From the NCBI RefSeq assembly GCF_014218805.1, contig NZ_JACJUV010000003.1, positions 80,463-144,462 on the forward strand: DNA of 64,000 nt. Direction: 5' to 3'. The notes below the pieces were generated by a model, which did not search any database, was not told the origin of the DNA, and saw only the letters and a program-made list of their open reading frames with translations. A program made the translations under genes and the position numbers. The DNA is from Teredinibacter franksiae. Lineage in GTDB: Bacteria > Pseudomonadota > Gammaproteobacteria > Pseudomonadales > Cellvibrionaceae. Shown here piece by piece: positions 1 through 64,000 of this stretch (position 1 is its first letter; each line of letters opens with the position of its first letter).

Positions 1-1305
1 CAGTTAGAACAATTAACCCGTGACCACTGCCAAGTAATTGATAAAAACACCACCTACTTAAGTCGCGCTTTGGGCGCCGACATTACCGTAGATGTGGACA
101 TGCATATGGACGAAGTAGAGCCCGGCGATCTGTACGTGCTCACCTCCGACGGTATTCACGATGCTATCCCAGCAAAAATATTTAATCAGCTGGTAATCGA
201 CAATCAAGAAAACCCCGAAGCCCTCACCAGCAAGGCCTCGGCACTTTCCGCTGAACACAACACCAAAGACAACATCAGTATTCAAGCCGTTCGTGTGCTG
301 TCCATTGGTACACCCTCGCAATCGGATGCGGTCACAATTCTATCGAAACTACCCTTCCCACCTTTGCTCGAACCCGGTAATAAACTGGATAGCATGACCG
401 TCGAAAAAATCTTGCACGAATCTGAACGCAGCCAAGTGTATTTAGTGAAAAATGAACAGGGTACACCGCTGGTGATGAAAACCCCCTCGGTTAATTACGA
501 AGATGACCCAGCATATATCGAGCGTTTTGTTATGGAATCTTGGATTGGCTCACGTATTCAAAACGCCCAAGTCGCCAGGGTGGTTACACCGCCACACGCG
601 CGCAAAACACTCTATTACCTTACCGAACATATCGCCGGCCCCACACTCCAGCAGCTAATAAAGGAACGTGCGCCCTTTGACATTCCCGATGCCATCGAAT
701 TAACAGAGCAAATCATTAAGGGTATTCGCGCTTTTCACCGCAAAGACACACTCCATCAAGACATAAAACCCGCCAATATTGTGATCGGCTCTCAGGGGGC
801 CACCATTATCGATTTTGGCTCCTGCTGGGTAGCCGGTATACAGGAAGCTGGCGCGCCGTTTCAGCGAGACGAGGTGCTCGGCACACTGGACTACTCTGCG
901 CCGGAATACCGTTATGGCGGTAATGTTGGCCATAAATCCGACCAATTTTCACTAGCGGTACTACTGTATGAAATGTTCACCCAAAAGCACCCCTATGGGG
1001 AGGCCTACAGTAAGGCAAACAGCCTGAAGAGCTTCCAAAAGCTCACTTACATTCCCGCACAAAAACATAACGCGCTGGTGCCCCCATGGCTGGACAAAGC
1101 GATGGCAAAGGCCCTGAGCATTCAGCCCGGCAACCGCTACGCCGCCCTCTCCGAGTGGCAGCTCGACCTGCAACGACCAAACCCCAATTGGACAGGAGCA
1201 GCGGGCACACCTTTTCTGGAAAAAGACCCAATGCTATTTTGGAAGATACTGGCCGGTTTTGGCTGGATGATTGCGTTGGCACTGTTTATTAGCAAAACCC
1301 TGTAG
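1..1305 (+). CDS. Bifunctional PP2C-type phosphatase / Ser-Thr protein kinase (5' partial)
   Basis: The reading frame is open from base 1, so the N-terminus lies outside the window. The first ~90 codons are the end of a PP2C phosphatase domain (LTSDGIHDAI, matching the acidic metal-binding SDG motif). A protein kinase domain follows: ATP-anchoring lysine in VMKTPS, catalytic loop HQDIKPANIV (HQD instead of the usual HRD), DFGS magnesium loop and the APE motif in DYSAPEYRYG. The C-terminus has one membrane span ending in ISKTL, so the kinase is probably tethered to the inner membrane. This fusion is known from other gammaproteobacteria, where it often sits beside nitrate-assimilation genes (Pseudomonas aeruginosa has one next to nasA/nirBD); whether that holds here cannot be seen. 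The domain calls are firm, the substrate is unknown. Confidence 0.9.
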   Translation, partial: QLEQLTRDHCQVIDKNTTYLSRALGADITVDVDMHMDEVEPGDLYVLTSDGIHDAIPAKIFNQLVIDNQENPEALTSKASALSAEHNTKDNISIQAVRVLSIGTPSQSDAVTILSKLPFPPLLEPGNKLDSMTVEKILHESERSQVYLVKNEQGTPLVMKTPSVNYEDDPAYIERFVMESWIGSRIQNAQVARVVTPPHARKTLYYLTEHIAGPTLQQLIKERAPFDIPDAIELTEQIIKGIRAFHRKDTLHQDIKPANIVIGSQGATIIDFGSCWVAGIQEAGAPFQRDEVLGTLDYSAPEYRYGGNVGHKSDQFSLAVLLYEMFTQKHPYGEAYSKANSLKSFQKLTYIPAQKHNALVPPWLDKAMAKALSIQPGNRYAALSEWQLDLQRPNPNWTGAAGTPFLEKDPMLFWKILAGFGWMIALALFISKTL

Positions 1306-1367
1306 GCAATAATCAATAGGCAAAAATTACTTTGCTATACTTTTTGAGCACTCAAAAGGTAACGGCA

Positions 1368-2482
1368 ATGCTGAATTTTATCCGTTCCTGGTTTCAGGGA
1401 AATGGCCCCACACCGCTAGAGATTGAAACGCTCGAACAAAAAGTCAAAAAGCTTGAGCAAGAGCTGCAGCTCTTGCTCAAGCCGAACAAAGCAGGCTTCG
1501 TGACCTATGGATCTCCAATGCCGCGACCATGGAGCATATTCGCGAAAGTATGGCCCAAACGACATCCACTGCCTTAGAACAGAAAAGTCAATTGACTGAA
1601 TCGTCTGTAAATTACCAACAAATAAAAACTATACTCACGGCAATCAGTGAATCTCTACATGTGATGGACAACAAAACAGCGAAAGTTACCGAGGGTGTAC
1701 AGGAGCTTACAGAAGTTGGTACCCAAATTGAGAGCTTTGTGACACAAATACGAGGCATATCCGACCAAACTAATCTCCTCGCATTGAATGCCGCGATTGA
1801 AGCCGCTAGAGCAGGAGAACAAGGCCGCGGATTTGCCGTAGTGGCCGATGAGGTGCGTGCACTCGCGCAAAAGTCGGCACAGGCATCTTCAGAAATATCG
1901 GACCTTATCCACACCATTACCGATAAAACAGAAGACGTTGCCCAACGCATTTCGGAAACCAGTACAACCGTTCAGCAAACATCTCAATCGACGAAAGATA
2001 TATCCATAATCGTCGACGACTTTACCCATCACGCACAAAACATGTCACTAACCATTGCGCTTTCCGCCTAACGATCCTTTGTTCAAACCGTGAAATTAGA
2101 TCACGTTGTTTGGAAATCCGAAGTATATCGCCGGTTTTGGGGGAAATCAGAAAAGTCGCTAGATACCTTTTCTGATCATACCGAGTGTCGGTTGGGCAAA
2201 TGGTACTATCAAGGAGATGGTAAAAAATCGTTCAGCCATTTGCATTCATTTAAAGCAATAGAGGCACCTCACCGAGACGTACACACAAAGGGCATTGAAG
2301 CATTACAGTTCGCTGAGCAAAATAAAACAGATGACGCATTTAACTCACTGAGTGACATGGAAACCGCCAGCGATAAAGTTCTTACATTATTAACCGCAAT
2401 TGAAAGCGATATTGTTAACACTTACACTTCAGGAACAACAACTTCAATACACCAACATAGCACAGAGGCCGAAATTTTTTAG
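1368..2482 (+). pseudogene. Soluble methyl-accepting chemotaxis protein with CZB domain, interrupted by a frameshift and a nonsense codon
   Basis: The ATG at 1368 follows an AAGGT ribosome site and opens a coiled coil ([17 protein letters not shown]). The frame is lost near 1480-1500 and continues in another frame as [17 protein letters not shown], the usual continuation in this family. The MCP signalling hairpin is intact ([20 protein letters not shown], then [16 protein letters not shown]). An in-frame TAA at 2069-2071 splits it from RSFVQTVKLDHVVWK and a C-terminal CZB zinc-binding domain (HVVWK, DHTECRLGKWYY, PHRDVH). There is no transmembrane segment, so the ancestor was a cytoplasmic zinc-binding receptor. 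Two independent lesions make a true pseudogene likely, although base-calling errors are possible. Confidence 0.8.
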
Positions 2483-2495
2483 TGTGTGTAGCTTG

Positions 2496-3602
2496 TCAGA
2501 GACGCCCGTTAAGGTCGCTAATACAGTGCTTTGGAGGTAAAGGGTTGGTGCAAAAACGTTCCACACCTTTCGCCTCAACCGCTTGCCACAACGACTGAAT
2601 AAGCTGCTCTTTGGAACCCGGTGCTTCCCACCCACTGTTGTTTATCCACTGCGCAATAGCGTCCGCCACATTCGGATAAACCACACGGGGACCCGAAAAA
2701 TGCTTCAGCCAGTCCGCCGTCACTTTGGACTCTAGGGTATCCATGGTCATGGCAAGCTTCAGCTCCTCCATGGCCCTAGCATTGGATAACTGCTCCAACT
2801 GCCCTCGTAAAGGCTTCACCAATATCTTCTTACCTAGGTGAATAGCTTCACTGGACAACTCAAAACCGGCGTTACTGATAACACCTTCACAGGTCGCAAG
2901 ATCATACTTAAAGCCGTCACGTGATAGTGGCCGCAATTCAATATGGCCTCGCGTTTCCGGCTTTTCAAAATCACCATAATAGTAAAATTTGTAGTCCGTG
3001 AAAGGTTTAAGCAATGCCAATACAGCCTCAATTGACTCAAACCCGAGGTATACCAAAATTTTTCCCGCTACCACGGTGTCTTCAGTAACATCCATATCAA
3101 CAATAGGCGGCAGTATTTGTTGATCAAAATGATGCCAGTGCAAACCCAAACTAGCCGCTGCAGGCGCGAACATTTCCATAATTTTTCGCCCCAAATAGTC
3201 ATCGCCTCGACGCGGAACTTTATGGTCAAATGCATATTGATGACCTACACCAATACAAGCTATACCTTTACGACGAGCCGCCCATGCAGTAATAGGTTCA
3301 AAGTCTGTCAGCACAATATCGTAGGGCTTTAGATCTAGCTGGTTAATATCCAGCCACAGCTGTCGAAGGCTGGTCTTTTTTAGCGTTTTCCAAACATTTA
3401 TTTTCCCGGCTTGGTGGGCAAACGTTAATCCACGTTTACATTGCCAACTACCAAATTCTTCCATATCAAAATAGTTTGCCCTGTCTCTACCAGAGAACAA
3501 GTAATCAACTTCAATACCATATTCACATAGGTATTTATTTAAAGCACGCGCACGACTCAAGTGACCGTTGCCCGTCCCCTGAACACCGTAGAGTATTTTC
3601 AT
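2496..3602 (-). CDS. MurG-like glycosyltransferase (MJ1255/VC2487 type)
   Basis: Encodes about 368 residues. It begins MKILYGVQGTGNGHLSRA, the glycine-rich N-terminal loop typical of GT-B fold transferases of the MJ1255/VC2487 family, and carries a second-half donor-site motif (GVISNAGFELSSEAIHLGK followed by KPLRGQLEQLSNA) like that of MurG and UDP-glucuronosyltransferases. The start at 3602 is preceded by AGGAG; an upstream in-frame ATG at 3626 lacks a ribosome site. It lies 29 bp after the PAP2 phosphatase gene on the same strand and probably forms an operon with it, suggesting a role in transfer of sugar to a lipid or envelope glycan. The acceptor cannot be read from sequence. Confidence 0.82.
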   Translation of the reverse strand: MKILYGVQGTGNGHLSRARALNKYLCEYGIEVDYLFSGRDRANYFDMEEFGSWQCKRGLTFAHQAGKINVWKTLKKTSLRQLWLDINQLDLKPYDIVLTDFEPITAWAARRKGIACIGVGHQYAFDHKVPRRGDDYLGRKIMEMFAPAAASLGLHWHHFDQQILPPIVDMDVTEDTVVAGKILVYLGFESIEAVLALLKPFTDYKFYYYGDFEKPETRGHIELRPLSRDGFKYDLATCEGVISNAGFELSSEAIHLGKKILVKPLRGQLEQLSNARAMEELKLAMTMDTLESKVTADWLKHFSGPRVVYPNVADAIAQWINNSGWEAPGSKEQLIQSLWQAVEAKGVERFCTNPLPPKHCISDLNGRL

Positions 3603-3631
3603 TGAGTTCTCCTGTGCGCACCTCAATTAAT

Positions 3632-4144
3632 TTAAAGAAGGCTCATTGCCAAAACACAAATAGAGTGCCCGAGCAATGCACCCGCCATTACATCCGTTGG
3701 AAAATGCACACCGAGCATAACGCGTGCAGCGCCTACACTCGCGGCCCAAGGGTATAGAACCCAGATTAACCATGGAAATTCAGCGCTCAAAGCACAAGCC
3801 ACTAAAAAAGCAGCCGAAGTATGTCCTGATGGAAAACTGAACTGGTCAGAAGGCGTCACCTCACTTGTAAATCCAGGTATAGCTACCGCAGGGCGATTCC
3901 GACGAAAAGACGATTTAAAGATTAAATACAGCACACGCTCTACAAGAAATGTAACGCCCATTAACTTCGCCATATGCCATTGACCTAACAATATAAAGAC
4001 AACACCCAGAACCCCGTACACAGGCCCGTCCGCCGTCCTAGAAACATACCGACTTAATACAACCGCCAATTCGCGATGCCTACGACGTAAACACCAGTCG
4101 AATGTAGCTAAGTCAATTTGATGTATATTCTGTAAAACACGCAT
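3632..4144 (-). CDS. PAP2-family membrane phosphatase
   Basis: A 170-residue multi-span membrane protein with the three PAP2 signatures: K77 to RP84-85 (KSSFRRNRP), PSGH at 105-108, and R141...H147xxxD151 (ARVMLGVHFPTD). These residues form the active site of lipid phosphatases such as PgpB or undecaprenyl-diphosphate phosphatases. ATG 4144 was chosen because GGAGGG sits just upstream; the longer reading from 4195 has no ribosome site. It stands immediately before the glycosyltransferase gene, which fits a shared function in lipid-carrier or phospholipid-linked glycan metabolism (inference). The substrate is not determinable. Confidence 0.85.
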   Translation of the reverse strand: MRVLQNIHQIDLATFDWCLRRRHRELAVVLSRYVSRTADGPVYGVLGVVFILLGQWHMAKLMGVTFLVERVLYLIFKSSFRRNRPAVAIPGFTSEVTPSDQFSFPSGHTSAAFLVACALSAEFPWLIWVLYPWAASVGAARVMLGVHFPTDVMAGALLGHSICVLAMSLL

Positions 4145-4613
4145 GCTCAGCCCTCCAATGAAGGCCAAACTACCACCGAACTGTGACAGAAACATGAGGG
4201 TATTATGACGATTTGGTTACACCAGCAACAATCCAACACCTAATAAACGATATCTGTATCAATACCACCCCATATCGCAAGGGCATCAACATACACCCTC
4301 TACCGCCTGTGCTCGAACGCGCCATAACTTCCATTTGGGCTCCTCTATTAATTGATTTTAGCCTCTGCGCGATCAGGCAGGCCTTAGTGTAAGGTCAACT
4401 GCGCAGAAGTAGGCTGGTTGCCCTTCCAAGCAGATAATTCGTTCTCACTACAACCGTCAAAAACGATCGACATCGACACCCTAGAGCCTTCCCTCAAAAT
4501 ACTGGCACCTATCCTATTCTTACGTTATCGTGCACTCCGGCATATCTGCCTGATCCATACTAAAATCTATACACCAGTAATCTGTAAGCCAGCATCTCCG
4601 CGAGGAACTCTAG
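4145..4613. other. Intergenic region with copy A of a dispersed repeat
   Basis: No convincing gene. It separates the divergent PAP2 and DUF1538 genes and so should hold both promoters. Bases 4345-4394 form copy A of a ~50-bp sequence found again at 25396-25445 (about 40 of 50 positions equal). Inside copy A is the small hairpin CCTTA-GTG-TAAGG. The rest shows no recognised motif. Confidence 0.6.
4345..4394 (+). repeat. Dispersed intergenic repeat, copy A
   Basis: Begins CTATTAATTGATTTTA and continues CCTCTGCGCG, followed by the hairpin CCTTA-GTG-TAAGG. The counterpart at 25396 begins CTATTAATTAATTTTA and shares the CCTCTGCGCG core in the same orientation. It is outside coding sequence in both places. 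Confidence 0.55.
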
Positions 4614-6494
4614 TTGAAAAACCCAGACCTGCATATTGAGTTAAGCCTCTCAGAAAAACTCAGCATTCTTTGGCCCTACATCGCAGATAACTTCTTAAGC
4701 CAAGTAAAGAGTATTTGGTTTATCGTTTTTTACCTGGCAATTTTTCAAATTCTGGTTCTTGGCCTACCTCTTGTTTACACCACAATGATTTCTGTGGGTA
4801 TTTTTATCGTTGTGCTCGGGCTAATGTTCTTTATGGAAGGCCTACGACTGGGTTTGATGCCTCTGGGTGAAACCATTGGTGCAATTCTACCCCGTAATAC
4901 ACCCCTTTGGGGCGTGCTGTTGTTTTCATTTGTAATGGGCGTAGGCGCCACCTTTGCAGAACCAGCCATTGCGGTACTACGCTCGGCAGGAGCCGGCGTT
5001 CGTGCCGAACAAACACCCTTGCTATTCAGCTTGCTAAACGATTTCACCGGTGAGCTGGTAAGTGTTGTGGGGATTGGTGTTGGCTTGGCGGTACTTTTAG
5101 GCGTGCTGCGTTTTTACCGCAACTGGTCCCTTAAAATTCTGGTACTACCGATAGTGGCATTACTGATAGTGCTTACGCTATTCGCCAACACCATTCCGCA
5201 ATTGCAGGCGGTATTAGGCCTTGCCTGGGACTGTGGAGCCGTAACCACCGGGCCAGTAACCGTTCCCCTTGTGCTAGCGCTGGGCATAGGTGTTTGCCGT
5301 ATTCTAGGTGATGGTGATACCAGTAATGCCGGGTTTGGCATTGTCACTTTGGCCTCACTATTTCCGATTATTGCGGTGCTATTACTCAGCTTTTATCACT
5401 ATTTTAATAACGATTATATAGGTGCAGAAAACTATACAGGCGAATACAAAATTGAAACGCTGGCAACCACCATTAAAAGTGACCAGCCCAATATGCGCTT
5501 GAACACCAACACGTTATTTAGTGAGGAAGAATATCGCCGTTATGCCGATTCTGACAACTTCAATATTAAATATGAAGTTGAATATCGAGGTGGCACCAAG
5601 CAATTGGTCGATGGCGAAATTGTTATTTCGAATGCACAAATTGTGCTAACAAAAACCCCATCCCCCATTCCGGCCCTAATGAGCAAAGACACCTGGAACC
5701 CAGCCGTTGAGATAGCTAAAGACCTTCAATCATCTTTAATGGCTTCTATACGAGCGATTGTGCCACTGTGTATATTCCTGGTGGCATCCCTGTGGCTTAT
5801 ATTGCGGCTCAACAAAGAAAAACTCAAAGTAGCAATGGAAATTAAAATCGGTATTGCCTTTGCTCTCATCGGCATGACTTTATTCATGCTTGGCTTGAGT
5901 TTAGGATTAACACCTCTGGGTTCACAGCTGGGCGGCAATATTCCCACAGCATTCGCAAGCCTAACACCATGGGGCGCTGAAGGTGGTGGATTTGTACCGC
6001 CTAAATTTGATACTGAAGCAACAGGAAAAGTTATCGCTATTATTTTTGGTTTTTTCCTCGGTTATGGCGCCACCTTGGCAGAGCCTGCATTGAACGCACT
6101 AGGTAACACCGTCGAGAAAGTGACCGTAGGCGCCTTTAAAAAACGCCTACTTATGCACTCCGTTGCCTTCGGTGTTGGAATGGGTATTGCTACGGGCGTA
6201 ACCAAAATCGCCTTCAATTTACCGCTGATAAACCTCTTAATTCCGCCCTACCTTTTATTGTTACTTCTTACTTGGTGGTCTTCTGAAGAGTTTGTCAATT
6301 TCGGCTGGGATTCAGCGGGTGTAACTACCGGCCCCATTACCGTACCCCTAGTTTTGGCGATGGGCTTGGGGGTAGGTGCTGCGGTACCCGGTGTATCCGA
6401 TGGTTTTGGCATTTTAGCTCTCGCATCGGTCGGCCCCATTATTACCGTGCTCAGCGTTGGGCTTATTGTTGCACGAATAAATAGAGATCAATGA
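4614..6494 (+). CDS. DUF1538 integral membrane protein (two-repeat)
   Basis: A 626-residue membrane protein made of two homologous halves. Each half carries a motif of the type GxGATxAEPAxxxL (GVGATFAEPAIAVL in the first, GYGATLAEPALNAL in the second) and a later WD(C/S)xxVTTGPxTVPLVLA segment. These are hallmarks of the DUF1538 family, which looks like an inverted- or tandem-repeat transporter but has no established substrate that I know of. A ~120-residue polar insert (coordinates ~5410-5690) lies between the halves, probably one extramembrane domain. The start is TTG 4614 with GAGGAAC upstream. Its stop overlaps the ATG of the next gene (ATGA), so it is translationally coupled to a PII-like protein, suggesting regulated transport. 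Confidence 0.85.
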   Translation: MKNPDLHIELSLSEKLSILWPYIADNFLSQVKSIWFIVFYLAIFQILVLGLPLVYTTMISVGIFIVVLGLMFFMEGLRLGLMPLGETIGAILPRNTPLWGVLLFSFVMGVGATFAEPAIAVLRSAGAGVRAEQTPLLFSLLNDFTGELVSVVGIGVGLAVLLGVLRFYRNWSLKILVLPIVALLIVLTLFANTIPQLQAVLGLAWDCGAVTTGPVTVPLVLALGIGVCRILGDGDTSNAGFGIVTLASLFPIIAVLLLSFYHYFNNDYIGAENYTGEYKIETLATTIKSDQPNMRLNTNTLFSEEEYRRYADSDNFNIKYEVEYRGGTKQLVDGEIVISNAQIVLTKTPSPIPALMSKDTWNPAVEIAKDLQSSLMASIRAIVPLCIFLVASLWLILRLNKEKLKVAMEIKIGIAFALIGMTLFMLGLSLGLTPLGSQLGGNIPTAFASLTPWGAEGGGFVPPKFDTEATGKVIAIIFGFFLGYGATLAEPALNALGNTVEKVTVGAFKKRLLMHSVAFGVGMGIATGVTKIAFNLPLINLLIPPYLLLLLLTWWSSEEFVNFGWDSAGVTTGPITVPLVLAMGLGVGAAVPGVSDGFGILALASVGPIITVLSVGLIVARINRDQ

Positions 6495-7708
6495 TGGCAG
6501 CGTTTATTGAGAAAACCGGCTTTTCCGTGGTGAGCTTGATCATTCCTCAAGCTCGCTTACACAATTGTTTAAAGCAGGTTTTAAGCCAGTGGCCCTATAA
6601 AGTAATTCAATTTGACTGCCGTGGCACCATGATTAGAGAACACTGGTTCCAGGCTTTTTTACCTACAATGAACCCAGAGTGTGAATACTTACAGCTTCTT
6701 GTCTGTGATAAAGACCTTAGTGCGTTTGTACAATTTTGCATAGAGGTCAATGACCTACATCTACCGGGTTCCGGTGCAATATTCAGCACACAGTGCTCCT
6801 ATTTCTCTACCAATTCCGAATTCAATTTATTGATAGATAGAAGCCAAACACAAGAAAGGAGCCTACAAGACACATCGGCGATTAGTTTAAAAAATAATCT
6901 TTACGCACTCTACGCACTGGTTCAATCCGGACGAACAGACAACGCGATCAAAGCCGCAATGCAAGCGGGTTCACACGGCCCCATTGTCTATTTCGTTGAA
7001 GGTCGTGGTACGCGGGACAGAGTTAGTTGGCTGAAAATCACCAAAAAGCCTTACGAAGAAGTGGTTATGGTATTAGTGGAGGACATCGACAGAGAGCGGG
7101 TAAAGGAAGCTCTGGTATCTGCAGGGCGAATTAATACCCTTGGCGGCGGAATTGTATTCGAAATATCCATTGAACACGGATTGGTAAATTTACCAACCTC
7201 CATAAGCAATAAAAGTCGCTTGGCCTCCAACCAACAAATAACCGCGGCCGTTGATCAACTAATGGGCAGTACAGACTGGCGAGATACCCGCTCTATAGCT
7301 ACGCTACTGGACAAAAATCAAAGATCTAAAGAACAGGCAGATACACAAAAAAGCAGCTCGCTGTGCGCCTTAATACCACGTAAACATGCTGACGAATTTT
7401 TAGATTACATTCTAAGTATTGGCATTCCGGGCGCTAATGTGATTTATACCAAATTATTTTCCGGAGACGACGATCAGAACGCACAACATCTCAACTTTCA
7501 CCACGAACTGGTACAAATTCGCATGGTACTGCCTACCGAGCAGTGTGCGCACTTCCGCTCTCAGCTGCAGCAATTTGTTACCCTTCAGGGCTACCGCAAT
7601 GTGACAATTTATGCGCTCACAGTGAAAGGCGTTGCGCGCTACCAGCTAAAACCACGAGAAAAAAGCAAGGGGGCCGTATACCGCGGGTCCTCATCCATAG
7701 CGGACTAG
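6491..7708 (+). CDS. Protein with three tandem PII-like domains
   Basis: A soluble 405-residue protein. I read three copies of a PII/ferredoxin-like fold: residues ~12-115, ~138-235 and ~290-395. Copy two is the clearest (HGPIVYFVEGRGTRDRVS, then ITKKPYEEVVMVLVED, then GRINTLGGGIVFEISIEHGL), following the beta-alpha-beta, T-loop, beta-alpha-beta order of GlnB. Copies one and three are degenerate but begin with the same LIPxxxxxxxL pattern. GlnB proteins are normally single ~112-residue chains that trimerise; a three-in-one chain could be a pseudo-trimer. The uridylylation tyrosine context of GlnB is not evident. It overlaps the DUF1538 stop by ATGA and very likely regulates that membrane protein, as AmtB is regulated by GlnK (inference). 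Confidence 0.72.
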   Translation: MMAAFIEKTGFSVVSLIIPQARLHNCLKQVLSQWPYKVIQFDCRGTMIREHWFQAFLPTMNPECEYLQLLVCDKDLSAFVQFCIEVNDLHLPGSGAIFSTQCSYFSTNSEFNLLIDRSQTQERSLQDTSAISLKNNLYALYALVQSGRTDNAIKAAMQAGSHGPIVYFVEGRGTRDRVSWLKITKKPYEEVVMVLVEDIDRERVKEALVSAGRINTLGGGIVFEISIEHGLVNLPTSISNKSRLASNQQITAAVDQLMGSTDWRDTRSIATLLDKNQRSKEQADTQKSSSLCALIPRKHADEFLDYILSIGIPGANVIYTKLFSGDDDQNAQHLNFHHELVQIRMVLPTEQCAHFRSQLQQFVTLQGYRNVTIYALTVKGVARYQLKPREKSKGAVYRGSSSIAD

Positions 7709-7759
7709 CGGCCGCAAGATAAAGCCAGGGCGGTTTTTGCGCCGGCTTTTGAATCTCTA

Positions 7760-7773
7760 GCCCTCGCTAGGGC
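7760..7773. terminator. Possible weak terminator between convergent genes
   Basis: GCCCT-CGCT-AGGGC forms a 5-bp perfect stem between the convergent PII-like and S9 peptidase genes. There is no proper T tract on either side, so this is only suggestive. Confidence 0.25.
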
Positions 7774-7806
7774 ACCTTTACTACCTCCTCAGAAAAACCA
7801 CTGTAT

Positions 7807-9765
7807 CTACGACCCAATATTGGCTTCAACAAACCCCACCAACGCCTTTAGTGCCTGAATACGTGTAGCGCTATCCTGCAGATAGTGATCATCATTTTTA
7901 AGCTTAATCAATTTCACATTACCGCCAGACTTTTTCATCGCTTTATACATCAGTTTAGACTGGCTGTATTCCACTACTGTATCGTCCGCACCGTGAATAA
8001 GAAGAACAGGAATTTTTACTTTATCGGCCGAATAATAGGGGGAAACTTCCTTCAAAATATCTTTACTGTAATCGCCATCTAAAATACTGCGATTCCAATA
8101 ATCCAGCACCCAGCTTTTTTTCCCATAACGGCTTTTATCGGCTTTAAGCATTTTGGGTAAATGGCTCACCCCGGCAATGGATACAGCACACTGATATAAA
8201 TCCGGCGTAAAGGCTGCACCAGCAAGGGCTGCGTAACCGCCATAACTTGCCCCTACAATACAAACCCGCGCGGGGTCGGCATAGCCTTTTTTTACGAAAA
8301 AATTCACGCCATCGGTTAGGTCGTCCTGCATGGCTTTACCCCACTGCCCCCAACCCGCTTTATAGTGCTCCTGGCCAAAACCGGTAGAGCCACGAAATTG
8401 CGGTTGAACCACCAGATACCCACGAGACGCCAATGCCTGCGCCCTATAATCAAAACCAATAACATCCTGTGCTGCTGGACCGCCATGGGGCATAATAATT
8501 GTTGGCAGGTTTTTTAACTTCCCCATTTTTGCTTTTGGTAATGTCAGTATCGTGGGAATCGCGCGTCCATCTCGCGCCTTATACGTTACCTTTCCTATCG
8601 GGTTGATATCCTCCGATGCTATGTCTAGGCGTGAGCTAACCATAGATTTAAGGGACTGCCCCTCTGTAAACAGAAAATAATCGCCTGCGTACAAAGAGCC
8701 CTCTACACGCACAACAATGTGCTTCCAATCGTTTGTCCAGTTGCTGAGATAGACGGAGTGCCCTTCAAACTTGCCCAGAATACCCTGAACTCGCTTGTGT
8801 AAGGCTCTGTCAAAGAAGTGGTAATCTGGTATTAAGCCCGAATAGGCTACACCAACCACCACTCCATGATGGTCTTTTATCACGCCACGGGTGTTTTTAG
8901 CGGCATCAAACCCTTCCAGTGGTGTAACGCTTCCATCTTTTAACGAAAGCTGCAAAAAACTTTCATCATCGTCATTTCGGCTATACACCAGTGCCGTAAA
9001 GTCACTATTTAAACCAATAAAACTGTGGGTGGGTATTTCGGCCTCATAACTGTACAGCGTTCGCCATTTACGCCCCTCTTTCAGTTCGACGCTGTGCACA
9101 TTATTTCGATCATTACGGTTTTCGCGGGCGAGAATATTACCTTCACTATCCAGAAAGTAATCTCGGGTATGGTCAGTTCCCCTAGTTGCCACTCGCGGCT
9201 TACCTTTGCCATCGATATTGATCTCTAGCAATGAATAATTGGGTGCGTAATCGAGATCAGATTCGGCTACGTACGCTGGCATATACAGCTTTTTACCGTT
9301 AACCGACTTGCCCGCCACACGCCCCAACCCCGACTGACCCTCTGCCACTCGGCGCTTTCCCGATATATTTTCTCCCAACCTAATGAGCTGAAAAACCTCT
9401 TTATTTTTAATGTCAAAGCTAAATGCCGTACTCACATCAAAATCGTGCTTATAATCCCTCCATTTCACATGCTTAGAGCCAACAAGTATTAAAAAATCGT
9501 TATTTGAAAAATACTGCCAGCGAGGATCAATCTCGCTCACATCCACGGCTGCAATCATTTTTTTTTCTTTCAACGAGTAAACCACAATAAAATCTCTATC
9601 GTCTGACTCTGTGCGCCGATAGGAAATAAGCTCACCATTGGGCGAAATACTAACGTCGCTTACTTGCTCTAGCTTACCGTAGGCCTCCAGATCAACTTCA
9701 CCAATAGCCAGTGACGGTATAAAAGATAACAATCCCAAAATTAAAATCGAATAATAATATTTCAC
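7807..9765 (-). CDS. Secreted S9-family (prolyl oligopeptidase-type) serine peptidase
   Basis: 652 residues with an N-terminal signal peptide (hydrophobic SILILGLLSFIPSLAIG). A beta-propeller-like region (~25-390) precedes a C-terminal alpha/beta-hydrolase domain. The catalytic triad is visible: S507 in GASYGGYAAL, D595 in HGADDTVV and H627 in NDDHYL, with the HGGP oxyanion motif near 427. This matches acylaminoacyl-peptidase/DPP-like enzymes of clan SC that clip short peptides in the periplasm. The start is a GTG at 9765; the ribosome site is weak (GGGA about 9 bases upstream). A 30-bp ATTTTT hexamer repeat lies just upstream. It appears monocistronic. Confidence 0.9.
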   Translation of the reverse strand: MKYYYSILILGLLSFIPSLAIGEVDLEAYGKLEQVSDVSISPNGELISYRRTESDDRDFIVVYSLKEKKMIAAVDVSEIDPRWQYFSNNDFLILVGSKHVKWRDYKHDFDVSTAFSFDIKNKEVFQLIRLGENISGKRRVAEGQSGLGRVAGKSVNGKKLYMPAYVAESDLDYAPNYSLLEINIDGKGKPRVATRGTDHTRDYFLDSEGNILARENRNDRNNVHSVELKEGRKWRTLYSYEAEIPTHSFIGLNSDFTALVYSRNDDDESFLQLSLKDGSVTPLEGFDAAKNTRGVIKDHHGVVVGVAYSGLIPDYHFFDRALHKRVQGILGKFEGHSVYLSNWTNDWKHIVVRVEGSLYAGDYFLFTEGQSLKSMVSSRLDIASEDINPIGKVTYKARDGRAIPTILTLPKAKMGKLKNLPTIIMPHGGPAAQDVIGFDYRAQALASRGYLVVQPQFRGSTGFGQEHYKAGWGQWGKAMQDDLTDGVNFFVKKGYADPARVCIVGASYGGYAALAGAAFTPDLYQCAVSIAGVSHLPKMLKADKSRYGKKSWVLDYWNRSILDGDYSKDILKEVSPYYSADKVKIPVLLIHGADDTVVEYSQSKLMYKAMKKSGGNVKLIKLKNDDHYLQDSATRIQALKALVGFVEANIGS

Positions 9766-9777
9766 TCCAAATTTCCC

Positions 9778-9807
9778 ATTTTTATTTTTATTTTTGTTTT
9801 TATTTTT
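9778..9807. repeat. Five ATTTTT hexamers upstream of the S9 peptidase gene
   Basis: Five head-to-tail 6-bp units, four ATTTTT and one GTTTTT. They lie 13-42 bp before the GTG start of the minus-strand peptidase gene, where they could act as an A/T-rich upstream element or vary in copy number. Confidence 0.7.
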
Positions 9808-9857
9808 AACCGCTATTTAATGCCATCATTTCAACTTAAGCTTGCTCGGCAGTTCCC

Positions 9858-10528
9858 TTAACACCAAGACTGCTGGCCAGCAGGGTTTTCCAACAACTCG
9901 CGAATATTCGCCTCAATAATGCGATACCCTACATTGCCCGAAAGTTTTTGCCGCCCCTCATTGAAGATAAGCGTAGGGCTAGATTTAACTCCCAGCTCCA
10001 CCGATTTATACATATTACTGCAAATGCTGGCATGGGCCTTTCCACTATCGACACTGGTACGGATAACATCGATAGGTAAACCCGACTGTTCGGCAATGGC
10101 CAACAGCTCCATGCGGTTGGAAATATCTCGCGCCTCAACAAAGAATGCTCTTCGCATTTTTTGCATAAATTGGGTAAAGGCCCCTCCCTTGCCAACCCCG
10201 ATAACTCGGCCATTTTCGCTGCGGCAAGAAAGAGGTGCGCCGGCAGTGATGATTGCGGGGTGTTCTTTACCCAGACATCTGGATGAATATCGAGATGGTC
10301 GAATTTATCCGCAACAGATTGTACATGGGCATTATAGGTTTCGATGCCTCCACGATCACCCCAGCTTTTTTCCATTTTCCCAGGAACATCACCAAACACA
10401 GGGAAAAAGTGATAATCCACCTCTACCTTGTCACCAAATTCGGTTAGTAATTCTTCTACCCGAATTTGTGACACGTAGGCCCAAATACAGAGCACATCAG
10501 AAAAGTGATCCACTTTGATTTTCGACAT
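9858..10528 (-). pseudogene. DsbA-family thioredoxin-fold protein, frameshifted
   Basis: The N-terminal part (MSKIKVDHFSDVLCIWAYVS) reads from ATG 10528 through LPAHLFLAAA; the C-terminal part reads in another frame as SENGRVIGVGKGGAFTQF and on to LLENPAGQQSWC, ending at 9858. A net shift of one base lies around 10210-10235. Joined, they make a ~223-residue DsbA-like protein of the FrnE/2-hydroxychromene-2-carboxylate isomerase group. The active site region is SDVLCIWAY, with one cysteine instead of CxxC, so it would not be a classical oxidase; C-terminal VKSSPTLIFNEGR supplies the expected cis-proline region. Either a recent frameshift or a sequencing error. Confidence 0.75.
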
Positions 10529-10583
10529 TCAAACCTCTCTATTTCGTACCGTTTATGGCGCCTCACCTGAGAACTCAAACGGC

Positions 10584-11465
10584 TTATGTCTCCGCCTGCT
10601 TCGCCAATACCAAAGCACCAAGGATACCCGCCCTATTTCCCAAGCCAGGTAATACCACATAATTTTCCATATTTTCAATAATAGCCGGATGTTGAATATA
10701 ACCGTTCAAATACCCCTGCAGCTTGTCGCGTACACGATTAATCAACGCCGGTTGCCCCATAACCCCACCACCCACAATAATACGCTGCGGTGATAGTGTG
10801 CATGTGACCCCGGACAAAGCCATAGCAATATACTCGGCCTCCATCTCCCAAGCGGGGTGGTCGGTGGGTAGTTCAACACCAGAGACCTGCCAGCGCTCTT
10901 CAATCGCGGGGCCGGAGGCTAACCCCTCAAAGCAGCGGTCGGCATGATAGGGGCACCGACCTTTGTAGCCATCATGCTCCAGCTTAGGTAAAAAACTATG
11001 GCCCATCTCTGGGTGTATTAGGCCGTGCAGTAACCTGCCGCCTACCACCGCACCACCGCCAATACCGGTACCGATGGTGATATAGAGATAGTCACTCAGA
11101 CCCTGAGCCGCCCCCCAGCAACCCTCACCGAGGGCCGCTGCATTCACATCCGTATCAAACGCGATAGGAACAGCCAACGCACTAAAGGCGCCAGCAACAT
11201 TAATGTTGCCCCAACCTGGCTTGGGTGTGGAGGTAATATAACCCCAGGAGCGGGATTGAGTGTTTAGGTCTATAGGGCCAAAACTCGCTATTCCCAAAGA
11301 TTTGAGCTCAGCCCTGTAGGGCATAAAAAATTCGATCGCTCGCTGCAGAGTTTCTGTCGGCGTAGTGGTAGCGAAACGAATCTCCTCTAGCGCTTGCGGC
11401 CCCGTGCCCACCGCACAAACAAACTTAGTGCCGCCCGCTTCTATTGCCCCGTATAGCTTGGTCAT
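10584..11465 (-). CDS. ROK-family fructokinase-like sugar kinase
   Basis: 293 residues. N-terminal GAIEAGGTKFVCAVG is the ATP phosphate-binding loop of ROK kinases; D106 in FDTDVNAAALGE is the predicted catalytic base; ITIGTGIGGG and the zinc-site residues H156, C171, H174 and C178 (HPEMGH, GRCPYHADRC) mark the ROK fructokinase subgroup (ScrK/YdhR/GmuE-like). It phosphorylates fructose or mannose on the 6-hydroxyl in the cytoplasm. AGAGAG precedes the start. It ends 55 bp beyond the start of the DsbA-like gene and reads toward it. The exact hexose preference is not readable. Confidence 0.87.
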   Translation of the reverse strand: MTKLYGAIEAGGTKFVCAVGTGPQALEEIRFATTTPTETLQRAIEFFMPYRAELKSLGIASFGPIDLNTQSRSWGYITSTPKPGWGNINVAGAFSALAVPIAFDTDVNAAALGEGCWGAAQGLSDYLYITIGTGIGGGAVVGGRLLHGLIHPEMGHSFLPKLEHDGYKGRCPYHADRCFEGLASGPAIEERWQVSGVELPTDHPAWEMEAEYIAMALSGVTCTLSPQRIIVGGGVMGQPALINRVRDKLQGYLNGYIQHPAIIENMENYVVLPGLGNRAGILGALVLAKQAET

Positions 11466-11574
11466 TATGGCTCTCTTTGAATAGGGTTCTGGGTATATCT
11501 TACCTAGGCACCATTATCACCCCAAAACGTACCATATTAAAATTCATACTTGCCTGATCAATAATACGGGTATA

Positions 11575-11590
11575 CTGTATATACAAACAG
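11575..11590 (+). promoter_or_regulatory. LexA (SOS) box upstream of imuA
   Basis: CTGTATATACAAACAG fits CTG-N10-CAG, flanked by TA and TT as in gammaproteobacterial SOS boxes. It ends 86 bp before imuA, whose SOS control is known in other bacteria. Confidence 0.85.
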
Positions 11591-11676
11591 TTATCACGGC
11601 ACACAAAGTAAAGAGATAAGCCCCCGTGCTCCACACCACATTCACCCTATAGAAACAAAGAAGGCTGTTTGAGCCC

Positions 11677-12513
11677 ATGAGGAACCAATGCCCACAACAA
11701 AAGGCACCTCCAACGTTGGAGCAATTGCTCCAACGCGACGATATATGGCGCGGCCACGGCCAGAAAAAAACGGTACGGCAGGTGATAGATACCGGTCATA
11801 GCCAACTTAATAATCGGCTACTTAACAACGGCTGGCCGCTTGGTAGCCTGGTTGAAATTTACCCGCCTAGTATGTGTCAGACCACCAACAGCGGAGGTGA
11901 GTGGCTATTATTGTCGCCTGCCGTAAAGCGATGCCTGAACAACACCAGCACCTACGCCGTACTACTGAACCCTCCCGCATTGCCCTTTGCGCAAGGATTG
12001 TCGCAACTGGGGATTACACTCGAGCAATTATTGATTATTCGGGTAAAAAATAAAACCGACTTTATTGTCAGCTTTGTTGAGCTAGCCCGCGCCAGTAGCT
12101 GCAGCGTAATAATGGCATGGCAGCCTAAACAGGCCCTAAATTACAGTGAGTTACGCAAGTGCCAATTGGCAACAACCAATGGCACTGGCCTGTATTTTAT
12201 TTTCCGTCATACGCAGGCACAACAACAAAGCTCACCTGCGGCTCTACGCTTAGAGGTCACCTTAGGAAAAGAAAATTTAAGCCTTACCCTGCTAAAGCAG
12301 CGGGGTCAATTACAGCATAATAAAACTCAGCCAGCTCTAATTCCGCTACCAAAATCCTGGCAGGCACTGCTTCCACACCCACTATTAACGAGCGACAAAA
12401 ACCCCCTTCAGCCTGCCGCCATTAACGAACCTTTACTTCCCATTTACCATCCACACCAAACGCTTGTGCCCATTCGCACGGAAAAGCAACCCTTAAAACG
12501 CCGCTATTATTAG
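11677..12513 (+). CDS. imuA: ImuA, SOS mutasome accessory protein (SulA/RecA-like)
   Basis: 278 residues. It starts with LEQLLQRDDIWRGHG and has the WPLGSLVEIYP stretch plus SGGEWLLLSPAVKR, which correspond to the G(L/W)P.G.L.E... and degenerate Walker region of the RecA-like ImuA/YbfA fold. ImuA works with ImuB and DnaE2 in translesion synthesis and damage-induced mutagenesis; its biochemical role is binding of the RecA/mutasome complex rather than catalysis. The gene is preceded by a LexA box and is followed after 11 bp by imuB, whose ribosome site overlaps the imuA stop. The gene for DnaE2 is 8 kb away. Confidence 0.88.
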   Translation: MRNQCPQQKAPPTLEQLLQRDDIWRGHGQKKTVRQVIDTGHSQLNNRLLNNGWPLGSLVEIYPPSMCQTTNSGGEWLLLSPAVKRCLNNTSTYAVLLNPPALPFAQGLSQLGITLEQLLIIRVKNKTDFIVSFVELARASSCSVIMAWQPKQALNYSELRKCQLATTNGTGLYFIFRHTQAQQQSSPAALRLEVTLGKENLSLTLLKQRGQLQHNKTQPALIPLPKSWQALLPHPLLTSDKNPLQPAAINEPLLPIYHPHQTLVPIRTEKQPLKRRYY

Positions 12514-12524
12514 GGGTAACCGCT

Positions 12525-14105
12525 GTGGCCAACAAAAAAAACGTCGCCAAAACCTGGATCGCCCTCCGCTTTCCATTACTGCCACTAGAAGTATTTGCCG
12601 TTAACAGCCGCATAAATGAAGGCGCCGACACCGCTATTATTGTTACCCACAAGCAACAGGTTGTTTGTGCTAATCCGAATGCCGTTAACCAAGGTATAAA
12701 ACAACATATGTCGGTAACAACGGCTCAAATATTAGTACAGAGCCAGTTATTGGAGCGCGACATCCAAATAGAAAAAGCGGCCATTCACCAACTAGCCAAT
12801 ACGCTGTATAGCTTTACACCCTACATTGAAAAGCAAACGCCAAACCCTAATACCCACAGCGGATTACTCATTGAAGTTTCCCGCTCACTCACGCTCTTTA
12901 AAGGGCTAGGTAACATTATTACTTTAATACAGCAGGAACTGCAGACATTTAATTTTCATTACTGCCTAGGTACAGGCCATACCAGCAAAGCGGCCTGGTT
13001 ATTATCGTTTGATAAACAAAAAAAAATACCGGATAACGAAAAACCACACACGCGCACAGATGTTATCGAACAATTGCAAACACTCGACAGTACCTTGCTT
13101 GCCCAGTGCCCACAACACACCATTTCAAACACCCAACTACAGACGCATATAGCCGCGTTAAAAAAATCTGGGTTTAATTCACTGGGTGATATTGTGCGGC
13201 AAATTAATACTCAATCTCTAGCGAGCTTCCGTAAACGCTGGGGCCAGGCATTTTCTCAGCTAATAGCCGACATCTTCGATATCGATCAGGTAACCCTGCA
13301 ACCCAGCCTTTTTGAAAAACCGACAACCCTTTTTCAACCCGAAGAATTTTTTCACGATAGCATTCAGTTTGACTACCCCATAACGAACAGCGCACAACTC
13401 ATGCCCCCCATGGAATACCTGCTGCAGAACCTAAGTCGCTATTTATACAACCGCCAACGTCAGTGCCAGAGTATTGATTGGGTATTAATGGATATTTATC
13501 ACCACAAGCAGCAATTAGAGGTTCATACCAGTGAAAACCAAGACCAATGGCCCCTACTGCTGGAACTTTCCCGCATTCAATTAGACGCTCAGACACTGAA
13601 TTTTGAGGTAGATACTCTGGAACTACGGTGTAGCAACAGCATGCCATTACACGCCAGCAGTCACAGCCTAAATTTTGACGGCGACACTAGCGCCCGGCGA
13701 GATAAACTCAACCATGACTTCACCGTAACCACAGCAAAACTCAAGGCACGATTGGGCGAAGATGCGCTCTTCAAGATAGCCTGCACCGACAGTCATATTC
13801 CGGAAAAAAGCCAAAAGAAAGTCTCAATAGCCCACAACACTAAACCTAGCCCCACCCCGACTACAACAGCCGTGCGCCCAAGCTGGCTGTTTGAGCCCCC
13901 TCTGCCGGTACAGCAACGCCAGCAATACCTTTTCTGGCGCGGTCGTTTAGAATTACTACAGGGGCCAGAGCGCATTGAGGGTAACTGGTGGCAATCGCCT
14001 ACCGCCCGCGACTACTTTATTGCCCGGCGTGATGACCACCTGAGGCTATGGATATTTTATGACCAACTCAATAAAAGCTGGTTTGTGCAGGGTGTGTTTG
14101 TTTAG
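12525..14105 (+). CDS. imuB: ImuB, Y-family polymerase-like mutasome hub
   Basis: 526 residues starting with GTG, with AGGGGT overlapping the imuA stop. WIALRFPLLPLEVFAV is the typical ImuB N-terminus, in place of the HxDxDxFF of active Y-family polymerases; ImuB is known to lack the catalytic acidic residues and to act as a scaffold linking the beta clamp and DnaE2. The middle (KKSGFNSLGDIVRQ) is the helix-hairpin-helix thumb region, and the C-terminus (PERIEGNWWQ, YFIARRDDHLRLWIFYD) is the conserved ImuB tail. Co-transcribed with imuA under LexA. A strong bidirectional terminator follows. Confidence 0.9.
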   Translation: MANKKNVAKTWIALRFPLLPLEVFAVNSRINEGADTAIIVTHKQQVVCANPNAVNQGIKQHMSVTTAQILVQSQLLERDIQIEKAAIHQLANTLYSFTPYIEKQTPNPNTHSGLLIEVSRSLTLFKGLGNIITLIQQELQTFNFHYCLGTGHTSKAAWLLSFDKQKKIPDNEKPHTRTDVIEQLQTLDSTLLAQCPQHTISNTQLQTHIAALKKSGFNSLGDIVRQINTQSLASFRKRWGQAFSQLIADIFDIDQVTLQPSLFEKPTTLFQPEEFFHDSIQFDYPITNSAQLMPPMEYLLQNLSRYLYNRQRQCQSIDWVLMDIYHHKQQLEVHTSENQDQWPLLLELSRIQLDAQTLNFEVDTLELRCSNSMPLHASSHSLNFDGDTSARRDKLNHDFTVTTAKLKARLGEDALFKIACTDSHIPEKSQKKVSIAHNTKPSPTPTTTAVRPSWLFEPPLPVQQRQQYLFWRGRLELLQGPERIEGNWWQSPTARDYFIARRDDHLRLWIFYDQLNKSWFVQGVFV

Positions 14106-14125
14106 CAAACTTAAAGATAGAGCAA

Positions 14126-14162
14126 AAAAAAACTGCGCAGTATAAAACTACGCAGTTTTTTA
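14126..14162. terminator. Bidirectional rho-independent terminator
   Basis: AAAAACTGCGCAG and CTACGCAGTTTTT pair over 13 positions with one mismatch around a TATAAAA loop. It has A's on the left and T's on the right, so it can serve both the plus-strand imuB and the convergent minus-strand PEP-CTERM gene. Confidence 0.85.
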
Positions 14163-14178
14163 GAGTAAAAGTATATAA

Positions 14179-14931
14179 CTACTTACGAATACGTCTGCGA
14201 GAAAAACCAAGACCCAACAAACCCAACCCCAACAGCGCGAGAGAGCTTGACTCAGGTACATCAGCAATAACTTGGTCAGCAAAACCAAAACGCAGGTTAT
14301 CGATAGCGAAACCAGCAGGCTCAGCACCAACCAAACTAAACTGCAGGCCAGCAATTTCATTACCCAGATCAGAAACCAGACCTAAGAACTCAATACCCAA
14401 ACCTTCGTTAGCAACCGTACCAATGATGCTGCCATCACGCGCAAAAGCCGTAATAGCTGTACCACCAATAGCGTTGAAATAACCACCATCAAGGCCTACA
14501 CCAGCAATATCTTCAGAGAAAATCATGGAGATAGCACCGTTGAAACGCGGAGTACCAGAAAGAACTGGGCTAGTTGGGTTAGCACCATCGGCAGTAATAA
14601 AGGACTGCGAAGCGCTAGGATCAAGGCTAAGGCCAGCGTCTGGTGTGCCAATAACACAACCGCTTAACTGGGCACCAGCGGGGCAATCACCGGCACCGCC
14701 CAAAGACTGACCATCAAACCAACCGCCGAAAGTCACGGTTACACCAGTAGGATCAGCGCCGTAATCGGCTGGAGTATAAACAGGGTTAACTGTTCCCATT
14801 GCAAATTCAGAAAAAGTGATGAGTCCAGCATCTGCAGTGAACGCATCATCAGCAACGCGGATAACAGCTGCATTAGCAACCGAAGCGGTGGTAGCAAGAG
14901 CAGCCAGTAATATGTAGCGTGCAAATTTCAT
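14179..14931 (-). CDS. PEP-CTERM sorting-domain exported protein
   Basis: 250 residues. A signal peptide (ARYILLAALATTASVANA) is followed by a beta-rich region with two cysteines (DCPAG, SGCVIG) and a C-terminal sorting signal: VPESSSLALLGLGLLGLGFSRRR, i.e. the VPE motif, a membrane span and an arginine cluster. Such proteins are handled by exosortase/archaeosortase-type systems and delivered to the surface or extracellular matrix. ATG 14931 has GGAGA at the right spacing; a longer in-frame reading from 15024 does not. No exosortase gene is in the window. Function beyond sorting is unknown. Confidence 0.88.
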   Translation of the reverse strand: MKFARYILLAALATTASVANAAVIRVADDAFTADAGLITFSEFAMGTVNPVYTPADYGADPTGVTVTFGGWFDGQSLGGAGDCPAGAQLSGCVIGTPDAGLSLDPSASQSFITADGANPTSPVLSGTPRFNGAISMIFSEDIAGVGLDGGYFNAIGGTAITAFARDGSIIGTVANEGLGIEFLGLVSDLGNEIAGLQFSLVGAEPAGFAIDNLRFGFADQVIADVPESSSLALLGLGLLGLGFSRRRIRK

Positions 14932-15585
14932 GTGTAATCTCCGTTTTAAATTGAAATGTCCATGCACAAAGTCACGATAGTGCAACCCATGAGCATGCAA
15001 CCATAAAAGCAAATATCGGGCCAACTAAATTTACCCTTATATTTCAACAGGTTACGAGAACAGCCCCCATAAAAGAGAAGTACATATGTAAAAATCTCCT
15101 ACATACTGGCACGCCTATAACCATTTGACATTTAGATGAACGACTCCCAAAAAGCTGCTTGCAGGTAACCCCCTACAAATCGCGCCAACTCTAATCACAA
15201 AAAACATGTTAACTTTTTATGCACCAACACAACGGTGGGCCAAATAAACGTTAACTAAATAACGGTGAAGACCTCTCAAATAAAACACCTCGAGCAATTT
15301 AACGCGCTACCACTAGCCGCCAGTAACCACCGATCAATGAGGAAACTACTCTTTTCGACAAGCCGCAAAAAGCACGAGCAAAAAATGTAAAAAAATTTGA
15401 CACGCCATGATCAAAATCAACTACAAACCACCTCATTCTCTGGAGTAAAAATACCGGCCTACCGAGAAGACTGAATGGCATCGATTAATACGGTTCTGCT
15501 GAATCATGCAGAAAAGCAATCGCCAGTGCAGTGAGCTATGCTTTAGAGCAATCAAAAAGCGTATTGCGACACTAGGGGTTAACCT
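14932..15585. other. Long intergenic region between divergent genes
   Basis: No supported gene in about 650 bp. It must hold the promoters of the PEP-CTERM gene and of the secreted-protein gene. Visible structure: the 10-bp palindrome TACATATGTA near 15081 and the inverted repeat TTCTGC (15494-15499) / GCAGAA (15508-15513), the latter about 75 bp before the ATG at 15586 and a possible operator. Confidence 0.4.
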
Positions 15586-16500
15586 ATGAAAGTGCACATT
15601 CACCTATCTTCACTCAGGCTCCGCCAATACGTTGCACTAGCTCTATTTGCTTGGTTCCCTATACAAGGCAATACCGCAACAGAATGTGCTGCCGTCAGTT
15701 GTGACTGCACCTCATTGCCCTCCGCAACCTGGGTAGACATGTGTGAGAAGCAGGAAAACGCTCTGCAGAAACAATGTAAAAAAACCTCTCTAGACGAAAC
15801 GGGTTACTGTTCCGTACACGGACCAGATGCCACACGCGTCACTTTGTCGCTCGATACGGAGAAAACCAGCAGGGAACAATCAAACATCATTAAACTCGTG
15901 GGATACAAATCTACTGCCGTACTTTGGTCCATCAACAAAGACTTGGCGTTTATTGCCCATAAAATCGACAATCACGCATTCGACGCTATCGAGTTGCGAT
16001 TACGTTTATTGGAACAAAACACCGAACTTCACTTCAACACCCAGAAACAACTGGTGCAACTTCTCAACGAATCAAATAATACCTCGGAAGTAAAAAAGGC
16101 CTGGCGCAGTTATTCAATCGATATTGCAGGTATTGCCAGTCAACTTATAGTAGAAGGTAACCGCCTAAGGGCTTCTACCAAGGACACCGATAAAGCCAAG
16201 TCATTGGCTAATGCACTACTGAATTCTGCCGGGGGCCTTTACGAGCAGGTAGGCTATGCCTACGCGCAAGCCGCCAGCTTTAAAGAGTCAGCTCAAGCAT
16301 GGAAGCAGGCAGCGACAATAGCAACTAACCTGCTAGAAATCGCCAAGCAGAATAAAAAGGCAGACGAAGCTGAATACTTTCGCTATCAGGCCGCCACACG
16401 CTTCCTTCGCGCCAGCCAAAACTGGGGGCAAAGCAAAGAAAAAGAACAAGCGCAAAATGCGCTTGAAAAATCCCAGCAATATATAACGACCAAAGAGTAG
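15586..16500 (+). CDS. Secreted Cys-rich helical protein of unknown function
   Basis: 304 residues, not recognised. It has an N-terminal hydrophobic stretch (YVALALFAWFPIQGNTA) that looks like a signal peptide, then a Cys-rich segment (ECAAVSCDCTSL, MCEK, KQCKK, GYCSV; seven Cys in ~60 residues), then a fully helical region whose end (GLYEQVGYAYAQAASFKESAQAW, QYQAATRFLRASQNWGQ-like helices) resembles TPR or spectrin-like repeats. GGGG lies about 8 bases before the ATG. It precedes a DUF2235 hydrolase gene on the same strand with a 131-bp gap; a joint function is possible but unproven. Confidence 0.7.
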   Translation: MKVHIHLSSLRLRQYVALALFAWFPIQGNTATECAAVSCDCTSLPSATWVDMCEKQENALQKQCKKTSLDETGYCSVHGPDATRVTLSLDTEKTSREQSNIIKLVGYKSTAVLWSINKDLAFIAHKIDNHAFDAIELRLRLLEQNTELHFNTQKQLVQLLNESNNTSEVKKAWRSYSIDIAGIASQLIVEGNRLRASTKDTDKAKSLANALLNSAGGLYEQVGYAYAQAASFKESAQAWKQAATIATNLLEIAKQNKKADEAEYFRYQAATRFLRASQNWGQSKEKEQAQNALEKSQQYITTKE

Positions 16501-16631
16501 AGCCGTTACTCGCCACCCCCAAAGGGTAGAATACAAACCAAGACCGCTATACTGTTTACTTCAAACAGCCATGTACAGTCTCCTCGCTCCTGTGCATAAT
16601 GCACAAAAAGAGACTCTGGGGAACAACAATA

Positions 16632-18209
16632 ATGACAAGAAATATTGTTTTATGCGCAGATGGAACCGGAAGTAAAGGTGGCTATACCCCAGATAGCAAT
16701 GTATACAAAACTTACCACGCTATCGATATCCACGATAACGACATCGAACAAATCACCTTCTACGACAATGGCGTAGGCTCATCATCCAATAAAATCTTAC
16801 GTGCAATTGCGGGCGCATTTGGCTTTGGTTTTGAGCGCAATGTATGCGACCTCTACACCTTTCTCAGTAAAAACTACAATTCAGAGCAAGACAAAGTATA
16901 CCTGTTTGGTTTCAGCCGTGGAGCGGCAACCGTTCGCGCTCTCAATGGTTTTATTTACGATTGCGGCCTGCTCGATGCACGCAATGAAACCAGCGATCGA
17001 AAACTCAAAGCTCAAGTTAAAAACCTTATAGGCGCCTATAAATCCCGAAAAGCCCAACTCAAGCGACAAGGCAAAACAACATCGCGCCCCATACCGTTAG
17101 CTGAAAGCATCAAAGGTATTTCACTCGAACGACGTGATATTAAAATCGAATTTATTGGTGCCTGGGATACCGTTGCAGCACTGGGAATGCCTAAAAAAAC
17201 GGATGTCACAGGCCCCATCTCATGGCTGATTGACAATACACTCCAAGGCCTAGACAACCTGCTGAACCACTTTTTCCATTACCGGAACTATAAACTGCAG
17301 CTCACACCAAACGTAAAGCAGGCTTTTCAGGCCCTTTCTATAGATGATGCAAGAACATCTTTCTGGCCGCGTATTTGGAACGAGCTTGACGAAACAATAG
17401 TCCAGGCCAAGGTAACCGTAGAACAAGTATGGTTTACGGGCAGCCATACCGATGTAGGTGGTGGTTACAATCGCCGCGGTATAACCAATGTTCCCCTACT
17501 CTGGATATTGGAGAAGGCGACTCAAGCCGGGCTAAAACTGATAAATGGCTCACTGGATAGCATACGGGCGGCAGCAAATGCGCACGACATAATGCATGAC
17601 TCACGTAGCGGGTTAGGCATGTTTTATCGATATCATCCAAGGGAAATTCACAGCCTTTGCCATAATGAAAAAAACCAAAAACCGATGATGGAACATATAA
17701 AAATACACGAGGCCGTGCTTAGTCGTATGCATTATCGAACGGCTGGTTATGCACCCATTTTGCTACCCAATACATTCGAGGTTGTCAACAATCAAGCTCA
17801 GCCACTGAAGCCTATCGATGTTTCCAGTAACAAGTCATGGCATACCTCTACACGCTCCATTCAATACTGCATCGAGCTACTTAAAGAGCTTTACATTCTT
17901 CAACTACTCATAGTTATAGCGATTGTCGGCTACGCCGAATACCTAAATCAGTATTGCACCGAACCAGCAGCCCTTTTAGATGGCTGGCGAGCTTGGATTG
18001 CAGAGGGGACCAAATGGCTACTACCCGACTTTTTCAACAAAGCTGTAGACCACTGGCTAACACATAGCGCGATATTTTTTACTAGCATTACGGTTATTAC
18101 GGGCTGGATTGGGTTACAAATCACAACAAATGTACGAATGATAAAACACGCTGAAAACAAACGTCTTATTATTCGAGATGAATACCAATGCTCGCAAACC
18201 TCTAAATAG
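16632..18209 (+). CDS. DUF2235 alpha/beta-hydrolase (Tle1-like) with two C-terminal membrane spans
   Basis: 525 residues. The N-terminal NIVLCADGTGSKGG, nucleophile elbow GFSRGAATVRAL (S95), EFIGAWDTVAALG and GSHTDVGGGY are the signatures of DUF2235, the family containing type VI secretion phospholipases Tle1. The last ~100 residues carry two hydrophobic helices (ELYILQLLIVIAIVGYAEY; IFFTSITVITGWIGLQI), which classical Tle1 effectors do not need, so this may be a membrane-anchored hydrolase rather than an injected toxin. ATG 16632 with GGGGA upstream is preferred over the ATG at 16599. No VgrG, PAAR or immunity gene is adjacent. It converges on an SBP gene with a 19-bp gap. Confidence 0.85.
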   Translation: MTRNIVLCADGTGSKGGYTPDSNVYKTYHAIDIHDNDIEQITFYDNGVGSSSNKILRAIAGAFGFGFERNVCDLYTFLSKNYNSEQDKVYLFGFSRGAATVRALNGFIYDCGLLDARNETSDRKLKAQVKNLIGAYKSRKAQLKRQGKTTSRPIPLAESIKGISLERRDIKIEFIGAWDTVAALGMPKKTDVTGPISWLIDNTLQGLDNLLNHFFHYRNYKLQLTPNVKQAFQALSIDDARTSFWPRIWNELDETIVQAKVTVEQVWFTGSHTDVGGGYNRRGITNVPLLWILEKATQAGLKLINGSLDSIRAAANAHDIMHDSRSGLGMFYRYHPREIHSLCHNEKNQKPMMEHIKIHEAVLSRMHYRTAGYAPILLPNTFEVVNNQAQPLKPIDVSSNKSWHTSTRSIQYCIELLKELYILQLLIVIAIVGYAEYLNQYCTEPAALLDGWRAWIAEGTKWLLPDFFNKAVDHWLTHSAIFFTSITVITGWIGLQITTNVRMIKHAENKRLIIRDEYQCSQTSK

Positions 18210-18228
18210 TTTCAAAAGATAAAAGCTG

Positions 18229-19053
18229 TTAACGTATTTCAATTAATACAGTATTAGGATCTTCAATAATACGCAGCTTTTTACTCATAAACTCTTCTAA
18301 AAGAGCTTTATAACGACCATCAGCAATTATAGATTCAAAACTCGAACCCAGACGATTGGCAAGTTTTTCTTGTTTCCGCCCCACAACTAAATAAGTGTAA
18401 AACGGGTAGTGAAGCATCAGCTTAGGCACTACGGCAAAATCATTCGTTAAACTATTAATGTCCTTTAACGTGCCGTCAACTTCGGTTATACCAAGGGGAA
18501 CACAATCAAAACGTTTTCGCTTGAGCATTGGGAACAAGCTATGGAAGGTTTGCGCCTCAATAACTCTAACACCATTTTTCCGATAAAATCTATTATCAAG
18601 CCAGTTTTCCCCCTGCCCCACTTTAAATTTTTTCAGGTCTGCCAGCGAACGAATTCTCGAAAAATCATCCAATCGATCGCGGTGAACAATCAATTGTCGA
18701 TAACCAAGAAAGCCATTCCAAATTGGATAAGGCACGCTAATAAATTGTGTTTTCTTTTCATGCTGTTGATCCCACTGAGGTACTAAAGCAAAATCAAAGC
18801 GGCCATCTTCAATACGCTTCAAGCCTTCAAATCGGGAATACTGAACGGAATGAACGTCGAGTTCATAGGGGCCAAAACGATTTTCACTTTCTGCAAGCAG
18901 TAGTTCTATCAGCTTGGTTTCATAGCCAAGGCGCGCAGGCGAACTACCCCCGGCCCAAAGCCTGTACTTGTCAGGTGCGCCTGCCTGCTCAGTAGCTAGC
19001 GTGTTTACGCCGCAGAGCAATAGCACTAAAAAGTTGAAATATTTGAATGCCAT
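18229..19053 (-). CDS. Periplasmic solute-binding-like protein (SBP_bac_3 type), paralog 1
   Basis: About 274 residues from ATG 19053. The N-terminus is a signal peptide (FNFLVLLLCGVNTLA). The body is a bacterial extracellular solute-binding protein fold: YRLWAGGSSPARLGYE, LGYRQLIVHRDR, FKVGQGENWLDNRFY, FDCVPLGITEVD. No ABC permease or ATPase is adjacent. It is clearly a duplicate of the next gene upstream (19374-20195), sharing these blocks. Several in-frame start choices exist further upstream (to 19239); none has a strong ribosome site, so the start is uncertain. Similar orphan proteins are often sensors or partners of diguanylate cyclases, but nothing here shows that. Confidence 0.75.
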   Translation of the reverse strand: MAFKYFNFLVLLLCGVNTLATEQAGAPDKYRLWAGGSSPARLGYETKLIELLLAESENRFGPYELDVHSVQYSRFEGLKRIEDGRFDFALVPQWDQQHEKKTQFISVPYPIWNGFLGYRQLIVHRDRLDDFSRIRSLADLKKFKVGQGENWLDNRFYRKNGVRVIEAQTFHSLFPMLKRKRFDCVPLGITEVDGTLKDINSLTNDFAVVPKLMLHYPFYTYLVVGRKQEKLANRLGSSFESIIADGRYKALLEEFMSKKLRIIEDPNTVLIEIR

Positions 19054-19373
19054 ACGCTGGCACACCACTCTAAAATTCACCAAGACCAGGCGTGCTAAGA
19101 AGAACACACAAAGCCACGTTATTCTGATCAGCAATAGATATGCAGGTAAGGAAATGCTATTTATCAACTGGGCTAATAGACCAGTATAGTTACTTCGAGT
19201 AATTGACAAGGCGTCATATAACCAAAAAATTGGCCGCATCGCGCCCCACTTAAACTAAGTTATATACGACGCGCTAGATGGGCGGGAATAGTTGGGGAAT
19301 GTTGCAAGATCGAATAATGTACTTGGAAATAATCTAAGCCTATCAACGCAGGCAAACAGAGCAAAGACGGCAA

Positions 19374-20195
19374 CTAATTCAAATCGAGAATAACTACCCC
19401 TGGATGATCAAGCTTCTTGAGCTTATCTTGCATAAAATTTTCCAATAGCACTTTACGTTTACCATTGGCTTTTACTATTTCAAACCCAGCGGATAAGCGC
19501 TTCGCCAACTGTGGTTTATAAGCGCTAACCATTAGGTACGCTTCCAATGGGTATCGCAGAATCAAATTTGGCACGATCACAAAATCACCACCCTGGCTAT
19601 TTTGCTCCTGCACAGTGGCATCCACTTCGTTAATACCCAGGGGTACACAGTCAAAACGGTTGTGCTTCAACATACTGAACAGAGCCGAAAAAGTTTTGGC
19701 TTCAACCAGTTTAACGCCGTTTCTGGCGTAAAACTGGTTATCTCGCCAGTTTTCTCCCTGCCCAATCTTAAATTGCCGCAGGGAAGCCAATGACTCCACG
19801 CCTTCAAATTCTGCCAAACGGTGCTTACGTACAACAATCTGCCGGTAACCCAAATAGCCGTTCCAGATCTTATGGGGAATACGCCTGATTTTCGTATTCT
19901 CCGGTATGGTGCCTTTACCGTCGGGCGCTATAACAAAATCAAATTTGCCTTTATCAATACGCTCATAAGACTCAAGATAACTGTGTTCCAACTGATGTAC
20001 GTGTAACTCATACGGCCCGTACTGCGCTAGAGTTTCGTCGAGCAAAAGCCTAATTAAAGGAAGTTCGTAGCCCAACCTCGCGGGTGAATTAGATCCAGCC
20101 CACAGATGGTAAACAGCTGTCGGCGGTGTGTCCGCTGCACTACAAATAGACATGAGGCAGAAAGCCAGTATTGACAATATAATACGTAACATCAT
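19374..20195 (-). CDS. Periplasmic solute-binding-like protein (SBP_bac_3 type), paralog 2
   Basis: 273 residues with a clear signal peptide (IILSILAFCLMSICSAA). It shares with its neighbour the blocks YHLWAGSNSPARLGYE, NGYLGYRQIVVRKHRL, FKIGQGENWRDNQFY and RFDCVPLGINEVD, so the two arose by tandem duplication. No transporter genes accompany them. The gap of 320 bp between the two genes suggests separate promoters. Ligand unknown. Confidence 0.82.
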   Translation of the reverse strand: MMLRIILSILAFCLMSICSAADTPPTAVYHLWAGSNSPARLGYELPLIRLLLDETLAQYGPYELHVHQLEHSYLESYERIDKGKFDFVIAPDGKGTIPENTKIRRIPHKIWNGYLGYRQIVVRKHRLAEFEGVESLASLRQFKIGQGENWRDNQFYARNGVKLVEAKTFSALFSMLKHNRFDCVPLGINEVDATVQEQNSQGGDFVIVPNLILRYPLEAYLMVSAYKPQLAKRLSAGFEIVKANGKRKVLLENFMQDKLKKLDHPGVVILDLN

Positions 20196-20357
20196 AACTG
20201 TCTGGTCTAGGGAACCTCTAATTTAGTCTGCGTAACCTATAGACAACTCTCGCGCGTAAAAGCTTGAGCTTCGGAGAAAACATTAACCCCACAAATCATA
20301 ATTATAGTCGAATGAAAAAAGTGCCATACTTCTATTTGTAGAAGATGTCTTTTTCTC

Positions 20358-20373
20358 TGTATATTCGTATACA
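20358..20373 (+). promoter_or_regulatory. Inverted repeat abutting the ribosome site of the KefB-like gene
   Basis: TGTATA-TTCG-TATACA is a 6-bp perfect inverted repeat directly before the AAGGAG ribosome site. In DNA it could be a repressor operator; in mRNA it could be a small UUCG-type hairpin that limits ribosome access. It resembles but does not meet the LexA pattern. Confidence 0.4.
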
Positions 20374-20387
20374 AGGAGCACCAGGGG

Positions 20388-22064
20388 ATGCACTACCTGA
20401 TCGACGCCATCGTTTTACTGGCTGCAGCGGTTATCACCGTTCCTGTATTCCAGGCACTTAGGCTGGGTGCCATTCCGGGCTTCCTACTCGCAGGGGTAGC
20501 ACTGGGCCCTTCAGGCATCGGTTACTTTAGTAATTTTAACGACATACAACACCTCGCCGAGCTGGGTATTGTGTTTTTGCTGTTTGTCATTGGTATAGAA
20601 ATTAGGCCTACGCACTTTTGGCAAATGCGACGCCATGTCTTTGGCCTTGGCATCTGCCAGTTGGCGCTTACTGCGCTGGTAATTACTTACTTAGTATATG
20701 AACTACTTAACGTCAGGCTCGGTATTGCATTGCTTATAGGAGCGGCACTCGCGCTCTCCTCTACAGCTTTTGTCTTGCAATTACTCACCGAGCATCGAGC
20801 ACTCAACACCCAACACGGACGCCCAGCGGTGGCCGTGCTGTTATTGCAGGATATCGCGGTCGTACCGCTATTAGCCTATATCGCGATACTCAACCGGGGC
20901 GAATACAGTATCGCTGTGGATGTAATACTGGCGTTTGTAGAGTCTGTTGCCATTATTTTATTAGTTGTACTCCTCGCCCGCTATGTACTAAACCCCCTGT
21001 TAAGATTACTCGCGCGCTTCGCCTCCAACGATATTTTTACTGTTTTTGCGCTGCTACTGGTATTGGGCTTCGCAGGCCTATTCGAAAATGCCGGCTTCTC
21101 CATGGCCATGGGGGCATTTGTAGCCGGCCTGCTAATCGCCGACTCATCTTTCCGTCACCAAATTATTGCCGAAGTAGAACCCTTTCGTATGCTATTGCTC
21201 GGCTTGTTTTTTATCACCATGGGTATGTCCCTGAATATCGAGATGCTCTTCCTCTACCCAGGCGAACTCGCCGCCAGCCTGCTATGCCTAATTACGGTTA
21301 AGTTTTTCGTCCTATTACCCCTAGCACGAGCATTTAAAGTACCATCGCAAGCGGCCATTGCGCTCTCGCTGCAATTGGCCCAAAGCGGTGAGTTTGCACT
21401 TGTGCTATTTGGCACCGCCTATGCAGTAGGCATACTCGAAACCACGCTATTCCAACCCCTGCTGATACTTGTACTACTCAGCATGCTGATCACACCTGCG
21501 TTAGATGCCTGTGCCCGCCACATCATAGCGCGCACCAAAACCCCAATAACGGAGCCGCTAACAACACCGCAAAACGCGTCGCCGGGCATATTGATAGCCG
21601 GGTATGGGCGTATGGGGCACCGTATTGGCGAACTGCTTGAACGCTTAAACGTGCCCTATATCGCCATCGACAATAACGTCAGTATTGTCGAACAAGCCAC
21701 GGCTCAAGGTAAGCCGGTTTATTTTGGTGAAGCACAAAAACCTGAAGTACTCAAAGCGGCTGGGGCAAGTAAAGCCCCATTGGCGATTGTTGCCATAGAC
21801 AATTTAGAAGGCGCAGAACGGGTCGTCGCTTCCCTGCGTGTTGCCTTTCCTAAGCTGCCAATATTTGCCCGCGGTCACAACCGCTCCCGGTGTAAAGAAC
21901 TGCGTAGCCAGGGTGCCAATATCACCGTTTCTGAAACCTTTGAAGCCAGCGCCGAAATAGCCCATGAAGCGCTGCTTAGCATAGGCGTCAACAAAGACCG
22001 TATCGAACGCACCATGGTGCAGTTTAAAAAAGACTATTACGCCGAAATTGGGCAAACGCGATAA
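20388..22064 (+). CDS. KefB/CPA2-type cation:proton antiporter with RCK/TrkA-N domain
   Basis: 558 residues. The first ~380 are a 12-13 span Na+/H+-exchanger-like membrane domain (FLLAGVALGPSGIGYF; LLLQDIAVVPLLAYIA; MAMGAFVAGLLIADSSFRH), followed by a cytosolic Rossmann domain beginning ILIAGYGRMGHRIGELLERL (NAD-binding GxGxxG) typical of glutathione-gated K+ efflux systems KefB/KefC. It probably exports K+ in exchange for H+ under control of nucleotide or thiol signals. AAGGAG precedes the ATG, and the inverted repeat TGTATA-TTCG-TATACA (20358-20373) abuts it. No KefG/KefF ancillary gene is adjacent. Confidence 0.88.
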   Translation: MHYLIDAIVLLAAAVITVPVFQALRLGAIPGFLLAGVALGPSGIGYFSNFNDIQHLAELGIVFLLFVIGIEIRPTHFWQMRRHVFGLGICQLALTALVITYLVYELLNVRLGIALLIGAALALSSTAFVLQLLTEHRALNTQHGRPAVAVLLLQDIAVVPLLAYIAILNRGEYSIAVDVILAFVESVAIILLVVLLARYVLNPLLRLLARFASNDIFTVFALLLVLGFAGLFENAGFSMAMGAFVAGLLIADSSFRHQIIAEVEPFRMLLLGLFFITMGMSLNIEMLFLYPGELAASLLCLITVKFFVLLPLARAFKVPSQAAIALSLQLAQSGEFALVLFGTAYAVGILETTLFQPLLILVLLSMLITPALDACARHIIARTKTPITEPLTTPQNASPGILIAGYGRMGHRIGELLERLNVPYIAIDNNVSIVEQATAQGKPVYFGEAQKPEVLKAAGASKAPLAIVAIDNLEGAERVVASLRVAFPKLPIFARGHNRSRCKELRSQGANITVSETFEASAEIAHEALLSIGVNKDRIERTMVQFKKDYYAEIGQTR

Positions 22065-22089
22065 TAAAAAGCACAAGCATAGCCATAAA

Positions 22090-22105
22090 CTGTTTATTTA
22101 TACAG
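22090..22105 (+). promoter_or_regulatory. LexA (SOS) box upstream of dnaE2
   Basis: CTGTTTATTTATACAG fits CTG-N10-CAG with TA following, 12 bp before the dnaE2 start codon. Very close to the start, so LexA would block the promoter or early transcription. Confidence 0.85.
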
Positions 22106-22117
22106 TATACTTAAGCT

Positions 22118-25100
22118 ATGCTCTATGTCCCCATTAACACCCGCAGTAATTACAGTTTTCTTAAAGGTGCTTCACACCCTCAGGAGTTAATTGAACGCGC
22201 CGCTAAATTAGGTTTTAAGGCCATAGCCCTTACCGACGAATGCTCCCTTGCGGGCATCGTAAAAGCCCATATCACCGCCAAAGATACAGGCATCAAACTC
22301 ATTGTTGGCAGCAGCTTTACCTTATCTAACGGTTGCCAACTCATCGCTATAGCGCCCCATCGCCAAGCCTATAGCGAACTCTCCGGGTTTATTACCCTCG
22401 CCCGCCGGCGTGCACAAAAAGGCGAATATGACGCTCATATGGAGGACTTACGCTTTCGTTTACAAACCTGTTTGATTATTTGGCTCCCCAATACCGATAC
22501 CGGTACCCCTGAAATGACAGCAGAACTACACGGCGCATTTCGCCAACGTTTATGGATCGGGGTTTGCCATCAACTACACGGCGCAGAGCAAGTATTATTT
22601 GAGCGCTGGCAACAATTAAGCCAACAATATCAAACCCCGCTCGTCGCCTGCGACCCAATCGTTATGCACTGCGCCAGCCGTAAGCCGCTGCAGGATGTGC
22701 TCACCGCAATTCGTCATAACACCAGCATTTCGACACTGGGTACTCGCCTGCAAAGTAATGCCGAAGCCTGCCTTAAACCTCTAGACAGCTACTACGCACT
22801 CTATCCAGCCTCTCTCATTGAGCAAACTCAGGTTATTGCCGAACAGTGCACATTTTCCCTCGACGAATTACGCTATCAATACCCACAGGAGCTGGTACCT
22901 AAAGAGTTAACCCCCATCCAACATGTAAAAAACCTGGTCATAAAAGGTAAGAAACGCCGTTGGCCACAGGGTGTTCCTCAGTTCGTAGAAGATATTTTAA
23001 GAAAAGAGTTAGCTCTAATAGAAGAGCTTCATTACGAATATTATTTCCTAACCGTACACGACATTGTGCGTTATGCCCGTGAACAAAACATTCTCTGCCA
23101 GGGTCGTGGCTCTGCAGCCAATTCAGTTGTTTGTTACTGCCTTTTCATAACCGAAATTGCACCAGGACAAATTAATGTTTTATTTGAACGCTTTATCTCC
23201 AAAGAACGCAATGAACCACCGGATATCGATGTCGACTTTGAACACCAAAGACGCGAAGAGGTTATTCAATACATCTATCGAAAATACGGACGAGAACGCG
23301 CAGCCCTTGCCGCAACGGTTATCACCTACCGATCACGCAGCGCTATTCGTGACGTAGGTAAAGCACTAGGGTTGGAACCCGCATTGATTGACCACCTAGC
23401 AAAATCGTTAGCTTGGTGGGACAGGTCCGGCGATTTAATAGGCCGTATTGAAGCTGCCGGATTAAAACCACAGCAAAAAGTATTGCAGCATTTTTTCACT
23501 CTTGTAGAGCAAATACTCGGCTTTCCCCGCCACCTGTCACAACACGTTGGCGGCTTTGTGGTGACTCAGGGAAAAATCAGTGATTTAGTGCCCTTGGAAA
23601 ATGCCAGCATGCCAGATCGCACCATTATTCAATGGGATAAATACGACCTGGAAGCCATGGGCCTGTTAAAAATCGATGTTCTAGCGCTGGGAATGTTGAC
23701 CGCGTTAAGAAAAGCGCTGACCTATGTTCACGCCTACAATCCCAGCATAAAATCTCTGGCCGACATTCCGCGAGAGGACCCGGCGACCTACAACATGCTT
23801 TCCGCAGCCGACAGTATTGGGGTTTTTCAGGTGGAGTCGCGCGCGCAAATGTCTATGCTGCCCCGACTTCGGCCACAAAATTTTTACGACTTGGTGATTG
23901 AAATAGCCATCGTCCGCCCAGGCCCAATACAAGGTGATATGGTACACCCTTATTTACGCAGACGAGACGGTACGGAACCGGTGAAATACCAAAGCCCGGC
24001 GATAAAAGCAGTACTTGAGTCAACACTGGGTGTACCCATTTTTCAGGAGCAAGCTATTCGCCTTGCCATGGTGGCAGCAGGCTTTAGTGGTGGCGAAGCC
24101 GATAACCTTCGTCGGGCCATGACCAGCTGGGGGAAAAACGACAGTCTCCTACAGTTTGAAGAAAAATTTATTCAGGGTATGCTCAACAGAAACTATCCAT
24201 TAGCATTTGCTCAACGATTGTTTGAACAAATAAAAGGTTTTGGCGGTTACGGCTTTCCAGAATCACACTCCGCCAGTTTTGCGCTTTTATGTTATGCCTC
24301 CTCTTGGCTTAAATGCCATCACCCTGCCGCCTTTTATTGCGCATTACTGAATAGCCAGCCCATGGGCTTTTATTCACCTTCGCAACTCATCCAAGATGCA
24401 CGCAGGCACCATATACAAATATGGCCGGTAGACATCAATAAAAGCGAATACCAATGCAGTATCGAAGCTAGTGATATAACCGAGTTCCCCTGGGGCATTC
24501 GTTTAGGTTTCGTGCAGGTAAAAGCACTGGCAGAAGAAAAAGCTAAAAGCATAACCGCTAGCCGAAGAGATAAACCGTTTATAAGTATCGAAGAGCTTGC
24601 CCATAGAGCCACACTAACACGCGCTGACTTACAAAAACTAGCCGCCGCCGACGTTTTACGCAGCATTGCGGGCAATCGACATTTGGCCCTCTGGCATTCC
24701 GCTGGAGTTGAACCTCACTCGGAATTATTGTCGGATTCAAGCACTCAAGTACAAGAAAAATTGTTCACTGCACCCCCCAGTTTAGAAACGGACATCAGCG
24801 CCGATATACAAACCACCGGCTTAAGCTTACGTGTTCACCCCATGGCTATATTACGTGAAGAATACCCTTTTAATCACTGTAAGCGGCAAATACAATTGGC
24901 AAGCATAAGCAATGGCCGTTTTGTTCAGGTTGCTGGCTTAGTAACCGGTAGACAGCGGCCGGGCACCGCTAAAGGCACGGTATTTTTAACACTGGAAGAC
25001 GAAACCGGCAACATCAATGTAATAGTGTGGAAAAACACTCAGGAACAATTCCGACAGGTATTACTTACCGCAAAACTCTTAGTTGTAAAAGGTAGGCTGG

Positions 25101-25213
25101 AAGCCAGCGAACCCAAAAAAGGCCATAGCGTTATTCACGTGGTAGCGGGTAAATTATTGGACTATTCTGAACGGCTAAGTAACGTTGAAATTTCATCGAG
25201 AGATTTTCACTAA
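22118..25213 (+). CDS. dnaE2: DnaE2, error-prone DNA polymerase III alpha-type subunit
   Basis: 1031 residues, the usual DnaE2 length. The N-terminal PHP domain begins YVPINTRSNYSFLKGASHP with LTDECSLAGIVKAH. The polymerase palm has PPDIDVDFEHQRREE (about residues 367-381), the metal-binding aspartates, and GRGSAANSVVCYCL; further on are FPESHSASFALLCYAS and a C-terminal OB fold (GLVTGRQRPGTAKG, FLTLEDETGNINVIVW). DnaE2 copies damaged DNA together with ImuA and ImuB. It has its own LexA box, and lies 8 kb from imuAB, although in many genomes the three genes form one operon. Confidence 0.95.
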   Translation: MLYVPINTRSNYSFLKGASHPQELIERAAKLGFKAIALTDECSLAGIVKAHITAKDTGIKLIVGSSFTLSNGCQLIAIAPHRQAYSELSGFITLARRRAQKGEYDAHMEDLRFRLQTCLIIWLPNTDTGTPEMTAELHGAFRQRLWIGVCHQLHGAEQVLFERWQQLSQQYQTPLVACDPIVMHCASRKPLQDVLTAIRHNTSISTLGTRLQSNAEACLKPLDSYYALYPASLIEQTQVIAEQCTFSLDELRYQYPQELVPKELTPIQHVKNLVIKGKKRRWPQGVPQFVEDILRKELALIEELHYEYYFLTVHDIVRYAREQNILCQGRGSAANSVVCYCLFITEIAPGQINVLFERFISKERNEPPDIDVDFEHQRREEVIQYIYRKYGRERAALAATVITYRSRSAIRDVGKALGLEPALIDHLAKSLAWWDRSGDLIGRIEAAGLKPQQKVLQHFFTLVEQILGFPRHLSQHVGGFVVTQGKISDLVPLENASMPDRTIIQWDKYDLEAMGLLKIDVLALGMLTALRKALTYVHAYNPSIKSLADIPREDPATYNMLSAADSIGVFQVESRAQMSMLPRLRPQNFYDLVIEIAIVRPGPIQGDMVHPYLRRRDGTEPVKYQSPAIKAVLESTLGVPIFQEQAIRLAMVAAGFSGGEADNLRRAMTSWGKNDSLLQFEEKFIQGMLNRNYPLAFAQRLFEQIKGFGGYGFPESHSASFALLCYASSWLKCHHPAAFYCALLNSQPMGFYSPSQLIQDARRHHIQIWPVDINKSEYQCSIEASDITEFPWGIRLGFVQVKALAEEKAKSITASRRDKPFISIEELAHRATLTRADLQKLAAADVLRSIAGNRHLALWHSAGVEPHSELLSDSSTQVQEKLFTAPPSLETDISADIQTTGLSLRVHPMAILREEYPFNHCKRQIQLASISNGRFVQVAGLVTGRQRPGTAKGTVFLTLEDETGNINVIVWKNTQEQFRQVLLTAKLLVVKGRLEASEPKKGHSVIHVVAGKLLDYSERLSNVEISSRDFH

Positions 25214-25537
25214 CGTTTTCATCAATGTGATTAAGCGCCGCCAAAATCGGCATAAACTCACAACCACAAAAACACCGAACAATAAGCGCATAAAATTGAT
25301 CAGTGGTGTAAAGCCTTCATACTCAAAAATCGATTTTATCGCTTACTATTACCTCTATCACACAACTGATCAGCACAGAATGACTCAAGGGCAGTTCTAT
25401 TAATTAATTTTATCCTCTGCGCGGTCTGGCAAGCGTTATCGCAAGCAGATCCAGACTGCAATAAAGTTTTCTAGACCACGCCCTTAGGCGCCAAAGACAA
25501 TTATTAGAAGTGCCCTAAACGAAAAAAACGTCGCCTG
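25214..25537. other. Intergenic region after dnaE2 with copy B of a dispersed repeat
   Basis: No gene supported between the converging dnaE2 and GST genes. It contains repeat copy B (25396-25445) and an imperfect stem around it, GTCTGG (25424-25429) pairing with CCAGAC (25451-25456). Confidence 0.55.
25396..25445 (+). repeat. Dispersed intergenic repeat, copy B
   Basis: CTATTAATTAATTTTA followed by CCTCTGCGCG, matching copy A at 4345 in about 40 of 50 positions and in the same orientation. The 3' half differs but also folds (GCG-TTAT-CGC within GTCTGG...CCAGAC). Confidence 0.55.
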
Positions 25538-26185
25538 TCAGCCAATATTCGGCTCACCCAATACACCTTTTGCATAATACTGCTGACGATGAAATAGGGT
25601 ATACACCATTAAATTGTCGTAATGCGTAATGATATTGAAGGGCGCAGGCAATTGCTCAAGATAATCGAGCATGGGTATTAGCACAGCATCACAGTAGCTA
25701 AAACGTCCATCCGCGACAAAGTGCTCATCGTAAATCAGTGATGAAAGCCAGCGCATAACCTCGTGCGCGACAGGCAGCCTTTTGTTAATTTCGTCAAATC
25801 TTATAGTTTTATCCGGCCCTTTGGGGAAAGCAAACTCAAGTACTAGGTCTGCCATAATGGCTTGGTGTACATAAAGTGAAAACATTTCCGCCGTAGCCAG
25901 CACCTGCGAACGTAGCTTTATATCTTCAGGAAAAAAACTTGGCCCTGGTTTCGACTCGAGGTAGTGCGCAATCGCCGGCGTTTCCGGCAAAATAAAATCA
26001 CCTTCCATTAAAACCGGAATCTTTCTGAAGGGGTGCAACTTTCCGTGCTCCTCTCCAAAAGGGGTTACATTTTCACCAAAAGGGGAAAGTGTGGTCTCAT
26101 GCATCACGCCCTTAAACTGGCAAAGTAAGCGTATTACACGCAAAAAGTACGAGAAATCTGGCCCATACAATGTAATTGTCGACAT
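25538..26185 (-). CDS. Glutathione S-transferase family protein
   Basis: 215 residues: thioredoxin-like N-terminal domain (ITLYGPDFSYFLRVIRLLCQ, cis-proline motif RKIPVLMEGD, ETPAIAHYLE) and an all-helical C-terminal domain ending in a conserved FSYCDAVLIPML segment (the GST hydrophobic staple/N-cap aspartate). It likely conjugates or reduces small electrophiles with glutathione. GAAGGAAG lies before the ATG. It is divergent from a tetR gene and the intergenic region carries a perfect palindrome, so the GST gene is a likely target of that repressor. Confidence 0.88.
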   Translation of the reverse strand: MSTITLYGPDFSYFLRVIRLLCQFKGVMHETTLSPFGENVTPFGEEHGKLHPFRKIPVLMEGDFILPETPAIAHYLESKPGPSFFPEDIKLRSQVLATAEMFSLYVHQAIMADLVLEFAFPKGPDKTIRFDEINKRLPVAHEVMRWLSSLIYDEHFVADGRFSYCDAVLIPMLDYLEQLPAPFNIITHYDNLMVYTLFHRQQYYAKGVLGEPNIG

Positions 26186-26234
26186 ACGTGTCTTCCTTCT
26201 GTTTTAAATGGAAGCAGTATTAAAAAACCCCTAT

Positions 26235-26258
26235 ACAATATGTTCAAGAACATATTGT
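26235..26258. promoter_or_regulatory. Perfect palindrome, likely TetR operator
   Basis: ACAATATGTTC and GAACATATTGT are exact reverse complements, separated by AA. The 24-bp element lies between the divergent GST and tetR genes, 50 bp from each start, the classic position for a TetR autorepression and target operator. Confidence 0.75.
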
Positions 26259-26307
26259 TATTTTCTGTTCAAATACCCCTTCAATTCGAACACACTGGAG
26301 ACTATTC

Positions 26308-26874
26308 ATGCCCTGGAATGCGCAGCACAAAGAAAATTCACGGGAGAACATTTTGGCATCAGCCGCCCTGCTTTTTACCCACCACGGCTTCGATGCCATA
26401 TCAATAGATGATGTAATGAAACACGCGGGGCTTACGCGCGGTGCCTTCTACGCGCATTTCAAATCGAAATCAGACATGTACGATAAAGCCGTACGCAGTG
26501 GCGCTCAACTCGCAAAGGAAAGAGTGATGAACGCCGGTATAACCAGCGCAACAGAACTTGCAGAAAATTACCTAAAAATGGGCCGACCGGAGCAATGTAA
26601 TGAGGATGACTATTGCCCGTTAGCCTTTCTGGTAACAGATATACAGCACCAACATGACAACGTGCGCAACACCTATACTCGGTGTTTGAAAGGCTATCAA
26701 TCCGTACTGAGTTCACTGGGGCTGGACGAAAAATCGTCCATTCAAGCCAGCGTATTACTGGTGGGAGGCTTGGCCATAGCGAAAGCTATTACCGATGACC
26801 ATCTACGTGATGCCATACTTAACCAGTGCCTCAAGGGAGTGGAGGCGCTCGCGAAAACGTCGAGCGCTCCTTAA
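26308..26874 (+). CDS. TetR-family transcriptional repressor
   Basis: 188 residues. The N-terminal helix-turn-helix is clear (ILASAALLFTHHGFDAISID, then DVMKHAGLTRGAFYAHFKSK, residues ~14-55); the rest is a ligand-binding helical domain with several cysteines (QCNEDDYCPLAFL). It resembles the AcrR/NemR-like group that responds to electrophiles. It is transcribed away from the GST gene and a 24-bp palindrome sits between them, so it most likely represses GST and itself. It converges on glk with only 8 bp between stops. Confidence 0.88.
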   Translation: MPWNAQHKENSRENILASAALLFTHHGFDAISIDDVMKHAGLTRGAFYAHFKSKSDMYDKAVRSGAQLAKERVMNAGITSATELAENYLKMGRPEQCNEDDYCPLAFLVTDIQHQHDNVRNTYTRCLKGYQSVLSSLGLDEKSSIQASVLLVGGLAIAKAITDDHLRDAILNQCLKGVEALAKTSSAP

Positions 26875-26882
26875 CACAATAT

Positions 26883-27842
26883 TTACACTTGTTTTAACCA
26901 GGCAGCCGCGCCTAAAAAAGCTGTAGGTTTATGGCCACAAATATCTACAGGTATGCCCTGTACATAGGGGCTCATCACACCCTTTTCTTCAAACCGCTGA
27001 GAAAATGTGCTGGCTTTAAGGAAATCTACCATGCGCGGCAGAATACCGCCGGCAAGATATACACCACCTTTAGCGCCATAAGTGAGCGCAAGGTTGCCGG
27101 AAAAACTCCCCAGAATACTGCAAAAAGTATTCAGTGCTTCTTCGCAAGTAGCATCGCTACCGGCCAGCCCATCGCCTGTAACCTGCTTTGGTTCTAGCTG
27201 CCGAGGCTGCTCACCCTTCACCGCACACAGCGCATTGTAAAGGTTTACCAAACCTGGGCCGGATATAAACGTTTCGGTAGAAACATGACCGTGCAGGGAA
27301 ATGGCGGCTTTAATAACATCACACTCCAATGGCGTAGCCGGCGCCAAGTTCACATGCCCCCCCTCACTTGGAATAGGTAACCATTGACCGTGATTATAAG
27401 CCAAACCCGCAACCCCCAGCCCTGTGCCTGGACCCAAAATGGCTTTGTTACCTAACAGGTCACGGTCGCCGGCGCGCACCGAAATAAGGTCATCGGCGCC
27501 GAGCGCACTGGTTGCCACTGCCAAGGCCGCAAAATCGTTTATTGCTTCGAATTTGTCGAAACCGAATTTTTCTCGAACCGCCGAAATGGAGAAGGACCAA
27601 TTCAGGTTGGTCATCTTTACACTATCACCCTCAATCGGGCCGGCAATCGCCACACAGGCAGAAATCGGTTTAATCGCTTCGAGCGAGTCGATGTAAGCTT
27701 TCATCGCCAATTCAAAAGTATCGAAATCTGCACCATTTAAAATTTGAACTTGCTCAATTACAAACTGACCGTTGGCCTCTCCGGTAACGAGGGCAAAGCG
27801 GGCATTCGTACCACCAATATCGGCAACAATGGATGGAAACAT
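26883..27842 (-). CDS. glk: Glucokinase (Glk family)
   Basis: 319 residues. N-terminal SIVADIGGTNARFALV is the ATP-binding loop, ACVAIAGPIEGD and NLNWSF contain sugar-binding parts, INDFAALAVA holds the catalytic aspartate, LGPGTGLGVAGL and SEGGHVNLAP are further Glk signatures, and GGVYLAGGILPRMVDFL is the C-terminal adenine region. It phosphorylates glucose on C6 in the cytoplasm. AAGGACG precedes the ATG. Together with the ROK kinase at 10.6 kb it supplies hexose-phosphates from imported sugars. Confidence 0.93.
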   Translation of the reverse strand: MFPSIVADIGGTNARFALVTGEANGQFVIEQVQILNGADFDTFELAMKAYIDSLEAIKPISACVAIAGPIEGDSVKMTNLNWSFSISAVREKFGFDKFEAINDFAALAVATSALGADDLISVRAGDRDLLGNKAILGPGTGLGVAGLAYNHGQWLPIPSEGGHVNLAPATPLECDVIKAAISLHGHVSTETFISGPGLVNLYNALCAVKGEQPRQLEPKQVTGDGLAGSDATCEEALNTFCSILGSFSGNLALTYGAKGGVYLAGGILPRMVDFLKASTFSQRFEEKGVMSPYVQGIPVDICGHKPTAFLGAAAWLKQV

Positions 27843-28038
27843 GCAATCGTCCTTTTGGGGGGATTAGAGTGGGCTGAAAAAAGTGTTCGCACTCTAGGGA
27901 AAGGCCAAGAGTACGTCAAGCGCCGGCTTTATGATGCTTGCCTTAAAACAAGCAGGGTAAATGGGTAATACCGATTTGACCCGACCGGCTACTTTTTCAC
28001 GAATAAAAATTAAAAATATACCGTCCTTATTAGCGTGA

Positions 28039-29034
28039 CTATACCTTCATCCATCCACCTTGTTCATGGCTAGCAAAAACAGCATCAATAACCCTCATGT
28101 TATTAAGCGCATCGGTCAGAGGTGTAGGTACCGCTATACCTTGTAGTATGGCATTTGCCATTGCATCAACCTGCTTCAGGTAGTGATCACACACTTCCGT
28201 TTCAATCACTTCTCGCACACCATTGTGGGAAAATTGAAGTGTTGCCATGCTATTGTGCGGTTGATAGAAAGGGTATTCCATTAACAAACTACCCGCTTCG
28301 CCGGACACCTGAACGCGCTGCGTTGGCTCAGTTTGAGTCGAACAATATACGTGCGCGCGAGCATCGCCAAAATCCAGTATGCCGTTACCCTGGCAATCAA
28401 CTAAGAAGTCGTCATCCATGGTCAGAGCCGCAACGACGCGTTCAGGCTCACGCCCCATCAAATAACGAGCCGCTGATATACAATAGCAGCCGATATCCAA
28501 CATGCCTCCACCGCCAATTCCCGGCATATTACGTACATTTTTGGGGTCGCGATTAAAGTAAGTAAATACCGTATCAATACTGTTGATTTTGCCGATTTTG
28601 CCGTCGATGATAAGGTCACGAGCCAACGGCCATTGAGGATGAAAGCGGTACATAAAAGCCTCCATCACTTTAATACTGGGGTGCTGACCGACCACATTCA
28701 TCAGCTTCTGCGTATCTTCAACATTTAAGCCGATGGGCTTTTCACACAACACATGTTTACCCGCCTCAATCGCCTTAATTGTCCAAGGAATATGGAGGTG
28801 ATTAGGTAAAGGGTTGTAGATAACATCGACATCCTTCGATACCAAAAGATGTTGGTAATCAGCAAAGGCTAGCGGCAACCCATGTTCCGCTGCGAACGCA
28901 GTAGCCTGCTCTTCTGTACGAGACGCTACAGCAACAACCTCGTTCATACTAGAAGCATTGATGGCCGGGATCAGCTTCTCTCGGGCTATTTTGGCCGTAC
29001 TTAGTATTCCCCAGCGTAACTTTTTCCTACTCAT
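28039..29034 (-). CDS. Gfo/Idh/MocA-family NAD(P)-dependent oxidoreductase
   Basis: About 331 residues from ATG 29034, preceded by GGAGAAG; the ATG at 29085 lacks such a site. The N-terminal Rossmann fold (RWGILSTAKIAREKLIPAI), the EKPIGLN motif with the catalytic lysine (HVLCEKPIGLN) and the C-terminal sheet (GGGGMLDIGCYCISAARYLMG) define the family. Members oxidise or reduce sugars and inositols. No operon partner. The substrate is not readable. Confidence 0.87.
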   Translation of the reverse strand: MSRKKLRWGILSTAKIAREKLIPAINASSMNEVVAVASRTEEQATAFAAEHGLPLAFADYQHLLVSKDVDVIYNPLPNHLHIPWTIKAIEAGKHVLCEKPIGLNVEDTQKLMNVVGQHPSIKVMEAFMYRFHPQWPLARDLIIDGKIGKINSIDTVFTYFNRDPKNVRNMPGIGGGGMLDIGCYCISAARYLMGREPERVVAALTMDDDFLVDCQGNGILDFGDARAHVYCSTQTEPTQRVQVSGEAGSLLMEYPFYQPHNSMATLQFSHNGVREVIETEVCDHYLKQVDAMANAILQGIAVPTPLTDALNNMRVIDAVFASHEQGGWMKV

Positions 29035-29321
29035 TGTTCTTCTCCACTTTAGGGCACCGCTATTCGTGGCTTTAGGCCTTCTCATTGAGCGAGACCCAGT
29101 AATCGTAGTTTAAAGCCCCCTATGACCGCCGCAACCTTTAACAAATCAATGATACCTAACCATCCTATAACGGATAGTTCTAGATACCTTCAAATCATCA
29201 TCTATTATTTTAGAGATAAGACCATAAATTTATATTACTTTTGAGCAATTAGGCGCCACCGCCATTACCTGCCAAATACCTTCGTTTAGTTTGAGCACGT
29301 CATCAAGGAAAGGATCAAAAG

Positions 29322-32300
29322 ATGAACACTTGGTTTATGAACCTGACCCTAGCCAGAAAACTGGTTATGGTATTACTGCTTGTTGGATTGCTTCCGATGA
29401 TTATCATATCGGTCATTTCATCGGTAGTCTCTACCAAACAACTGGAACAGCAAGCCTTCGATCAACTCGACGCCGTAAAAAATATCAAAGCGGCTGCCGT
29501 TGAACGTTACTTTAAGCAGGTTCACAGCCAGATCATCACCATGGCTGACACGCCTATGGTGATAAATGCCGCTGGCGCCTTTAGCCGAACATTTAAACGC
29601 GTTATATCTTCCGAAGACTATTCCACAGAAGATATTGCAGCTATGCGCGAAGATCTAAGCCAGTACTATAGCCAAGATTTTTCAGAACAATACCAATCCG
29701 AAAACGATGGTCGCGCACCAGACACCCAAGCACTGCTTAACGCTCTGGATGACGAAGCAGTTGTTATGCAAGCCCTGTATATTACTCAAAACCCCCATGC
29801 ATTAGGGGAAAAAAATAAACTCAATGGAGCCGAAGGCCGCAGCGTATACCACCGGGTTCACAAAAAATACCACGCCAGCTTTAGTCAATTTCAGCACGAG
29901 TTCGGCTTCTACGATTTTTTTATCGTCGATGCTATTACTGGCGATATCGTTTACTCGGTTTTCAAAGAGCTTGACTATGGTTCTTCACTGCTAGACGGCC
30001 CCTATGCAAACACAAGCTTCGGAAACACTTTTAAGGCGGCCCTTACACTTGAACCGGGTCAAGCTGTACTTAAAGATTTCGCCTCCTACACCCCTTCCTA
30101 CGAAGCTCCAGCGAGCTTTATCGCCACACCGATTATGGCTAACAACAAACTAATGGCCGTGCTTATTTTGCAAATACCGCTGGAACCCATCAACAACATT
30201 ATGGCTGAAAGGTCCGGAATGGGGAAAACCGGAGAAAGCTATTTGGTGGGAGAAGATTCGCTGATGCGCTCAGACTCTTACCTAGACCCCATCAATCACT
30301 CCGTTATTGCATCATTCCGTCATCCAGAAAAAGGCAAGGTGGAAACATTTTCAGTAGAACAAGCCTTACAGGGTAAATCCGGCAGCCAAATTATTCAAGA
30401 TTACAACAACAACCCAGCGCTCTCTTCTTTCAGCAAAATTGACCTCGGCGATTTTTCCTGGGTAGTGATAGCCGAAATAGGCGTCAGCGAAGCCTTTGCT
30501 GGAGTCACCGCGTTAAAATGGACAATGGCCATACTTGCCCTGCTTTCTGCCGTTGTTATTGCTGCATTTGCTTTTTATGTAAGCAAGATGATCAGCATGC
30601 CTATTCTACAGCTGGGTAATACCATTCAGCGCGTAGAGCGCGAAGGCAATTTCCAACTTGTTCTACAGAATAAATATACAGATGAAATCGGCGATACCAG
30701 CCGTGCCTTTAACTCTCTGCTGACCAACCTTTCATCCTCTATTACCGGAACCAATAGTGTACTAGAAGAATTAGGTAAGGGAAATTTCGAAGAAACCGTT
30801 GCAGAGCATTACACCGGACAACTAGGTACCTTAACCCACGGAGTAAACGCTGCTGTCCGCCAAGTGAGCACCGCCAATGACGAACAAATAAAACAACAAA
30901 GAATTGCCGAAAAAAATTCTCTAGCTGCCGAAACCTCGGCTGCCGAAGCCAAAGCACAAGCTCGGCAAACGCTTATTATCAAACAAGCGTTAGATGTATG
31001 CGCTACAGCTGTGATGATTGCGGATACAGATTTCAACATCATCTATCTAAACGATTCCGCAGACACGGTAATGAGCGAAGCCGAAAGCGAAATTCGCAAG
31101 CAGATTCCTGCATTTAATGCTTCAGAGCTAATGGGTACTAACATCGATATATTCCACAAAAACCCACAACACCAACGCAAGCTACTACAGGAATTACAGG
31201 GCAACTATAAGGCACAACTGGTTATTTCCGAGCTAAACTTTAACTTGTCGGCTACACCTATTCGCGATGAAAAAGGCGAATACTTGGGTGCGGTAGTGGA
31301 ATGGGAGAACATCACTGAAAAACTCGCAAAAGACAATGAAGAACGACGTATCGCCGATGAAAACTCTCGTATTCGCCAAGCTCTCGACAACTCCTCTACC
31401 AGCACAATGATTGCCGATGCCGAATTCAATATTATCTACACCAACAATGCACTCAGCGGTATGATGAAAGAGGCCGAAGAGGATTTGCGCGATTTTCTCG
31501 GTAACTTTAACGCCGATACATTAATGGGCAATAACATGGATATGTTCCATAAAAATCCTGCTCACCAGCGCTCCCTATTAGACAATCTGAAAACAAGCTA
31601 CCAGAGCGAAGTGAAAGCCGGTGCACGTACGTTTACGGTTACTGCCAACCCTATCATCAATGATCGTAGTGAACGAATAGGCACCGTGGTTGAGTGGCTA
31701 GACCGAACCGCTGAAGTTGCCATTGAACGGGATATCGACCGCATTATTAATTTGGCAGCCGCCGGAGATTTTTCTCGCAGCTTAAACGCCGACGGTAAAT
31801 CCGGTTTTTTCCTGAGCGTGTGTAACGGCCTAAATCGGCTCATGGACACAACGCAAATTGCCCTAACCGACATCATGCGGATATTCTCCGCACTGGCCAA
31901 CGGTGATCTGTCGCAACAAATTGAGCGCGAATACCAAGGGGAATTTGGCAAGTTAAAACTTGACGCCAATACAACGGTGGAAAAACTACGCGAAGTTCTC
32001 GAAAACATTTCCAGTGCATCAGCCAGCATTGCAAAAGGCGCAAACGAAATTTCTGAGGGTAACACCGATCTAAGTCAGCGCACCGAGGAGCAAGCATCAT
32101 CGCTAGAGGAAACGGCCTCAAGCATGGAAGAAATGATCACGATCGTAAAACAAAGCGAAGAAAATGCAAACAAAGCCAATGATCTCGCCAGTAGCTCTAT
32201 TACTATCGCCCGCGAAGGTAATACTTCGGTACAGGCGACCTCAGTTGCAATGAATGAAATTTCTCAAGCCAGTACAAAAATTGCCAATATTATCGGTGTA

Positions 32301-32753
32301 ATCGACGAAATTGCTTTTCAAACCAACTTACTAGCACTCAACGCTGCTGTCGAAGCCGCAAGGGCTGGCGAACAAGGGCGAGGGTTTGCGGTAGTCGCCG
32401 GAGAAGTGCGCAACCTTGCACAACGTTCAGCATCAGCCGCTAAGGAAATTAAAGCGCTTATTCAAGATTCGGTAACCAAGGTACTCGACGGCGCCGAGCT
32501 GGTAGAAAGTTCTGGTAAAACGTTGCACCGTATTGTTGAAGAAATTGAGCGTGTTGGCAGTATGATGCAACAAATATTCAATAGCGCCCGAGAGCAGACC
32601 AGCGGAATTGAGCAGGTAAACACGGCTATTGCGCATATGGACCAAATGACTCAACAAAATGCCGCACTGGTAGAGGAAGCCTCAGCCACCAGCGAAAATC
32701 TCGCCGAGCAGGCTTACCAGCTAGACCAAATGGTGGCATTCTTTAAGCGCTGA
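29322..32753 (+). CDS. Large membrane-bound methyl-accepting chemotaxis protein with two PAS domains
   Basis: 1143 residues, unusually long for an MCP. Order: transmembrane helix 1 (~15-37); a large periplasmic dCache-like sensor (~40-395); transmembrane helix 2 (~398-420); HAMP (~423-480); coiled region; two PAS domains built on the same plan (~556-660 and ~686-793, each with MIADxxFNIIY and DxFHKNPxHQR); a second HAMP-like part (~803-890); then the signalling domain with hairpin tip [20 protein letters not shown] (around 997-1016). The PAS copies are duplicates of each other. There is no C-terminal CheR-docking pentapeptide (it ends MVAFFKR). AAGGA precedes the ATG. The ligand is unknown. 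Confidence 0.9.
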
Positions 32754-32854
32754 GCAGTATCAATAATGTCACTTGCTTCGTTAGTGGACACTCATATACA
32801 ATCGCGCAAATTTACAGCAGTTCAGTATTTAATCAACACAAGAGGGAATGCAAC

Positions 32855-33160
32855 TTGACGGAAGCTCACGAAGCATTGAGCGAACATGCACGAGACGCAG
32901 CCAGCCTATTGAAAGAGCTCGGAAACGAAAGCAGGCTGATGGTGTGCTGCTCGCTGGGGGATAGTGAACTGTGTGTTGGCGAGTTAAATCAATTGGTGCC
33001 ACTCAGTCAATCTGCGCTGTCCCAACACTTGGCTCGTTTACGCGACGCAGGCCTGGTGACAACCCGCAAAGAAGGCCAGACCGTCTATTACCGTCTGGCG
33101 GGCGACAAAGCGGTAAAAATAATAACAACGTTGAAATCCATATACTGCCCCGAACAATAA
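32855..33160 (+). CDS. ArsR-family regulator of the BigR/YgaV (sulfide/persulfide-sensing) type
   Basis: 101 residues from TTG 32855, preceded by GAGGGAA. Winged helix with recognition segment LSQSALSQHLARLRDAGLVTTRK. Cysteines C31, C32, C40 and C98; the last sits in the terminal helix (SIYCPEQ) as in BigR/SqrR, where a cysteine pair senses persulfides. The partner gene 22 bp downstream codes a YgaP-like rhodanese, the same pairing as E. coli ygaV-ygaP. I infer repression of the pair in the absence of reactive sulfur. The exact cysteine pairing is not established here. Confidence 0.82.
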   Translation: MTEAHEALSEHARDAASLLKELGNESRLMVCCSLGDSELCVGELNQLVPLSQSALSQHLARLRDAGLVTTRKEGQTVYYRLAGDKAVKIITTLKSIYCPEQ

Positions 33161-33182
33161 CGTCTTCCAAATAGAGAGATCC

Positions 33183-33728
33183 ATGAGCACATCCCGTATT
33201 TCCGCTGCGGAGTTTGAAAACCTCCGCGGCTCAACGTCGTCTTCACCAATATCTGTTATCGATCTGCGTACAAGTGCAGAGATTGAGCAAGAGCGTATTG
33301 CCGACTGTATTTGCCTACCATTTCAACAAGCCAATACGGAAACCGTTGCCCACGCGTTCACAAACCGAGCCGATAAAACCGATAATCGTCTGTTTTTACT
33401 GTGCCAGAGCGGCATGCGCGCGGACGCCACCGTGCGCCAGTTGGGCCCGCAGCCCGGTATTGAATGGGTGATCATTGAGGGGGGCGTAAACGCCATTAAA
33501 GCGGCCGGTGGAAACGTTATCAAAGGGAAAGTCCGCAGCATTCCTCTTGAGCGACAGGTACGTATCGCAGCGGGAATAGCTATTCTTGCAGGCGTTTTAC
33601 TCGGTGCTACCCTTAACCCCAACTTTCTACTGCTTTCAGGGTTTGTCGGTGCAGGGCTGGTATTTGCCGGTGTAACCAACCGTTGTGGATTGGCCTTTTT
33701 ACTGGCACGCATGCCTTGGAATCACTAA
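33183..33728 (+). CDS. YgaP-like membrane-anchored rhodanese
   Basis: 181 residues. An N-terminal rhodanese domain has the persulfide cysteine C74 in LLCQSGMRAD; the C-terminal part is the DUF2892 membrane anchor (RQVRIAAGIAILAGVLLGA; GAGLVFAGVTNRCGLAFLLA). This is the architecture of E. coli YgaP, an inner-membrane sulfurtransferase. Directly downstream of, and likely co-transcribed with, the BigR/YgaV-type regulator. Confidence 0.87.
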   Translation: MSTSRISAAEFENLRGSTSSSPISVIDLRTSAEIEQERIADCICLPFQQANTETVAHAFTNRADKTDNRLFLLCQSGMRADATVRQLGPQPGIEWVIIEGGVNAIKAAGGNVIKGKVRSIPLERQVRIAAGIAILAGVLLGATLNPNFLLLSGFVGAGLVFAGVTNRCGLAFLLARMPWNH

Positions 33729-33744
33729 GCCTGACACCCTGTTT

Positions 33745-33784
33745 AGGGAACCTCTCATCAAGTAAAAACAACAAGCGGTTCCCT
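33745..33784. repeat. Inverted repeat containing the GGGAACC motif
   Basis: AGGGAACC (33745-33752) and GGTTCCCT (33777-33784) are exact reverse complements with 24 bases between. It lies between ygaP-like and the response-regulator gene. The left arm extends into TTTAGGGAACCTCT, a motif also found at 20209 and (inverted) at 52063. Confidence 0.55.
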
Positions 33785-33872
33785 GCTTAGATGTCAATTT
33801 CAAATACACGTCAATTTCAGGTCAACACGCCTTCCACCCCTAGCTTATAATGCCCAATTAGAGGAAGAAATC

Positions 33873-34541
33873 ATGATCGTGTTACTTGTTGAAGACAACC
33901 GCGACCTTGCGGGCAGTGTACTTGATTATCTGGAAATGGAAGGCTTTGATTGCGACTACGCCGAGCGTGGCGACCACGCCCTAGAGCTATGCCGCGACAA
34001 CACCTATGACGCCATGATCCTAGACATTATGATGCCCGGCCTAGACGGCCTTAGTCTGTGTAAAACCCTACGCGAGCACGGTAACAATGCGCCGGTTATC
34101 ATGCTTACTGCTCGTGACACGCTCGACGACAAGCTTGCGGGGTTCGAGGCCGGTGCAGACGACTACCTGGTAAAACCCTTCGATCTCCCAGAACTGTCGG
34201 CCCGTGTTCGTGCCATTACCAAGCGTAAAACCAGCAACGGTTCAAGCCTAAAAGTGGCCGACCTCGAAGTCAATCTCGACAACCACCAGGCTACTCGTAG
34301 CGAACAACCCATCGACCTGTCTCCCGCCTGCTGGAAACTTTTGGTTGCCCTTATTCAGTCCAGCCCAAGGGTTTTATCGCGCTATGAGCTAGAAAGTGTT
34401 TTATGGAAAGACAGCCCGCCCGATTCAGAAGCCTTAAAATCACACCTGTACACTCTGCGCAAGCTGGTCGATAAGCCGTTCGCAAACCCACTGATTCACA
34501 CCTTGCGTGGCGTTGGAGTTGCACTTCGTGACAATAGCTAG
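33873..34541 (+). CDS. OmpR-family response regulator
   Basis: 222 residues. Receiver domain with the acidic pair ED at 7-8, phospho-acceptor D51 in MILDIMMPGLDGL, T in MLTARD and K in LVKPFDLPE; then a winged-helix DNA-binding domain (RVLSRYELESVLW, SEALKSHLYTLRKLVD). AGAGGAAG precedes the ATG. The partner histidine kinase gene overlaps its 3' end. Target genes are not visible. Confidence 0.92.
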   Translation: MIVLLVEDNRDLAGSVLDYLEMEGFDCDYAERGDHALELCRDNTYDAMILDIMMPGLDGLSLCKTLREHGNNAPVIMLTARDTLDDKLAGFEAGADDYLVKPFDLPELSARVRAITKRKTSNGSSLKVADLEVNLDNHQATRSEQPIDLSPACWKLLVALIQSSPRVLSRYELESVLWKDSPPDSEALKSHLYTLRKLVDKPFANPLIHTLRGVGVALRDNS

Positions 34542-35841
34542 CCCGTCGTGCTCACTACGAGCCCGGATTGGCAAGATAGTTCTTATCTTTTCGATCCTGC
34601 TAGTTTCCTTCTATACCACCATGCTTGCCATGCTGTATGAGTGGGGGTTGGCTGACGCCACCCACGGTATTGTCTGGCAGGAAGCACACCTGTTCAAACA
34701 GGCATTTGCCAAAGACCCGAACACACCGTTACCGAACACACAAAGTCTGAGCGGTTATATCGGAGAAAACAGTGTGCCGGATGAAATTTTACAGTGGTAC
34801 CCACATCGAAAGTGGCGGCACTGGTCTGCAGACGAAGAAGGCCTACTGTATCGTTTCCACAAAAACAACGGTACCGAATCGCACTTCCATCTACTCATAA
34901 CCCCATTACGCGACGCCAACAAACGTCTCTTTATTTTTTACAACATAACCGTTACCGATGCCGTAGCGGCAAAAGTTTGGCGTAAGTTTAAGCTACTAGC
35001 CGTGGTGGGTGGCATTCTTGTTATTGCCATGCTGCTGGTATTCAAAACCACAATCGCACGCTCTCTGACCCATATCACCAGCCTGTCACGATGGATCGAC
35101 GACCTCGACCAATCACACCCCCCAAAACAATTACCCGCCGATATTCAGACCGATGAAATTGGCCAGATGGCCGAAAGCTTGTACAACGCTCTGCAGCGAA
35201 TCCACCACTACAACGAACGTGAAAGACAGTTTCTACGCAACGCCAGCCACGAACTTCGCACACCCATCGCCATTATTCGCAACGCTATGGATGTGCTCGA
35301 GCACAAACGCAAAGTGGGCCATAACGATATTGATCGCCTTTTACAGCGTATTCGCCGCGCTGGCGACACCATGAAATCCGTAACGGAAGCAATTCTCTGG
35401 CTTGCAGTAGAAAACTATTCAGCACCGGGCAAACAGCAAACTAACCTTCGAGCTTTAATGGATGAAATTATCGCCGAAAACGAAAGCCTCAACGACGGTA
35501 AATCTGTAGAGGTCAACACCCAACTTGAAACGCTCGACACCCTTGAAATTGAATCATCACTTGTTCACATTGTACTCGACAACTTAGTGCGCAACGCCTT
35601 TCAACACAGCTCCTCTGGCCGCATTGACATTGTTGCCAGCGGGCCCAACAGCCTGCGGATCACCAACTCAAACCCCTGCTACTGCTCCGAATCGCCCAAC
35701 CATAAAGATGCCGCGGAAGCACTGGCCACCGGCAGTTTTGGCCTAGGTCTCACGCTGGTGAAAAAAATTACTGATCGACAAAACTGGCGATTCACTTTCC
35801 ATGTCGACGAGCAACAGGCGATAGCCGAAATTAGCTTTTAG
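34528..35841 (+). CDS. Membrane sensor histidine kinase
   Basis: About 437 residues. TM1 (KIVLIFSILLVSFYTTMLAML), periplasmic segment of ~110 residues, TM2 (LLAVVGGILVIAMLLVF), HAMP, then the H-box FLRNASHELRTPIAIIRNAM, N-box IVLDNLVRNAFQHSS and G-box GSFGLGLTLVKKI. The predicted start is GTG 34528 (with GGAG ~10 bases before), overlapping the response regulator stop by 14 bp; a GTG at 34507 is also possible. Cognate kinase of the preceding regulator. Stimulus unknown. A small hairpin (AGCCG...CGGCT) surrounds the stop codon. Confidence 0.88.
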   Translation: MTIASPSCSLRARIGKIVLIFSILLVSFYTTMLAMLYEWGLADATHGIVWQEAHLFKQAFAKDPNTPLPNTQSLSGYIGENSVPDEILQWYPHRKWRHWSADEEGLLYRFHKNNGTESHFHLLITPLRDANKRLFIFYNITVTDAVAAKVWRKFKLLAVVGGILVIAMLLVFKTTIARSLTHITSLSRWIDDLDQSHPPKQLPADIQTDEIGQMAESLYNALQRIHHYNERERQFLRNASHELRTPIAIIRNAMDVLEHKRKVGHNDIDRLLQRIRRAGDTMKSVTEAILWLAVENYSAPGKQQTNLRALMDEIIAENESLNDGKSVEVNTQLETLDTLEIESSLVHIVLDNLVRNAFQHSSSGRIDIVASGPNSLRITNSNPCYCSESPNHKDAAEALATGSFGLGLTLVKKITDRQNWRFTFHVDEQQAIAEISF

Positions 35842-36246
35842 CCGTGAAAGAGCGGCTAACTCATGCCCTCAAGCGCTAACCATCATTTATGGAACAACGG
35901 TTTTTCCAACAATACTCAGCAACGATTTTGTATGCCTATTACCAGCTCAAGAAAATAAAGATAAATAGGGCTTCGACGAAGGCTTCACGCCACAAACACA
36001 GAATCATTATGGAAGAAGCAGGAATACGGAACCCATTGTGGTTACTGTACTCACGAATTAAATGAATTGATAGGCGATTCCAGCTTGACTACCGAAACAG
36101 CTACCTCTCATCAATAAATTTGATCAAAACAACTTTATGTTTTTTGGATACGAATTAAAGTCTGGAAAATAAACCATACCTACGAACAAAAAAACGGACG
36201 ATTACTCGCCCGCCAATTGTTTTTAGGTCAACAAATTATTCAATGA
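35842..36246. other. Intergenic region
   Basis: No supported gene in ~400 bp between the kinase and the convergent lipoprotein gene. A 58-codon frame (35889-36065) lacks a ribosome site and any recognisable similarity. The hairpin AGCCG-TGAAAGAG-CGGCT (35840-35858) may help termination of the kinase gene but has no T tract. Confidence 0.4.
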
Positions 36247-37488
36247 TTAGATGCGCTGTAGAAATACAGTCTCGTCATCAATATTCACCGTCATTACATT
36301 GCCATCTACACTGGCTTCAAAAGTTGCCGTATTAGATTCATCTGCCAATAGCGAAGTACCGATGTCTTTTTGAATCGCGACCGTCACTATTCCCTCACTC
36401 ACAGTGTAAGTTCCCCACTCAAAGCCGGTATCGTCATCTTCTTCATAAGGTTGCACCGCCATGTAAGTGCCATCGGCAGCAAACACAAACAGTATTTTTG
36501 CATCTAAGTCGCCACTGAAGGTCCAAGTACCAACAATATCGTCGGGTTCGGTGTCGAGACGAGAGAACGTGTAATTACCAGATTCTCTATCATCGTCAGT
36601 TTCGAAAAAGAAGGTGTCGCCATCCAAGGTAATATCCAGCTCAGCCCCGGCAGGCCCGATGGCACCATTTAAATCGAGTATAGAATTAAAGTTGAGCATA
36701 CCGTTTGTGTAGCTGTAAGCACCATACTCCCAATCGTCGCCATCGTTAATTTCGTTTACTTCAATAAAGTAGTAGTCACCGTTAGTCAACACAGCAACAA
36801 TACCTGCATCACTTCCACCGACAAAAACATCCGGTCTACTAGACAAACGCCATACACCCGCAAGGGTAGTGGTGGCAGCCACTTCTTCTAAAGTGCTCGC
36901 AAGGTGAGCAATGGCCGCGTCTGCATCCACTAAACTGCTGGGCACAACATCCTGACCACCCGCCGAGATTACTTCGAGTAGATCGGAGGTGCTGGCAAAA
37001 TCTTCAACAGGAACATCAAAATCAAGCTGCGTGGTAATACCGGCTGCCGTGTCAGAAAGCATAATACCATTGCTGGGGTCACCGTCTGTGTCCATGGTTT
37101 GCAGCAAGCGAATAATATTCACCACGACGTTATTCGCCGTGTCATCGGTACCGGCGATATCCAGCGGGGTAATAATGGCGCCCGCATCAGTGGTTGGCAA
37201 TGCCAACCCACCAATTTCAAAGGTTACAGTTTCCCCTGCTTCGTAGGAAAACTCACCGGCCGTATTGGTAGTGCCGATATGGGTTTCCGTTACGTAACCG
37301 ATATTGCCTACCGCGCTATCAAGGAAGCGACCGGTAAGCGCGGTAGGAGCAGCGGTGGGCTCAGCCGTTGGTTCAGCCGTGGGATTGGGGTTTGTACTTC
37401 CACCATCGGAGCTTGAACCACCACCACAGGCGGCCAGAGATCCAATTGCAAGCGCCGCGACTAACGCGCGATAAGGGTTTAAAAACAT
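36247..37488 (-). CDS. Secreted lipoprotein with Pro-Thr linker and beta-rich body
   Basis: 413 residues. A lipobox (LAAC, followed by GGGSSSDGGS) marks lipidation; a P-T-A-E-rich linker (NPNPTAEPTAEPTAAPTA) follows, then a beta-rich acidic body with repeated short segments (GVWRLSSRPDVFVGG and GTWTFSGDLDAKILFVFAADGTYM) that look like duplicated beta-sandwich units. No enzymatic motif was recognised. Such lipoproteins are common in Cellvibrionaceae and presented at the outer membrane. The gene is transcribed alone. Function unknown. Confidence 0.75.
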   Translation of the reverse strand: MFLNPYRALVAALAIGSLAACGGGSSSDGGSTNPNPTAEPTAEPTAAPTALTGRFLDSAVGNIGYVTETHIGTTNTAGEFSYEAGETVTFEIGGLALPTTDAGAIITPLDIAGTDDTANNVVVNIIRLLQTMDTDGDPSNGIMLSDTAAGITTQLDFDVPVEDFASTSDLLEVISAGGQDVVPSSLVDADAAIAHLASTLEEVAATTTLAGVWRLSSRPDVFVGGSDAGIVAVLTNGDYYFIEVNEINDGDDWEYGAYSYTNGMLNFNSILDLNGAIGPAGAELDITLDGDTFFFETDDDRESGNYTFSRLDTEPDDIVGTWTFSGDLDAKILFVFAADGTYMAVQPYEEDDDTGFEWGTYTVSEGIVTVAIQKDIGTSLLADESNTATFEASVDGNVMTVNIDDETVFLQRI

Positions 37489-37934
37489 CTTGAATCCTTC
37501 TACTGAGTGGGTGAATTAAATTAGCCATACACAGATGCATCAAACGCAGACGCCCCAAGAAATGAGAATCAGTTAACGTTTTGATGCTTAGACACGATAT
37601 CCGAACAGCACTTAAGTGGCAATTATTTTTTTTCACACCAACCTTTAGTTAGGCCTTAACATGCATAGAAGCCATACATTTTAACTGCTATAACTGTCAG
37701 GAATGAAACAAACGACAGGAGAGTTCGTCGATACGCGATGGCCGGGTAACTAAGGGGAATGATGAGTCACAGACAGTTAAACACTGGCAGGCTGCACACC
37801 CGTCAACGTTCTGGCAGGCACAGCTAGAAAACAACAAACGCTCCTCAAACAAAAGAGCGCCCAGCTCATTCTCAGTATTTTACTGATACCTATGCCTTGG
37901 GTTTATTCAAATACCCTATACAGGAAGTACCGTG
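37489..37934. other. Intergenic region
   Basis: About 445 bp between the lipoprotein and pectate lyase genes, both on the minus strand. No coding frame, repeat or strong hairpin was recognised; it must contain the promoter of the lipoprotein gene. A weak stem CGCTC...GAGCG occurs near 37840-37860. Confidence 0.35.
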
Positions 37935-39107
37935 TTATAACCTTTTCTTCCATTCAGGGTAATCTTTTTCTAATAACACCTGCGGCCAGTAACCGTACCA
38001 ACCGTATCCGGTACGGCGCTCTCGGGCAACATCCGACAAGCGAAAAACCTTGCCTCCATCGCGGTTCGCCATAAAAGGCCTATTGGTATCCAGCTCATAA
38101 AAACGTGCCCAAATGGGCGGTGCGTTTTTATCGTTTACCACAACCCTATCCCAATCGCTGGAATGATATTTAAAGCGCTCCTTTTCGGCCGCCACCTTAT
38201 CAACCCGAAAGCCAGAAAGCTTTGAAGCCTCCAGCCAGTCCACCGCCGCTTCCACGGCCTGCACAACTTCAGCCGAGGGAGCCTCTATGCTCATTAAATA
38301 GTGAAGCACACCAACTGACTCTAGGCTCACTAAACCCGGTAGTTCAAACGAACGTGCTCCAATAGGGGCTAGCGTTTGTGGGTGGTATTGGCCAGCCCAA
38401 CCCGTAAGCTTACCATTCTGCTTCACTTGTAAATCCAACACTAGGCGGTCGCCCTTATGCAGCGCTTCTGAACACCGTTTTAGTAAATCTTTACTCACAA
38501 ATTGAAATGGCCGGCGCCGCTCACTGACCTGGCGCAACAGAGTCAACACACCAGGCATTACCTCATCGGCCAAGGTTATGTATCCATAGTACTTATCTAT
38601 TCTTGGAGGCGAATGAGGCCAACCGCCATTGCTGTATTGATACTGCAAAATGAATTCAAGCCCACGCTCTGCCGCGTCGCGATACTTAGCATCATTCGTT
38701 TGCCGATACACTTCGGCTAAATAGGTGATTTGGGTAAAAATATTACGGTTGTCCAGTGAAGTATCGGTGGCACTTCTCTCTGCCAGAAGCTCAGATTTTT
38801 CCACGTCACTTAACAAACGAGTGGGCTCCTCGTTTTCCGGCCAGCCACCGTTAAAACGCTGATAAAGAAGAATGTTGTCGCCAATACAGGTGATATTGCT
38901 TACATCACAACGCGGGTATTCGAATTTGTCATGAAACTTTTTCCAATGGCGAATACCGTCGGCAAAGCCCTCCAACGAGATAGGCTGGTAGGTTTGGGCT
39001 TGGGTTTGGGCTTGGCCCTGCTCCGTTACCGCACTATCGCCCCAAGCTAGGGGCGCAAACACAATCGCAATAGCCAACCAGATGTTGCATATTTTCATAG
39101 TAATCAC
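37935..39107 (-). CDS. Pectate lyase, polysaccharide lyase family 10 type
   Basis: 390 residues with a signal peptide (IWLAIAIVFAPLAWG). An (alpha/alpha)-toroid region is recognisable: NIFTQITYLAEVYRQTND, YSNGGWPHSPP, YYGYITLADEVM, then RSFELPGLVSLESVGVL, and the C-terminal PPIWARFYELDTNRPFMANRDG typical of PL10/PelA enzymes. It cleaves polygalacturonate by beta-elimination in the periplasm or outside. The start could be GTG 39107 (AGAGA upstream) or ATG 39098. It stands alone, with a SemiSWEET gene divergent to it 575 bp away. A Gln-rich linker (GQAQTQAQ) follows the signal peptide. Confidence 0.87.
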   Translation of the reverse strand: MITMKICNIWLAIAIVFAPLAWGDSAVTEQGQAQTQAQTYQPISLEGFADGIRHWKKFHDKFEYPRCDVSNITCIGDNILLYQRFNGGWPENEEPTRLLSDVEKSELLAERSATDTSLDNRNIFTQITYLAEVYRQTNDAKYRDAAERGLEFILQYQYSNGGWPHSPPRIDKYYGYITLADEVMPGVLTLLRQVSERRRPFQFVSKDLLKRCSEALHKGDRLVLDLQVKQNGKLTGWAGQYHPQTLAPIGARSFELPGLVSLESVGVLHYLMSIEAPSAEVVQAVEAAVDWLEASKLSGFRVDKVAAEKERFKYHSSDWDRVVVNDKNAPPIWARFYELDTNRPFMANRDGGKVFRLSDVARERRTGYGWYGYWPQVLLEKDYPEWKKRL

Positions 39108-39682
39108 ATTGTCTCTTTTTTGAATATTATTGGAGCCACATCAATAGCTGATTTAAGCACGTGTCTTCATCCTTACTGTTATCAGAGCAAGCTGTTCGCA
39201 ATGCTGTCCGTTAGAGGGCTTTTGTTATGTCTGCGGGCTTTAACTCTTAACAATTTCACTCATATCGATGCCGTCAGACTTTTATCGAGGCGTGTAGGAA
39301 AGTTTAATCCCCCGTATTTTACAAATTGTATGCCGTGCTACGCCGGCGTTAAAGCTGTAGATGGTGAGGTAATCCATCGCTGAAGTTAAACGAAACCGCG
39401 ACTTGGCTACCTCAAAGGCAAACGCCTCCGCAAATCATTCACATTGTAAGCTCATTGAAACCACTCATTAGCATGACGTGAAAACGTATATTCGTAACAT
39501 TAGGTAACACACAACAGAATCGGCATTTTTACCTTTTAAATCAATATATTGAAAGATACCAACGGTTAGGATTTGGTAGAAACCACCCAAACTTATCATA
39601 CAAACGTCAAAATAAACCTAGATCACACTGTTACCTTAGGTTACACTGCGTGAAATTGAAGACACCTCACGAGACCCTAGTG
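39108..39682. other. Long divergent intergenic region with a hairpin
   Basis: Lies between the divergent pectate lyase and SemiSWEET genes. GATGG (39360-39364) and CCATC (39374-39378) form a hairpin with loop TGAGGTAAT. The 87-codon frame at 39120-39383 has no supporting feature. A structured RNA is conceivable but not shown; otherwise nothing recognised. Confidence 0.35.
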
Positions 39683-39955
39683 ATGATTGAAGTAATTGGA
39701 TTAATTGCCGCCTGCCTTACCACTTTCGCGTTTTTGCCGCAGGCGCTGCGCGTCATGAAGACCCAATCCACTTCGGATCTGTCACCCACCATGTATGCCT
39801 CTTTTGTTGTTGGCGTATTACTGTGGCTTTTATACGGCATTATGCTCGGAAATATCGCACTGATATTAGCCAATTCTGTTACCGCCATTTTCGCCGGTAT
39901 TGTGTTCTTCTATGTCGTCAAAAACAACGTCTTCGGTCAAACGAACGCCACCTAA
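39683..39955 (+). CDS. SemiSWEET-type PQ-loop sugar transporter
   Basis: 90 residues from ATG 39683. Three membrane helices with the PQ motif in FAFLPQALRVMKTQSTSDLS and the second-helix segment MYASFVVGVLLWLLYGI. SemiSWEETs are three-helix dimeric carriers of sugars such as sucrose or glucose. A longer reading from GTG 39650 adds 11 residues; the family's usual length favours the shorter one. It lies next to the pectate lyase gene in a sugar-related area and is followed by a strong terminator. Confidence 0.85.
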   Translation: MIEVIGLIAACLTTFAFLPQALRVMKTQSTSDLSPTMYASFVVGVLLWLLYGIMLGNIALILANSVTAIFAGIVFFYVVKNNVFGQTNAT

Positions 39956-40013
39956 GACGGTCCTTTTTTACTTCCCCCTAAGAACTAGGTTGATCCACTT
40001 CACGGATTCTTTA

Positions 40014-40042
40014 GCCCCGCCCCAAAAGCGGGGCTTTTTTTT
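40014..40042 (+). terminator. Rho-independent terminator after the SemiSWEET gene
   Basis: GCCCCGC / GCGGGGC pair perfectly around CCCAAAA, followed by eight T's. Strong, plus strand. Confidence 0.95.
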
Positions 40043-40198
40043 GCACAAGGATGTGCTTATGCCGTGAAGGCCATGGATGGCCGAGAGCGGCGCTGCACAA
40101 GGATGTGCTTATGCCGTGAAGGCCATGGATGGCCGAGAGCGGCGCTGCACAAGGATGTGCTTATGCCGTGAAGGCCATGGATGGCCGAGAGCGGCGCT
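40043..40198. repeat. Three perfect tandem copies of a 52-bp palindrome-rich unit
   Basis: Copies start at 40043, 40095 and 40147 and are identical. Each contains three small inverted repeats in a row: GCACAAGGATGTGC, GGCCATGGATGGCC and AGCGGCGCT. It begins exactly at the end of the terminator T tract and ends ~155 bp before selD. The 52-bp period is not a multiple of three, so it is not coding. Confidence 0.97.
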
Positions 40199-40353
40199 TC
40201 ACCCAGCCAAAGCAGGAAAAGGCTCATATTCAACGCCAAACAGCCAAACACCCCTCAAATCCATGCCAACCAAAGACAACGGACCAAAGCTCACTGTGAC
40301 AACCCACTCCAAAGTCCTTATCATGCCGGTTTTATAACAAGCCCCTTACCCTC

Positions 40354-41394
40354 ATGAGCAACCCTATAAAACTTACGGAATTTAGCCATGGCGCTGGCTG
40401 CGGCTGTAAAATATCGCCCGCCGTGCTCGATACTATTCTCGCAGGGGCTACGCCCTTTCCCGCCGATCCCAACTTACTGGTAGGTAATAGCACCCGAGAC
40501 GATGCTGCCGCCTACGACCTAGGCAACGGCGAGGTTATTCTCAGTACCACCGACTTCTTTATGCCCATAGCCGATGACCCATTCGATTTCGGCCGTATTG
40601 CCGCTACCAATGCGATCAGCGATATCTATGCAATGGGCGGCACCCCCATAATGGCAATTGCCATATTAGGCTGGCCAGTCAATGTACTGCCGCCCGAAGT
40701 GGCGAGTCAGGTCATTGAGGGCGGGCGCAAAGCCTGTGCGGATGCAGGCATGCAACTGGCAGGGGGACATAGCATCGATTCCCCGGAACCTATTTTTGGG
40801 CTCGCGGTTACGGGTCGCGTCAATAAAACGCGTTTGCGCAAAAACGCTTCGGCAACCGCCGGCTGCAAATTGTACCTGACCAAACCACTGGGCATAGGTG
40901 TACTCACCACAGCACAAAAACAAAAAAAACTAAAACCCGAACACACATATTTAGCGCGAGACTGGATGTGTAAACTCAACGATGTGGGCACCACCCTAGC
41001 CACCATCAATGGGGTTACCGCCATAACCGACGTCACCGGCTTCGGGTTACTCGGCCACCTATTAGAAATGTGTGAAGGCAGTAATCTTCAGGCGCAATTG
41101 CACGCACATACGGTTCCCATACTCGAACCAGTAAAAGAGTATCTTTCTCTCGGCTGCATTCCCGGCGGCACACTTCGAAATTTTGAAAGTTATGGGCGTA
41201 AAATTACACCGCTTAACGATGAATTTAAGCACCTTTTTTGCGACCCTCAAACAAGTGGTGGCCTATTAATAGCCGTAGAACCCAACGCGCAAACCGAAAC
41301 AGAGAATGCGCTAATAGCCGCAGGCATTAAGCCTGTGGTAATCGGCGAGCTATCGCCTTTCCACGGTGGCCCCATAATTGAGGTGGTTTCATGA
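40354..41394 (+). CDS. selD: SelD, selenophosphate synthase (cysteine form)
   Basis: 346 residues, the standard length. N-terminal [11 protein letters not shown] carries the catalytic residues C16 and K19 in the GCGCK motif (E. coli C17/K20); the equivalent position is Cys, not selenocysteine. [18 protein letters not shown] and [13 protein letters not shown] form the ATP-binding PurM-like fold. It makes selenophosphate from selenide and ATP. The last base pairs overlap the selU start (ATGA), and a selenate-type ABC importer follows, so the product is destined for tRNA modification and supplied by dedicated uptake. No ribosome site is obvious before the ATG. Confidence 0.95.
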
Positions 41395-42503
41395 GTAATT
41401 TCATGAGCAATTTCATGAACGACACCAGCGACTACCGACAAATATTCCTCACAAACGCACCCATGATGGATACCCGCGCACCAATAGAGTTCGCGCGCGG
41501 CAGCTTTCCTCAAACGCAAAACCTGCCATTAATGACAGACGATGAACGTGCGCAGGTAGGTACATGCTACAAACAAAAAGGCCAAGATGCCGCCATAGCA
41601 CTGGGCCATACACTGGTAAGTGGCGACATAAAAAACAGCCGTATTGCCACTTGGCTCGAATTCATAAAACAAAACCCTGAGGGCTACCTGTTTTGCTTTA
41701 GAGGGGGCTTACGCTCAACGATATGCCAGCAGTGGCTAGCGGATGCCGACTGTCATTACCCGCGCGTTACCGGCGGCTATAAGGCGATGCGTCGTTTTTT
41801 AATTCAAGAGCAGGAAAAAGCCGTAGATACTCGGCGTTTTGTCATGTTAGGTGGTCACACTGGCTCGGCAAAAACCGAATTATTAAACAACATCCCCCAT
41901 AGCATCGACTTAGAAGGACTCGCCAACCACCGTGGCAGCGCTTTCGGTAAACGCTTGGGCGGCCAACCGCCACAAATTAGTTTTGAAAATTCGCTGAGCG
42001 TAGAATTCCTAAGAAATGAACACACATTTGGCAAAAAGCCAATAGTTCTCGAAGACGAAAGCCGTTTAATTGGCCGCCTGTGTTTGCCCCCAACATTACT
42101 GTCAGCAATGAACCAGGCGCCGCTGATTTTGGTGGAGACAGAACTCGAAGAACGTGTATCCCATTCCTACGAAAACTACATTCTACGCAACTGTAAAGAC
42201 AGCCTAAACAGCTTTGGCGCAGAAGAAGGTTTTGAGCGTTTTTCCCAAGAGCTTAAACAATCACTTCATAATATTCGTCGCCGCTTGGGGCAAGAGCGTT
42301 ACATCAAGCTCAATTCGCAAATGGAGCAAGCACTTCACCAACAGAGCAACGGTGACGGCTCTGCTCATCGTGGTTGGATAGAAGTACTATTACGCGATTA
42401 CTACGACCCTATGTACAACTACCAAATCAAACAAAAATCAGATCGCGTCACCTTTCGCGGACGACCAGAAGCCATAACGGAGTATTTAAATGAGCTTTCC
42501 TAA
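41391..42503 (+). CDS. selU: SelU/MnmH, tRNA 2-selenouridine synthase
   Basis: 370 residues. An N-terminal rhodanese domain with cysteine C102 in [10 protein letters not shown] and a C-terminal P-loop domain ([12 protein letters not shown], ~154-165; the loop has Ala where Gly is common). It replaces sulfur by selenium at U34 of glutamate, lysine and glutamine tRNAs via a geranylated intermediate, using selenophosphate from SelD. The N-terminus shows a 12-bp tandem duplication that creates three in-frame ATGs (41391, 41403, 41415). The first overlaps the selD stop. It overlaps the next gene by 14 bp. Confidence 0.94.
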
Positions 42504-43347
42504 GGTATTAACTTTCACTTTCATCATGGTTATTGCCAGCCTCAGTAACGCCCAAACCTTTACGTTTACCGCCATACCCGACGAAGATGAATCACGCTTA
42601 GTGGAACGATTTAGTCGTATTGCAGAGCATCTACAAACAGAACTTGGTGTAGAAGTAGATTATATTCCCGTAAAATCATACGCCGCTGCCGTTACTGCCT
42701 TTCGCAACAGTCAGGTACAGCTAGCCTGGTTCGGCGGCTTATCCGGGGTTCAAGCTCGTTCCCAAGTTACCGGTTCCAAAGCCATTGCCCAAGGCTACGA
42801 AGACCAGTTTTTCAAAACCTATTTTATCGCCCACCACACCACCGGGCTGGAGAAATCTGCCACTTTGCCAGCAGCCCTACAAGGTAAAACATTTACTTTT
42901 GGATCAAAAGGTTCTACATCCGGTAGGCTCATGCCGGAATACTACATACGTGAAGCTTTTAACAGCGAGCCACGAGAGTTATTTGAGCGCGTAGGTTTTT
43001 CCGGTGATCACAGCCGCACAATTGCTCAAGTACAAGCAGGTGCATACCAAGTAGGGGCAGTCAATTACCTGGTTTGGCAGAAAAAGCTTCAGGCGGGCGA
43101 AATAGATTTAAAGAAAGTCAAAGTCATATGGGAAACACCCACCTACCCCGACTACCAGTGGACTATTCGTGGCGATGTCGACAAACGCTTTGGTGCTGGC
43201 TTTAGCGATAAGGTTAAACACGCGATACTGAATATAAAAGATGAAAAACTACTGGCCGCATTTCCGCGTAAGTCATTTGTGCCCACCAGCAACAACGCGT
43301 ATTTACCCATTGAAAAAACCGCACGTAAAATCAAGTTGCTGCAATAA
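42490..43347 (+). CDS. Putative selenate/selenium-oxyanion ABC importer, substrate-binding protein (PhnD-like)
   Basis: 285 residues with a signal peptide (LTFTFIMVIASLSNAQ). Mature start FTFTAIPDEDESRLVERF, then AWFGGLSGVQARSQVTGS and TFTFGSKGSTSGRLMPEYY, which match PhnD-type proteins of the phosphonate/oxyanion group. NCBI families include a PhnD-like subgroup named putative selenate ABC transporter periplasmic binding protein that clusters with selD; the context here is exactly that. GGAG lies ~8 bases before the ATG, inside selU. Specificity for selenate or selenite versus phosphonate is inferred from neighbours only. Confidence 0.82.
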   Translation: MSFPKVLTFTFIMVIASLSNAQTFTFTAIPDEDESRLVERFSRIAEHLQTELGVEVDYIPVKSYAAAVTAFRNSQVQLAWFGGLSGVQARSQVTGSKAIAQGYEDQFFKTYFIAHHTTGLEKSATLPAALQGKTFTFGSKGSTSGRLMPEYYIREAFNSEPRELFERVGFSGDHSRTIAQVQAGAYQVGAVNYLVWQKKLQAGEIDLKKVKVIWETPTYPDYQWTIRGDVDKRFGAGFSDKVKHAILNIKDEKLLAAFPRKSFVPTSNNAYLPIEKTARKIKLLQ

Positions 43348-43370
43348 CCAATACCAGAAAGGCTTTCTGT

Positions 43371-44030
43371 TTGATCACTTTAAATAACTACAGCCATAGC
43401 TATGGCGATAAAGTTGTACTACAGGAAATAAACTTTACTGTTCACGCAGGTGAAAAAATTGCGTTATTAGGTTCTAGCGGAGCAGGTAAATCTACTCTAC
43501 TTATGGCCCTATACGAACAGTTACAACAGCAGGCGGCATTGTGCCCTCAGCAGCTGGGCTTGGTTGATGCGCTTTCGGTATACCACAATATTTTTATGGG
43601 GCAGCTCGACAAGCATAACGCGCTGTACAACCTTTGGAATCTGTTCGCTCCCGTCCGAGCACAGCGCGTAGCCGTCACTCGCCTTGGAGAAGAATTAGGT
43701 ATTGCCCACCTGCTGTGGAAGCCTGCAGGTCAGCTGTCTGGTGGTGAACGTCAACGCGTAGCCGTTGGTCGCGCGCTCTATAAAAAACAAACCACCTTTA
43801 TTGGCGACGAACCCGTAACCGGGCTAGACCCAACCCGCAGCAGGCTCGTACTCGATAAAATATTAAACACTCACGACACGGTGATTGTCGCACTACACGA
43901 CCCACAATTGGCCCTCTCGGCATTCGACCGTATCGTGGGCTTATACAATGGGAAAATCGTTTTCGATCGAGCATCGGTTCACGCAACAAACGAACAACTC
44001 CATCACTTTTATTCCAACGGAATGGTTTAA
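43371..44030 (+). CDS. ABC importer ATP-binding protein (PhnC-like), selenium operon
   Basis: 219 residues from TTG 43371 with AGAAAGG upstream. Walker A GSSGAGKS, Q-loop region ALCPQQLGLVD, signature LSGGERQRVAVGRAL, Walker B ending FIGDEP and H-loop ALHDPQ are all intact. It drives the importer whose binding protein precedes it and whose fused permease overlaps its stop (TAATG). Shorter than most PhnC proteins, otherwise ordinary. Confidence 0.88.
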   Translation: MITLNNYSHSYGDKVVLQEINFTVHAGEKIALLGSSGAGKSTLLMALYEQLQQQAALCPQQLGLVDALSVYHNIFMGQLDKHNALYNLWNLFAPVRAQRVAVTRLGEELGIAHLLWKPAGQLSGGERQRVAVGRALYKKQTTFIGDEPVTGLDPTRSRLVLDKILNTHDTVIVALHDPQLALSAFDRIVGLYNGKIVFDRASVHATNEQLHHFYSNGMV

Positions 44031-45499
44031 TGCCACTGAGTTCGCGCCCAGCTCTGCAAACCAGCCTGCTCTTTTTACTGGCGGCACTCCTCTGTATACC
44101 TTTTGCCGATCTACAAATATACCCGTCGGAGCCTTTGCAGGAATTAGCGCGCATAGCTAAAGGCGTGATCACACCGCAATGGTATGACTGGCCTGGGCTA
44201 GCTCAAGCCGTTGTGTATACCCTCGCTTTTGCTTTTGTTGCAACGTCGATATCTGTAGCGCTCGGCTTATTATTAGCCACTCTATTCAACTACCGAGTAG
44301 TACGCGTATTTTGCGCCAGTATTCGTGCCGTCCATGAACTCTTTTGGGGGCTCATTTTTATGCAGGTATTTGGCCTTTCAGCGCTCACGGGCGTTTTGGC
44401 CATTGCCGTTCCCTATACCGGTATTTTCGCCAAGATATTTGCAGAAATATTAGAGCAGCAATCATTACTACCTGAAAAAACCCTCTGCCGAAATACTGGG
44501 CACCTAAGCCGCTGGGTTTACGCACGCCTTGCTCAATCACTACCAAGCTTAACCACTTACATTCGCTATCGATTTGAATGCGCCTTGCGCTCTAGCACTA
44601 TATTGGGCTTTATCGGCTTACCCACCCTCGGCTTCTATTTTGAAACTGCATTTAAGCAGGGACAGTATTCTGAAGCGGCTTGCTTGCTATGGGTTTTTTA
44701 TCTGCTAATTGCCAGCTTAAAGTTCTGGCTACACTGGAAAAGCGTACTCCTGTTTACCTTCGCCGCCTTCTTCTTACTCCCGGAATCTGCTCCCGTTTAC
44801 GCCGGCTACTTTTGGCAATTCATATCCCAGGACATTTGGCCACAGGCAATACAAGAAGGGGCTTGGCTGAAGGCTATTGCTTGGTATGGCAACGAACTTA
44901 TCCATACGCTTCTGCCAGCAATTGGCTATACCGTTATACTTTCACTCGTAGCCCTAGTGGCTAGCGGGATTCTCGCCATGCTGCTTTATCCGCTAGCGAG
45001 TAAACCCATGGTTGGTTCGGCGAGTTTTGTTGGGCATGGGTTTTTACTCATACTGCGATCAACACCAGAAATGGTTATAGCCTTTGTGCTGTTATTGCTA
45101 TTTGGCCCTTCTGCATTACCCGCGGTGATTGCCCTAGCGATTCATACCAGTGGATTAGTTGCCTATTTAATTGCCCGTGAAAGCGAACGGCTTCCATTAA
45201 GGATCGATGCCCCCAGCGGTATCAACCTCTATAGTCACGAATTAACACCAAGACTCTTTCCGCGCATGCTGTCGCTACTCTTATATCGCTGGGAGGTTAT
45301 TATGCGCGAAACCGCCATTCTTGGTTTATTGGGGGTAGCCACGCTGGGCTTTTATGTGGACTCGGCCTTTGAAGAAATACGCTACGACAAAGCGCTGCTT
45401 GTGGTTGTTGCAGCCGCCACACTCAATATTGGTGTCGATTGGTTTTCACGTCGCATTCGCCTCTACTGTCGATTACACGATAGTTTTCCAACATCGTAA
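44030..45499 (+). CDS. ABC importer permease, two PhnE-like halves fused
   Basis: 489 residues. Two tandem homologous permease domains, each ending with the ATPase-contact (EAA-like) loop: RSSTILGFIGLPTLGFYFET (~185) and RETAILGLLGVATLGFYVDS (~424). PhnE and related permeases are normally single ~260-residue subunits that dimerise; here one chain holds the whole pore, with divergent halves. The start overlaps the ATPase stop. It is the last gene of the selD-selU-ABC operon; a strong terminator is downstream. Confidence 0.87.
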   Translation: MPLSSRPALQTSLLFLLAALLCIPFADLQIYPSEPLQELARIAKGVITPQWYDWPGLAQAVVYTLAFAFVATSISVALGLLLATLFNYRVVRVFCASIRAVHELFWGLIFMQVFGLSALTGVLAIAVPYTGIFAKIFAEILEQQSLLPEKTLCRNTGHLSRWVYARLAQSLPSLTTYIRYRFECALRSSTILGFIGLPTLGFYFETAFKQGQYSEAACLLWVFYLLIASLKFWLHWKSVLLFTFAAFFLLPESAPVYAGYFWQFISQDIWPQAIQEGAWLKAIAWYGNELIHTLLPAIGYTVILSLVALVASGILAMLLYPLASKPMVGSASFVGHGFLLILRSTPEMVIAFVLLLLFGPSALPAVIALAIHTSGLVAYLIARESERLPLRIDAPSGINLYSHELTPRLFPRMLSLLLYRWEVIMRETAILGLLGVATLGFYVDSAFEEIRYDKALLVVVAAATLNIGVDWFSRRIRLYCRLHDSFPTS

Positions 45500-45825
45500 T
45501 ACACCCCAAAAAGTGGTTCAGGCACCAAGGGGAAACGCCAAGCGATAATTAGATCTCATACGAACAGCCGTGTACTCTCTGGAGCAATTGCTTAGCGATG
45601 TAAGACCAGTCGGTAGCGCAGAGACCACATTAATTAATAGCGCTGCCCTTGTGGCCGTTAACAACTTTATATACCCATTACAAAAAAGCCTTCAGTTAAA
45701 TACTGAAGGCTTTTCGGTTTATATATTTGAAATTTCCTATAAAAGCACAGTAACAGTAACCACGGCACTTATTCCGAAGAACACTGAAAACCTTACTGAA
45801 AACTCTACTAAAAGCGCTATAGCGG
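45500..45825. other. Intergenic region with terminator between convergent genes
   Basis: Apart from the bidirectional terminator at 45684-45714 nothing is recognised; a short frame starting GTG near 45570 has no support. Confidence 0.5.
45684..45714. terminator. Strong bidirectional terminator
   Basis: AAAAGCCTTCAGT and ACTGAAGGCTTTT are a perfect 13-bp stem with a TAAAT loop, lying between the plus-strand selenium operon and the minus-strand GFA gene. Confidence 0.95.
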
Positions 45826-46233
45826 TTATTCAACCACCTCCGGCTCGGACTTCTTAATAACGTCGTCTTTAACCTCAAACCAGTCCGCATGGGTATTATA
45901 GTAAACGTGTATATCCGGGTTACGGTCAAGCGGCGAAGTAAAACAAGCACGCACAATATCCAGCTCACCTCTCCTGTTGTCTGAACGGAAAAACAAACTA
46001 GAGCCACAGTGACTACAAAACGCGCGTTCGGCCGATTGTGACGATGAATACCACATTAAACTGCATTTACTGTCTTCCACGGAAACCTGAGACTCCTCTA
46101 CTCCCACCCAGGTAACAAACGCCGCGCCATGTGAACGCTGACACATGGTGCAATGGCAATGAGCCATCCACTTACTCGGAAAATCAATAGCAAACTTAAC
46201 TGACCCACAAAGACACTGACCCTGCGCGCTCAT
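45826..46233 (-). CDS. GFA/CENP-V family zinc protein
   Basis: 135 residues. The zinc-binding cysteines are in CLCGSV, HCHCTMCQRSHG and FCSHCGSSL, the diagnostic pattern of the GFA family (named for glutathione-dependent formaldehyde-activating enzyme; most members have no proven activity). Cytoplasmic. It starts 20 bp downstream of the DUF3185 gene on the same strand. Confidence 0.9.
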   Translation of the reverse strand: MSAQGQCLCGSVKFAIDFPSKWMAHCHCTMCQRSHGAAFVTWVGVEESQVSVEDSKCSLMWYSSSQSAERAFCSHCGSSLFFRSDNRRGELDIVRACFTSPLDRNPDIHVYYNTHADWFEVKDDVIKKSEPEVVE

Positions 46234-46253
46234 GATATACCTTCATCAATGGT

Positions 46254-46454
46254 TTACTTTCGTTTAAGTAAAAAAAACAAGCCCAAGCCTATACATACAA
46301 GCCCGGCGATATAGCGGATCATCACCCCGTCAGTAGCGGAACCCGTGAAAGACTTTGAAAGCTGGGCACCAATAGCCCCAGACATTTCATAACCCCAATA
46401 AGTAAACCCAGCACCCACGACCAACAAAACAATGGCAATGACTTTATTATTCAT
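46254..46454 (-). CDS. DUF3185 small membrane protein
   Basis: 66 residues with two membrane helices: KVIAIVLLVVGAGFTYWGY and MIRYIAGLVCIGLGLFFLLKRK, separated by SGAIGAQLSKSFTGSATDGV, the pattern of DUF3185. Function unknown. Its start overlaps the end of the gene upstream by 8 bp, so they may be co-translated. Confidence 0.8.
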   Translation of the reverse strand: MNNKVIAIVLLVVGAGFTYWGYEMSGAIGAQLSKSFTGSATDGVMIRYIAGLVCIGLGLFFLLKRK

Positions 46455-46806
46455 ATTTACCCCGGTTAAGCGTATTTATTGTTGTTATTAGTCCCAGACA
46501 CAGTGCCACAAGCGCCGCCCAAAAAATAGCAGCTAAAACAAAAACAGCTGACTTATACAAGCCATTCCTCCGGGATATGACACTTATCTCGTTACTTACC
46601 GGTCTATATTCCGTTTCGGTTTGGGCAACACCCAAATTCCTACGACGCATGTCATCTAAATCTACAGGCGGAGCGACACCAGCCAAAGTATAGTCATGGT
46701 GAATACCGCGATAATGGCTTAAAGCGAATTCCCATGGGCGTAACCGCCCGATCAAAAACACGGTATTACCACAATCACTTCTTGGCTTTTCTATTTTCAA
46801 GCACAA
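46447..46806 (-). CDS. Hypothetical small membrane protein
   Basis: Up to 119 residues, start uncertain (TTG 46806; other starts possible inside). One membrane span (SAVFVLAAIFWAALVALCLGLI) near the C-terminus. It overlaps the 3' end of the FG-GAP gene by 32 bp and the start of the DUF3185 gene by 8 bp. Not recognised; kept because the membrane span and tight coupling to DUF3185 support it. Confidence 0.5.
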   Translation of the reverse strand: MCLKIEKPRSDCGNTVFLIGRLRPWEFALSHYRGIHHDYTLAGVAPPVDLDDMRRRNLGVAQTETEYRPVSNEISVISRRNGLYKSAVFVLAAIFWAALVALCLGLITTINTLNRGKYE

Positions 46807-48343
46807 TTAACCGAGATTTTTGTGATTGAAAATCAAAATCACCTTCATCCGGTTTTCGCTCACCAGCAGCAATTTCCACCGAGGCCTTCAACTGGTCAAT
46901 TTTGAATATACCCGCAACTATGTCGAGCTGTTTATTACCATTCAGATCCACTAAGTCAATCGAAACAATGCTTTCCGGTTTGCCTATTATGTTGTGCCGA
47001 GTGAATTGTTGTTTTCCGTCATTCTCGAACCAGATGAGTGTAGCTCGCTTTGAGTCATCCCAATAATTATTCCAACTACCCGCCACTACATCCATATCGC
47101 CATCGCCGTCCATATCTCCAGCTTTTGCCGTTGCCGCACCGTAGAAACGCCCTAGATTATGAAAATCAAATTGCAAATCACCTTTATTCTCTAACCACTG
47201 AACGCCATGGTAGGGCTTAGGTGAAAGATGCAGGTCGTGTGCATCGCCATTGGTAAATAAAATATCTAAATCGCCGTCTTTATCCATATCGGCCATAGAC
47301 AACCCCGTAGACCCAATAATGGGGTCTGGTGCTCGAAACAGGTTGAACTTGGAGAAGTTCCCTTTACCATCGTTAATCATGCCGACAATCATTTCAAATT
47401 CCTGAGAAATCATTGTAACCAAATCGACAATACCATCGCCGTTGATATCCCCAGGCACAATATTTAAGCCACCGCCCATATTCATTAGCACATGAAAAAT
47501 AGGCTTACCCTCGCCAACATTTTCCAGCCAACCGGTTTGTCCCACTTGGTCACTGCCAAAAATGGAAACAGCCAAATCCAGATCGTTGTCTCCGTCAAGG
47601 TCGGCTGCTCGAACATCCAATGCCCTTGGCACATTCTCCAGAAGAATGCGCTTTTCAAATTGACCTTTTTTAGTTTGCTTAAGTAAGATTATTTTTCCTG
47701 CTTTTAGATCAGCAGGGGGGAAAAATCGGCCGAGAGCCGCCACAATGATGTCGAGATCTCCATCGCCATCATAATCAACCACTTCCGCATTCGCAGGAAC
47801 CAGTACGTTCAGCAATACTCGTTCTTTCCACTTGCCCCCTTTTTGTTCCAGTAGTGAAACCCGATTCGTCTCACAATCACTCAATATAAATTCAACCTTA
47901 CCATCGCCGTCTAGATCTGCCGCTTTAACATTGGAAATAAGCGGCATAACAGATTTCGGGGAAAGATCTTTAAAATAAAAAGCGAGCGGGCTATTCGTGT
48001 TTTCAGTGTACGGTAAGCGGGATAATGCCTGTGGGCTACTACCGTAATAGTAAGCGGCAATATCACGAATATGCTCTTCTGAAATAAACTCCCGCCCAAG
48101 ACGTTGCTCGGCAAGTTCTGCCATGCTGTTCACCACCATCGGCCAACTTTTTTTCGGCAGTAAACTGGGGGCAGGCACGTTGTGACAGGCACCGCAGTGG
48201 CTCTGCACAATGGGAATAATTTCATCAACAGATTTTGGCTTTGCGGTTTCTGCCGCAAAAGCAGGAGACAGCAAAAAAAGTAGGGCCAAACCAACTTTTC
48301 GGCGTAAACTGCATGCGGGTTCTACAAACATCAACCTGTTCAT
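46775..48343 (-). CDS. Exported cytochrome c-like / FG-GAP (VCBS) repeat protein
   Basis: 522 residues with a signal peptide (VGLALLFLLSPAFA). A single heme-binding motif CGACH (near residue 50) sits in a small cytochrome-c-like domain (HCGACHNVPAPSLLPKKSW). It is followed by about six or seven FG-GAP/VCBS repeats with calcium-binding DxDGDG loops (ADLDGDGKVEFI, DYDGDGDLDIIV, DLDGDNDLDLAV, DINGDGIVDLV, DMDKDGDLDILF, DMDGDGDMDVVAG) that form a beta-propeller. Such proteins are predicted periplasmic or surface electron-transfer or binding proteins. It lies first in a small operon with two membrane proteins. The partner is unknown. Confidence 0.85.
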   Translation of the reverse strand: MNRLMFVEPACSLRRKVGLALLFLLSPAFAAETAKPKSVDEIIPIVQSHCGACHNVPAPSLLPKKSWPMVVNSMAELAEQRLGREFISEEHIRDIAAYYYGSSPQALSRLPYTENTNSPLAFYFKDLSPKSVMPLISNVKAADLDGDGKVEFILSDCETNRVSLLEQKGGKWKERVLLNVLVPANAEVVDYDGDGDLDIIVAALGRFFPPADLKAGKIILLKQTKKGQFEKRILLENVPRALDVRAADLDGDNDLDLAVSIFGSDQVGQTGWLENVGEGKPIFHVLMNMGGGLNIVPGDINGDGIVDLVTMISQEFEMIVGMINDGKGNFSKFNLFRAPDPIIGSTGLSMADMDKDGDLDILFTNGDAHDLHLSPKPYHGVQWLENKGDLQFDFHNLGRFYGAATAKAGDMDGDGDMDVVAGSWNNYWDDSKRATLIWFENDGKQQFTRHNIIGKPESIVSIDLVDLNGNKQLDIVAGIFKIDQLKASVEIAAGERKPDEGDFDFQSQKSRLIVLENRKAKK

Positions 48344-48484
48344 TTTCGTGAGTATTCTCTTAGGTAAATCTAGATGTTTTTACCAGCATCAAGCGCTTAG
48401 ATCCAGTTTTCGCGTGCTGAATAAACGAAAAATAGCGTAGCTTTGCGCCTAGGTTAGCCGCATTTAGACTCAACTAGCCCGGGT

Positions 48485-49081
48485 TCACTGTAATTCTCGG
48501 ATAAGCTGATGCTTTAGCTTTCGGCCCTTTTCTTTTACCTCTGGCGTAAACTCAGCCATACCTTCAAGCGCCTTTAGTGCCTCTATCGCCTGATCGCTGC
48601 CATAGCTGGCCGCTAGCGCTGTGTAGGCATACGACTGAGGGAAGTCTTTCTCTACTCCCTCACCGGCGTGATAAAGGCTGGCAACATACAGCATTGCGGG
48701 AACATTTTTGTTACGTACGGCTTCTTTATACCAGTACATAGCCTTATCTAGGTTTACTTTTCTGGCAATACCTAGATGGTAGGCCGTACCTAAATCACGC
48801 TGAGCATCGCTAAAGCCCTTCTCAGCCGCCATTTCCAGATAGGCAACACCCTGAATCTCGTTTTTGGGGCCACCCAGGCCCTGTACCATCATTACGCCCG
48901 CATAATACCTACCCACCACATACCCTTGCTGCGCGGCGAGGGCGCACACACGGTAGGCGCTTTGGTAGTTCTCGGTTTTATACAGGGTCTTACATTGGGT
49001 GTCATTCTGAGCAAAACACTGCGCAGAAAACATGAGTACGCCTACAAGTAGAGGGAGAGAAAAAGGTTTCATGGCTCGCAT
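48485..49081 (-). CDS. Sel1-repeat (TPR-like) exported protein
   Basis: 198 residues. Signal peptide (SLPLLVGVLMFSAQCFAQ) and several Sel1-type helical repeats (AAQQGYVVGRYYAGVMMVQG, LEMAAEKGFSDAQRDLGTAY, YKEAVRNKNVPAMLYVASLY, DFPQSYAYTALAASYG). Sel1 repeats mediate protein interactions. The start may be ATG 49081 or ATG 49072; neither has a strong ribosome site. Function unknown. Confidence 0.8.
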   Translation of the reverse strand: MRAMKPFSLPLLVGVLMFSAQCFAQNDTQCKTLYKTENYQSAYRVCALAAQQGYVVGRYYAGVMMVQGLGGPKNEIQGVAYLEMAAEKGFSDAQRDLGTAYHLGIARKVNLDKAMYWYKEAVRNKNVPAMLYVASLYHAGEGVEKDFPQSYAYTALAASYGSDQAIEALKALEGMAEFTPEVKEKGRKLKHQLIRELQ

Positions 49082-49180
49082 TTCTTTATTATGGACACTT
49101 TAATTGAATACTAATCGAGCCCTATTGTCGTAATTTTGCGTCAAAAGCTCAAATGGAATTTGGCCCAGTCGCTGCTCAGA

Positions 49181-49660
49181 TCACTGTAAAGCCGCCTGAA
49201 TGTATGGTTCTACCTCCAGAGGCTTCGCTTGTGGGGCAAAGCGCTTAATTGGGATACCATCCTTTCCTATTAAAAACTTGGTGAAATTCCACTTAATCTT
49301 GTTGCCCAGCATCCCCGGCAACGCCTGCTTAAGGTAATTGAATAACGGATGCGCGTTATCACCATTAACCTCAACTTTCTCCGTAACGGAAAAGTCGACA
49401 CCGTAATTGATTAAACACCCTGCCGAAATTGCACTGGCATCGCCAGGCTCCTGACCACCGAACTGATTACATGGGCAACCAACAATTACTAAGCCCTTTT
49501 CACTGTAGTCTTCGTGTAGCTTTTGCAAGCCCTCATATTGCGGCGTAAAACCACACTTGCTCGCGGTGTTAACAACGAGAATAACCTGGCCTTCGAAGTC
49601 GGCGAAGTTGATTTCCTCGCCTTGCAAACTGTTTACGGAAAACGAATAAATGTTCGACAT
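49181..49660 (-). CDS. Glutathione peroxidase (cysteine form)
   Basis: 159 residues from ATG 49660 (GGA five bases before); a longer frame to 49699 is not needed. The tetrad is present: C36 in NTASKCGFTPQ, Q70 in CNQFGGQEPG, W124 and N125 in KWNFTKFLI. The catalytic position is Cys, not selenocysteine, so it is likely a thioredoxin-dependent lipid/hydroperoxide peroxidase in practice. No operon; NhaA is 70 bp upstream on the same strand. Confidence 0.93.
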   Translation of the reverse strand: MSNIYSFSVNSLQGEEINFADFEGQVILVVNTASKCGFTPQYEGLQKLHEDYSEKGLVIVGCPCNQFGGQEPGDASAISAGCLINYGVDFSVTEKVEVNGDNAHPLFNYLKQALPGMLGNKIKWNFTKFLIGKDGIPIKRFAPQAKPLEVEPYIQAALQ

Positions 49661-49730
49661 AATTCCAACATCCTTCAAAAAACGGCAACATGACCGCACT
49701 CTCAGTGACTGTTAACGGGTGAAATAAGCC

Positions 49731-50918
49731 TTAGTGCGCGGCTCTACCCAACCCAAACTTTAGCACCAAAAACCCAATCGCTCCCGATGCCAGTGAGCCC
49801 ACGATAATACCCAGGCGCTCGTCGAACAGCAGGTTAACACCGGTTTCCTCAAATGCCAGTGAACCTATAAACAGGCTCATAGTGAAGCCTATTCCACAAA
49901 GCATCGAGGTACCATACAGGCTAGCCCAATTCATACCTTTCGGTAACTGCGCTAATTTCAATACGATTACCAACCAGCACAAAGTAAATATACCAATCTG
50001 TTTTCCAAAGAACAGGCCCAGCGCTATCCCCATTGGCACGCCATGAAAGAGCTGTTCCACACTAACGCCCGTTAAATTCAGCCCTGCATTGGCAAAAGCA
50101 AAAACCGGTAGAATAAAAAAAGCGACAATTGAGTGTAAATCGTGTTCCAAGCTTTTTAGTGGTGAATAACTCGGATTCTCTTTTGAATTAAGAGGAATAA
50201 ACATGGCCAGTAATACACCAGAAAGCGTCGCATGCACGCCCGATTTAAGCGTTGCCACCCACATAATAAGACCGATAAGTAAATAGGGGCTTTTCGACAC
50301 CACATTTCGCTTATTCAATACAAAAAGTAAGGGCAGGCAGGCAGCAACAACAGCTAAAGCGACAACCGATATTTTTGCTGCGTAAAAGACTGCAATTATG
50401 ACAATAGCGCCAACATCGTCAAATATCGCCAGTGAGGTGAGGAATATTTTTAACGATGTAGGTACGCGCGAACCGAGAAGCGTCAATACACCGAGCGCAA
50501 ACGCAATATCGGTAGCGGCAGGTATTGCCCAACCTTTTACCGCTACTGGATCGTCTTTGTTCAACCAAAAGTATATCAAGGCAGGTACTAACATACCGCC
50601 AATAGCCCCCACACCCGGCAGTATAATATTACGCTTATCGGAAAGTTCGCCTTCAACCAGCTCTCGTTTTAACTCTAAGCCTACAAGAAAGAAAAAAATC
50701 GCCATCAGGCCGTCGTTAATCCAAAGCAGCAACGGCTTTGCAATTTCCAATTCGCCAATGCGAATTTCTACAGGCGTAGAAAGCAGCAGCTCGTAGTACT
50801 CGTTGAGAAAAGTGTTCGCCATTATAATGGCGACAGCAGCTGCTCCTACAAGTAAGATTCCACCCGCGGATTCCAGCTTGAAAAATTTGTTAATATACAA
50901 GTCCAAAGAGCTATTCAT
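49731..50918 (-). CDS. nhaA: NhaA Na+/H+ antiporter
   Basis: 395 residues with 12 predicted spans. The transport-site aspartates are D167 and D168 in LTSLAIFDDVGAIV (E. coli D163/D164), and D137 in PAATDIAFALGVL corresponds to E. coli D133; KRELVEGELSD is the conserved cytoplasmic sensor segment. It extrudes Na+ in exchange for protons, fitting a marine habitat. ATG 50918 with GGA upstream is preferred over TTG 50924. Confidence 0.95.
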   Translation of the reverse strand: MNSSLDLYINKFFKLESAGGILLVGAAAVAIIMANTFLNEYYELLLSTPVEIRIGELEIAKPLLLWINDGLMAIFFFLVGLELKRELVEGELSDKRNIILPGVGAIGGMLVPALIYFWLNKDDPVAVKGWAIPAATDIAFALGVLTLLGSRVPTSLKIFLTSLAIFDDVGAIVIIAVFYAAKISVVALAVVAACLPLLFVLNKRNVVSKSPYLLIGLIMWVATLKSGVHATLSGVLLAMFIPLNSKENPSYSPLKSLEHDLHSIVAFFILPVFAFANAGLNLTGVSVEQLFHGVPMGIALGLFFGKQIGIFTLCWLVIVLKLAQLPKGMNWASLYGTSMLCGIGFTMSLFIGSLAFEETGVNLLFDERLGIIVGSLASGAIGFLVLKFGLGRAAH

Positions 50919-51216
50919 AAACAATCCGTATATCCATAAATACTACGCTTGGCCAGAACCAACCAAGTCATTCAAATAATTAACACGATTGAAACATTCA
51001 TTCATACGCTATATCGCTTCGGTTTTATCAATGTTACAAATGCCCGCCTAACCAACCTTAACTCCACAATAGGTGTTACGTACTAAAGCCCTTAGCTCGT
51101 GCGATACCCATCCGTTTTCTTACCCCAGAATTATTCAATACGGTTGTACCGCTAAATCAGATCAAACTGACCGCTAGATTCCAAAGGCGAACATGCGCTT
51201 TCGCACAAAGTAGAAT

Positions 51217-51783
51217 TCAGGATGAAACGACAAGTGTGTCAGTAGGTAATCGATACTTTTTCCGACTTAGGAAAATTATGAATGCAAACATCAGCTCCAC
51301 AGTACCGCCCGCAACACCCCCAACAAAAACAGGGGCATTTAAAACAAGAAGCATAACTCCGGATGCGGCCAATGCGGCGGCAAACACCCAATATACACGC
51401 AAGCCGTATAGGGTGGCGAATGTTAAATAGCGACCGCCAATAACCAGAATCATTGCAGGAAAAAACCACTCCAACCTGTAAAAAGCCGCTCCACCTGCAA
51501 TAGGAATAGACAATAACATCCAAAAAAACCCCTCAATCGCCAGAGGTGCCAATGGATTTTGCTTATCATGCTTGCCAGTACAACCCAACATTTTGCAAAG
51601 CACTACGGACAGTGGGAAGATAAACATACCACCAATAACACGTGTTAATATTCCTGTAATCGGCTGTACCCAAAAGGCGATAAGCCCGGCAATGAGCCAT
51701 ACTGAGCCTGAGCATATAACGCCCGGAACGCCATTAAAGTATGCCGTTCGCATATCCTCTTGTGCTTGCTGTATTGAGTTCAT
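51217..51783 (-). CDS. Hypothetical multi-span membrane protein (~189 aa)
   Basis: About 188 residues with six predicted helices (VICSGSVWLIAGLIAFWV; ILTRVIGGMFIFPLSVVL; GFFWMLLSIPIAGGAAFY; WVFAAALAASGVMLLVL; MFAFIIFLSRKK). The N-terminus SIQQAQEDMRTAYFNGVPGV is the signature of a small uncharacterised family (I believe DUF7010, not certain). AAGGAAAC lies before ATG 51783. It stands alone. No function can be given. Confidence 0.75.
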   Translation of the reverse strand: MNSIQQAQEDMRTAYFNGVPGVICSGSVWLIAGLIAFWVQPITGILTRVIGGMFIFPLSVVLCKMLGCTGKHDKQNPLAPLAIEGFFWMLLSIPIAGGAAFYRLEWFFPAMILVIGGRYLTFATLYGLRVYWVFAAALAASGVMLLVLNAPVFVGGVAGGTVELMFAFIIFLSRKKYRLPTDTLVVSS

Positions 51784-52298
51784 CACGTTTCCTTATCCTG
51801 TACAGTTTTGGGCTAAAAACCGACCAATTCCACTACTGCACTGCTGAAGTCTTGGTATATAGACTCATCACCTAGTATATGTCCAGCTATATTATCTAAG
51901 GGACGTATCATTAAGTCTATGCGGCCTCTGGCTTATACGGGGGAGCTGGCGCAAAGGGACTGATACAAAAGGACTGGCAAGTCCCCTACACGGAAATAAG
52001 TAGATGACGAGATAAGTACCATGAGCAGAAAACCAATGCCCAACGATCACTTATAATTAGTCAGAGGTTCCCAGCATTGCCTTTAAAACAACGTTATTGA
52101 ATGGCTGCCACGGAAACGGCAAGCCTTTAACCCCGAGCAGCGCTTATACCTGAAAAGTCCCTCCGTCAAAGGTACTTCTACCGATTAAGAGCTTATTTTT
52201 TCGAACATTGCCAAGTAACATCAAATGAGTACAGTAAACTCAATATAGTTCTAACAGCCGCCACAAAAAAGCAGCTTTACCGTTTGCAACTTGACTAA
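51784..52298. other. Intergenic region with motif copy
   Basis: No supported gene in 515 bp downstream of the giant gene. AGAGGTTCCC (52063-52072) is the inverted form of the motif seen at 20209 and 33746. GGGACT (51956-51961) and AGTCCC (51980-51985) form a loose inverted repeat. Confidence 0.4.
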
Positions 52299-55200
52299 CT
52301 AAAACGAATAGCTAAGAGACAGCCCTAATCCGGCGGCACTTTTTGAGCTTATTTTAAAATACTGATAACCGGCACCTATGGAGAACTGCTCGATCGCCAC
52401 CTGCGCTCCCAACGCAACCCAAGGATCAACGCCATCATCCTCAACGTCGGCTGAAAAGCCTGTTACCCGAACGCTGGAATTCCAGTAAAGCATACCCAAA
52501 TCCGCATACACTGAATAGCGCTGCGCAAAATCCCGTGTAAATCGAGCATTTACCGTCGGCCCTGCTCCCAGGTGTGGAAAGGCCTCACCCAAGGCGCGGG
52601 TTATCACAGATTCTTCTTCATCAAGAATGTCGATTTCGAGATTTGCCTCACCCATATCAACATAACCCACCATTACAGCTACATGCGGGTTATAGGAATA
52701 ACCCAATTTTAAATGGTAGGCCTGCGCCGTATTATCGTACTGAAGGCTATTCACCGTAACGTTATGCTTGGCCATCGTTTGAATAAAACCTGAAGAACTT
52801 TGACTAGATTTTGCTTGAAATAGAGAGGCCTCGACGAATAAATTTTTGCTACTAAAATCTGCGCGCGCAACATCCGGAAAAACCCCTATAAAGAACAAAC
52901 CTGCGATTGCTCCTAAATATTTTTTAGGTAACCTCCTACCAATCCCAATCATCAACAGCATCATTATCAAAGCTATTCCTACAGAACCTCCACCACCGGT
53001 TGCGGTATAAGATTTTGTATTCCGTGTGGCAACGCCACCCGGGTCTACAACGGTGCTATTCGCTTCACCATCGGCGTCGTTGGGGCCACCATCTTCGATG
53101 GTAAGCTGCACACACCAATACCCTTCAACTAGCCCAACCTGCCAGGCGTCGTCACCAGGGGGTGGGCAGAAGCCTTCACTTCCGCCCGCTGAATGTAACT
53201 GGTTTTGGACATTTTCGACAAAGGTTACCCAGCGACCATTAACCAATTTTCGGTAGAGGGCGTTCGCGGGGATCGATTCTAGCTGCGGAATAACAATCGC
53301 CGCACTTTGCCCAGGCGTAGGCAACTCCGAAAGCTCGAAATCAAACAAGCCCGTGAAAGTATGCCGCTCATCCTCTTCTGCCATACTTAAATCCATTAAC
53401 TCATTCATACTTAGGCGTGCACCACCGCTCTGCCCCTGAATAGCAAATTCTCCTAACCGGCAACGAATGCCTGGATCACACTCCATAAGGAAACTATTCG
53501 TTTCACTAGCACGTTCGGGTAGTACGTTTACCAGCGCGATATTATCCAAATAATCCGGTATACCGTCGAAATCCGTATCGGCGGTACCTTCTGCTAGATC
53601 GCTCCTGCCATCACTATCCGTATCCTCATCCGGCGAGAGTACAGGTAAATTTTCCACAACTACAAAATGTAGCACCGCCGTATTATTTTCCCCACCGCTA
53701 TCGGTAACCCGAACCTTCGCACGGTAACGACCTGGCGAGAGCTGCGATGGGTCAAGCGTAAACGTAGTATTGTCTGCATCGCCATCCAGATCGACCAAGC
53801 TGTTATCGGTGTGGGACCAGTCCAATACATGGGTATCGCCGCTGTTAGGGTCATTTATGGTTGCGAGAATAACAACATCACCGCCATTGGGCAGAATTTG
53901 CACGGTCGCAATACTGCTCTGACGGATAGTGAGTGTCACTTTGGGAGAAAGGTTTCGCTCAGCGATTGTTAGTTGAAAACTGTTTTTCTGACCACTATTA
54001 ATGTCATAAATATCGGCTTCAAATCCGTCTGAAAGATCCTCGCTATTAAGGGTTCTATCATCCAATCGCAGCTCCAATATTTCATCATCTTCCGAAATAC
54101 CATCGTCTAAAACAGTAAACCGAATGGCCACACTGGTTTCACCTTCTTCAAAGATTACGCGGCCACTTTGTAGGTTGTAGTCGTTACTATCAGCACTGCT
54201 GCTGTCGCCATCAATAATGTATGGCACCTCCAATGGGTAGAACGGAGACTCGCCATTTAATACCACATAAAGCTCTGCCTCGACCCCCTCCACTGTTACC
54301 TGATTTTTACTAAAAGACACGAGTGGTCGAACATAAATATGCTGCACAACACTGGCACTGTTGCCCATAACATCTTCTGCAACCCAAGTTATAATGTTGT
54401 CACCGGGCGGCAGTGAATACTGGCCGTCCAAAATGTCCGCCGCGCTTAATTGGCAACAACCGTTGCCATCAACATTATCCGTTACCCGTTCAGCCATGGC
54501 GCTTTCTATTTCGGCCTGTGTACTGTCAGCAGGAAGCGACAGTATTTGTGCCACGCTCACAGAAGTAAATAAACCCGTTGCATCCACGATTATATCGACT
54601 GGTGCCGTAACCTCCGGTGGCGTTAAATCGAGATAGTCTAACGGGTCATTTGGATCGGTATTATCAATGCCTTCCTGATGATCGCTTAGGGTGTCACCAT
54701 CGGTATCCACATCGGCTACCACACTGAGGTCAAATGCGGCTAACGCCGAAGAAGTAAACCCGTCACTTACGCTGATAACAATCGCATTGGTTGTACCGAC
54801 ATCGTCCTGTAATGGTGTTCCGCTAAGCACACCGGTTGCCGTATTAAAACTAGCCCAGGCAGGTTGGTTAACAACGGTAAAAGTTAACGCGAACAAATCA
54901 TCGTTACTGTTTACTTGAGCGGTGAACAGGTACGCCTGCCCTTCTAACACGTCCGTTTCAGGTGTTCCGTCTATCACTGGCGCAGAGGCGGGCGAGAACT
55001 GAATACTCACAGTCGCCTGGTTGGAGCTTTCACCGGATTCGTCATCTATGGTGTAGCTGAAGCTGTCTCCCGCCAGTGGATCTATGCCAGCGGCGGGCGT
55101 ATAGGTTAGCGTACCGTCATTATTATTGCTGAGTGTACCTTGAGTAGGTGCATTAACCACAACAATGGCAGCTGCATCCAGAGAACCATCAATATCACTG

Positions 55201-58200
55201 TCGTTGGCGGTGACCTCCAGCATGCTAGATGCATTGGCAACAATATTAAATGCATCGCTATTGGCCAAGGGTGCGTCGTTAACCGGGTCAACGGTAAGTG
55301 TTACCGTTGCGGTATTTGATATAAGCCCCTGACCGTCTTGTACGCTGTAGGTAAAGCTGTCACTGCCCACGAAATCGTCCAGCGGTGTATAAAGCACATT
55401 GCTACCATCAACCACAGCTACACCAGAACTCGCGTTTGTTTCTACGGTCAAGGTCGCGACATTAAGTGTGCCGTCTACGTCGGCATCATTACCTAACACG
55501 TTAATGGCAAGGCTAGCATCTTCTAGCAGGATAACGGCATCGTTTTCAGCAACCGGCGCATCGTTCACACTGTTAACCGTAATCGATACTGTGGCAGACG
55601 CCGAAACAGCACTCAGATCATCCTCAACCGTGTAGGTAAAGCTGTCGCTACCGTTAAAATTAGCCGCCGGCGTATAGGTTATTTCACCGGTTATTGCATT
55701 AATACTGGTAGTGCCATTTACGGTATTGGTTGCGATGACAACACTGGTTGCATCCAATGATCCATCGGGGTCGCTATCATTAATTAACACGTTAACGGCT
55801 GTAGCCGTATCTTCATCTGTAATCGCAGAGTCATTTGCGGCTACTGGCGCGGTATTCGGGTCAATCACACTCACTGTTACGGTTGCCACATTGGAGGTGG
55901 CACCATTAGCATCATCGATAGAGTAGGTGAAAGAATCACTGCCCAGATAATCGGTATTCGGTGTGTAGTCGATCTGGCCAGCGTTAACAACAGCACTACC
56001 ATTGCTGGCCGCGCCGATCACCACTAATGTGCTGGTGTCTGGAGCATCGGCAGTATCGACATCGCTGTCGTTGGCCGCAACATCAATACTTACCAGCGTG
56101 TTGATATCGGTATTGGCACTGTCGGCAGCGGCAACGGGCGCATCGTTTTGCGGGTTTACGGTAATGGAAACCACAGTCACTGCCGATGTGTCACCACTGG
56201 CATCCTGTACGGTATAGGTAAAGCTGTCGCTGCCATTAAAGTTGGCGTTTGGAGTGTAAGTGATAACGCCGGTACCGGTATTAACACTGGTAGAGCCGTT
56301 TGCAGCCTCGCTTACCACGGTTACACTGGCGGCGTTAATCGCATCGTCGCTATCGGAATCGTTGGCCAGTACATCCACCATTACCGCGTTGTCTTCGTTG
56401 GTGGTAGCCGTGTCGGCTGTGGTGCTGGGCGCATCATTCAATGCCGTCACCGTCACACTGAAGATAAAATTACTACCAGCGTTGTTATTAATATTGCCCA
56501 ACGCATCATTCAGTGTGAAGGCAAAGCTGTCGCTGGTGGTTTCACCACCGTCGTGATCGTAAGTAATGTCGTTGTTAACAATATGCTGCTGGGTAAAAGT
56601 ATCGCCATTGCTTAACGCGCTGCCACCACTGCGCAAATTACCATTGGCTGAGGTTGAAACTATTGTGTAAGTGGTATTGCTGGCATTGCTCAGGTTATCG
56701 CTGGCGGTCAGCAAACTGGTATTAATAACGGAATCGCTATCGCCCTCGCTAACACTCAAACCTGTGTTGGTTACTACGATAGGGCTAGTGGCATCCAAAG
56801 TGAAAAGGGTAAGCGTAACAACATTGCTGGCATTTCCCCCGCTGTCTGTAACAGTCAGGGTACAATCGCTGTAATCACCGTCGGCCAAGGCCGTGCTGTT
56901 GTCCGCTTGAGTCAAGGTAATGGTGGTATTACCACCGGTAATCACACCTTCGTCACTACTGCCACAGCTGCCGCCAACGGTAAGTGTGCCCTCCTCAGTG
57001 GACGACAGAGTTACATCTGGTGTGGTGTCATTCGCTGGTGTGATTACAGCGGTGACTTCTGCAACCGTTGGGGCAGCAACATCAACGATAAAGCTGCTAA
57101 GGGTTACCGGTGAATTGCTGTTACCAGAGGCATCTGTAACCGTAAGGGTACAATCACTGTAAGTACCATCGGCAAGCGCAGTGCTGTTATCTGACTGAGT
57201 TAAGGTGATGGTGGTGTTGCCAGAACCAATCGCGCCTTCGCTGGCACTGCCGCAACTTCCGCCCACGGCAAGCGTTCCGGCTTCATCACTAGAAAAAGTA
57301 ACGTCTGGCGTAGTGTCATTCGCTGGCGTGGTTACGGCGGTCACCTCTGCAACCGTCGGGGCAGCTACATCAATGATAAAGCTGCTTAGGGTTACCGGTG
57401 AATTACTGTTACCAGAGGCATCTGTAACCGTAAACGTACAATCACTGTAGGGACCACCGGCAAGCGCGGTGCTGTTATCCGTTTGCGTTAACGTAATGGT
57501 GATATTGCCACTGCTAATCGCGCCCTCACTGGCGCTGCCGCAACTGCCACCTACGCTGAGAGTGCCTGCTTCGTTAGTGGAAATTGTTACATCTGGCGTG
57601 CCGTCGTTGCCGGGTGTTACCACGGCGGTTACTTCAGCCACACTAGGCGCCGACACATCAATGACGAAGCTACCCAGGGTTACAGGCGTGCTGCTGTTAC
57701 CCGAGGCATCGGTAATGGTAAGGGTGCAATCACTATAAGTGGCTTCAGCCAGCGCGCTGCTGTTATCTGCTTGGGTTAAGGTGATAGTGGTATTACCACT
57801 ACTAATAGCGCCTTCACTGGCGCTGCCGCAACTGCCGCCCACGGCAAGCGTTCCTGCTTCATCACTAGAAAAAGTAATGTCTGGCGTAGTGTCATTCGCT
57901 GGTGTGGTTACGGCGGTCACCTCTGCAACCGTGGGGGCAGCAACATCAATGATAAAGCTGCTAAGAGTTACCGGTGAATTACTGTTACCAGAGGCATCTG
58001 TAACCATAAGCGTACAATCACTGTAGGTGCCACCGGCAAGCGCGGTGCTGTTATCTGACTGAGTTAAGGTGATGGTGGTATTACCACTGCTAATCGCGCC
58101 CTCACTGGCGCTACCACAACTTCCACCCACGGTGAGAGTTCCCGCTTCGTTAGTGGAAAGAGTGACGTCCGGCGTACTGTCGTTACTGGGCGTTACTACG

Positions 58201-61200
58201 GCTGTCACTTCGGCAACCGTCGGGGCAGCAACATCAATGGTAAAGCTGCTAAGAGTTACCGGTGAATTGCTGTTACCCGAGGCATCTGTAACCGTAAACG
58301 TACAATCACTGTAGGTGCCATCGGCAAGTGCAGAACTATTGTCCGCTTGCGTTAAGGCGATGGTGGTATTGCCGCTGCCTATCGCACCTTCACTGGCGCT
58401 GCCGCAACTGCCGCCTACGCTGAGAGTGCCTGCTTCGTTAGTGGAAATTGTTACATCTGGCGTGCCGTCGTTGCCGGGCGTTACCACGGCGGTGACTTCA
58501 GCCACACTAGGCGCCGACACATCAATGACGAAGCTACTCAGGGTTACAGGCGTGCTGCTGTTACCCGAGGCATCGGTAATGGTAAGGGTGCAATCACTAT
58601 AAGTGGCTTCGGCCAGCGCGCTGCTGTTATCCGCCTGGGTTAAGGTGATAGTGGTATTACCACTACTAATCGCGCCTTCACTGGCGCTGCCGCAACTGCC
58701 GCCCACGACAAGCGTTCCTGCTTCATCACTAGAAAAAGTAACATCTGGCGTAGTGTCATTCGCTGGCGTGGTTACGGCGGTCACCTCTGCAACCGTGGGG
58801 GCAGCAACATCAATGATAAAGCTGCTAAGAGTTACCGGTGAATTACTGTTACCAGAGGCATCTGTAACCGTAAGCGTACAATCACTGTAGGTGCCACCGG
58901 CAAGCGCGGTGCTGTTATCCGTTTGCGTTAAGGTAATGGTGGTATTACCACTGCTAATCGCGCCCTCACTGGCGCTACCACAACTTCCACCCACGGTGAG
59001 AGTTCCCGCTTCGGTAGTGGAAAGAGTGACGTCCGGCGTACTGTCGTTGCTGGGCGTTACTGCAGCTGTCACTTCGGCAACATTGGGCGCGACCAAATCA
59101 ATTGTGAAGCCACTAAGCGTAAGAGTGTTGCTGTTATTACCAACCGCATCAGTAACGGTAAGCGTACAATCGCTATAGGTGCCAGCGGCCAATGCCGTGC
59201 TGTTATCCGTTTGAGTTAAGGTGATGGTGGTACTGCCAGAGCTTACGGCACCCTCATCACCGCTGCCGCAACTTCCTCCCACACTCAAGGTTCCAGCCTC
59301 ATCGCTATTAAAGGTAACGCTGGGAGTGGCATCGTTAGCTGGTGTGGCCACCGCCGTAATTTCCGAAACGGTTGGCCCCTGCCCATCTACCAGTACTGCA
59401 GCCAAGCTGCCAACACTGTTGAGTACGGTATTGATGTTATTACCAGCCCCATCTTGCAAGGTTCCACCGTTAGCTTGCACTGTGCCGCTGAGACTAAGCC
59501 CGTCGCTGTCCAAGTCTGCCACTTGCACGGTATAGCGGAATAATAATGCGTTGCCTCCCGAGCCGGAAACATAGCTTGCATATTGCGCAGAGGCTCCAAT
59601 CGTTAATTGTAATCGCGGTGTACCTCCGCCTGTGTTCACGGTTATGTTTTCATTAAAGTTAACCGTGAAATCAAGATTATCACCAACCCCATAACTCGCG
59701 TTTGCGGGAACCGCAACCGAGTTTACATCCGGTTCAATATCATCAGTTGTAGTGGTACCCGTACTATTGGTAACCGCACTAGTGGAAGCCATTTGAGTAC
59801 CCGTGCTAACCAGCGTTAAATCAGTGTCTCCATCAACGCTAAGCATCACGGTGTTGCCATGGGTCAACCCCGTGTTGTCGTTGTAATACCCGTTCACGGT
59901 GTAGATTTCGCTACTGCCATCGGCTACTGAAATAGCTAACGTGCTAAAGGTTATGGTGTCGCTAACGGCGCTATATACGCCCGTTACGTTACTGGCGTCA
60001 TTACCGTTTAAGCGCCACGTTATTTTTGCCCGGTCTGCATCACTCGTCGTACCGGTTACGTTCAGTATAATTTGAGATATGCCAAGCGCCAAACCATCCG
60101 CTGTCCCACCGTCACTTATGGTGAAATCAAATAAATTTGCGGCTTCGCCTTCTGTATCGATCGAGTAGCTGAGCCCAATCGGTTCGGTAACGCCTCCGGC
60201 TGCCATAAGGTTGCCGTCGCTGTCTGGTACCAATCCCGTTAGCTGGCTACTATCGGCCACGCTTAGTGCTCCCGATGTACTCCGCAAGTTAAAGTTTTCG
60301 GAAGAACCACCAGAGGCCGTGTAGGTGATTTGCATACCGGTAAAAGTAGCAACACCAGAGGCAGGGGTAAGGGAAACGGTTGTAGGAGAACCATCGACAT
60401 CGCCCGTACCCGAAAGCAATGCAGCACCTGCGCCATTTACTTCAGAAATAACAATGGAGGTGCTGTAGCCTGTGTCTAAAACACTATTACCATCACGCGC
60501 TGACACCACGGGCACCGTGGTAAAGCTGGTTGCAACACCACTACCGACAGTAAGCGGAACAGGCTGAGTGTCATATACCAATTGCGTTGCAACCACATCG
60601 GAAGTGACCGCATTCGCGTCTACCGTGGGAATATCGGAACCAACACCGCTTTGGTCATCTGCGGTAAGCGTAAAACTTTGTTGATCTGCCGTTGCGGTGT
60701 AGATTAAGCCTGCGAATGTCGCCACACCAGTAACAGCGGTCGTGGTTGTGCTTGTGAGTGTTCCAGCACTGGCTTCGGTTAGGGTCACCGTCTCGGTAAA
60801 ATCCACATCGGTATTGCCAAAGGCATCTTGAGCAGTCACTACGGGCTGGGTTGTTAGTGCACTGCCAGAGACAGAACCCGCCGGCTGCGTGGTAATTGCT
60901 AGCGCCGTGGCGGTTACATCCAAGGTGCCACCCACACCATTATTGACGGCAGACGTAGAACCCATTTGCGTACCGCTGCCACCAACCGTGAGATCAGTAT
61001 CGCCATCCACAGTTAAAATAAACGTTGCGTCTTCGGTTACCGCTGTATTGTCGTTGTAATAACCGTTTACCGTATAAATTTCACTGGTGTTATCGGCTAC
61101 AGAAATAGACAAACCTGTAAACGTAATAGTATCCGCTCCACCACTATAACTACCTGATACATCGCTTGCGTCGGGCCCATTTAATCTCCACGTTATACCG

Positions 61201-62849
61201 CCGCGCTGTGCATCTGTACTGGTACCGGTAACGTTTACTACAACTTGCGATACCGATAACGCAAAACCATCACCACTGCCATCCGATAAGGTAAAATCAA
61301 ATAAATTTACGGCTTCACCCTCGCTATCAACGGTTGTCGCAAGACCAACAGGTTCCGATACGCCACCTGCGGAGGTTAGATCGCCGTTACTGTCTGGCAC
61401 ATTGCTTACCGTAATGCCATTGCCCGCGGTGTCGGATGTATCACCAACGGTAACGTTAGTTATAAAGTCGTCTGCAGCCGACAAATTGTAACTAACCGCA
61501 TCTAAAGCACTTAAACCATTAGTGTTTAGCAGCGCTTCCACTGCGGCAATATCGCCCCCTAATAAAGTCACAGTAAATTGAGTAGAGGAATCAATCTCCA
61601 CATCAGAAGATGTGAGTAAAACACGAGTACCGTTCGCCTGCCCTCGAATAGTCAGATCACTAACATCTACATCGGCACCACCGCCATTAGCCTGAAAGTT
61701 TACCCCGGTTACAACCAGTGCTTTCGTACTGTAATTGTAAGTAGCGCTAGTAACTTCAGGTGGGCTACTAGGCGCAACCACATTACTGTAGGTGATATTT
61801 TTAAATGTGAAATTACTAAAATTATTGCCGTTAACACAGCACCCACTTATTGCAAACACAAAGTCAATTTGCGCTACGCCGGTTACCGGGGGGGTACTAT
61901 CACCATCAAAAAAAGCAAATAGATCTGTATCGGAGCTGGTTAAGGTTTTGTTTCCAGCTAGCGTCATTGTTCGCAATGGTGCGCCACCACTATCTCTAAA
62001 AACAACGGTTGACGAAGAATCTAATGTAATGCCAGAGCCAACAAAGGAATAAATTGTGAGCGCACTAACATCGACCGTACCCGCATCGACGTTATCAGTC
62101 TTAATAGTAAGGGTTTTACTTGCACTCGCATTATCGTTCCAATAAAGCTCGCCACCCGCCGCAACGAAATCATTAGATACAACAAGATTTACGTCCGTAA
62201 GTTCTTTATACCCCGAACCACCGGAATCGGTACTACCCAATCCAGCGAACGTTGTCTGTAATACGTGTGCGTATTGTTTAAGCCCTTCGCTTATAAAAGG
62301 GGTTGATGTTTGTATATCGCCCACCCGTAATTCCAGATCCCAGTCCCCACCGAGGGCAACAGCACCCGTAGGATTTGACGAGGCAGCCACATCGGCGCCG
62401 GTTTGCTCAGCCAAAAACGATACAAACTGCCGGCCTTTCTCACCTGCCGCTAGATTGCAACCATAAAAAAGCACATCGGCATCTTTAGATAGCACAGAAC
62501 TTAGCTGGTTTAAAAACCGTTTTTCATCTTTCATTGTTTGCGATGAAATCCACCGATCCCCCAACAAAATTTGTCCATCACTAGCGTGAGAAACAATATG
62601 TAAATTTGCTATGTTTTTGTGACTTTTAAGAACGCGAGTTAACTGCTGAAGTCCATCGCGTTGAGAGCTAATTTCACGAACAATAACGCCGGGCTTTAAG
62701 CTTTGATAAAAAACCTGCTTATCGGCAACGGCCTCATCAATAATAACCAAGTCGGTAGCCATGTACCCTGAAACGGTATTAGCGACTGAAATATTCGAGA
62801 AAAACATTATAAGCATTAACACTAATACTCTATTTATACATCTGATCAT
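52299..62849 (-). CDS. Giant surface protein: DUF4347, Ig/cadherin repeats, GlyGly-CTERM-like segment, C-terminal barrel-like domain
   Basis: About 3516 residues. Order on the minus strand: signal peptide; DUF4347 (62240-62760; HIVSHASDG and LFYGCNLAAG); a beta-sandwich region; two copies of a block starting VPDSxGxL (near 61390 and 60230) with Big-like repeats; nine 96-residue Ig-like units (56788-59379); a CSPG-like repeat; five tandem-95/cadherin-like repeats (NDAPV..., 54990-56430); a putative Ig domain, type-3 thrombospondin-like calcium motifs, HYR and Calx-beta regions. Then GGGGSVGIALIMMLLMIG and RR (52925-52998), a second signal-like segment ending DVARA, and a ~185-residue membrane beta-barrel-like domain with final SLSYSF. 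ATG 62849 is chosen over TTG 62864. Likely an adhesin or matrix protein on the cell surface; see the findings for the odd fusion. Confidence 0.88.
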   Translation of the reverse strand: MIRCINRVLVLMLIMFFSNISVANTVSGYMATDLVIIDEAVADKQVFYQSLKPGVIVREISSQRDGLQQLTRVLKSHKNIANLHIVSHASDGQILLGDRWISSQTMKDEKRFLNQLSSVLSKDADVLFYGCNLAAGEKGRQFVSFLAEQTGADVAASSNPTGAVALGGDWDLELRVGDIQTSTPFISEGLKQYAHVLQTTFAGLGSTDSGGSGYKELTDVNLVVSNDFVAAGGELYWNDNASASKTLTIKTDNVDAGTVDVSALTIYSFVGSGITLDSSSTVVFRDSGGAPLRTMTLAGNKTLTSSDTDLFAFFDGDSTPPVTGVAQIDFVFAISGCCVNGNNFSNFTFKNITYSNVVAPSSPPEVTSATYNYSTKALVVTGVNFQANGGGADVDVSDLTIRGQANGTRVLLTSSDVEIDSSTQFTVTLLGGDIAAVEALLNTNGLSALDAVSYNLSAADDFITNVTVGDTSDTAGNGITVSNVPDSNGDLTSAGGVSEPVGLATTVDSEGEAVNLFDFTLSDGSGDGFALSVSQVVVNVTGTSTDAQRGGITWRLNGPDASDVSGSYSGGADTITFTGLSISVADNTSEIYTVNGYYNDNTAVTEDATFILTVDGDTDLTVGGSGTQMGSTSAVNNGVGGTLDVTATALAITTQPAGSVSGSALTTQPVVTAQDAFGNTDVDFTETVTLTEASAGTLTSTTTTAVTGVATFAGLIYTATADQQSFTLTADDQSGVGSDIPTVDANAVTSDVVATQLVYDTQPVPLTVGSGVATSFTTVPVVSARDGNSVLDTGYSTSIVISEVNGAGAALLSGTGDVDGSPTTVSLTPASGVATFTGMQITYTASGGSSENFNLRSTSGALSVADSSQLTGLVPDSDGNLMAAGGVTEPIGLSYSIDTEGEAANLFDFTISDGGTADGLALGISQIILNVTGTTSDADRAKITWRLNGNDASNVTGVYSAVSDTITFSTLAISVADGSSEIYTVNGYYNDNTGLTHGNTVMLSVDGDTDLTLVSTGTQMASTSAVTNSTGTTTTDDIEPDVNSVAVPANASYGVGDNLDFTVNFNENITVNTGGGTPRLQLTIGASAQYASYVSGSGGNALLFRYTVQVADLDSDGLSLSGTVQANGGTLQDGAGNNINTVLNSVGSLAAVLVDGQGPTVSEITAVATPANDATPSVTFNSDEAGTLSVGGSCGSGDEGAVSSGSTTITLTQTDNSTALAAGTYSDCTLTVTDAVGNNSNTLTLSGFTIDLVAPNVAEVTAAVTPSNDSTPDVTLSTTEAGTLTVGGSCGSASEGAISSGNTTITLTQTDNSTALAGGTYSDCTLTVTDASGNSNSPVTLSSFIIDVAAPTVAEVTAVTTPANDTTPDVTFSSDEAGTLVVGGSCGSASEGAISSGNTTITLTQADNSSALAEATYSDCTLTITDASGNSSTPVTLSSFVIDVSAPSVAEVTAVVTPGNDGTPDVTISTNEAGTLSVGGSCGSASEGAIGSGNTTIALTQADNSSALADGTYSDCTFTVTDASGNSNSPVTLSSFTIDVAAPTVAEVTAVVTPSNDSTPDVTLSTNEAGTLTVGGSCGSASEGAISSGNTTITLTQSDNSTALAGGTYSDCTLMVTDASGNSNSPVTLSSFIIDVAAPTVAEVTAVTTPANDTTPDITFSSDEAGTLAVGGSCGSASEGAISSGNTTITLTQADNSSALAEATYSDCTLTITDASGNSSTPVTLGSFVIDVSAPSVAEVTAVVTPGNDGTPDVTISTNEAGTLSVGGSCGSASEGAISSGNITITLTQTDNSTALAGGPYSDCTFTVTDASGNSNSPVTLSSFIIDVAAPTVAEVTAVTTPANDTTPDVTFSSDEAGTLAVGGSCGSASEGAIGSGNTTITLTQSDNSTALADGTYSDCTLTVTDASGNSNSPVTLSSFIVDVAAPTVAEVTAVITPANDTTPDVTLSSTEEGTLTVGGSCGSSDEGVITGGNTTITLTQADNSTALADGDYSDCTLTVTDSGGNASNVVTLTLFTLDATSPIVVTNTGLSVSEGDSDSVINTSLLTASDNLSNASNTTYTIVSTSANGNLRSGGSALSNGDTFTQQHIVNNDITYDHDGGETTSDSFAFTLNDALGNINNNAGSNFIFSVTVTALNDAPSTTADTATTNEDNAVMVDVLANDSDSDDAINAASVTVVSEAANGSTSVNTGTGVITYTPNANFNGSDSFTYTVQDASGDTSAVTVVSITVNPQNDAPVAAADSANTDINTLVSIDVAANDSDVDTADAPDTSTLVVIGAASNGSAVVNAGQIDYTPNTDYLGSDSFTYSIDDANGATSNVATVTVSVIDPNTAPVAANDSAITDEDTATAVNVLINDSDPDGSLDATSVVIATNTVNGTTSINAITGEITYTPAANFNGSDSFTYTVEDDLSAVSASATVSITVNSVNDAPVAENDAVILLEDASLAINVLGNDADVDGTLNVATLTVETNASSGVAVVDGSNVLYTPLDDFVGSDSFTYSVQDGQGLISNTATVTLTVDPVNDAPLANSDAFNIVANASSMLEVTANDSDIDGSLDAAAIVVVNAPTQGTLSNNNDGTLTYTPAAGIDPLAGDSFSYTIDDESGESSNQATVSIQFSPASAPVIDGTPETDVLEGQAYLFTAQVNSNDDLFALTFTVVNQPAWASFNTATGVLSGTPLQDDVGTTNAIVISVSDGFTSSALAAFDLSVVADVDTDGDTLSDHQEGIDNTDPNDPLDYLDLTPPEVTAPVDIIVDATGLFTSVSVAQILSLPADSTQAEIESAMAERVTDNVDGNGCCQLSAADILDGQYSLPPGDNIITWVAEDVMGNSASVVQHIYVRPLVSFSKNQVTVEGVEAELYVVLNGESPFYPLEVPYIIDGDSSSADSNDYNLQSGRVIFEEGETSVAIRFTVLDDGISEDDEILELRLDDRTLNSEDLSDGFEADIYDINSGQKNSFQLTIAERNLSPKVTLTIRQSSIATVQILPNGGDVVILATINDPNSGDTHVLDWSHTDNSLVDLDGDADNTTFTLDPSQLSPGRYRAKVRVTDSGGENNTAVLHFVVVENLPVLSPDEDTDSDGRSDLAEGTADTDFDGIPDYLDNIALVNVLPERASETNSFLMECDPGIRCRLGEFAIQGQSGGARLSMNELMDLSMAEEDERHTFTGLFDFELSELPTPGQSAAIVIPQLESIPANALYRKLVNGRWVTFVENVQNQLHSAGGSEGFCPPPGDDAWQVGLVEGYWCVQLTIEDGGPNDADGEANSTVVDPGGVATRNTKSYTATGGGGSVGIALIMMLLMIGIGRRLPKKYLGAIAGLFFIGVFPDVARADFSSKNLFVEASLFQAKSSQSSSGFIQTMAKHNVTVNSLQYDNTAQAYHLKLGYSYNPHVAVMVGYVDMGEANLEIDILDEEESVITRALGEAFPHLGAGPTVNARFTRDFAQRYSVYADLGMLYWNSSVRVTGFSADVEDDGVDPWVALGAQVAIEQFSIGAGYQYFKISSKSAAGLGLSLSYSF
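54990..56430 (-). repeat. Five tandem-95/cadherin-like repeats inside the giant gene
   Basis: Each begins N(D/T)AP, continues with a calcium-style NDSD motif (VLANDSDSDD, VAANDSDVDT, VLINDSDPDG) and ends in SDSFTYxxxD. Sequence divergence between units is higher than in the nine-unit array, so they are older. Confidence 0.75.
56788..59379 (-). repeat. Nine tandem 288-bp (96-residue) Ig-like units inside the giant gene
   Basis: Units begin APTVAEVTAV(V/T)TP and contain one conserved pair of cysteines (GGSCGSASEG and YSDCTLTVTD). Period 288 bp. Units 2-3-4 and 5-6-7 match each other position by position better than neighbours do, so a three-unit block (864 bp) was duplicated. Confidence 0.9.
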
Positions 62850-63207
62850 GAATAAGCCCGTCAATAATTAATTAGATAGCATCATGCACAGGTCCCTTCC
62901 ATGACCATGCTTTTACCCAACAAGTATAGGCAAGCTTTCCAATAGATAATGCCTAATTACGATTCTTCTAAAAACACACTTTTTTGGCGCACACGGGCTT
63001 AACCATGAGAGCTTACTGAGAAGACAAATGGCGGATATCATTGACTTGAAAGGAATAGAAAGAAACGTGCTTTCCACTCTTACGGAAGGGCGATATGGCA
63101 ACTTGAAAATAAACGTACAATGCTACCCGCCGCAAGAGCAGGTAGCTAGCACTAAACGTCGTGGAAAAATGTACACAAATAAAGTCACACGAAGGGCTAG
63201 GGAACCT
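62850..63207. other. Intergenic region upstream of the giant gene
   Basis: Holds the giant gene promoter (minus strand). The frame 63028-63261 has GAGAAG before its ATG but no recognisable features and overlaps the collar gene, so it is not called. GCTACC (63122) / GGTAGC (63142) is a loose inverted repeat. CTAGGGAACCT lies near 63198, touching the collar gene stop. Confidence 0.4.
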
Positions 63208-63822
63208 TTAACTGCGAGAAGGGTAAAGACCTTGAGTTGCAATACAGTAATTCATGACTAACGCCGGCTGCATGAGAGAAAAAGCTGAGCTTCCGCCCGT
63301 TGATTGAATATCCACGTTACCGCCGGCACCCGAACCGCCAGCAACACCGCCTAATTTAACGGTTCCAGCACCCGCATCAGCGCGATACAAAAGCACACCA
63401 TCACTCCTGCCACCGTCATTTTTTGCCAAATAGGCACCTTCAGTTGGTGCATCTTGAGTGGCCGCATCAGTTGAAACATTCACTTCAGCGTCAGTATCGC
63501 CACTGCCGGGAGTAAACACAGCAACATGGCTATGGTTCGCTAGTTCTGACGCTGATAAGGTATGTAATTCGCTACCAGCCTGTTGGCCTACTCGCCAGTC
63601 GTATAAACTACCTGGGTGCTGCCCTGCACTCATGCCCGCTTTACCCCTTAAATCCGGCAGCCCAAAGGTGCTTCTGCCATCACCACCATATGCTGTCCCT
63701 AGCAATGAAAATAATGCCGTATTCGAACTAATCGCTACCATAGCACCCGAACAAAAAGCCCAGTTCCTAGGTGCGAAATTGAAACCAAACGCACATATTT
63801 GCCCTATAAAAGGATTATCCAT
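63208..63822 (-). CDS. Phage tail-collar domain protein (MdpB-like)
   Basis: 204 residues. N-terminal MDNPFIGQICAFGFNFAPRN and WAFCSGAMVAISSNTALFSL are the tail-collar domain typical of the microcystin-dependent proteins MdpA/B/C; GTAYGGDGRSTFGLPDLRGK is the most diagnostic part. The C-terminus (LMQPALVMNYCIATQGLYP) is also standard. Despite the phage-like name these are widespread chromosomal genes, usually in tandem with similar ones and with large surface proteins. The remaining gene upstream is cut by the window edge. Function uncertain. Confidence 0.88.
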   Translation of the reverse strand: MDNPFIGQICAFGFNFAPRNWAFCSGAMVAISSNTALFSLLGTAYGGDGRSTFGLPDLRGKAGMSAGQHPGSLYDWRVGQQAGSELHTLSASELANHSHVAVFTPGSGDTDAEVNVSTDAATQDAPTEGAYLAKNDGGRSDGVLLYRADAGAGTVKLGGVAGGSGAGGNVDIQSTGGSSAFSLMQPALVMNYCIATQGLYPSRS

Positions 63823-63832
63823 AGTGAAGCCC

Positions 63833-64000
63833 TCAAGCTTGTTTTTTTAGTGAAGAGGATGCATTAAAAGTAACCCCAGCATCCAAATGAAAGCGTTCTG
63901 CAAAGGTCAGGCCGCTATAAATACCGTCCACGCTGGCAAGGATATCTAACCGCAGGGATCCACCGTTAACACACACAATTAGACCCTCTGGTTCACCTAC
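63833..64000 (-). CDS. 3' end of an unidentified gene (partial)
   Basis: 55 codons are open to the window edge, ending NASSSLKKQA at a TGA (63833-63835), and lie 10 bp upstream of the collar gene on the same strand. Visible peptide segments: EGLIVCVNGGSLRLDILASV and YSGLTFAERFHLDAGVTF. Not recognised. Close spacing suggests co-transcription with the collar gene, possibly another tail-collar-like protein. Confidence 0.6.
   Translation of the reverse strand, partial: VGEPEGLIVCVNGGSLRLDILASVDGIYSGLTFAERFHLDAGVTFNASSSLKKQA

Follow-up and report, generated by a model that had tools for sequence, protein, structure and literature searches.

The window, a stretch of 64,000 nucleotides from Teredinibacter franksiae, carries on its minus strand an open reading frame of 3521 residues (52299-62864) that is read as a single frame in the ORF translation. 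TTG at 62864 is the first possible start codon, and ATG at 62849 is the likelier start because the signal peptide begins there. The features of this gene and its upstream neighbor are as follows:

63208..63822, minus: upstream gene with a Phage Tail Collar domain
62781..62849, minus: N-terminal Sec signal peptide (residues 6-28), from hydropathy; cleavage site read by eye
62259..62750, minus: DUF4347 domain (residues 39-202), 181.3 bits, cut-off 24.6
56845..59232, minus: tandem repeat within the adhesin, 288-bp (96-residue) unit, 8.3 copies
55101..56438, minus: Tandem-95, Big_9, Ig- and cadherin-like repeats (residues about 2143-2588)
53028..53360, minus: choice-of-anchor U domain NF041766 (residues 3169-3279), 39.4 bits, cut-off 32
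52986..52997, minus: GGGG motif (3290-3293), putative rhombosortase site
52938..52985, minus: first hydrophobic segment, SVGIALIMMLLMIGIG (3294-3309), from hydropathy; a helix in the structural model, at low confidence
52920..52937, minus: basic loop RRLPKK (3310-3315), predicted to be cytoplasmic from the putative topology
52875..52919, minus: second hydrophobic segment, YLGAIAGLFFIGVFP (3316-3330), putative internal signal peptide; a helix in the structural model, at low confidence
52857..52874, minus: DVARA followed by D, putative signal peptidase I site between A3335 and D3336
52302..52859, minus: OmpA-type 8-strand outer-membrane barrel (3336-3521), ending SYSF

The 288-bp repeat, with 76% matches, is a likely site of copy-number change. 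A Tail Collar homologue also lies upstream of the adhesin gene in the regions of six of eight relatives (L265, L267-L270 and L272), as three genes in tandem in L269 and L272. Elsewhere in the window (46775-48343, minus strand), an FG-GAP repeat protein has a haem-like CGACH motif near its N-terminus.

The linker and the C-terminal barrel

An earlier note on this DNA had described a GGGG motif, a hydrophobic run and RR about 230 residues from the protein end, a second hydrophobic segment ending DVARA, and a barrel-like domain with terminal SYSF; all of these are present on the minus strand. The sorting signal directly follows the choice-of-anchor U domain, and GGGG begins 231 residues ahead of the last residue (3521). 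Its elements come in the order of GlyGly-CTERM (TIGR03501), i.e., glycine motif, hydrophobic segment and basic cluster, with a score of 12.5 bits for the window's own signal, below the cut-off of 15.5. The signal is not at the extreme C-terminus, as 228 residues follow the last glycine. Signal peptidase I substrates have a hydrophobic core, then small-x-Ala, then the mature domain, and the sequence here has the same pattern, with VARA after the second hydrophobic core and D at the start of the barrel. Residues 3280-3335 contain no Cys, the residue that is invariant in the MYXO-CTERM motif (PMC11980579).

An AlphaFold2 model of the last 317 residues, made with 40 aligned sequences, has a mean pLDDT of 81.7. 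Block means are 83-98 in the barrel, where we counted eight strands by eye, and about 43-75 in the linker, where helices are placed at residues about 3296-3311 and 3314-3325; with pLDDT this low, hydropathy is better evidence for the linker helices than the model is. The barrel scores above the gathering cut-off of Pfam OmpA_membrane (PF01389; 25.2 bits, cut-off 21) and, in a scan of the last 317 residues, above that of OMP_b-brl (34.7 bits, cut-off 28.7). The first three Foldseek matches are OmpA structures or models, the second being 9fzc (E 3.2e-9, TM-score 0.75 on target). The terminal Phe is conserved. Type V autotransporters have a 12-strand (or trimeric) translocator barrel, and we rejected this assignment for a barrel that is OmpA-type with eight strands.

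Spread and conservation of the fused frame

The earlier note had proposed a scan of Cellvibrionaceae for separate versus fused genes, and we searched 144 genomes of the family, the window's own among them, in six frames with the last 317 residues. Matches were found in 52, and many span the whole query as one open frame with no stop, at 30-49% identity and in several genera. Of the seven other genomes of the same genus, five (G131, G133, G135, G136 and G137) carry the fused gene and two (G132 and G134) have no match in this search; the stop codon that the note had envisaged in close relatives was looked for, and all five matching genomes are fused. Farther afield, profile A1 has matches at E up to 1e-10 in the order (78 of 390 genomes) and in the class (66 of 369), not all of these matches being fused. 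Among the best 80 of 331 GTDB records, fused forms occur in those named Teredinibacter, Cellvibrio, Hahella, Oceanobacter, Rheinheimera, Shewanella, Photobacterium, Vibrio, Pseudoalteromonas, Alteromonas and Psychromonas. The distribution of the arrangement extends far outside Cellvibrionaceae. Because the queries for relatives were the window's own C-terminus and profile A1, built from fused proteins, split versions are under-counted.

The linker is under purifying selection: over the 62 residues before the barrel, dN/dS is 0.03-0.65 in the ten usable pairs of relatives (11 pairs taken, L066/L067 left out because of a wrong window). Alignment A2 holds 40 fused C-termini picked by whole-length match and not by motif. 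At its positions 73-155 the only columns conserved to at least 90% are G88, G89 and A131, both glycines being invariant; these correspond to G3292 and G3293, the conserved glycines within GGGG, and to A3335 of the window protein. The NCBI GlyGly-CTERM model, at E up to 10, finds a match in 19 of these 40 C-termini. Both results are free of the circularity of the script described below.

We also scripted the module as a glycine motif, a hydrophobic segment, a basic stretch (net charge +1 or more), a second hydrophobic segment and small-x-Ala. Among 116 distinct barrel ORFs from all loci, a set that includes close relatives and in which the barrel match starts at residue 180 or later, the module was found in 105. 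Shuffled versions of the same stretches gave it 23 times in 2320, and 594 windows taken elsewhere in these proteins never did. Of the 105 modules, 93 have GG as the motif and 64 a strict A-x-A, and the loop carries a net charge of +2 to +9. Small-x-Ala by itself is a weak marker, occurring in control windows at 67-73% in the loose form and 17-26% as strict A-x-A. The 11 ORFs without a scripted module comprise five with a module-like linker by eye in which a threshold was missed or the spacer is long (L052, L224, L161, L172 and L189), four in which the module is absent (L227, L228, L230 and L231) and two separate barrel genes (L057 and L058).

Across 102 script-picked linkers nothing but the glycine pair is near-invariant, and in 55 of the 105 second-segment pieces, also script-picked, the same holds for the alanine. 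The GlyGly-CTERM model matches 75 of these 102 linkers but none of the 55 second-segment pieces. Of 56 C-termini from barrel-less relatives it matches 13; eight of the 56, judged by eye, have a different domain at their end and were unable to match. With the MYXO-CTERM model, 50 of the 102 picked linkers match. Conservation and matches in these linkers and pieces are partly circular, because the script asks for a glycine motif and small-x-Ala.

Among the same 56 barrel-less C-termini, five match JDVT-CTERM. By eye, some relatives of this adhesin, such as L127, L128, L131 and L200, carry Cys-containing, JDVT-CTERM-like tails and no plain glycine signal.

Split genes, rhombosortase and the proposed processing

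A two-gene version occurs in eleven loci, in which the adhesin ends just after its hydrophobic tail and the barrel gene follows immediately. By eye, the tails are glycine-type in nine loci and GHS in two Marinimicrobium. In ten of the eleven (L058 by eye), an ATG for the barrel gene lies between 7 nt before and 14 nt after the end of the adhesin stop codon; the split barrel gene of L216 has only TTG. Start and stop codons overlap as ATGA in three loci, two in Marinimicrobium and one in Colwellia. A tree of the barrels, built by a quick method with no bootstrap from 96 fused and 11 separate rows (107 in all), shows at least seven changes of state, two of them forced by starred branches. From their sequences, fused and split genes look like interchangeable ways to the same two proteins, and it is mainly for this reason that we infer that the fused chain is cut.

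The separate barrel gene of L057 lies tail to tail with genes for a class GN sortase and a marine proteobacterial sortase target, and the neighborhood of L058 is similar by eye. The L057 barrel scores 32.1 bits against PdsO (cut-off 152.2). It may serve the sortase system, which is a caveat for counting L057 and L058 as split versions.

A search for rhombosortase genes had been suggested as a check, and one was found in the window's genome (G000:C1:2640535-2641002; 141.6 bits, cut-off 84), on a different contig from the fused gene. The genome also encodes a GspD secretin (573.2 bits, cut-off 351.35). Within the family, by hand count, rhombosortase is over the cut-off in 30 of 32 genomes with the fused gene versus 77 of 112 others (Fisher p 0.0023, kinship ignored). 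In a second set of fused-gene genomes, which repeats the two misses of the family set, it is over the cut-off in 25 of the 30 searched, the exceptions being G126, G030, G457, G152 and G321. The base rate in the class is 77/229 in a sample that includes some fused-gene genomes. Downstream sequence of at least 900 nt is present for 89 module ORFs, and in three of them (G354, G486 and G821) a rhombosortase ORF over the cut-off follows directly on the same strand; a fourth adjacent one, by a model of our own, is found at L158, where the ORF is cut by a contig end and falls outside the 89. In Haft 2011 (PMC3237569), the rhombosortase gene is reported within one gene of the target in 16 of 21 single-target genomes.

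A further candidate, a frame of 4155 residues ending in rhombosortase at L246 (G099), was rejected as a masked stretch read as N. In G152, a rhomboid gene that scores below the rhombosortase cut-off (G152:C1:253208-253624, 60.4 bits) adjoins the fused gene and is convergent with it.

Taken together, the open frame, the conserved motifs, purifying selection, the split genes and rhombosortase support the reading first raised in the earlier note, that the gene encodes a polyprotein. We give a probability of about 0.75 to its being a two-product polyprotein that would be cut by rhombosortase and by signal peptidase I. The sequences fit these enzymes, the glycine pair rhombosortase and the conserved alanine signal peptidase I. 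The N-terminal signal peptide would direct the chain into Sec, the first hydrophobic segment would stop transfer, the basic loop remaining cytoplasmic, and the second would work as a signal peptide within the chain, resuming export and bringing the barrel to the periplasm as well. Because two hydrophobic segments flank the basic loop, adhesin and barrel would both be periplasmic. Rhombosortase would then cut at the glycine pair and so pass the giant adhesin on to type II secretion; it would be displayed on the surface, probably bearing a lipid-like anchor like the one proposed for VesB. The cut after DVARA would be made by signal peptidase I and would free the OmpA-type barrel for insertion into the outer membrane; a cut before the barrel is needed because a barrel about ten residues from an inner-membrane helix could hardly reach that membrane. 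The hairpin would be a discarded linker.

In Vibrio cholerae, rhombosortase is reported to expose the second glycine of VesB, which later bears a glycerophosphoethanolamine-type group, and surface display of VesB depends on the T2SS (PMC6219818). The earlier note had cleavage at GlyGly releasing the giant adhesin. Comparison among relatives supports the polyprotein reading, with a putative cut at this site, and the VesB precedent makes an anchored adhesin on the surface more likely than simple release.

The main rival is that two products arise without proteolysis, the barrel being made mainly from an internal translation start in the first segment. The window has ATG codons in this segment, and translation from MIGIGRRLPKK onward would make a normal signal peptide; in the split relatives, start and stop codons overlap or lie close together, which couples the two genes. 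An in-frame ATG is present in 66 of the 105 modules, and some start codon with a Shine-Dalgarno-like stretch in 21, but 39 modules have no in-frame ATG and only 14 combine ATG with such a stretch. Moreover, stops would be expected in the linker if the long frame were dispensable. We consider this reading unlikely.

It is quite unlikely that the first cut is made by another protease, such as GlpG or an unknown sorting enzyme, in place of rhombosortase. GlpG is reported to cut VesB in the loop before the helix (PMC11389362), the five fused-gene genomes listed above have no rhombosortase over the cut-off, and MYXO-CTERM models match the linkers too; the co-occurrence and adjacency of rhombosortase with fused genes argue against it. 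Still less probable is that signal peptidase I is the sole cutter and that the hairpin keeps the adhesin in the inner membrane. Conservation of the alanine before the barrel would agree with this, but the glycine pair, the GlyGly-CTERM matches and the adjacent rhombosortase genes would be left unexplained. Finally, although relatives with separate adjacent genes exist, so that the stop codon separating the halves can appear or disappear, the recent gene fusion that the note had allowed for, or a read-through or sequencing error at the adhesin stop codon, is refuted for practical purposes by the one open frame kept in relatives at 30-49% identity, among them the five matching genomes of the same genus, by the occurrence of the fused frame in many genera and several families, and by the dN/dS of the linker.

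Under the preferred two-cut polyprotein reading, the adhesin probably has the barrel as its outer-membrane partner or anchor, a role suggested by the repeated pairing of the two and by TraA/TraB.

Relation to known systems

The closest precedent is MXAN_5598 of Myxococcus xanthus, in which one ORF holds a large adhesin region, an internal MYXO-CTERM, an outer-membrane barrel and OmpA domains (PMC11980579). Its authors suggest a fusion of two genes, propose processing of the N-terminal part and liken the protein to TraA plus TraB; the same paper cites two papers on sorting tags that work inside a protein. MXAN_5598 differs from the window protein in its Cys-based tag and myxosortase, in place of a glycine motif and rhombosortase, and in the cited parts of that paper it is given as one atypical protein with no second cut proposed (PMC11980579). 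TraA and TraB of Myxococcus are analogous in pairing a C-terminally tagged surface protein with an OmpA-domain partner, and their genes overlap by four bases, like those of three split relatives here; unlike the window's gene, they are two genes with MYXO-CTERM and serve outer-membrane exchange (PMC3325183). With GlyGly-CTERM/rhombosortase systems the window protein shares the glycine motif, hydrophobic helix and basic cluster, but the signals described in the cited parts of these papers end the protein, whereas the window's precedes a second export signal and a barrel (PMC3237569, PMC6219818).

Members of NCBIfam NF033207, midcut-by-XrtH, in G529 also have a hydrophobic segment in the middle of the protein, followed by RR and another hydrophobic segment. 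Unlike the window's gene, these are ORFs of about 185-254 residues that go with an exosortase by name and in which no barrel was seen; a search of 15 genomes with NF033207 (cut-off 45) gave none over the cut-off and no match at all in the window's genome. Judging by the title of a 2017 paper by Abdul Halim, ArtA reportedly processes an internal tripartite signal in Haloferax; as here, the sorting signal is away from the C-terminus, but the enzyme is an archaeosortase and the organism an archaeon. The cytochrome bc1 polyprotein FbcH is a bacterial polyprotein with an internal signal peptide; it differs in being an inner-membrane respiratory protein with no sorting enzyme.

In full-text searches of open-licence literature we recognised no description of an internal GlyGly-CTERM. 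MXAN_5598 and midcut-by-XrtH are known precedents that lower the novelty of the arrangement. In these searches we also found no earlier account of a rhombosortase version, of how widely it occurs, of its pair of conserved cut-like motifs, or of fused and overlapping-gene versions side by side. To our knowledge, few bacterial polyproteins are cut by two different membrane proteases, and a candidate of this kind looks common here. The working rule that GlyGly-CTERM lies at the very C-terminus is broken, and because the signal can be internal, surveys restricted to C-termini would miss candidate rhombosortase substrates. An OmpA-type barrel becomes a candidate partner for large surface proteins, and the existence of natural fused and split versions makes the idea directly testable.

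What lies ahead of the module varies. Besides choice-of-anchor U, the passengers include DUF11, fibronectin type III, MBG and chitobiase-C-terminal-like domains, and one has a weak legume-lectin match below the cut-off; the passenger is exchangeable. In L066, with which L067 aligns, a peptidoglycan-binding OmpA domain follows the barrel. More speculatively, and at somewhat under even odds, the membrane hairpin may be a general self-excising device that delivers an adhesin and its own partner in equal numbers from one chain, with exchangeable passengers and enzymes and with a barrel that docks or anchors the adhesin; the sorting enzymes would then be rhombosortase here and myxosortase and exosortase elsewhere.

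One minor observation concerns the paralogues L022 and L046, both in G021. Their dS is about 1.8 before the linker and about 0.04-0.05 in linker and barrel, as though the module were copied in one piece.
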